Shown one piece after another: positions 1-37,823 of a DNA stretch of 37,823 nucleotides. Under the pieces are notes generated by a model. That model made no database searches. It saw nothing but the letters and a program-made list of their open reading frames with translations, and was not told the DNA's origin. Position 1 is the stretch's first letter. Each line of letters opens with the position of its first letter. The position numbers and the translations under genes are program-made. Where the stretch lies: the NCBI GenBank assembly GCA_021545645.1, contig JAJRWP010000024.1, forward strand, positions 1 to 37,823. Reading direction: 5' to 3'. Source of the DNA: Zetaproteobacteria bacterium. Its GTDB lineage: Bacteria; Pseudomonadota; Zetaproteobacteria; Mariprofundales; Mariprofundaceae.

Positions 1-118
1 CCTCTTCGCAGCTGCTTGCCGCCCCCAAAAATTCAATCAGCGCATACTTATCCATTGCCAACTCAAGACCTTTGAGTATACAGACATCATCATCAATTAA
101 GACAACTCCAAATGAGAT
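1..118 (-). CDS. Response regulator receiver domain, N-terminal fragment (truncated by window edge)
   Basis: Reverse-strand reading frame ISFGVVLIDDDVCILKGLELAMDKYALIEFLGAASSCEE resembles the start of a REC domain (VVLIDDD). Upstream AGGAGGGG Shine-Dalgarno; no ATG/GTG/TTG in frame after an upstream TAG. Confidence 0.55.
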   Translation of the reverse strand, partial: MSFGVVLIDDDVCILKGLELAMDKYALIEFLGAASSCEE

Positions 119-359
119 GGCGAACCCCTCCTAATCTGCGCTAACAAGCCTTGAGCCGACCCCAAACAGTTCAAGGCAACAACAAAAACCTGCCGCAGAT
201 GACACTTTCCTCAGTCTGTACTATGCAAGTCCCTGCACAGATTGAAAAGCCTTTTTTACTGTCGGTCAGCAACTATTTATATACCTCATATTCAGCTTCA
301 AATACAACCGCAAGCTACAAGCTGATGCAAATAACATCCGTTTCACGCAGCATACGCCA

Positions 360-1001
360 ATGAATACAAGTCGTGCCGCCGATAAAGTCGGAATCAAGCT
401 GCTGTTGCTTACTGTATTGGTCACTGTCGCTGTCTTCGCATGGACCAGCAGCCAATACAAAACGGATAACACGCATCGCGATACATGGGTGGATAGCACA
501 GGAAATTTGCATGTATTGGGCATTACCCTGCAAGAAACCACGCTGCGCCAAGCCGAATCCCTTTTGCAAAGCCGCAGCGACACCGCCCTATATATATATC
601 CACGCGAACATCCTTCCGCTGGCATGACATTGGAGGCATTTTTTCCGGCCATCGCCGATCATTCGAAGGTCATTCTGCTGCTTGATACGGACACCGACCT
701 ACTGCACGACATCGAAACCCGCGCCACGCGGCCACATTTATACCCGAATAAAGTCGCGCGCATGAATCTTTCGCCGCAAGATCATAAACTGGCGCAGCAA
801 CTCACGGTGCGCGAGTTAACATTGATTCCCAGCGTCTCGCTTAACAGAAAAAATATTGAAGCCCGCTTCGGCAAGGCCAATCGCGAAGAAACCCTGCCAG
901 ACGGCGGACTTAAACTGCTGTTCGCCGATCTGCAATTGGAAGCTGTACTGGCCGAAGATAAGGTAACACGTCTGCATTTTTCCAATCCTGCAAAGCACTA
1001 A
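360..1001 (+). CDS. Hypothetical membrane-anchored protein
   Basis: 213-aa ORF with one N-terminal transmembrane/signal-anchor segment (IKLLLLTVLVTVAVFAW). Confidence 0.6.
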   Translation: MNTSRAADKVGIKLLLLTVLVTVAVFAWTSSQYKTDNTHRDTWVDSTGNLHVLGITLQETTLRQAESLLQSRSDTALYIYPREHPSAGMTLEAFFPAIADHSKVILLLDTDTDLLHDIETRATRPHLYPNKVARMNLSPQDHKLAQQLTVRELTLIPSVSLNRKNIEARFGKANREETLPDGGLKLLFADLQLEAVLAEDKVTRLHFSNPAKH

Positions 1002-1740
1002 CCAACACTGCGGAAGAAAGCATATCCGGCAATACCTGTTGCTGCACATGCCGCATATCGTGCATGCCAAGGCCGCGCAACATGGTCAGCACTGCGAGTG
1101 CAGCAACCAGTACTGCCGCGAATTTTAGCAAACGGGCGCGCGATGTAGCACTTATTTTACCTAAAACCAGCGGTGCCAACAGCATTGCCGGCACTGTGCC
1201 AAGACCAAAAAACAGCATCATTAAAAACGCATCCCAGACATGCGCAGATGCCACAGCCATCACCAACGCCGCATACACCAAACCGCAGGGCAACAAGCCG
1301 TTGGCCATTCCGAGTAACAACCAACCGCGCGAACGGGCATGCTGTGCGGCATGGCGTACAAGCCTGCCCAAGCCAAGGTAGCGATTCGCCGCCGCCGTGA
1401 TACGCGTCAAGGGATCGGGCAGCCAACCACCCAGATTCAACGCAAAAAACAGCATCGCCAGACCGGCAAATACCGCCAAGCTGCGCTGCAACCATGCACC
1501 GCCGATGCCGACCAGCCCCATACCGCCCAATCCGGCCAGTAAACCGAGCAAAGCATACGTCGCCACCCTTCCCGCCTGATAGGTGACAAGACCACGCCAC
1601 CAGATTGCCGGACGACTTAACGATAAAGCCGCCACAAGACCGCCGCACATGCCAATGCAATGCAAGCTACCGATAAAACCCATGCCCAACATCAGCCACA
1701 AGCTCTGCACGTCTACCTCAGCCATCGGAATGGAAATCAA
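910..1740 (-). CDS. Sulfite exporter TauE/SafE-like (DsbD_2/UreH-type) membrane protein, as commonly found next to ccoS
   Basis: 276-aa polytopic ORF with GMGFIGSLHCIGMCGG and ANGLLPCGLVYAAL motifs; adjacent to ccoS. Start may be the internal Met at about 1725. Confidence 0.8.
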   Translation of the reverse strand: MISIPMAEVDVQSLWLMLGMGFIGSLHCIGMCGGLVAALSLSRPAIWWRGLVTYQAGRVATYALLGLLAGLGGMGLVGIGGAWLQRSLAVFAGLAMLFFALNLGGWLPDPLTRITAAANRYLGLGRLVRHAAQHARSRGWLLLGMANGLLPCGLVYAALVMAVASAHVWDAFLMMLFFGLGTVPAMLLAPLVLGKISATSRARLLKFAAVLVAALAVLTMLRGLGMHDMRHVQQQVLPDMLSSAVLVSALQDWKNADVLPYLRPVQLPIADRRTAV

Positions 1741-1752
1741 ACAAAGATTGCA

Positions 1753-1980
1753 TCATGCTTTCGGGCCGTCGTCGGCATCCGGTTTCTTCGTATCCGCATT
1801 GTTTGTGTCCCGATTGTTCACATTCAGCTTGTTTTCGCCTAAATCGTCGTCATCAAGAATGCGGTGCGCCGGGCCTTCCATATCATCGTATTGACCGCTA
1901 CGCACCGCCCAGAAGAAAACCAGCACACTGACCAAACCCAGCAAAATCATCCCCGGAATCAATCCGTAAATCACACTCAT
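1753..1980 (-). CDS. ccoS: cbb3-type cytochrome oxidase assembly protein CcoS
   Basis: MSVIYGLIPGMILLGLVSVLVFFWAVRSGQYDDMEGPAHRIL is a typical CcoS sequence. Confidence 0.92.
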   Translation of the reverse strand: MSVIYGLIPGMILLGLVSVLVFFWAVRSGQYDDMEGPAHRILDDDDLGENKLNVNNRDTNNADTKKPDADDGPKA

Positions 1981-2150
1981 GCGCATCTCCTGTCGTCAGC
2001 AGGCAATTCAACACCAATGGCGCAGCGCTGCAAGCCCTAAGGCAGGGCATACCTTATATCAAACCCATAATCTTTACATGCGGTGGTGATTGACATGCAT
2101 CGCCTATCTGTATATAAATTGCATTCTAAATACATCTTATAGGAGTTCAT

Positions 2151-2528
2151 ATGAAAAAAACACTTCTGCTCATCTCATCCCTTGCCATCATGACAATCGG
2201 CTTAGCGGCAAATGCCGACGCCGGTCCGGAAAGCAGATGCAAGGGATGCCATACCTTCAATCAGGGCGGTAAACATAAAACAGGCCCGAATCTATTCGCT
2301 ATTGTCGGCAAAAAGGCAGGCAGCACGGACTTTAAAAAATACGGCAAATCACTGAAAAATGCCGACTGGGTCTGGGATGAAGACAATCTTAAAGCTTGGG
2401 TTTGCGACTCCAAAAAGGCCATCAAGGAACTAACCGGTGATGATCATGCCAAAACAAAAATGGGCAAGCAAAAGAAATGCGGCGACAAAGCTGAAGCCGT
2501 GGTTGCCTTTCTTAAAGGCCTGAAATAA
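2151..2528 (+). CDS. Periplasmic class I cytochrome c
   Basis: Signal peptide MKKTLLLISSLAIMTIGLAANADA; haem motif CKGCH; GPNLF; C-terminal KTKM as candidate Met ligand. Confidence 0.88.
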   Translation: MKKTLLLISSLAIMTIGLAANADAGPESRCKGCHTFNQGGKHKTGPNLFAIVGKKAGSTDFKKYGKSLKNADWVWDEDNLKAWVCDSKKAIKELTGDDHAKTKMGKQKKCGDKAEAVVAFLKGLK

Positions 2529-2601
2529 AGCCAAGAGGCAGTTCAAAGCCGCAGCGCCCGCAACACCTAGCCCCGCAAAGTCTTCCCTCCCCCGGAAGTA
2601 A

Positions 2602-2631
2602 GGCGTCTGACTTCGGTCAGGCGTCTTTTTT
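2602..2631 (+). terminator. Rho-independent terminator downstream of cytochrome c
   Basis: GGCGTCTGAC-TTCG-GTCAGGCGTC (10-bp stem with two G-U wobbles, TTCG tetraloop) followed by T6. Confidence 0.8.
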
Positions 2632-5214
2632 ATGTTGCGACCTTTTTTGTCCTGCGGAACATGATACCGGGGCAACATATCGGCAGCGCCGCCGGATAAG
2701 CACCGCATTACCAATCACCAGCAACGAACTCACCGGCATGGCAATCGCCGCAAACACAGGCGTCACCAACGCCGCCATCGCCAAGGGAACCAGCAACAAA
2801 TTATAAGCCAGCGACAATCCGAGATTTTGACGCACTGTTTTCAATGTCTGCCGCCCGAGCATCAGCGCATACAATACCTTATCGATGTCCGAACTCATCA
2901 ACACGACATCGGCGGATTCCAACGACACATCGGCCCCGGAACCCATGGCGATACTGACATCGGCAACCGCCAGCGCCGGCGCATCGTTCACCCCATCGCC
3001 AACCATCAACACCTTTTTTCCCTGTTCGCGCAACTGCATCACCGCCTGCGCCTTTTCCTCAGGCAAGACCCCGGCCACCACCTGCATATCGCCAAGTTTT
3101 TGCTGCACACAGGCCGCCGCCTGCTCGGAATCACCGGTCAGCAAGCTCACGCCGATACCTTCGCGATGCAAAATTGCGACAACTTCCGCCGCCCCGTCGC
3201 GAAGTTTGTCCTGCAAATGAATAAAACCGGACAATTGCCCATCCACTGCCAGCCAAACGCAAATCCCCATATCCGCCTCAATACGCTGCCGAACACGCAG
3301 CTGGTCGGCAGTGAGCGAAATCCCGTTTTCCACCAATAAACGCGCATTGCCCAAACACAAAGATTTGCCCTGCACATCGCCGCGAACACCCATGCCGGGC
3401 ACGGATTGCAGGGCTGTTGCGGGTAGAAATTCCAACTTGCGCCGTTCCGCCTCATCGGTAATGGCACGCGACAAGGGATGCGGGAAATGCCGCTCTATCG
3501 CCGCCGCCAGTTGCAACACCTCGTCGCTACCCATATCTCCAAACACGGATGCGCATTCGATCACACGCATGCGCCCCTCGGTCAACGTCCCTGTTTTATC
3601 GAACACCACATGATCAATCTCGGACAATCGTTCCAGCGCCTCGCCGTTGCGCACCAACACCCCGGCGCGCGCGCCGACCCCCGAACTGACGGCAATGGCC
3701 ATCGGCGTTGCCAAACCGAGCGCACACGGGCAGGTGATAATCAACACCGCCGCCGCCGCAAGCAAAGCTGTATCGACATCTTGGCGCAACCAGTAAACAA
3801 AAGTTAGTGCGGCAAGACCAAGGGTGGCGGCGACAAACCACGGCACAATCCGGTCAGCCAGCCGTTGCACCCGCGCCTTGCTGCCCTGCGCGGCTTCGAC
3901 CAAATGAATGATGCGCGCCAGCATCGTACCGCCACCCACCTGCCGAACAACGACCACCAACGGCGCATCGAGATTCACCGTCCCCGCCGCCACCGCATCG
4001 CCTGTTTTTTTATGCACTGGCATTGATTCGCCGGTCAGCATCGATTCGTCGAGATGGCTCTCACCTTCCATCACCTCGCCATCGGCAGGCAGTTTATCGC
4101 CTGCGCGAACCAACACCCGGTCACCGGCAACAAGCTTGCGAATCGCCACCCGCTGTTCACCGTCCACTGTTAAAAGAGTGGCCATACGCGGCTGCAATTC
4201 CATCAAGCGCAACGATGCCGAAGAAGCATTCCTGCGCGCCAGCGCCTCCAGATAACGGCCAAGCAGAATTACGAACAAAAACGTCACCACGGTATCGAAA
4301 TACACATGCTCGCCGTGATTTATCGTCTGCCACAGGGAATAGGCGAAGGTTACCGACGCACCGATGGCAATCGGCAAATCCATACTCAGGCGCAAACGCA
4401 TCAAACCACGCCATGCGGAGCTAAGAAACGGCCCGCCGGAATACACCAGCACCGGCGTAGCGATGGCGAAGCTGACCCAATGAAAGAAATTCCGGTATTC
4501 GGCGCTGATGCTGGAAAATGCTCCGGCATACAGGGCGATGGAAATCCACATGATATTCATCGCCCCGAAAGCGGCAAAACCCATGCGGAAAAGCAGGCTG
4601 CGATTCTGCCGTTTCTGCTGCCCTTCGGCGGCTTCCTGATTGTACGGCAGTGCCGCATAACCGAGCGCCGCCAAGCGCTGCACAATCGCAGACAATTGCA
4701 CCTGCCCCGCTTTCCACACCACACGCAGCCGCTGGCGGGCCAGATTCACCTCGGCGAATTCAATGCCGGGCAGGGCTTTGAGTCCTTTTTCAATCAGCCA
4801 GATACAAGCTGCGCAATGAATTCCCTCAACCAGCAGCAGCGCTTCTCTGCGCCCGTTCGCATGCTGGAGAACCATATCCTGCTGCACTTCATGCAAATCG
4901 TATTGATCCATATCCGCAGGCATATCGGGTGGTGGTGTCAGTTCCGCTTCGCGTTGCTGTACGCGGGCATAAAAATCATCCAATCCGGCATCGTGAATCG
5001 CTTGACAAACATTAAGGCATCCGCTGCAACAAAAAGCATATTCCGTATCCGCCACCATGCCCCGGCAAGCCGTTGCACCGTCGGCGGACAGGCCGCAATG
5101 ATGGCAATCTGTCCCGCTTAGACAACCTGTCGTGCTTACGGGCGTGCTATCACTTTTCGACAAAAATTCGCTGGGCGGTATCGTATTGATGTTCGCCGGA
5201 AGAAATCTTGGCAA
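2617..5214 (-). CDS. ccoI: Copper-translocating P-type ATPase, CcoI/FixI type
   Basis: GIHCAACIWLIEKGL (HMA), CPCALGLATP, DKTGTLTEG, GDGVNDAPAL; next to ccoG/ccoH; N-terminal Cys cluster CCSGCLNVCQAI. Start codon uncertain. Confidence 0.9.
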   Translation of the reverse strand: MPRFLPANINTIPPSEFLSKSDSTPVSTTGCLSGTDCHHCGLSADGATACRGMVADTEYAFCCSGCLNVCQAIHDAGLDDFYARVQQREAELTPPPDMPADMDQYDLHEVQQDMVLQHANGRREALLLVEGIHCAACIWLIEKGLKALPGIEFAEVNLARQRLRVVWKAGQVQLSAIVQRLAALGYAALPYNQEAAEGQQKRQNRSLLFRMGFAAFGAMNIMWISIALYAGAFSSISAEYRNFFHWVSFAIATPVLVYSGGPFLSSAWRGLMRLRLSMDLPIAIGASVTFAYSLWQTINHGEHVYFDTVVTFLFVILLGRYLEALARRNASSASLRLMELQPRMATLLTVDGEQRVAIRKLVAGDRVLVRAGDKLPADGEVMEGESHLDESMLTGESMPVHKKTGDAVAAGTVNLDAPLVVVVRQVGGGTMLARIIHLVEAAQGSKARVQRLADRIVPWFVAATLGLAALTFVYWLRQDVDTALLAAAAVLIITCPCALGLATPMAIAVSSGVGARAGVLVRNGEALERLSEIDHVVFDKTGTLTEGRMRVIECASVFGDMGSDEVLQLAAAIERHFPHPLSRAITDEAERRKLEFLPATALQSVPGMGVRGDVQGKSLCLGNARLLVENGISLTADQLRVRQRIEADMGICVWLAVDGQLSGFIHLQDKLRDGAAEVVAILHREGIGVSLLTGDSEQAAACVQQKLGDMQVVAGVLPEEKAQAVMQLREQGKKVLMVGDGVNDAPALAVADVSIAMGSGADVSLESADVVLMSSDIDKVLYALMLGRQTLKTVRQNLGLSLAYNLLLVPLAMAALVTPVFAAIAMPVSSLLVIGNAVLIRRRCRYVAPVSCSAGQKRSQHKKDA

Positions 5215-5650
5215 TCAAATCCCACTTGCCCGGTTGCGGAAAACGCAACGAACCGACAAAAGTCCCCGAATCCGCATAGCTTAGTGTGGTGCGGAAATCG
5301 TCATCGGCATTGCTGGGCCGATAGGCATACAGGGTCACCTCGCCGGAATGTACCGGTTTGCCTTGATGATCAAGCACATACAAGCGGTAGGTTTGTGTCT
5401 GATTCAGTTTGGCATGCTGCGGTGCCAACAATTGCAAACGCCAAGCATTCACCGCCTCCTGTCGGCGGATTTTCTGATCGTGAAAATAGCTCTTTCCCTT
5501 TTCGTAATAATCCTTGACCACCAAGGCCGGTGGCGACCAAAAAGCATAACTGATAAACGCAATATTCACCGTTACAGTCACCGCAACCACAGCAAGCACA
5601 CCGCGCAACCACGGGTTTCTCAAATCGTCTTTAAGCTCATCGCTAAACAT
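5150..5650 (-). CDS. ccoH: FixH/CcoH family protein
   Basis: Single N-terminal transmembrane segment, VVKDYYEKGKSYFHDQ motif, position between ccoG and ccoI. Confidence 0.85.
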   Translation of the reverse strand: MFSDELKDDLRNPWLRGVLAVVAVTVTVNIAFISYAFWSPPALVVKDYYEKGKSYFHDQKIRRQEAVNAWRLQLLAPQHAKLNQTQTYRLYVLDHQGKPVHSGEVTLYAYRPSNADDDFRTTLSYADSGTFVGSLRFPQPGKWDLIAKISSGEHQYDTAQRIFVEK

Positions 5651-5697
5651 CGCTCACCGCCTGTCCGGTTTTTTTATCGCCAATCATCCATAGCCGC

Positions 5698-7116
5698 CTA
5701 TTTTCTTGGACCAATAAATACCGTGCCCTTTTCGAGCCTGATCTTATCAGCAGGATCAACGCTCTCAAGCACAAAGCGAATCTTCGTGTCTTCCTTTTTT
5801 AACAACGACGGCATGGCGCGCAAATACACATGGAAGCGGTTGAGCTTGCCGGCATGCAAGACAATCTCGTCGCCATCATTCATCCTTATTTTGATGCTCG
5901 GCAGACCCGTCACACGCAAATGCAGATGCATATTCTTAGGCGTCTTGTTCACCGCCTTGATTGTGTATTTATTTTGGATGCTGCCGTCCGACATCTGCAA
6001 ATACAGCGGTTGCCGTTCATGCACAATAGACAATTCCACCGGCGGAATATGCGTCAAACCATAAGCAATGCCGAAAACAGCCAGCAGGAAAATCGTCGAA
6101 TAAGCCAACACCCGTGGACGCTTAAACAAGGGCGGCAAGCTTTCCCCGTCCATATCCTTGCGCGACGCATAGCGAATCAAACCCTTGGGCCGGCCTACTT
6201 TTTCCATCACCCCGTCGCAGGCATCAATGCACATACCGCAGGTGATACAGCCTTCATGCATGCCTTCGCGAATATCCACGCCGGTCGGGCAAACACCGAC
6301 ACAAAGATGGCAATCGACGCAATCGCCGCGCTCACTTGCCCCTTTACCTTTGATTTTACCGCGCGGTTCGCCGCGTTTTTTATCGTAGGTGGGCATAATC
6401 GTATCTTTATCGACCATCACACTCTGAATACGCGCATAAGGGCACAGCCAAAAGCACACCTGCTCACGCATAAAACCGGCAAATACATAAGTGCCGAAAA
6501 TAAACGACGCCAGCACCACCCAAGCCACCAACGGCGCATCCAGCGTCAAATAATCCACCCACAAGGCATAAACATCGGTAAAATACGCGGCAAAGGTGAC
6601 GCCGGTGAGAATGGCGATCAGCATCCACAGGCTGTGTTTGAATACTTTGAGGCGAATTTTACGGGCGTTCCACGGTGCAGCATCCAGCTTGCGGCGCTGA
6701 ATCGGATTGCCCTCGATTTTATCCTCCAACCATGTAAACCAATCGGTCCACACCGTCTGAAAACAGAAATAGCCACACCATACCCGCCCGGCCACCGCCG
6801 TAACGCCGAATAGGGTCATGGCCAGCAAAATAAGTACCAGCGACAACATCCAGATGTCCTGCGGCCAAATCGTGGCGGCAAAAAAATGAAATTGACGGCT
6901 CGGAATATCGAATAAAATAGCCTGCTGCCCGTCCCAGCGGAAATAAGGCATGATAAAATACAACAGCCACAACGATCCGGCATACCATTTAAAACTGCGA
7001 AACCAGCCGCCGATACGTTTGGCATGAATCGTCTCGCCACCGGTATTGACATGCCAGTGCGCCGCTTCTTCATAAATATCTTCAAGATTGGCTTGCTGTT
7101 CGTTTGTATTATCCAC
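5698..7116 (-). CDS. ccoG: Cytochrome c oxidase accessory protein CcoG (FixG/RdxA)
   Basis: 472 aa; polyferredoxin motifs CVDCHLCVGVCPTGVDIR and GCITCGMCIDACD; GYFCFQTVWTDWF. Confidence 0.95.
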   Translation of the reverse strand: MDNTNEQQANLEDIYEEAAHWHVNTGGETIHAKRIGGWFRSFKWYAGSLWLLYFIMPYFRWDGQQAILFDIPSRQFHFFAATIWPQDIWMLSLVLILLAMTLFGVTAVAGRVWCGYFCFQTVWTDWFTWLEDKIEGNPIQRRKLDAAPWNARKIRLKVFKHSLWMLIAILTGVTFAAYFTDVYALWVDYLTLDAPLVAWVVLASFIFGTYVFAGFMREQVCFWLCPYARIQSVMVDKDTIMPTYDKKRGEPRGKIKGKGASERGDCVDCHLCVGVCPTGVDIREGMHEGCITCGMCIDACDGVMEKVGRPKGLIRYASRKDMDGESLPPLFKRPRVLAYSTIFLLAVFGIAYGLTHIPPVELSIVHERQPLYLQMSDGSIQNKYTIKAVNKTPKNMHLHLRVTGLPSIKIRMNDGDEIVLHAGKLNRFHVYLRAMPSLLKKEDTKIRFVLESVDPADKIRLEKGTVFIGPRK

Positions 7117-7177
7117 TGTTGCTCCTTCGACCGTTTATACCACAAACCTCTATTTCACAAATTCATTCGTTTGGCAA

Positions 7178-7206
7178 TAAAAAGGGAGGTGCATAATGCA
7201 CCTCCC
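7178..7206 (-). terminator. Rho-independent terminator at the end of the ccoNOQP transcript (minus strand)
   Basis: Minus strand: GGGAGGTGC-ATTAT-GCACCTCCC followed by TTTTTATTG; 9-bp perfect stem. Confidence 0.85.
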
Positions 7207-7228
7207 TCCCACAAATTGTTATGCTCAG

Positions 7229-7342
7229 CTAACTGGCATCATCCCCTTTGCCGATAATGACAAAGAAACGATATGCAAAGTAGATGAAAATCAGGATGGT
7301 TCCCATCAACGCGAGAATCGTACCAATCACCACAGCATCCAT
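7229..7342 (-). CDS. 37-aa single-transmembrane small protein at the end of the ccoNOQP cluster
   Basis: MDAVVIGTILALMGTILIFIYFAYRFFVIIGKGDDAS* with upstream GGGAGG ribosome-binding site; too short for the supplied ORF track. Lies between ccoP and the terminator. Confidence 0.7.
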   Translation of the reverse strand: MDAVVIGTILALMGTILIFIYFAYRFFVIIGKGDDAS

Positions 7343-7376
7343 ATCAACCTCCCAAGATTTTTTCTTTGAAAATCAA

Positions 7377-8243
7377 TTACTTCCCGCCGCCAAATTGATA
7401 CACCTTCACGGCCAGCATCTTGATTTCTTCCGGCGATAATTTTTCACCAAAGGGCGGCATAATCGCCACACGTGTATTCGGCACATCCTCTTGATTCACG
7501 CCGTCGCGAATCGTGCGCATAATATCTTCGCGACTGCCACCGAAACGCCAGATGCCATCGGTCAAATTCGCCGCACCCGAACCAAGCTCGTTAATTGCGC
7601 CACCAGCCGCATTCTCGCCATGACAACCGGAACAACCTATTTCATCGAATTGCGCCAGCTGCTCCTGCGTCACCTTGCCTTGCGAAGCGGCAATCACCGT
7701 ATCGGTCAGTTGATTGATTTCTTCATCGCTAAGCATCTCGCCATGTGCAGGCATATCGCCCATGCGACCATCGGTAATCGATTCGATAATGGTATCGATA
7801 TCGCCGCCGTACAGCCAATCATCGTCGGCCAAAACAGGGAACAAACCCGGTGCGCCTTCACCACCCGCGCCATGACAAGCCGCGCAATTGTCGCCAAAGA
7901 GAGCCTTGGCCGAGGATTCGGCAAAATTACGCATGCCTTCGTCGGCCAGCAATTGCTGGCCATCCATCGCCGCAACCTTTTTCAGATAAGGTGCGCGAAT
8001 CGCATCGTTTGCTTTCACATCCGCCTTGAATTCCTTGATCTGCGTCCAACCGAGGATGCCCTTGGTGGATTCATGAACCAACGGAATCGCCGGATAAAGA
8101 ATAAAATACACCACGCACCATATCCAACCGGCATGGAAAGCAATCATCCACCAGCGTGGCGGCGGATTGGTCAGCTCACGAATACCATCCCATTCGTGTC
8201 CCGTGTCCGGGGCGTGTTGTGGCTGCTTATCTTGTTTGGCCAT
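7377..8243 (-). CDS. ccoP: cbb3-type cytochrome c oxidase subunit III (dihaem)
   Basis: Two haem motifs CAACH and CSGCH; HEWDGIRELTNPPPRWW N-terminal CcoP signature. Start chosen at MAKQDKQ. Confidence 0.95.
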   Translation of the reverse strand: MAKQDKQPQHAPDTGHEWDGIRELTNPPPRWWMIAFHAGWIWCVVYFILYPAIPLVHESTKGILGWTQIKEFKADVKANDAIRAPYLKKVAAMDGQQLLADEGMRNFAESSAKALFGDNCAACHGAGGEGAPGLFPVLADDDWLYGGDIDTIIESITDGRMGDMPAHGEMLSDEEINQLTDTVIAASQGKVTQEQLAQFDEIGCSGCHGENAAGGAINELGSGAANLTDGIWRFGGSREDIMRTIRDGVNQEDVPNTRVAIMPPFGEKLSPEEIKMLAVKVYQFGGGK

Positions 8244-8466
8244 GTTCAACCTCCCTCCTCGTATCTTCCTTTTCGTCATTGATAAAATCTTCGTTTACAA
8301 AATCGCGGTACTGCTCGAACTTATCTTTATTCGATGGTCGGAAAGTCCATATGTAAATGCCAACCATCAATACCGCCAGCACCAGAACAATCACCAGTCC
8401 CGTCCAATCGACATGCGTCATCGCCTGCCAATCGGTATGAAAAAAATCGCGCAAGAACTCACTCAC
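8227..8466 (-). CDS. ccoQ: CcoQ-like small subunit
   Basis: 79 aa, single transmembrane segment, [13 protein letters not shown]; between ccoO and ccoP. Confidence 0.88.
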
Positions 8467-9100
8467 GATAATCTTTACCCGGCTCGAATTTCACCATCGT
8501 TCCCAGCACCTGCAGATAGGCAACCACCGCATCCATCTCGTTTTTACCACGAACAGCCGCCGCTGCACCGGCAAAATCGGCATCCGTATACGGCACACCG
8601 ACAGCAGCCAGCGCACGCATCTTTTTCTCGGTCAACACACCATCAAGCATGTGTTTTTCGAAAAATGCGTAATCCGGCATTACCGATTCCGGAACCAACG
8701 AACGCGGCGCACGCAGATGCTGCACATGCCATTCATTGGAATATTTGCCACCGACACGCGCCAAATCCGGCCCGGTGCGCTTGGAGCCCCACTGGAACGG
8801 ATGATCGTATTTGGATTCCGCTGCCAGTGAATAATGGCCGTAGCGCTCTTTCTCGTCGCGGAACGGACGAATCATCTGCGAATGGCACAAATAGCAGCCC
8901 TCGCGGATATAAACATCACGTCCTTCCAACTCCAGAGCCGTATAAGGACGAATACTGTCTTCTTCCTTGGTCAGCTTCTCTATGGTGTTATCCAGATAGA
9001 ATAATGGAACGATTTCCACAATGCCGCCGACAGAAACGACAATCGCCACCATGGCAATCAATCCCCAGATATTCTTTTCGAGTTTTTCCTGAAATGTCAT
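8459..9100 (-). CDS. ccoO: cbb3-type cytochrome c oxidase subunit II (mono-haem)
   Basis: [44 protein letters not shown]. Confidence 0.96.
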
Positions 9101-9109
9101 GTCCGCCCC

Positions 9110-10531
9110 CTATGCCCGAGCTGCCGCAGTTTTCGGCTGACCGGCAGTTCGAATTGTCATCACAACATTGTATAACATGATCAACGCACCCAGCAGCACC
9201 AGCAATCCGCCGATGGAACGCAACACATAATACGGATGCATGGCCACTACGGTTTCGGCGAAGGTGTAGGCCAGATTCCCGTAATCATCGGTCGCCCGCC
9301 ACATCAGACCCTGCATGATACCGGACACCCACATCGCACAAATATAAATCACCGTGCCGATGGTATGAATCCAGAAATGCCCGTTAACCAATCCGACGGA
9401 ATAAATCTCTGTTTTCCACAAGCGCGTCAGCAAATGATAAATCGCGCCGATGGATACCATTGCCACCCAGCCCAGCGCACCGGAATGTACATGGCCGATG
9501 GTCCAATCCGTGTAGTGGCTCAATGCATTCACTGTTTTGAGCGACATCACCGGCCCTTCAAACGTAGACATGGCATAAAAAGCCAACGACACGACCAAGA
9601 AACGCAGCACATAATCGTCGCGCAGTTTGTTCCACGCGCCGGAGAGCGTCATCAAGCCGTTAATCGCACCGCCCCATGACGGAATAATCATGGCAATGGA
9701 AACCGCCGCCCCCAATGAACCGGCCCAGTCGGGCAACGCCGTGTATTGCAGATGATGCGCGCCCAGCCAAACATAACCGAACATCAATGCCCAGAAATGC
9801 AACACAGAAAGACGGTAGGAGAAAATCGGCAGATTCGCTTGCTTGGGAATGAAATAATACATAATACCGAGAAAGCCTGCGGTCAGGAAGAAGCCCACCG
9901 CGTTATGCCCCCACCACCACTGAATCATCGCATCGTGGACGCCGGAAAATATCGAATACGATTTGGTCATGGTCACCGGAATAGCCAGCGAATTGACCAC
10001 GTGCAGATAGGTAATCATAATCATCATGCCGAGGAAGAACCAGTTGGCGACATAGATATGCGAGGTCTTGCGGTTGGCAATCGTCATAATGAAATTAAAC
10101 ATATACGACAACCAAACCACGGCGATCAGAATATCAACCGGCCATTCCAATTCGGCATATTCCTTACCCTGCGTCCAACCCATCGGAAACGAAATCACCG
10201 CACAAACAATCACCAGATTCCAACCCCAGAAAGTGAACCACGCCAGTTTATCGCTCCACAGCGACACCGCACAGGTTCGTTGCACCACATAAAATGCCGT
10301 GGCCATCAATGTGCAACCACCAAATGCGAAAATCACCGCATTGGTATGCAAAGGACGCAAGCGACCGAAGCTAAGGTATTCGTTCAGATTCAGTGATGGA
10401 AACGATAGCTGCCATGCAATCAGATCACCGACAAGTGCGCCGACAACCAGATAAACCACCGCGCATATTGCAAATGCTTTGACGATGTTAAAATTGTAAT
10501 TCAGACCCTCAGATGAAACGTTCTCTGCCAC
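9110..10531 (-). CDS. ccoN: cbb3-type cytochrome c oxidase subunit I
   Basis: [71 protein letters not shown] ribosome-binding site upstream of GTG at 10531. Confidence 0.96.
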
Positions 10532-10783
10532 GATTCTCACCTCCTCTATCCAATGAACATATATTTAGGATGAAACTTTCTTCATAATCGGCACGCATTG
10601 CAAGCTTTTTTTTAGGCGCTGCTCATGCGGCACGATTTATTGAATATATAAGAAGGCGTTTTTACGCTTCATATCGGACTGAACAAGAAAAAAGCGCATA
10701 AATAAAATGGCGGGAGGGTGTCACTCACATTATCACCTGAAACCATTGCTACATAAAGAATATATCTGTTTGGTTTTTCAATA

Positions 10784-10805
10784 TACCATCAAATGTACCA
10801 ACAAA
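10784..10805. repeat. 22-bp direct repeat, left copy (candidate att core or integrase arm site)
   Basis: TACCATCAAATGTACCAACAAA, identical to 15142-15163. Confidence 0.85.
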
Positions 10806-10922
10806 TCTGACTGATACCCTGCGCATAGCACCCAAACCCATGTGATACGGCATCACTGCCTAGAATTCTCCCGACCCTAGATTGATGCTACACGGAGGCA
10901 GCAATGAGTGGACAACGGCAAG

Positions 10923-10966
10923 CCTTTTATGGAGGTAAGGAACTCTTTTTATACACTCCGCATAAA
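10923..10966. repeat. Imperfect direct repeat, copy 1
   Basis: CCTTTTATGGAGGTAAGGAACTCTTTTTATACACTCCGCATAAA aligns with 10992-11036 with one single-base indel plus substitutions. Confidence 0.6.
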
Positions 10967-10991
10967 CTCCACCCTGCCCATATCGGCAGCC

Positions 10992-11036
10992 CCTTTTTAT
11001 GGTGGCTAGAAAATCTTTTTATAACGCTCCGAAAAA
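10992..11036. repeat. Imperfect direct repeat, copy 2
   Basis: CCTTTTTATGGTGGCTAGAAAATCTTTTTATAACGCTCCGAAAAA; see copy 1. Confidence 0.6.
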
Positions 11037-11219
11037 TTTCACCATTGCCAGCACATCCGGCCATTCATTTTTTGGCACATCGTTAATCGGGGCCGGATAG
11101 ATGCCGCACCCGAAAAGTATTTGCCGGATCGCCATAATTTCGCCGCTTTCAATCTTAACGATGAAATAGCGACCATCCGCTATCCTGTAGCCTGTAGTCC
11201 GCACATCAGAAGCGCACAT
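11019..11219 (-). CDS. Small hypothetical protein of the integrative element
   Basis: 66-aa ORF co-directional with the element operon; no recognised family. Confidence 0.4.
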   Translation of the reverse strand: MCASDVRTTGYRIADGRYFIVKIESGEIMAIRQILFGCGIYPAPINDVPKNEWPDVLAMVKFFGAL

Positions 11220-11253
11220 AAAAACCGGAGCCTATGGCATATATATACATAGT

Positions 11254-11382
11254 GTTCAGTTTCTGAACCTGTGAAACATCCGTGAAACACGCTAACGGTT
11301 CAGTTTCTGAACCTGTGGAGCATGCCGAAAAGGCTTTCAAGTTCAGTTTCTGCACCTGTGGTGTTCAGTTTCTGAACTTGTG
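11254..11382. repeat. Iteron-like array: four copies of GTTCAGTTTCTGAACCTGTG
   Basis: Copies at 11254-11273, 11298-11317, 11341-11360 (CTGCAC variant) and 11363-11382 (CTTGTG variant); start spacing 44, 43, 22 bp; each contains GTTCAG-TTT-CTGAAC dyad (one degenerate). Confidence 0.9.
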
Positions 11383-11735
11383 TTCTGTTTTTTCCAGTTT
11401 ATCCATTCGCCAGAAAATGCGTATAGGTTGGGTCGCTTGTACAGCCCACCACGTTGGGTGCGCTCTATGAAGCCCTTTTCTTCCAGTTCTCGGATCGCCT
11501 TGGCAATCGTAGCCCTTGCCATGCCGCCGTTCATGTCAGTGTAAGGGCAGAAAATAGGTTCACTGAGACTGCCCGCCATGCCTTTTGTCGGGTTCTTATG
11601 TCGAATAATGGAAAGGAAGACCCGCACTGCCGAATGCGAAAGACTGTTGAATGCCTCCGAATCAAACAAGGGGTTTTCCACCATGATAAACAGCGGGCCT
11701 TTCCTGCCGCGTTTCATGTTTCGCTGATTCGTCAT
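11343..11735 (-). CDS. Winged-helix/HTH DNA-binding protein (candidate replication or copy-control protein)
   Basis: SHSAVRVFLSIIRHKNP...GMARATIAKAIRELEEKGFIERTQRGGLYKRPNLYAFSGEW looks like a winged HTH; start overlaps upstream ORF stop (ATGA). Confidence 0.7.
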   Translation of the reverse strand: MTNQRNMKRGRKGPLFIMVENPLFDSEAFNSLSHSAVRVFLSIIRHKNPTKGMAGSLSEPIFCPYTDMNGGMARATIAKAIRELEEKGFIERTQRGGLYKRPNLYAFSGEWINWKKQNTSSETEHHRCRN

Positions 11736-12115
11736 TTTAGCCCTAGCTTCTCAGCGCCGGAAAGACGTTGCACCAGCGAATCCATACCTTTGCATGCCTG
11801 AGTATCCAAAACATACTTGTGCGACGAAAAAACGTCCCCTATTGCCATATCAGCGGTACGCTTGCCCGTCCTGAAAGGCCAGAGTGAACAGGTGCTTGTT
11901 TGGCAGGTGGATGGATTCGCGCCGATACACTCGCGGCAGTAGCGATTGATCACCTTTGTTTTGTCGATGCCCTTCGGTGTTTTGCCCATTCGCATAGGCC
12001 ATAGGCTGCATTCAGCCTGAAAGCTGCAATTTTTGATTGTACCGATTTCGCCAGCGGTACAATCGATGCAAAAAAGGCGGATTGATTCGCTTCTGTTCAG
12101 GCATTCCTTGCTCAT
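11732..12115 (-). CDS. Cys-rich protein with duplicated CxxC...CSLWPxRxGK motif
   Basis: Repeats RLFCIDCTAGEIGTIKNCSFQAECSLWPMRMGKT and NRYCRECIGANPSTCQTSTCSLWPFRTGKR; ATGA overlaps at both ends of the gene. Confidence 0.7.
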   Translation of the reverse strand: MSKECLNRSESIRLFCIDCTAGEIGTIKNCSFQAECSLWPMRMGKTPKGIDKTKVINRYCRECIGANPSTCQTSTCSLWPFRTGKRTADMAIGDVFSSHKYVLDTQACKGMDSLVQRLSGAEKLGLK

Positions 12116-12462
12116 GTTTCCACCTCGCATAGCTGGCGGGCAGCCGAGCAAAACGCATTTTCTGGATTACCCCGCACAGCGCGTAAGCAACCTTTTACAA
12201 TTTCGTCGCCAGCCAGCCCGAAGCTGTCCAAAGCATGCCTGATACCCTCAATGCCCCAGCCATCGACTGCGGCTTTCACTAAAAATAATCCGTAGGGTGA
12301 AAGCTGCTCTTGAATTTTGATTGGCAGCCACAATGCAAGGCTTGGTTTTATCAGAATTGCACCCAGCAATTTGGCGGCGGCCTTATCTGTGCTATGATTC
12401 GCTTGCTTGATGTGGAAAGGCGGCTTCTTGGCGGGGGCCGCTTTTTTTGTGGTGGTGTCCAT
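12112..12462 (-). CDS. Hypothetical protein of element operon
   Basis: ORF starting MDTTTKKAAPAKKPPFHIKQ; starts right after the alpA-like stop and overlaps the next gene by ATGA. Confidence 0.6.
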   Translation of the reverse strand: MDTTTKKAAPAKKPPFHIKQANHSTDKAAAKLLGAILIKPSLALWLPIKIQEQLSPYGLFLVKAAVDGWGIEGIRHALDSFGLAGDEIVKGCLRAVRGNPENAFCSAARQLCEVET

Positions 12463-12463
12463 A

Positions 12464-12712
12464 TCAGGCTGCCTGATTCGTATCTTGACGGTCGCGCCAG
12501 TCCTTACCTGCGGCCAGCAGATCGCAAAGTTCATCAATAGCACTTGTTTCCCATGCCGTAGTGCGCTCGCTGAGTTTTATGCCAGCCGGAAATCGGCCTG
12601 CTTGAATGCCTGCCCACCATGCCGAGCGGCTAACCGGAACACGTTGCAATACGCGCGGCAGTCGCTCAAATCCTTTTGCCTGTGTTGATATTCCTTTGCT
12701 TTGTGATGCCAT
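12464..12712 (-). CDS. AlpA family phage/element regulator (MerR-like HTH)
   Basis: RLPRVLQRVPVSRSAWWAGIQAGRFPAGIKLSERTTAWETSAIDELCDLLAAG is a typical AlpA signature. Confidence 0.85.
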   Translation of the reverse strand: MASQSKGISTQAKGFERLPRVLQRVPVSRSAWWAGIQAGRFPAGIKLSERTTAWETSAIDELCDLLAAGKDWRDRQDTNQAA

Positions 12713-12810
12713 TTTACTGCCTCCTGTCGTCTCTGTTAGACGTTATGAAGGCTCAGCTTAGACCCGTAATAATGCGAAAAAGAATTGAAAAAAAACCTTT
12801 CGCCTATGTG

Positions 12811-13137
12811 CAAGCCGTTCGACAAAGGTGTTGCTATAAAGAAAAGGTAAAATGGGTCTGTCATTGTATGTTGTGCATTTGATGTATTTGAAAAGTAATC
12901 ATGCAAGTCAAAATAGACATAGCCGCCTATTGGGGGCTATGTCTATTTGTACCTTTCTGAACTATTTAGCCCTGTCCTGAATCCCTGTTTGCAGAAATTA
13001 ATCTGAACACCGTCAACTTTCACTGGAATCCGTGAAGAAGATTTCTTGCCCAAATGAAAAATGCCTCCAACCGTTGTGATTAAAGGCATTATATCATCTG
13101 CAAAGGCTAATTAGCAACATCTTTGTCGAACGGCTTG
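12811..13137. mobile_element. MITE-like non-autonomous insertion (327 bp)
   Basis: 26-bp terminal inverted repeats CAAGCCGTTCGACAAAGGTGTTGCTA (12811-12836) / TAGCAACATCTTTGTCGAACGGCTTG (13112-13137), 25/26 complementary; flanked by 9-bp direct repeat GCCTATGTG (12802-12810, 13138-13146); no sizeable ORF inside. Confidence 0.8.
12911..12948. repeat. 14-bp perfect hairpin inside MITE-like insertion
   Basis: AAATAGACATAGCC-GCCTATTGGG-GGCTATGTCTATTT. Confidence 0.85.
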
Positions 13138-13139
13138 GC

Positions 13140-13874
13140 CTATGTGTGCCCTTGTTTGAGAATTCCACGCACCTGCTGCCTCGTAGTTTTAAGATCGCCA
13201 AACTCAGAAAGAAGATTGGCTGTAAGGGAATATCTATCGGGCATATCTTCGTGGAAAAGCCCAGCCAGCGTTTTTACAGCCCAACCCCGCTTAGCAGAAA
13301 GTCCGCTATTTTTTCCTCTCTTCGCAAACAGATCGCTTGAAAGATTCCAATTAGCCGCCACTTCAACCATTTTTCTCCCTGCTATATGCTCAAGCTCGCT
13401 TGCAAAGTCCCAATCTTTTTCGCGATCCTCCGAATATAGATAATCATTTGATATAAGGTCATCGTAACCGTAACGCTGTTTTGCCTCCCTATAAAACACC
13501 TCCGCAGCGTCTTGCCGCGCCTTGTTGTTCAAATCCACGTCTTTTTTCCATTGAACAGGATCATCAATAGAACGGCACACAAGAAGAACATCGAGAATTT
13601 CGGTACAGTGATTAAACACCATCTTAACTGGCCCGCCAAATCCATTTAATACATCTTGCAGCGCCTTATCTTCAAGCCAATCAAGCGGCCACAAGCACTC
13701 ACCATCTATTTCAAGAATACGACCGTTGAAGCGTTGAAGGGCAGAAGCCACGCCCTCGGCCAAGATGCCCTTACAAAACGCTTTATATGCTGTCTCAGAG
13801 GTTTTGAAGATACCAAAGATTTTATGTCTTGCATCAATGTGAAGTAACTTCCGAAGGTTCGTCTGCTCGTCCAC
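13140..13874 (-). CDS. Hypothetical protein, candidate cargo of the integrative element
   Basis: 244-aa ORF, begins 3 nt after the integrase stop codon, same strand; no family recognised. Confidence 0.7.
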   Translation of the reverse strand: MDEQTNLRKLLHIDARHKIFGIFKTSETAYKAFCKGILAEGVASALQRFNGRILEIDGECLWPLDWLEDKALQDVLNGFGGPVKMVFNHCTEILDVLLVCRSIDDPVQWKKDVDLNNKARQDAAEVFYREAKQRYGYDDLISNDYLYSEDREKDWDFASELEHIAGRKMVEVAANWNLSSDLFAKRGKNSGLSAKRGWAVKTLAGLFHEDMPDRYSLTANLLSEFGDLKTTRQQVRGILKQGHT

Positions 13875-13877
13875 GAT

Positions 13878-15098
13878 TCACCCCCTTTCACGATGTATCG
13901 GTATCACATCCGCGCCTGTTCGCAGTCCATCCAAATAATCAGCCCAGTGTTGCATCATTTTTTTACGTTCGGCCAAATGCTGAGCATGGTTATAGGCCGC
14001 TTTTATCTTGTTGCGCTCGGCATGGGCAAGCTGGCGCTCGATCACATCACTGGCCCAGCCCTGTTCATGCAACATGGTGGAAGCCATTGCCCTGAAACCA
14101 TGACCGACAATCTCCGACTTTTCAAAACCCATACGACGCAAAGTCGCATTCACCGTGTTTTCACTCATTGCCCGATCCCTGCTCCGCACACTCGGGAAGA
14201 CAAAACGCCCCCGCCCCGTCAACGCATGCAGATCGCGCAGGATAACCACCGCCTGCGATGATAGTGGCACAATATGCTGAACCTTCATCTTCATCTTCTC
14301 CGCTGGTATGCGCCACTCTGCGGCATCAAGATCAAATTCTACCCATTCCGCATTCCGTAATTCACCGGGACGCACAAACATCAGCGGGGCAAGCTGTAAG
14401 GCGCAGCGAGTGACATACGCACCGGAGTAACTGGCAATCGCACGAAGCAACCCGCCAACCTCTTTCGGATCAGTAATTGTTGCCATGCTTTTATGCTTTA
14501 CGGGCGCAAGTGCTCCTTTCAGATCAACGGTAGGGTCACGGTCTGTGCGTCCCGTTGCGATTGAATAGCGGAACACCTGACCGCAAACCGCCCGCGTCCG
14601 GTGCGCTGTCTCTACAGCACCACGGCTTTCAATGCGGCGGAGCATCGCCAATACGTCCGGCGCTTCCAGTTCAACAATCGGGCGTTTCCCAATCCACGGG
14701 AAAACATCCCGCTCCAGATCACGAATCACCCGCTTTGCATGCCTATCGCTTAATCTTCGAGACTGCTTACCGTGCCATTCCCTAGCAATCGCCTCGAAGC
14801 TGTCAGCCTTGGCATTCTTTTCAGATTGCTTTACCACGGCGGGATCAATTCCATCAGCCACTTGTGTGCGATAATCATTACACCGACGCCTTGCCTCTTT
14901 TAGGCTCACCTCAGGATATGTCCCCAAGGCCAGCGTACATTGTCGGTTCCCCATGCGGTAATTCATTCGCCAATACTTGCCCCCGTTTGGGTGAATAAGC
15001 AGATGGAGACCGCGACCGTCAGACAACTTCACCTGCTTGTCAGCAGGTTTCGCAGCACGCACAAGAGGATCATTCAATTTATCGCTTAACCTAGCCAT
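13878..15098 (-). CDS. int: Tyrosine recombinase/integrase (P4-type)
   Basis: N-terminal DUF4102-like LSDGRGLHLLIHPNGGKYWRMNYR; catalytic FVRPGELR, HGFRAMASTMLHE, and C-terminal KAAYNHAQHLAERKKMMQHWADYLD. Start at MARLSDKLND. Confidence 0.95.
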   Translation of the reverse strand: MARLSDKLNDPLVRAAKPADKQVKLSDGRGLHLLIHPNGGKYWRMNYRMGNRQCTLALGTYPEVSLKEARRRCNDYRTQVADGIDPAVVKQSEKNAKADSFEAIAREWHGKQSRRLSDRHAKRVIRDLERDVFPWIGKRPIVELEAPDVLAMLRRIESRGAVETAHRTRAVCGQVFRYSIATGRTDRDPTVDLKGALAPVKHKSMATITDPKEVGGLLRAIASYSGAYVTRCALQLAPLMFVRPGELRNAEWVEFDLDAAEWRIPAEKMKMKVQHIVPLSSQAVVILRDLHALTGRGRFVFPSVRSRDRAMSENTVNATLRRMGFEKSEIVGHGFRAMASTMLHEQGWASDVIERQLAHAERNKIKAAYNHAQHLAERKKMMQHWADYLDGLRTGADVIPIHRERG

Positions 15099-15112
15099 TT
15101 TCAGCCCCTTTT

Positions 15113-15176
15113 GATGGTACATGCTCTGGAGGGCGGCCATGTACCATCAAATGTACCAACAAAAATGATGGTACAT
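15113..15176. repeat. Cluster of four ATGTACCA[TA]C decamers in both orientations upstream of int (includes right copy of the 22-bp direct repeat, 15142-15163)
   Basis: GATGGTACAT 15113-15122; ATGTACCATC 15139-15148; ATGTACCAAC 15151-15160; GATGGTACAT 15167-15176. Confidence 0.85.
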
Positions 15177-15274
15177 TGCTGAATTGTATAGGACAAGGCT
15201 GGACAACAAGACAAGAAAAAAGACAGCAACCACAACGATTACTGGCCTTTATTGGACTTCCTAGAATACTGATA

Positions 15275-15367
15275 TGGCGGAGAGGGTGGGATTCGAACCC
15301 ACGTGACAGGTTTCCCCGTCCAACCGATTTCGAGTCGGTGCCGTTATAACCACTTCGGTACCTCTCC
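15275..15367 (-). tRNA. tRNA-Ser (anticodon CGA), CCA encoded
   Basis: Minus strand GGAGAGG...ACCGA-CTCGAAA-TCGGT...GTGGGTTCGAATCCCAC-CCTCTCC-G-CCA; long variable arm; 93 nt. Confidence 0.96.
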
Positions 15368-15464
15368 GTACCTGAAAAACCCTGTTTGAAAAGTCGGCGA
15401 AGCATACGGAAGCATGCGAGCGACGCAAGTACAGCATACGGATGTTTAATCGTGCACTGCGGGC

Positions 15465-16427
15465 TTACGTCAGCTCGGAATATGCACCCAACTTACGCAA
15501 ACGCTGGTAGCGTGTTTCAAGCAACGCATCAAGCGGTTCGGCAAGCAGTGCTTTCAAGGCCTTGTCGAGCACATCGCCCATCATTGCCGCAGCAGCTTCG
15601 GGATTTTCATGTGCGCCGCCCAGCGGTTCGGGAATAATTTCATCAATCAGGCCAAGGCCTTCGAGATCCTTGGCGGAAAGCTTGAGCGCCTCCGCCGCCT
15701 GCTCGGCAAAGCTGCGGTCATGCCACAAAATAGCTGCACAACCTTCCGGCGAAATCACCGAATAGGTAGTAAATTGCTGCATGAATAAACGGTCGCCCAC
15801 GCCAATCGCCAGCGCCCCGCCGGAACCGCCCTCGCCAATCACCGTGCAGATCACCGGCACTTTCAGGCTGGAAAGCTCCATCAGATTACGCGCAATAGCC
15901 TCGCTCTGGCCGCGTTCTTCGGCATCGACACCGGGCCACGCACCAGCCGTATCAATAAATGTCATCACCGGCATGTTAAAACGCTCGGCCAGTTGAAAAA
16001 GCCGCAACGCCTTGCGATAACCTTCGGGGCGCGGCATGCCGAAATTGCGTTTGATTTTTTCTTTGGTGTCGCGGCCCTTCTGATGCCCGATAATCACCAC
16101 CGCCTGCTCGCGAAAACGCGCCGTACCACCGACAATCGCACCATCGTCGCCGAAGGCACGATCCCCGTGCAATTCTTGAAAATCGTCAAACATTTCTTCC
16201 ACATAATCGAGAAAATACGGGCGATCCGGATGCCGGGCCAGCTGCGTGAGCTGCCAGCGGTCGGCTTTGGCATAAATATCGTGAATCAGCGCATCGCGTT
16301 TGGCGGTCAGCTTTTCCACCTCTTCGGCAATATTTACTCCGGCATCTTTGCCCATGCCGGAAAGCTCTTCGATTTTTGAAGTGAGTTCGGCGATAGGCCG
16401 TTCGAATTCCAGATAGCTACGCGGCAT
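15465..16427 (-). CDS. accA: Acetyl-CoA carboxylase carboxyltransferase subunit alpha
   Basis: [22 protein letters not shown]..., [42 protein letters not shown]. Confidence 0.97.
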
Positions 16428-19400
16428 GTTGTCTCCTTTGCTCTCGTCTAAAACCTTGTTTTGCCTTGATTTGCGGCTGCCATGGCTGGCAAAACAAATG
16501 CACGGCATCCATGTCGAACCAGTCACGCAGTTTACACTTTACTTCCTCATTCCAACACAGGGTAAGCGAAGATGAAAGCTTCACACTTGCGCCGTTGGCC
16601 AAATGCAGGCAAAAATCGACGGCAACTTGCCCCGGATTGCGTTTCGCCAAATCAGCCAAACGCGCAATCGCCGCATCATCCCAGAAAAGCGCATGACTCG
16701 AAATACGAATTTTCCGCACCTGTTCGCCAAGCACGCTTTCCAGCGGTGCAATCGCCTCGGCAAGCAAGGACAATTCATCACGCGAACGGTCCACGCGCAA
16801 CATCGCCAACAGCGCCTGTTCGCCGTCGAGGAATTCAGAAACTTCACTATATAAACTTGGAAAACAAACCATCTCGGCACTGCCGAACAAATCCTCGATT
16901 TGTACAAAAGCCATGGTTCCGCGTGCGCTGCGATGTGTGCGCACACTGCTCACACCAAGCGGCAAAATCACCATCGAACCATCGGGGAGATTGGCCACAT
17001 CTTCCAAATTGGTATTCCACAGCCCGCTCACCAAATCCACATATTCTTCCAGCGGATGACCAGTCAAATAAAAGCCGAGCACCTCTTTTTCGTGTTTCAA
17101 ACGCTCGCCCAAACCCCAAGCAGGCACATCGGGGAAAAGCTCAGCCGCATCGCGTTCTTCACTGGCTGCAAACAATGCCGACTGCTGGGCTTGCAGATCG
17201 TGCCGTTTGCGCACCGCCCGATCCATGGCCTCGCTTAAACCTTCAATCGCTGCAAACGCATGCGGCACTAAGCCTTCCAGCGCCCCCGCTTTCAGCATCG
17301 CTTCGACAATACGTTTGTTCAGCGTTCGCGGCGGCATGCGCATGCACATGTCTTCCAAACTGGCAAAATCACCGCTATCGCGGCGCACCTCGACCAAATG
17401 GCGCACCGCAGCTTCGCCCGCACCCTTGAGCGCTCCCAAACCGAAACGAATCGCACTCTCACCTTCCGGCACAAATTCCCAATTCGATGCATTAACGTGT
17501 GGTGGCAACACCTTGATATCCATGCGTTTGCAATCGGTAATCAACGCGCTCACTTTATCGCTATTGCCCATGTCGCAAGAAAGCGTTGCCGCCATAAATG
17601 CCTGCGGAAAGTGCGCTTTCAAATATGCTGTTTGATAAGCAATCAGCGCATAGGCAGCGGAATGCGACTTGTTGAAACCGTAACCGGCGAATTTTTCCAT
17701 CAGATCGAAGATTTGCTCGGCTTTTTCAGCCGGAACATCGTTTTCTTTGGCCCCGTCCATGAAAATCTTGCGCTGTTCAGCCATTTCTTCGGCTTTTTTC
17801 TTACCCATCGCGCGGCGCAGCATATCCGCCTGCCCCAAGGTATAACCGGCCAACACTTGGGCAATCTGCATCACCTGTTCCTGATACAAAATCACGCCGT
17901 TGGTTTCGCTTAAAATCGGCTCAAGCTGCGGCAGCGTATAAACAATCTTTTCCTCGCCGTGTTTGCAGGCGATATAGGTATCTACCATGCCCGATTCGAG
18001 CGGACCCGGGCGGTACAGGGCGACCAGCGCAATCACATCTTCAAAACAATCGGGCTTCAGACGCACCAGCAAATCGCGCATGCCGGAGGATTCGACTTGA
18101 AATACCGCACTGGTCGCACCGCGCTGCAATAAATCGAAGCTCGCCGCATCGTCGAGCGGAATCGTATCAATGTTGAAATCCGCTTGTTCTTCGTGCTGAC
18201 GAATCAGCCGACAAGCCAAATCAATCACGGTCAGGGTTTTCAAGCCGAGAAAATCGAACTTGACCAGCCCGACTTTTTCGGCGCATTTCATATCCCATTG
18301 CACCACCGCACCATCTTCGCGCGCTTCTTTATACAGCGGTGCAGTTTCAACCAACGCCGTGCGACCAATCACCACCCCTGCCGCGTGTTTACCGGCATGC
18401 CGGTGCAGACCTTCCAAACGGTGGGCGATTTCAAACAAACGCGCCACATCGTTATCCTCATCAAGCATTTTTTTCAATTTCGGTTCGTCAACCAGCGCTT
18501 TGTCCAGCGTCATGTTCAAATCGTTGGGAATCAGCTTGGCGATGGTGTTCACCTTGCCCAAGTCCATATCCAAAACCCGCCCGACATCGCGCACCACCGC
18601 TTTCGCCTTCATCGAGCCGTAGGTAATGATTTGCGCCACCTGATCCGCACCATATTTTTCGGTAACGTAGCGAATCACCTCGTCACGCCGGTTCATGCAG
18701 AAATCAATATCGAAATCGGGCATGGATACGCGCTCAGGATTGAGAAAACGCTCGAAAAGCAGGCCATATTTCAGCGGATCGAGATCGGTAATCCCCAAGC
18801 AATACGCAACAATCGAACCGGCACCGGAACCGCGCCCCGGCCCGACCGGAATATCGTGCGCCTTGGCCCACTGGATAAAATCGGCGACAATCAGAAAATA
18901 ACCCGGAAAACCCATCTTCTCGATCACATTCAATTCGAAATCCAGGCGATCCTGATACACACTACGCTCGACATCCGGTGTTTGCGCACAAATCATCGGC
19001 CAGCGCGTTTCCAATCCATCGGCAGCCAGCTTGCGAATATAGGCCTTGATGTCGGAACCGTCGGGCGGCGCGAAATCCGGCAACTGATAATTGCCGAATT
19101 GCATATCCACGTTGCAACGGCTGGCGATATGCAGGCTGTTTTCCAGTGCTTCCGGCACATCTTCGAATAATTCCGCCATTTCTTCGTCAGATTTTAGATA
19201 GTTTTCCGGCGTATAATGGCCGCTAACATCATCGGCCAGCGTTTTGCCGTCGCGCAAGGCCAGCATGCCTTCAAAGGCATGAAAATCGTCGCGGCTGAGA
19301 AAATGCGCGTTGTTCGTCGCTACCAGCGGAATATCTTCGGCATGCGCCAGTTCAATCAACTGCCGGTTCAATGCCTCCTGACCAGCCACCCCGTGCCGGT

Positions 19401-19935
19401 TCAATTCGATAAAGAAATGATCGTGCGGGAATAGTTCTTTGTATTCGTTGGCCAGTTTTGTTGCACCGTTTGTATCGCCCTTGCGCAAATGCGTCTCGAT
19501 TTCGCCGTTCCAACCGCAAGACAGCGCAATCAGCCCATCGCCGAATTCGCGCAGCAGGTTTTTATCGATGCGTGGTTTGTAATAAAACCCCTGCAAATAA
19601 CTGATCGATACCAGCCGCATCAGATTGCGCCAGCCGGTATTGTTGCGCGCCAGCAGCAGCAACTGCGGATATTGCGGCCCGCGCGGCCCGGCACTGACTT
19701 TTTTCTGATAGTCGTCGCACAAATACACCTCGCAACCGAGTACCGGTTTGATACCAAGCCGCAAGGCTTCGCTGTAAAATTCGACCGCCCCGAAAAGATT
19801 GCCGGTATCGGTCAGCGCAATGGCCGGTTGGCGCATTTCCACGGCTTTTTTGAGCATCGAAGACACCGACATCGCACCGGATAACAGCGAAAAATCGGAA
19901 TGCGCATGCAGGTGGGCAAAAGGAGCGAAATGCAT
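16417..19935 (-). CDS. dnaE: DNA polymerase III subunit alpha
   Basis: 1172 aa; PHP domain [14 protein letters not shown]; catalytic [40 protein letters not shown]. Confidence 0.98.
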
Positions 19936-20157
19936 GCGCCAAGCTTATCGCCGAAGCAAACGAAAAGCATCTGCGAGTATTCTGTTTTTGGACTGCCCGA
20001 TAACGCATAAAAAATTCCAGTTTATGCCCAAACGAAGGTGACATAATACTCATTCCCAGAAAATACGGAAACAACGTACCTATTCATTGATATTTCCGGT
20101 CAAGCCATCCCATTCACCCCTTGCGAATGAGCGCCAATCGCGGCATCGTGCAAGCGC

Positions 20158-20634
20158 ATGAAACCACCGTTACACATCGTCCTGTTCGAGCCGGAAATTC
20201 CGCCGAATACCGGCAATATCGCCCGGTTGTGCGCTTGCACGGCCTGCCAGTTGCATCTGGTGCATCCGCTGGGTTTCGATATTACCGATAAACACTTAAA
20301 ACGCGCCGGACTGGATTATTGGCCTTATCTGGATGTGCAGGAACATGCCGATTGGGCAGCTGTGCGCGAAACGCTCGCCGGACACCGTTGGTTCGGGCTG
20401 AGCACCAAAGCCGGGCAAGGCATCTGGGACAGCAAATTTGAAGCGGGCGATGTGTTGGTCATGGGGCCGGAAACGCGCGGCTTGCCGGAAAATATCCTTA
20501 ACGAGCTTACCCCACTGCGCATTCCGATGCGTCAAGATGCGCCGGTGCGTTCGTTGAACCTATCTTCGGCCTGCGCCATCGTCGTTTACGAGGCGATGCG
20601 CCAATTTTCCGCCAGCAGAAGAATCGATATTTGA
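20158..20634 (+). CDS. trmL: tRNA (cytidine(34)-2'-O)-methyltransferase
   Basis: HIVLFEPEIPPNTGNIARLCACTACQLHLVHPLGF, MGPETRGLPENIL, LNLSSACAIVVYEA: SPOUT TrmL signatures. Confidence 0.94.
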   Translation: MKPPLHIVLFEPEIPPNTGNIARLCACTACQLHLVHPLGFDITDKHLKRAGLDYWPYLDVQEHADWAAVRETLAGHRWFGLSTKAGQGIWDSKFEAGDVLVMGPETRGLPENILNELTPLRIPMRQDAPVRSLNLSSACAIVVYEAMRQFSASRRIDI

Positions 20635-20638
20635 ATCG

Positions 20639-22039
20639 CTAAGATGTCTGCAATGCAGTGAATAAACGCTGATGAATACCGTCGAAACCACCGTTGGAAA
20701 GAATCAGCACATCGTCGCCGGAATCGGCATGCGCAACAATAAACGCAATCATCGCCGCCGCATCGCCTAACACCTGCGCCTTGTCGCCAATCGCGGCACA
20801 CACCGCATCAATATCCAGCACTTCATTGGCCGCCAGATTGCGCGCTGAAGGCGGCGCAAAAATCACCTGATCGGCAGCCGCAAAGCAATCCGGCAAGCGA
20901 TTCTGGTGAATGCGCGTACGCATTGTATTGCTACGCGGTTCGACAATCACCCAAAGCCGCCCTTTTCCTTGCATCGCCGCTTTTGCTGCATCGACGATGC
21001 CTCGAATTGCCGTCGGATGATGGGCGAAATCATCGAATATGCGAATATTTTGCGCTTCGCCGACCAAGGTCATGCGCCTGCGAATGCCGGAAAACGAAGC
21101 AAACGCCCGCGCCATCACTTCCGCCTCAACACCCAAGGCAAACGCCGCTGCCGCCACCGCACAGGCATTGGCAATATGATGCACGCCAATCATGCTCCAC
21201 GTGCAAGAAATCACTGCTTCGCCGTGATGGAAAAGACGAAACGCACTACCGTCGGCAGCATCCGCCTGCCATTGCCACTCGGCACTGGCATGGCCGCGTT
21301 TGGCGAAAGCAATCACCGGCGTCCAGCAACCGCGCGTCAGTACCTCGGCAAGGTTTTCATCGTCGGCATTGACGATGATATGACCATTTTCAGGCACAGT
21401 GCGCAGCACATAGGAAAATTGTACTTTAATGGCCTCTAAATCAGCGAAAATATCGGCATGATCGAATTCCAGATTGTTCAAAATAAGGGTTTTTGCATGA
21501 TAATGCAGGAATTTCGAGCGTTTATCGAAAAAAGCAGTATCGTATTCATCGCCTTCAAGCATGAATTCAGCGCCCGAACCGAGCCGCGCGCCGCCGCCGA
21601 AATCCTCAGGAATACCACCAATCAAAAAACCGGGCGAACGCCCCGCCACTTCCAACACATGCGCCAGCAAACTGGCCGTTGTCGTTTTTCCATGTGTTCC
21701 GGCAACCACCACCGGATGTCTGCCGGGCAAAATATAATCGCCGACAAATTGCGCCCCGGAAGTGAATGGAAGACCTGAACGCAACACCGCTTCCACTTCC
21801 GAATTACCGCGCGAAAGCGCATTGCCGATAACCGTTAAATCAGGACGCGGCGTTAGGTTTTCTTCGGCGAATGGTGAGATTTCAATACCCATATCGGCCA
21901 GATAATCGGACATCGGCGGATAAACTCCGGCATCGGAACCACTCACCCGCCAACCGCTTTCTTTGGCCAGCGCCGCCACTGCCGCCATCGCCGTGCCGCA
22001 AATACCGGAAATATGCAGGTGTTTTTTGGCGCTACTCAT
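20639..22039 (-). CDS. mpl: UDP-N-acetylmuramate:L-alanyl-gamma-D-glutamyl-meso-diaminopimelate ligase
   Basis: HISGICGTAMAAVAALAKESGWRVSGSDAGVYPPMSDYL, GTHGKTTTASLLAHVLE, FDDFAHHPTAI. Confidence 0.95.
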   Translation of the reverse strand: MSSAKKHLHISGICGTAMAAVAALAKESGWRVSGSDAGVYPPMSDYLADMGIEISPFAEENLTPRPDLTVIGNALSRGNSEVEAVLRSGLPFTSGAQFVGDYILPGRHPVVVAGTHGKTTTASLLAHVLEVAGRSPGFLIGGIPEDFGGGARLGSGAEFMLEGDEYDTAFFDKRSKFLHYHAKTLILNNLEFDHADIFADLEAIKVQFSYVLRTVPENGHIIVNADDENLAEVLTRGCWTPVIAFAKRGHASAEWQWQADAADGSAFRLFHHGEAVISCTWSMIGVHHIANACAVAAAAFALGVEAEVMARAFASFSGIRRRMTLVGEAQNIRIFDDFAHHPTAIRGIVDAAKAAMQGKGRLWVIVEPRSNTMRTRIHQNRLPDCFAAADQVIFAPPSARNLAANEVLDIDAVCAAIGDKAQVLGDAAAMIAFIVAHADSGDDVLILSNGGFDGIHQRLFTALQTS

Positions 22040-22668
22040 TGAAAATGCGCCTCTGCTATTTCCCGAGTTTTATCCATCGCCGCCTGCACACGCGCCAATG
22101 CCGCCTCATCATCCTCATCGGCATGAATCGAAACGACTTAACCGAAAACATAAACGCCGCGTGTAAACGGCTTCGGAATATAAAAATGATCCCATGACGA
22201 AGTAACCCGCCAATGGCGTTTTGTCGCCCAACAGAAGGGGCAAACGGGTAGGCCTGTTTTTTTAGCCATCATCACCGTACCCATCTGCACCTTTTCACGC
22301 GGTCCTTTCGGGCCGTCCGGGGTAATCACCAGCGCACAATGCTCCCGCTTTATTTTACGCACCATCTGTAACAAAGCCCGCGCACCGCCGCGTGTTGACG
22401 AACCACGAATGCTGTCGATATCGAACAAACGCATGGTATCGGAAATGAAAGAACCGTCGCGATGGTCGGAAATCAGCACATATACGGGCCGAATAATCAC
22501 AAAAACCGCAGACATCAGCAGCCGGTTATGCCAAAAAGCATAAATGCACCGCTCATTGCCAACAAAATCATTCTCGTTGATGGCTTTCCAGCGAATGCTC
22601 ACCGTCATAAAAGCAATCACCAGCTTGATGAGCCTCGGCACCAGCCAATGAATAAAACGATCTTTCAC
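22036..22668 (-). pseudogene. DUF374 lysophospholipid acyltransferase-family gene interrupted by in-frame TAA (22138-22140)
   Basis: AFWHNRLLM, ISDHRDGSFI, RGSSTRGGARALLQMVR, ITPDGPKGPREKVQMG typical of DUF374. Frame continues after TAA as VVSIHADEDDEAALARVQAAMDKTREIAEAHFQ* with the terminal TGA overlapping the mpl ATG (ATGA). Confidence 0.75.
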
Positions 22669-22823
22669 AGTGCTATATCCTTTTCCCGTTCATGCCGTGA
22701 TGTTGCATATTTCCGAACGCTAGCGCCATCGAAGTCTTTGCAGAAGCTGTTTGCAACATAAGTTTGCCAAAAAACCGACAAAACCAGCAAGACAAACGAT
22801 AAATATTTCGGCAACATCGCCAC

Positions 22824-23492
22824 ATGAATCTGCATTTGCTGCCGCATTTAACCGTTGAAACCGCACCCGAACCGGATGCTGCGGTGATTTGGCTGCACGG
22901 CTTGGGGGCCGACGGCCACGATTTCGAGCCTATTGTGGCGCAGTTGGGTTTGAATAAAAACACCCGCATCCGTTTCATTTTTCCGCACGCGCCAGCCATT
23001 CCGGTTAGCATCAACGGCGGTTATGTGATGCCTGCTTGGTACGACATTCGCCAAAATGACCTTGGTATCGAACACGATGCGGCAGGCATCGCCGATTCGC
23101 AGCGCGCCATTTCTCTGCTTATCGAACAGCAGCAAATGCATGGTATTGCCAGCAACCGCATCGTACTCGCCGGTTTTTCGCAGGGGGCGGCGATGGCGCT
23201 GCATATCGGTCTGCAACAAAACGAGGCGCTGGCCGGCATCATCGCACTTTCCGGTTATCTGCTGCTACCGGACACACTGCAAGCGAGGCTGCGCGATGGT
23301 GCAAAACAAACACCGCTATTGATGGCACACGGCATTAACGATCCGGTAGTGCCGTTCGAGCTTGGCGAAAACGCATGCCACACCCTAAAAAAACTCGATT
23401 TTGACGTACAGTGGCACAGCTATCCGATGGCACATCAGGTTTGCCCGGAGGAGATTTCCATGATTGGCAACTGGCTGAACACCCATTTATAA
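22824..23492 (+). CDS. Alpha/beta hydrolase, phospholipase/carboxylesterase family
   Basis: AVIWLHGLGADGHDF, LAGFSQGAAMALH, MAHGINDPVVPFELG, YPMAHQVCPEEI. Confidence 0.93.
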   Translation: MNLHLLPHLTVETAPEPDAAVIWLHGLGADGHDFEPIVAQLGLNKNTRIRFIFPHAPAIPVSINGGYVMPAWYDIRQNDLGIEHDAAGIADSQRAISLLIEQQQMHGIASNRIVLAGFSQGAAMALHIGLQQNEALAGIIALSGYLLLPDTLQARLRDGAKQTPLLMAHGINDPVVPFELGENACHTLKKLDFDVQWHSYPMAHQVCPEEISMIGNWLNTHL

Positions 23493-23576
23493 AACAAGCA
23501 TAACAACAGAACAAAAACATAGCGATGCGGTGGATAAACCACCGCATCGCCCTCAGCGAATCACTTACCTCGTTTA

Positions 23577-25814
<2,238 letters not shown>

Positions 25815-25988
25815 TTATTCTCCTTTTATGTTTCTGCTTGTGCTGCATCATGTAAATCATGTTGTTTTCAGCATTAATGATAGACAGCATGCATGGATGT
25901 TATTGTAATAATAGCCTGTATATATGTATAATTGATTGATTGGATTGTAACGATAGGTTTCGACTATGATGGAAAGGGAGGTGCGGCA

Positions 25989-26894
25989 ATGAATTTACGC
26001 GAAATGTCATATCTTGTTGCTGTAGCTGATTTACACAATTTCAGTAAGGCGGCCGAACAGTGCAATGTCAGCCAGCCGACCTTAAGTACACAAATAAAGA
26101 AAATGGAAGAATGGCTCGGCGTCAAAATATTCGAGCGCAATAACAAACGTGTCATGATTACCGAAGAAGGAAAAGAAATCGTACAATCTGCAAAGAAAAT
26201 CCTGCAAGAAGTGGAGCGGATCAAAGAGATTGCCGAATGCTCGCACAATCCTTTTGCCGGGAAATTCAGGCTTGGCGCATTCCCGACACTATCCACATAT
26301 ATATTCCCAGGCATGGTTCCACAGGTTAAGAAACGCATGCCGGAGCTGCGCCTGATTCTCATCGAAGAAAAAACCTCTGTTTTAATGGAACGTCTGCATA
26401 GCGGGGACATTGACGCAGCGCTGTTTGCCTTGCCGGTGCATGATGATATTTTCAAGATAAAACAGCTATTCGACGACCGCTTTTTCCTCGCTGTTCCGCC
26501 AAATCACCCCCTAGCGGAACATGCTGAAATAAACGTGGAAGCGCTTGCCCGTTACCGTTTATTATTGTTGGAAGAAGGCCACTGCCTACGAGATAACGCG
26601 CTGGAAATCTGTCAGCAGCACAATATTGAAGAAGAACAGGATTTCCGGGCAACCGGCCTTGAAACGCTACGTCAGATGGTCAAAGCCGGTACGGGCATCA
26701 CCCTCATGCCGGAAATTGCCATCAATAAGCACGAAACAGGAATACATTACATCCCTTTTTCGGAACCAACGCTACACAGAAGCATAGGACTGGTTTACCG
26801 CAAAACATCGACCAAGAATGAAATCATTGAGCAGATTGAAGCGATATTGAAGAATTCCCATCGTCAGGAATGCTCTGAAAAAGTTAGAATATAG
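25989..26894 (+). CDS. oxyR: LysR-family hydrogen peroxide sensor OxyR
   Basis: MNLREMSYLVAVADLHNFSKAAEQCNVSQPTLSTQIKKME; redox region LLLEEGHCLRDNALEIC with both Cys; divergent from katG. Confidence 0.92.
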   Translation: MNLREMSYLVAVADLHNFSKAAEQCNVSQPTLSTQIKKMEEWLGVKIFERNNKRVMITEEGKEIVQSAKKILQEVERIKEIAECSHNPFAGKFRLGAFPTLSTYIFPGMVPQVKKRMPELRLILIEEKTSVLMERLHSGDIDAALFALPVHDDIFKIKQLFDDRFFLAVPPNHPLAEHAEINVEALARYRLLLLEEGHCLRDNALEICQQHNIEEEQDFRATGLETLRQMVKAGTGITLMPEIAINKHETGIHYIPFSEPTLHRSIGLVYRKTSTKNEIIEQIEAILKNSHRQECSEKVRI

Positions 26895-26932
26895 TGAATT
26901 CACCTATCTTTAAGTTCCGCAGACCCGTTTAG

Positions 26933-27802
26933 TTAAGTGATTTTGGCCAGCGACTCGAATTCTTCAGCCTCAACATACACGGATTCGGGATAAACCGGCC
27001 CAATATCGACGATTGCCCACACATCGCCGCGCATGCCAAGCTCGGCATCCAACACATCGCCTACCCGCAGTAAATCGAGAATTTCGGCGTTTAAGACAAG
27101 CGGCCCGAGGCGATCCGCTTGCGAATCGAAACGAAGCCAAACACCATCTACCGTGATTTCGGCAATACGCGCATGCCCTTCGGCGAAACGTGAAAATTGC
27201 GTGCCGTGCGTATGCGTCGGCATGCCGAGGCCGAGGCGGGCAAAATGGAATAATAATCTTGCCGCTTTGGCGACGCGCACTGCGTCCGGCTCAATTTCGG
27301 CAAGTACCGAAAGAAACGCCAAATGCTGAGCATTTTCCAAGCGCCCTTTACGGCAGAGAAACTGCAACCAATCGCGCATCACCGCCGCATATTCGACAAT
27401 TGCCATAGCATCGCCACCCTGTTCGCGTGGTAAATACCAACCGAAAAAATCGCGCAAATGCGAAGGCTCCAACTGCTCAAGCTTGAGATCGTACAGCGAC
27501 AACGGCGGCTCGGTATCGCCGTCCATCAATTCGGACATGTGCGAATCGAGCGATTGCTCCCATTCGGCCAGCGGCGATTCTTCGGATTCGACCATGTCAT
27601 CGTCGAATAAATCGGAATAACCGAGCAGATAATAAGCCAGATGCTCCATGCAAGCTTCTGCAACCTTACCGTGATCGGTACTGTGCGTAGCCTGCGTGCG
27701 TACGAATCCATCCAGTGCATCTTGTAATAACAATAAAGCCCCCACTTGCCCGCTCAAGCCGTTGTGGCTATCGTCGCGTCCACTCGTGAAATCGCAAAAC
27801 AC
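26933..27802 (-). CDS. Hypothetical protein (SEC-C/PBPRA1643-like features not confirmed)
   Basis: Long ORF divergent from efp; coding-like to about 27802 (candidate GTG start); the upstream part of the listed ORF overlaps efp. Confidence 0.6.
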   Translation of the reverse strand: MFCDFTSGRDDSHNGLSGQVGALLLLQDALDGFVRTQATHSTDHGKVAEACMEHLAYYLLGYSDLFDDDMVESEESPLAEWEQSLDSHMSELMDGDTEPPLSLYDLKLEQLEPSHLRDFFGWYLPREQGGDAMAIVEYAAVMRDWLQFLCRKGRLENAQHLAFLSVLAEIEPDAVRVAKAARLLFHFARLGLGMPTHTHGTQFSRFAEGHARIAEITVDGVWLRFDSQADRLGPLVLNAEILDLLRVGDVLDAELGMRGDVWAIVDIGPVYPESVYVEAEEFESLAKIT

Positions 27803-27851
27803 TTGTTTTGCAGATAATTGTAACAATGCAACGACACTAAGGAGCAAAACC

Positions 27852-28412
27852 ATGCAAATCAATGCCCCAAGTATTCGCAAGGGAATGATATTGGAAATTG
27901 ATAGCAATCTGTGGCGGGTAATGAAAACCCAGCATGTCACCCCTGGCAAAGGTGTCGCCTGCATGCAGGTGGAAATGCGTAACATCGAAACCGGCAACAA
28001 AACCAACAAACGCTTCAATTCGACCGAGCGCTTGGAACGCGTCACCCTGTCGCAGCGACAAATGCAATATCTCTACGAAGATACCGGCAAACACCATTTT
28101 ATGGATATGGAAAGCTACGATCAGATCGAGCTGGATACCGAGTTTCTCGAAGATGTCATTCCCTATCTGTTGCCTGAAACCGAAGTGGTTGTCGAATTTC
28201 ACGATCAACGGCCACTGAATGTACAGCTGCCGCAAACCGTGGTCTTGACCGTCGTCGAATGCGATGCCGCCATCAAAGGACAAACAGCCACCGGCTCTTT
28301 CAAGCCCGGAAAATTGGAAACCGGTGCGACCATCATGGTCCCGCCCTATCTCGAAGCCAATACCAAAATCCGGGTCAATACCGAGACCGGTGAATACATG
28401 GAACGGGCTTAA
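27852..28412 (+). CDS. efp: Elongation factor P
   Basis: MQINAPSIRKGMILEIDSNLWRVMKTQHVTPGKGVACMQVEMRNIETG...; GGAGC ribosome-binding site upstream. Confidence 0.96.
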   Translation: MQINAPSIRKGMILEIDSNLWRVMKTQHVTPGKGVACMQVEMRNIETGNKTNKRFNSTERLERVTLSQRQMQYLYEDTGKHHFMDMESYDQIELDTEFLEDVIPYLLPETEVVVEFHDQRPLNVQLPQTVVLTVVECDAAIKGQTATGSFKPGKLETGATIMVPPYLEANTKIRVNTETGEYMERA

Positions 28413-28436
28413 ACGCCCGCCATCTGGAGACCGGAG

Positions 28437-29942
28437 ATGACCCGCTCCGCCATACCTCGCCGATTCATATCCTGTAACGCATGGCTGCTCTGCATGCTGG
28501 CGTTCAGTCAAATAACGAGTGCCGCCGAAATGACACTGAGCGACGTGGTCGCTGCGGTTCTGGAAAGGCATCCGGATTTGAGTATCAGCCGTACCGATAC
28601 CGCCATTGCCGCAGCCGATACCCAACGCGTCGAAAGCCTGTTGGATGCCAGCATCAACAGCAGCATTACCGGCATCAATGAACAAATACCGGTAGCCAGT
28701 GATTTCCAAGCTGTGGAAAAACGCACAACAAGAATCCAAGCTGCCATCAGCAAGCCGCTGCGCAATGGCGATACGTTGTCTGTGCAGGGAAGCTACAACC
28801 GCACAGGTCAGGATTTTATTTCGCCCTTTGCCGCCGCACTGGCCAGATTCAACCCCGAATACCGCGCCCAACTGGACATTACCTACCGCCATGCACTGCT
28901 GCGCGGTGCCAAACGCCCCGATTACAGTTTGGGGCTGCAATCGGTCGAGGCAAAAACAAGCGCTGCGGCCCTAAGCGAACACCTGGTCGCCCGCGCACTG
29001 GCTTTAAAGGCGCTCAATGCATTTTTTCAACTGGCCGCAAACGATATTAATGTCGCCATCGCCCGGCAGGCGGTGCAGCGCGCCCGCGATGTGCTTGCCT
29101 ACCAACGTTCGCGTGAAAAATTCGGTTTAATCGAAAAGGCCGACCGGCTGCAAGCCGAAGCACTTCTCGCCGCACGCAATATGGATTTGCAACTGGCTGT
29201 GGCGCAGCGCCAAACCGATGAAAGCACTCTCAATCGGCTGATGTTAAACCAATCGAATCCGCCTATTGCACTCAAACTTCCACCGCTTTCGCCCAATGCA
29301 AAGATTCCCGACATGGATGAAATCGAGCCGCAGGTGCTTTTACAGCGTCCTGATATTAAAGCCATTGACGCACAACTGGAAGCCGCCGAGGCCGATCTGG
29401 CAACCGTCCGCGATATTGATGCCATGCAACTGGATGTGGTAGCACAACTGGGCACGCGCGCACTGGGCAGCAGCGCAGGTGTGGCGGCGGCAGGCGGTCT
29501 TTCCATCAATGACCGTTTTGCATCCCTATCGCTGGAAATGCAGGATACATTGGGCAGAAATAGTGCCAGAGCAGCCATTCGCAAAGCGGAACTGACGCGT
29601 CAACGTCTTGCCGGACAACGCCGCCAGACCCTTGAACTGATTCGCGACGATTTGGCCGCCGCCATCACCGCCATCCGCACCGCTATTCCCAATCTGCGCA
29701 TGGCACGCCGCTTGGCTATTGCCGAAAAAAGAAAATACCGGACCGAGCTAAAACGCTACCGCGAAGGCCGCTCGGATACCGCCACGCTGGTACAATTCGA
29801 AGGCGAATTGCGCAATGCCGAATTGCAGGAACGCCTACAGCAACTCACCCTGCAACTGGCGCGCCATCAACTGCTCTGGGCCAAGGGCAACCTACTCGAT
29901 AATTTGAATATCGAATTGCCGCAAACAGTGCCCTCACCATGA
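28437..29942 (+). CDS. TolC-like outer membrane efflux protein
   Basis: Signal peptide; MTLSDVVAAVLERHPDLSISRTD; LLQRPDIKAIDAQLEAAEADLATVRD; two-fold OEP repeat. Confidence 0.9.
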   Translation: MTRSAIPRRFISCNAWLLCMLAFSQITSAAEMTLSDVVAAVLERHPDLSISRTDTAIAAADTQRVESLLDASINSSITGINEQIPVASDFQAVEKRTTRIQAAISKPLRNGDTLSVQGSYNRTGQDFISPFAAALARFNPEYRAQLDITYRHALLRGAKRPDYSLGLQSVEAKTSAAALSEHLVARALALKALNAFFQLAANDINVAIARQAVQRARDVLAYQRSREKFGLIEKADRLQAEALLAARNMDLQLAVAQRQTDESTLNRLMLNQSNPPIALKLPPLSPNAKIPDMDEIEPQVLLQRPDIKAIDAQLEAAEADLATVRDIDAMQLDVVAQLGTRALGSSAGVAAAGGLSINDRFASLSLEMQDTLGRNSARAAIRKAELTRQRLAGQRRQTLELIRDDLAAAITAIRTAIPNLRMARRLAIAEKRKYRTELKRYREGRSDTATLVQFEGELRNAELQERLQQLTLQLARHQLLWAKGNLLDNLNIELPQTVPSP

Positions 29943-29955
29943 GAATAGAGCTGTT

Positions 29956-32900
29956 ATGAAACATATCATTGCCTTTTTCGTGCGCCGTAGCGTACTGGTT
30001 AATTTGGTTTCCTTGATGCTGCTTGTCGGCGGTATTTATGCCGCATTCAATATCCAGCGCGAGGCATTTCCCAGTGTTAATTTCGATATTATCGCCATCG
30101 GTACCGGTTATCCGGGCGCCGCACCGCGAGAAATGGAAAAACTGGTGGTCACACCGATTGAGCGCGAACTCAAAGGCCTTGATGGCATCAATGTGATTCG
30201 CTCCACATCCTATCCGGGACGCATGGAAATCATTATTGAGGTGGACCCGAATTATCAAGACCGCTCGCGACTGGTTTCCGATGTGCAGCAGGCCATCAAT
30301 CGCGCCGATTTACCCACCGATCTGCCGTCCGATCCGGTTATCAGCGAAATCAAATCCGAACAAGCGCCCATCCTCACCTTTTCAATTTTCGGCGAATTCG
30401 ACCCGCTCAGCTTGAAGCATCTGGGCGATGCGATTGAGGATGACGTGTTGGATATCCCCGGTGTCAGCAAAGTGCTGATTCAGGGCGATTTGAAAGAGGA
30501 AATCCGCATTGTTGTCGATCCGGAAAAACTGCGCCGGCATCGTGTTTCCATTGACGACTTGGTGCAATTGATTCGCAACTGGAATATCAACGCTCCCGGC
30601 GGTCTTTTAAAAGAGCCGGACGGACAACGGATTATCCGCATCACCGGCGAATTCACCTCTGCCGAAGACGCCGCCAATCTGGTCATTCGCGCCAACGAAC
30701 GCGGTCAGGCACTGCGTCTCGGCGACGTTGCCGAAGTCAGCGAAACACTGGAACGGCCACGTCGGTTAGTCGGCGCGCAGGGCGATCCGGCTATCAATAT
30801 GATTGTCCTGAAAAAGGGTGATGCCGACATTATCACCCTCGTTGATCGTGTTCGTGCCTATTTGAAAACCGTGCCGCAAAAATACGGCGAAGACGTCAAT
30901 GTGCGCGTTTATAACGACATGTCGACAATCACCCGTCTGCGCCTCGGAGTGCTAACCAGCAACGGTGCCATCGGCTTGGCGCTGGTCATGCTCACCCTAT
31001 TGCTGTTTCTGCGTCCGGCAGTGGCCCTAACCACCGCCTGGGGCTTGCCCATTATCTTCTTTTCCGGCCTTCTGGCGCTGTATTTGGGTGGCGTTACGTT
31101 AAATTTATTGACCATGTTCGGCTTTATTATGGTGCTTGGATTGATGGTCGATGATGCCATCATTATCGGCGAAAACGCCACTTGGCATATGGAGCGCGGC
31201 ATGCCACCGGAAAAAGCCGCCATTGTCGGAACCCTCGAACTCATCGGCCCGGTCACCGCCACAGTATTGACTACCATCATCGCCTTTCTGCCGTTGATGT
31301 ATATGCAAGGTATTATCGGAAAATTCGTTTATTCCATTCCCATTGTCGTCGTCGTGCTGCTGTTGTTTTCATGGATTGAGGCGTTGTTTATTCTGCCCAA
31401 CCATATCTGCGATGTGGCCAGCGCCAAAAAACACCCGCGCGAACGCAAGCTGTTCATCTGGCTGACCGGAATCTATGCATGGCTACTCGCCCATGCCGTG
31501 AAATTGCGTTATTTGACCATTCTACTGACCATTCTCGGCCTTCTCGGCGCGGCTGTTGTCGGTAAAAACATGAAATTTCAGCTATTTCCGTCCGGCGCGG
31601 AAAGTACCTTCTACCTGCGTGTGAATATGCCGGTAGGCACAACCTTGGAACACATGCAGCAAACCTTAAAACTGCTCGACAAAGAAGTGCGCGCACGCAT
31701 CGATCCGGCCCTGCTGGAAACCACCACGATGATTGCCGGTGAAAACAGCGCCGATCAGCGCGAAACCCTAAAACAACTCGGCGACCGCTTTGGTTTTGTG
31801 CGCGTGATTCTGATTCCATTCACCCAACGCAGCATTTCCGCCTACACGGTGATGGATAATATCGAGGAGGAAATACCACAATTATTCCCCGATTTGGACA
31901 TCAGCTTCGCCATGCAAAAACCGGGGCCGCCGGTTGGCCGCGCCCTGCAAGTGGAGCTTACCGGCAACGACGAACAGGCCATGGTACGCACCGCCAACCG
32001 TCTGAAAGAACTATTGAATAAAACCGACGGCGTGTATGCGGTTGAAAGTGATTTGGAGCCGGGCGATCCGGAAATCCATATCGAACTGGATCGCAAACTG
32101 GCCGCCTATGCCGGTGTCAATATGGCCACCGTCGCCACCCATATCCGCGCCGCCTTCGATGGTTTACGCGTCTCTACGCTGCGCCGAGGCAAAGAAGAAA
32201 TGGATGTCACCATCCGCTACCCAGAAGCCGCCCAGCACGACCTGAAGACCTTGATGCAACTGGAAATCCCCAATCGGGTCGGCGGCCTGGTTCCGCTCTC
32301 ACGCATTGCCAAGCTGGTCGAAATGCCCGGTGAAACCAGTATCCGTCATAAAAATGGCAATCGCATCATCAATGTTTCCGCCGAAGTGGAACACAAGAAA
32401 ACAAGCTCGCGCGAGGTTAATCTTCTCGTCGAAGGTGAAAAAGGCAACTGGCTGGGCGAGGATGCGGCTAAGGTTCGCTACCATCTGGGCGGTGAGCAGG
32501 AGCGCAGCGTGGAAGCAGTCCGCGGCCTGCTGTTCAGCTTCGCATTCGCACTGATCGGTATTTTTGTCATTCTGGCGATTCAATTCAACCGCATCAGCTA
32601 CCCTTTTCTGGTTATGCTGGCGATTCCTTTCGGCGTTATCGGTATTGTCATCGGCTTTTTTCTGCACGATCAACCCATTTCCTTTATGGCACTGATGGGT
32701 TTTGTGGCGCTCTCCGGCGTTGTCGTCAACGCATCGTTGGTCATGGCCGTGTTTATTCAACGTTTGGTGGAAAATGGCCGCCCGTGGCGGGAAGCAATTA
32801 TCGAAAGTGGTAAACGACGCCTGCGCGCCGTCTTGCTGACCGCCATCACCACCGTCGTCGGTCTGCTGCCCACCGCTTACGGCTGGGGTGGTTTCGATCC

Positions 32901-33048
32901 GTTTGTTGCGCCGATGGCTTTGGCACTGTCTTGGGGTTTGCTGTTTTCGACGGTCATCACCCTGTTTTCCGTCCCTGCAGCCTTCGGTATCGGCATGGAT
33001 ATTAAGTCTGTATTTACCTTTTTTGCCGCCAAAGTGCGGCGTATATAA
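29956..33048 (+). CDS. RND-family efflux transporter permease (AcrB/HAE1-like)
   Basis: 1030 aa; MLLVGGIYAAFNIQREAFPSVNFD; GLMVDDAIIIGENATWHMERG; MALMGFVALSGVVVNASLVMAVFI. Confidence 0.95.
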   Translation: MKHIIAFFVRRSVLVNLVSLMLLVGGIYAAFNIQREAFPSVNFDIIAIGTGYPGAAPREMEKLVVTPIERELKGLDGINVIRSTSYPGRMEIIIEVDPNYQDRSRLVSDVQQAINRADLPTDLPSDPVISEIKSEQAPILTFSIFGEFDPLSLKHLGDAIEDDVLDIPGVSKVLIQGDLKEEIRIVVDPEKLRRHRVSIDDLVQLIRNWNINAPGGLLKEPDGQRIIRITGEFTSAEDAANLVIRANERGQALRLGDVAEVSETLERPRRLVGAQGDPAINMIVLKKGDADIITLVDRVRAYLKTVPQKYGEDVNVRVYNDMSTITRLRLGVLTSNGAIGLALVMLTLLLFLRPAVALTTAWGLPIIFFSGLLALYLGGVTLNLLTMFGFIMVLGLMVDDAIIIGENATWHMERGMPPEKAAIVGTLELIGPVTATVLTTIIAFLPLMYMQGIIGKFVYSIPIVVVVLLLFSWIEALFILPNHICDVASAKKHPRERKLFIWLTGIYAWLLAHAVKLRYLTILLTILGLLGAAVVGKNMKFQLFPSGAESTFYLRVNMPVGTTLEHMQQTLKLLDKEVRARIDPALLETTTMIAGENSADQRETLKQLGDRFGFVRVILIPFTQRSISAYTVMDNIEEEIPQLFPDLDISFAMQKPGPPVGRALQVELTGNDEQAMVRTANRLKELLNKTDGVYAVESDLEPGDPEIHIELDRKLAAYAGVNMATVATHIRAAFDGLRVSTLRRGKEEMDVTIRYPEAAQHDLKTLMQLEIPNRVGGLVPLSRIAKLVEMPGETSIRHKNGNRIINVSAEVEHKKTSSREVNLLVEGEKGNWLGEDAAKVRYHLGGEQERSVEAVRGLLFSFAFALIGIFVILAIQFNRISYPFLVMLAIPFGVIGIVIGFFLHDQPISFMALMGFVALSGVVVNASLVMAVFIQRLVENGRPWREAIIESGKRRLRAVLLTAITTVVGLLPTAYGWGGFDPFVAPMALALSWGLLFSTVITLFSVPAAFGIGMDIKSVFTFFAAKVRRI

Positions 33049-33221
33049 CACATTACAACAGCAAATGGCGGCGAATGACTGCCACCGCAAACAAAAAAAC
33101 TCCGTGCATTAATAAACGCTAATTTATGCTTCATAAGCATTTCAGACGGGCTTTCTATGTTTCGTTCCTGTCTGGCGCCGCCCTCCTCTTCCCCTCCCTC
33201 CCTTGGCGTCAGATTTTAAAG

Positions 33222-33251
33222 AGCTCCGGCAGTAATGCCGGAGCTTTTACT
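33222..33251 (+). terminator. Rho-independent terminator downstream of RND operon
   Basis: GCTCCGGCA-GTAA-TGCCGGAGC followed by TTTTACTTT. Confidence 0.85.
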
Positions 33252-33299
33252 TTATCCGAGCTAGCGTTTATTTATCCGGGGGGTTATCAACAATAGAAA

Positions 33300-33316
33300 T
33301 TGGCCTGTTTCTTGCG
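33300..33316 (+). promoter_or_regulatory. Sigma-54 (RpoN) type promoter
   Basis: TTGGCCTGTTTCTTGCG: GG-N10-GC spacing, close to YTGGCACGRNNNTTGCW; about 80 bp upstream of the 33396 ORF. Confidence 0.7.
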
Positions 33317-33395
33317 AAGTTTTCAATCAACCGTGCTTGTATCCATTGCAAGCACAATTTGAATACTGGAATTTGCACAACAAACAGGAGTCGGT

Positions 33396-33764
33396 ATGAA
33401 AATTCGCCCCGGACAACCGCTACGATCACAAAAAATCGCCGCGCACGTCCAAGACAGCACCGCCAACAGCCGTTTTCAGGTGTTGCTGGACGGGCAATTG
33501 CAGGAAACAAACGAAAAACAACTCGATTTCACCGCCAATGAAGACGCAACACAGGATCAGCGCCAACAATTATTCAACGATGCCACCCGCCTGCTCGACG
33601 AGGCTATCGAACAAATCGAAGCCGAGCACGTACCACATACAAAAACCGTCGAATCGCTGCAAAAAGTACGCGAAAAGCTGGCCGGAATGAATATGGCGGG
33701 CAGTGACCTGACAACGGCCAACACTATTCTGGCGGTGGAAACGGAGCGCCTGAAATCGTGGTAA
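33396..33764 (+). CDS. Hypothetical helical protein co-transcribed with a diguanylate cyclase
   Basis: 122-aa ORF overlapping the downstream GGDEF ORF start by 7 nt. Confidence 0.7.
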   Translation: MKIRPGQPLRSQKIAAHVQDSTANSRFQVLLDGQLQETNEKQLDFTANEDATQDQRQQLFNDATRLLDEAIEQIEAEHVPHTKTVESLQKVREKLAGMNMAGSDLTTANTILAVETERLKSW

Positions 33765-34981
33765 AAAGAGAACTGCACGAAGCACTCGAAGCCTTAAGTC
33801 TGCTGCGCATGCGGGTGCTGCGCAACGACCCTAAAAACAACGAATTACGCACATCATTCCGCGAAATATCGCATCATCTGGAAAACATTCAGCAACAAAA
33901 ACCCGTTGCCTTAGAAGAATTCAGCATATTGGCATCATGGCTGAGTATGTTTCTCGATGCCGACTTCGGCACCAAAATACGCCATTATAGCGAGCTTAGC
34001 AGCAGCGAACGCGAAGCACTCGTCGAGCATATCAACGCCCGCAAACAGATGATTGTACAAGCAGAACACACCGTGCCGCAACTGCAAGCGACACTTGGAA
34101 AATGCCTGCGCGCATTGAATCAGTCGCCCAATGCCAACGACGATCTCGGCAAACAGGCGCGCAAATTGGCGCGCGTTCTGAAAAAACACATGCAAGACGA
34201 CGATAATCTTCGCAAAGCGCTGAATGCACTGATCGCCGCCATGCAGGAATCGCTGGAACATACGGTCGAAATGCTCAGCGACATCGGTGAGGAATCCCCG
34301 GAACTCAGCGAAACACAAGCGCTGCTAGAGCAAGAACTCCCCGACGATCCGGTTGCCGCCAAAGAACTGCTGCAAAAAGCCCGCCAAGGCCTGATCATGG
34401 CTGGCAAACGGGTCAGCCAAGCCGGGCAAGCTATCCAACAAGCCATGGAAAATCAGAAAACGCAAATGCAACAAATGAGCGAGGATCTGAACCGCGCCGA
34501 ATTCGATGCCATGCACGATACCCTGACCGGCATCGGCAACCGCCGCAAACTGGCTGCATTCGTCAGCACACTGGGTGATGCATCAGCGGCTTTTCTTCTG
34601 TTGGACATCGATCATTTCAAGAAAATCAACGACCGTTACGGGCACGATGCCGGTGACGAGGTTCTGGTGGCGCTGGCACAACGCTTATCCGCCAATGTGC
34701 GTGCCAGCGATTTGGTCATTCGTTTGGGCGGTGAAGAATTTGCCGCAGTGTTACCCAATGTACCTGCCGAACACGCCTTTGAAATTAGCGAAAACCTGCG
34801 TCAGGCAATCAGTGCAACCCATATAAAATACAGTAAAGGCAAACTGCCCGTGACCATCAGCATCGGGCTAGCGACACGCAAACCCGGAGAAAGCGTTGCA
34901 CACTGGATAGCCCGCGCCGACAAAGCGCTCTACGGCGCTAAAAATAACGGCCGCAACCGAACCGAAGTCTCTTTGGGTTAA
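33758..34981 (+). CDS. Diguanylate cyclase (GGDEF domain) with coiled-coil N-terminus
   Basis: DTLTGIGNRRKLAAF, DIDHFKKINDRYGHDAGDEVL, RASDLVIRLGGEEF (I-site RxxD retained); GTG start. Confidence 0.93.
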   Translation: MVKRELHEALEALSLLRMRVLRNDPKNNELRTSFREISHHLENIQQQKPVALEEFSILASWLSMFLDADFGTKIRHYSELSSSEREALVEHINARKQMIVQAEHTVPQLQATLGKCLRALNQSPNANDDLGKQARKLARVLKKHMQDDDNLRKALNALIAAMQESLEHTVEMLSDIGEESPELSETQALLEQELPDDPVAAKELLQKARQGLIMAGKRVSQAGQAIQQAMENQKTQMQQMSEDLNRAEFDAMHDTLTGIGNRRKLAAFVSTLGDASAAFLLLDIDHFKKINDRYGHDAGDEVLVALAQRLSANVRASDLVIRLGGEEFAAVLPNVPAEHAFEISENLRQAISATHIKYSKGKLPVTISIGLATRKPGESVAHWIARADKALYGAKNNGRNRTEVSLG

Positions 34982-35014
34982 AACAGGAAAACCATCTGAC
35001 ATAACTGGGAAACA

Positions 35015-35043
35015 TCTGAATGCCGCCTTGGGCAGCATTCAGA
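35015..35043. other. Stem-loop between convergent genes
   Basis: TCTGAATGC-CGCCTTGGGCA-GCATTCAGA, 9-bp perfect outer stem; no T-run. Confidence 0.5.
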
Positions 35044-35084
35044 GGGCAAAAACAGAACTATTTAATCTAACATACTGTTGTAAT

Positions 35085-35687
35085 CTATTGCTGCAGCGGC
35101 CTTCTATTTTCCGCATTGTGGCGTAATTCCATGCGTATCTCTTCGCGATGTCTGCGAAACACATAACGCGCCAACTGCTCTTGCTCATCATCGCAGCGAA
35201 AATGAAAAATAACGCCGACATTAACCCGCCCACGCGCCCCCTGCTCGGCCCGTTTAACAACACCGAGTAACTCCATCACCAGCGGCGGCAATGACGGCAG
35301 CATCAACGTCACCTCCATGAAATCACCGATTCTGTACGCTTCGCTACTGGAAAAACTAATACCGGTCACACTGATATTCACCGGCCGCTCATCAAGATCG
35401 TTGCGATTGGCATCGTTCAGCATATTCACACCGATCAGATAATTCAGTTTAGCATCCAGTGCCTCAAGTGCGCGCGATGTTTCGCTATCTTCATGCTCGG
35501 CAGGCGCAATACTGGAAAAAATATCGTTGCCGACCATATTGCGCAGCAAACTGCTTTGCCGCGAGCGGATACCAATGTGTTTTTTTTCGTATTCGAAGGT
35601 CTCGCGGTCTATCGGTTTATCCGACATCGGCAATAAATCATCGACCCTGAAATCTTGGCGTCGGTTGTCGTTTTCGTTATCAGCCAT
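35085..35687 (-). CDS. PilZ-domain c-di-GMP-binding protein
   Basis: RRQDFRVDD and NISVTGISFSS, GVIFHF; next to DGC and HD-GYP genes. Confidence 0.7.
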   Translation of the reverse strand: MADNENDNRRQDFRVDDLLPMSDKPIDRETFEYEKKHIGIRSRQSSLLRNMVGNDIFSSIAPAEHEDSETSRALEALDAKLNYLIGVNMLNDANRNDLDERPVNISVTGISFSSSEAYRIGDFMEVTLMLPSLPPLVMELLGVVKRAEQGARGRVNVGVIFHFRCDDEQEQLARYVFRRHREEIRMELRHNAENRRPLQQ

Positions 35688-35710
35688 ATTATTTGCTCCT
35701 CAAAATCACG

Positions 35711-37303
35711 TCAGGCGGCGACAGAGAGCGGCATCTCCCCTTGCGAAGCCTCCTGCGGGCTTGCCTGCGTAGTGACATAGCCTTTGTCGATGACGCTGAG
35801 CGCCACCTCCACCACGTCTGCATCAAATTGCGTGCCAGAATTGCGTTTTAACTGATCCACACAAAAGGACATCGGCTGCGCCATACGATAAACACGGTGG
35901 CTGGTCATCGCATCAATCGCATCGGCAACACAAACAATGCGTGCCGCAAACGGAATCTGATCACCTTTCAAACAATCGGGATAACCGTTGCCATCAATAC
36001 GTTCGTGATGATGACGCACCACCTGACGTTCATAAACCAGCGTATCCATATGCCGCAAAATGGCGTCACCAATGCCCGGATGCGCTTTCATCACGGCGAA
36101 TTCCCGATCTGTATAGCGTCCCGGTTTGAGCAGCACCGCATCGGGAATCCCCGCCTTACCGATGTCATGCAAACGACCACCCGTACGAATCAAATTCACC
36201 TCGTCAGCAGCAAAGCCTAAACCGTTGGCCAACAAAACCGCCAATTTTCCGACACGCTCCGAGTGATCGCGCGTGTAACGATCCCGCGCTTCCAGCGAAT
36301 GCACCAGTGCAATTAAGGTTTCCATCGCACTATCGCTTAGCGCTGCATGCACAGCCCGATTATCCAACAACGTATCAAGCTGGCGAATTAACATACCAAG
36401 CAAATGTCGGTCATCCTGACTGATGTGCTGTTCGTCGGCATGCCGGTCCATCAAACACAACACACCCATCGCTGTTTCCTGCAAGCGCATCGGCCAAGCC
36501 ATAAAATTTTCTGCATCCACCTGCGGCCAGCAAACATGCAGCTTACCGGCTTCGCTTGTCATCTCGACAGATTTTCCGTTCGCCTGTAGTAATTCTGCAA
36601 ATGGCGTATCGTCCAGCGCGCATGTCGGCGGCGCGATTTCCAGTTGCTTATTATTCGGTCCGCATTGTTTTGCAGCCATGACCAGCCGCCGTTTTCCACG
36701 ATCATACAAACAGGTAAAACCACGATCCGCACGCGCAATATCCAAGGCAATACTCAGCGCACTGCGGCAAAGGTCTGCGATCTCATGCTTGTGCGGGAGT
36801 TCATTGATAATGCGGAACAAGAGACTCTTATTGCGATCCATATCGAAAAGCTTGGGCAATAATTTCCCATCGAGGGACTCATTGTTTTCGCCTGCATCGT
36901 CAGAGCGTAATATTGATTTTGATGCATCGTCTGCTTCGTCGCCCAGCAACGCTTTGACCGATGCCTCCAGCTCCACAGGTTTAAACGGCTTGGCCAACAC
37001 ATGTTGGATACCAAGCTCCTCGGCCCGTTGAATGCGCGTCGGCGAAAGAAAACCACTGACCATAATGATCGGAACTTGGTTTCCCCGCTCGCGGATTTCG
37101 GCAATAAAATCAAGACCCCGGCCATCGCCGAGGTTGCAATCAGTGATAATGGCATCCCAGTGCTGAGAATTGAAAACCTCCTGCGCCTCGGCCAGAGATG
37201 CGGCTTCGCAAACATTTAGCGGTTTATCAATATCGTTGATGGTATCAACGATAACCTCGCGCACCGCCAATTGATCTTCGATCACTAAAAGGTGTTGCAT
37301 CAC
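35711..37303 (-). CDS. Response regulator with REC, GAF-like and HD-GYP phosphodiesterase domains
   Basis: REC: IITDCNLGDGRGLDFIAEIR; HD-GYP: GRLHDIGKAGIPDAVLLKPG, VRHHHERIDGNGYPDCLKGDQIPFAARIVCVADAIDAMTSHRVYR. Confidence 0.94.
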   Translation of the reverse strand: MMQHLLVIEDQLAVREVIVDTINDIDKPLNVCEAASLAEAQEVFNSQHWDAIITDCNLGDGRGLDFIAEIRERGNQVPIIMVSGFLSPTRIQRAEELGIQHVLAKPFKPVELEASVKALLGDEADDASKSILRSDDAGENNESLDGKLLPKLFDMDRNKSLLFRIINELPHKHEIADLCRSALSIALDIARADRGFTCLYDRGKRRLVMAAKQCGPNNKQLEIAPPTCALDDTPFAELLQANGKSVEMTSEAGKLHVCWPQVDAENFMAWPMRLQETAMGVLCLMDRHADEQHISQDDRHLLGMLIRQLDTLLDNRAVHAALSDSAMETLIALVHSLEARDRYTRDHSERVGKLAVLLANGLGFAADEVNLIRTGGRLHDIGKAGIPDAVLLKPGRYTDREFAVMKAHPGIGDAILRHMDTLVYERQVVRHHHERIDGNGYPDCLKGDQIPFAARIVCVADAIDAMTSHRVYRMAQPMSFCVDQLKRNSGTQFDADVVEVALSVIDKGYVTTQASPQEASQGEMPLSVAA

Positions 37304-37773
37304 TGATCTTTGTGCTGTGCGTCGTATGCCTTTAAGGCATGTTGATCGGCCATACGCACAATTGGAATGGCGGTATCAGTTCCGGCTAGGTATTTGCGTA
37401 ACAACGTCTGATAACGCGCCGCATTATCTAAGCGCACATGAATTTCCGGCAATTGAAAAGGCTTGCTGACAAAATCGTATGCCCCCTGTCGCACAGCATC
37501 CAGCGCATCCTGAATACCGGAATAACCGGTCATCAGTATGACCAGTGTTTTTTGTGGTTGCCCACTGGCCTCACGCAGAATGCTTAAGCCATCGGCTCCG
37601 GGCAGCACCAAATCGGTCAACACAAGATCGTACTGGCCGCTGCGTAAGGCCTGCATGGCAGTATCGCCGCGTAAATGCAATTCCACATCGAAACCCGATT
37701 CCTGAAGGTACTCCTCCAGCAAAGCAGCCAATGCCTCGTCATCTTCGACAACGAGCAAGCTCACCCGACTCAT
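37300..37773 (-). CDS. Response regulator (REC domain)
   Basis: LLVVEDDEALAALLEEYLQESG, LVLTDLVLPGADGLSIL, YDFVSKPFQ; ATGA overlap with the downstream HD-GYP gene. Confidence 0.9.
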   Translation of the reverse strand: MSRVSLLVVEDDEALAALLEEYLQESGFDVELHLRGDTAMQALRSGQYDLVLTDLVLPGADGLSILREASGQPQKTLVILMTGYSGIQDALDAVRQGAYDFVSKPFQLPEIHVRLDNAARYQTLLRKYLAGTDTAIPIVRMADQHALKAYDAQHKDQ

Positions 37774-37823
37774 GAACCTGATACCGAACGAGCGCTATAC
37801 ATTTGCAACAATTGATTTTCCAG

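Follow-up and report, generated by a model that had tools for sequence, protein, structure and literature searches.

A 327-bp insert within an integrative element of a Zetaproteobacteria bacterium is very probably what an internal deletion left of a cargo-bearing transposon, putatively of the DDE type. Elements of its family have ends of ~25 bp, which in the insert start with CAAGCCGTTCG, and are flanked by a target-site duplication (TSD) of 9 or 10 bp. This derivation is drawn because positions 12988–13137 match the transposase end of a full-length transposon of Mariprofundus micogutta, including ~36 codons of the transposase gene. Coordinates are those of the window, i.e. the whole stretch of 37,823 nucleotides that was analysed. 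In the parent, the gene for a ~590-aa transposase would have occupied one end and cargo genes, most commonly for restriction and modification, the opposite end. Deletion would have fused the transposase gene, at about codon 36, with the noncoding distal end, sparing both cleavage ends and a distal hairpin as well as the transposase promoter and the terminator hairpin that overlaps it. Such a remnant would be mobile only if the transposase of a relative were supplied in trans.

Boundaries and setting of the insert

The insert (12811–13137) is bounded by terminal inverted repeats (TIRs) that are complementary at 25 of 26 positions and by a perfect 9-bp TSD. Inverted matching placed the left, cargo-distal TIR (CAAGCCGTTCGACAAAGGTGTTGCTA) at 12811–12836 on the plus strand and the right, transposase-proximal TIR at 13112–13137 on the minus strand, the TIR of the insert being CAAGCCGTTCGACAAAGGTGTTG. 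The two copies of the TSD, GCCTATGTG, were located by sequence comparison at 12802–12810 and 13138–13146. These coordinates and matches had been given in an earlier sequence-only reading and were exact on rechecking; its statement that the insert contains no transposase-sized ORF was borne out by an ORF check. The whole window was scanned for inverted ends of 20 nt, within 6 kb of each other, that have a 9-nt direct repeat on their outer sides. The best pair was formed by the ends of the insert (19/20), with all others at 13/20 or less and a maximum of 14/20 in 20 Markov-1 shuffles of the window, indicating that the combination of TIRs and TSD is beyond chance.

The insert interrupts no gene: it lies between the stop codon of a 244-aa gene of the integrative element (13140–13874; assigned to no family) and a downstream gene for an AlpA-type regulator (12464–12712; PF05930), both on the minus strand. 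Insertion occurred 2 nt past the stop of the 244-aa gene, which is intact because the right TSD copy holds its TAG codon (CTA at 13140–13142 on the forward strand), as had been proposed. The tyrosine integrase gene of the host integrative element lies at 13878–15140 on the minus strand and adjoins a tRNA-Ser gene (15275–15367), the tRNA being the sole Rfam match over the window.

Other repeats were seen in the integrative element. Four copies of a 26-nt iteron-like repeat starting GTTCAGTTTCTG, spaced 44, 43 and 22 nt, lie at 11254–11388 and overlap the end of a 130-aa HTH_36 ORF (11343–11735) at the far end of the element; repeats and ORF are perhaps a replication module. Direct repeats near the element ends (10781–10810/15139–15168, 90%; 10987–11003/15102–15118, 94%) are perhaps arm-type integrase sites. 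A duplicate of the tRNA-Ser 3′ end that could serve as an attachment site was not found.

A full-length relative in Mariprofundus micogutta

The first 23 nt of the left TIR are identical to the transposase-proximal end of an element in M. micogutta ET2 (L045:2113–2135) and to an end in the Solemya velesiana symbiont (L062:5944–5966). The former belongs to a 4,066-bp transposon (L045:2113–6178; NZ_BDFD01000001.1), in a genome of the same bacterial family as the host of the insert, that has its own perfect 9-bp TSD (GTTCATCCC), matches the TIR of the insert at 23/23 and 22/23 positions with its two ends, and encodes a 595-aa transposase, a D12 DNA methylase and a NotI-type endonuclease. Discovery of a full-length element with the same termini substantiated the initial interpretation of the insert as an inserted non-autonomous element. 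Relatedness seen in the searches would place the host of the insert within the Mariprofundaceae. The two have in common the TIRs, the 9-bp TSD, the transposase promoter, a leader hairpin and the first ~36 transposase codons (80% DNA identity). They differ in the full transposase and both cargo genes, which only the M. micogutta element has, and in the distal 150 bp, between which there is no relationship.

The homologous part of the insert (12988–13137, minus strand) is the transposase-proximal end of the parent and has 80% DNA identity to nt 1–150 of the M. micogutta transposon. The 595-aa transposase matched 12982–13089 (minus strand) by tblastn with 69% amino acid identity over ~36 codons in frame. 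A truncated transposase frame of 36 codons, from a likely TTG start, occupies 12943–13053 on the minus strand and is homologous only in its first part, down to ~12988. For the remaining internal segment (12837–12987), presumed to be the distal end of the lost parent, no relative was found: there was no match among the order- and phylum-level genomes, plasmids or phages, and comparison with all fetched relatives gave chance-level matches only. The simplest reading is that this segment comes from the opposite end of a parent whose cargo was different. It contains a strong hairpin (12911–12948) with 17-nt arms at 12911–12927 and 12932–12948, a presumed terminator, which in a hairpin scan was comparable in position to hairpins that intact elements have immediately internal to their distal TIR.

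The transposon family and its cargo

Besides the insert, 14 elements with both ends resolved were obtained from Zeta-, Gamma-, Beta- and Alphaproteobacteria and Bacillota, and every one has a perfect TSD of 9 or 10 bp. In six of them (L061, L101, L060, L098, L067 and L073), the TIRs are similar in length to those of the insert and the transposases are 22–69% identical to the M. micogutta protein, whose relatives occur in Proteobacteria and, at 22–25% identity, on Bacillota plasmids. The insert has a TSD within the 9–10-bp range of this family and, like its members, a homologous transposase start and a TIR promoter with an overlapping hairpin.

Different restriction-modification systems are carried by five of the 14 elements. 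In addition to the D12 methylase and NotI pair of the first M. micogutta element, these are an Eco57I-like methylase with a BsuBI/PstI endonuclease (second M. micogutta copy, L061), an N6_N4 methylase with a probable endonuclease that had a weak library match only (L101, genome G058), and type IIG-like methylases with specificity subunits in a gammaproteobacterial MAG (L060) and in genome G267 (L098), the two methylases being different. Elements from a P. aeruginosa plasmid (L067), Marinobacter (L070) and R. phaseoli (L071) contain little beyond the transposase, and another (L064) carries a TauE/SafE transporter. A 3,276-bp element on an S. aureus plasmid (L073:6419–9694; NZ_CP014378.1) has perfect ~27-bp TIRs, a 9-bp TSD (ACTTTATCT) and dfrG as cargo; its transposase is a distant homologue of the family transposase. 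Matches to the transposase were present in 131 plasmid records, mostly of Enterococcus. According to a 2021 paper (PMC8638950), this 'insertion element protein' seems to be linked to dfrG in every case.

Several further loci were observed. A 5,555-bp family element of Dechloromonas agitata (TSD TCGAATCGAC) harbours a pair of IS21-like ORFs of 501 and 265 aa, recognised by eye (L063:8334–10629). On plasmid 2 of Polaromonas sp. JS666 (L068:8804–13833), genes for an AAA protein (a match to the MkoC defence model) and an HNH protein are located directly 3′ of a family transposase, and the far element end was not found. The first 23 nt of the TIR also occur once in isolation (L049:4658–4680; G041:C79), no second end being present in the 9 kb retrieved; this may be a disrupted member of the family. 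A 17-mer TIR scan of viral contigs gave three single-end matches without a partner end; these were rejected, being at an estimated number close to chance, and no family transposase was detected in the viral contigs.

Classification of the transposase

Residues D230, D386 and E528 are invariant in all 14 aligned transposases, a DDE-like pattern as judged from the alignment. The AlphaFold model of the transposase is of low confidence (pLDDT 52); it places the aspartates on beta-1 and beta-4, and its order of strands and helices is RNase H-like, as in DDE transposases. The top Foldseek matches of this model were DDE transposases, ISCth4 first, at probabilities of up to 0.96 with E-values of only 0.006–0.02, none of the matches reaching an E-value of 0.001. 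Likeness to the IS256 family consists of these best matches of a low-confidence model (ISCth4 structures 6xg8/6xgx) and of a spacing of ~140 residues between the second D and the E, whereas there is no whole-protein sequence match. A search of PDB sequences with the transposase profile returned zinc-finger matches only, which were judged to be local zinc-motif resemblance and rejected.

Strict membership of IS1 is unlikely. An N-terminal zinc/HTH segment (aa ~130–204) matches IS1 in 14/14 transposases and matches InsA at 95.8% in hhalign, and the 9-bp TSD of the insert also fits IS1. However, the IS1 model (NCBIfam NF033558) scored 41.6 bits against a curated cut-off of 100, the catalytic part has no InsB match (hhalign 0.2%), the transposase is ~590 aa long, and the ends are CAAGCCGTT. 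The transposase was not filed under IS1 because only the zinc/HTH segment is IS1-like, the cut-off was missed and InsB was unmatched. In the IS1/IS1595 superfamily the TSD is 8–9 bp; the present family shares this TSD size and the N-terminal zinc ribbon and HTH with that superfamily and differs from it in a far larger transposase, other termini and the unmatched InsB catalytic domain. ISfinder lists large IS1-related elements (the ISMhu11 group), so the transposon family may already bear a name. The sequence-only reading had left the IS family unassigned; the family is now identified by homology, although no Pfam family reached its cut-off for the 595-aa protein and no Pfam or NCBIfam model names the transposase.

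A promoter that overlaps a terminator-like hairpin

The insert and nine relatives share a TTG-type −35 element that is provided by the inner end of the transposase-side TIR and is followed at 16–18 nt by a TATAAT-like −10 element. In the insert, the transposase promoter (13088–13117, minus strand) comprises a −35 TTGCTA (13117–13112, inside the TIR), an 18-nt spacer and an extended −10 TATAAT (13093–13088), and was independently recovered by a promoter scan. A terminator-like hairpin of 13 pairs with a U-run (13060–13090, minus strand) starts within the −10 box and covaries across the family. Covariation was assessed on eight near-gapless ends of the 11 promoter ends, L062, L063 and L065 having been left out for misaligned hairpins. 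In these ends, 97% of pair cells were paired and six of the 13 pairs had changed on both sides; none of 500 shuffles reached the covariation score or the percentage paired, and slid controls were far lower. The stem lies partly in or beside the coding start, but the fact that pairs have changed on both sides points to selection on pairing.

Transcripts made from the element's own promoter would lack most of the 5′ arm, because the start expected from the −10 box (~13081) lies within that arm; the terminator would not form and these transcripts would pass. Transcripts entering the transposase end from outside would contain the full terminator and stop. On this basis, the overlap may shield the transposase from outside read-through across the family. 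In the remnant, the hairpins at 13060–13090 and 12911–12948 would probably separate alpA from transcription of the integrase/244-aa operon.

Origin of the 327-bp form

Two histories could have produced an internal-deletion derivative at this site. In one, to which we assign about an even chance, the element transposed as a miniature of ~327 bp using a transposase supplied in trans. In the other, judged slightly less than even, a full-length transposon of several kb inserted, lost its middle later and never moved as 327 bp. The compact form, intact TIRs and perfect TSD fit movement as a miniature, as does the presence of full-length relatives in the same bacterial family; the cleanness of the ends (25/26 identical) and TSDs confines any decay to the interior and is also compatible with deletion in place. 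Searches for a sibling count against a miniature and for in-place loss: the draft source genome (1.99 Mb, 185 contigs, 87% complete) holds no second copy, and no insert with the same interior or deletion junction occurred in 78 order-level or 399 phylum-level genomes or in the plasmid and phage collections, the latter giving no blastn match at all. Neither a transposase gene nor any other transposase piece was found elsewhere in the draft genome, and incomplete family copies in relatives (in G030, an N-terminal piece of 105 residues that includes a stop; in G012 and G028, pieces at the ends of contigs) likewise favour decay in place. No empty insertion site was available, the 244-aa gene having no relative in the 78 order-level genomes or the plasmid set. 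Given a single copy, and with neither a sibling junction nor an empty site found, the two histories are considered about equally likely.

The term 'MITE-like', as first applied, is apt in part. The insert is short (327 bp, below ~600 bp), with TIRs of 25/26, a 9/9 TSD, no transposase and ends matching an autonomous element, features that are in keeping with bacterial MITEs such as MITEAba12 (PMC6382973). It differs from these in being single-copy in an 87%-complete draft genome, and the term is not supported in the sense of a multi-copy element that moved as a miniature. The combination of TIRs, TSD and no internal transposase ORF had been called the hallmark of a transposed non-autonomous element; the TSD shows that something with these ends inserted, and not that this was 327 bp long at insertion. 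That the insert is instead an integrase attachment structure or a regulatory inverted repeat belonging to the integrative element itself, as its place between the integrase/244-aa genes and alpA might suggest, is exceedingly improbable: the same ends with other 9-bp TSDs bound transposons at unrelated sites, and the right-hand 150 bp are transposase-gene sequence, both of which refute such a role.

Discussion

Taken alone, the insert is a commonplace transposon that has lost its interior; it is of value as a pointer to a transposon family whose genes are mostly annotated as 'hypothetical protein'. The wider description, in which we have middling confidence, is of a family unnamed in Pfam and NCBIfam and distributed over Proteobacteria and Bacillota, comprising small simple elements (~1.9–3 kb) and others whose cargo is dfrG or one of several interchangeable short restriction-modification systems, in which the transposase −10 box would lie inside the 5′ arm of a terminator so that only the element's own transcripts escape. 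Such an overlap of promoter and terminator would be a simple means of keeping an element indifferent to transcription from outside. The boundaries of the family are sharp and were repeatedly verified; its members include elements from iron oxidisers and other Proteobacteria that carry compact restriction-modification systems, and an element with dfrG on a staphylococcal plasmid. If not already named, the family would constitute a delimited vehicle for the mobility of restriction-modification systems and of dfrG.
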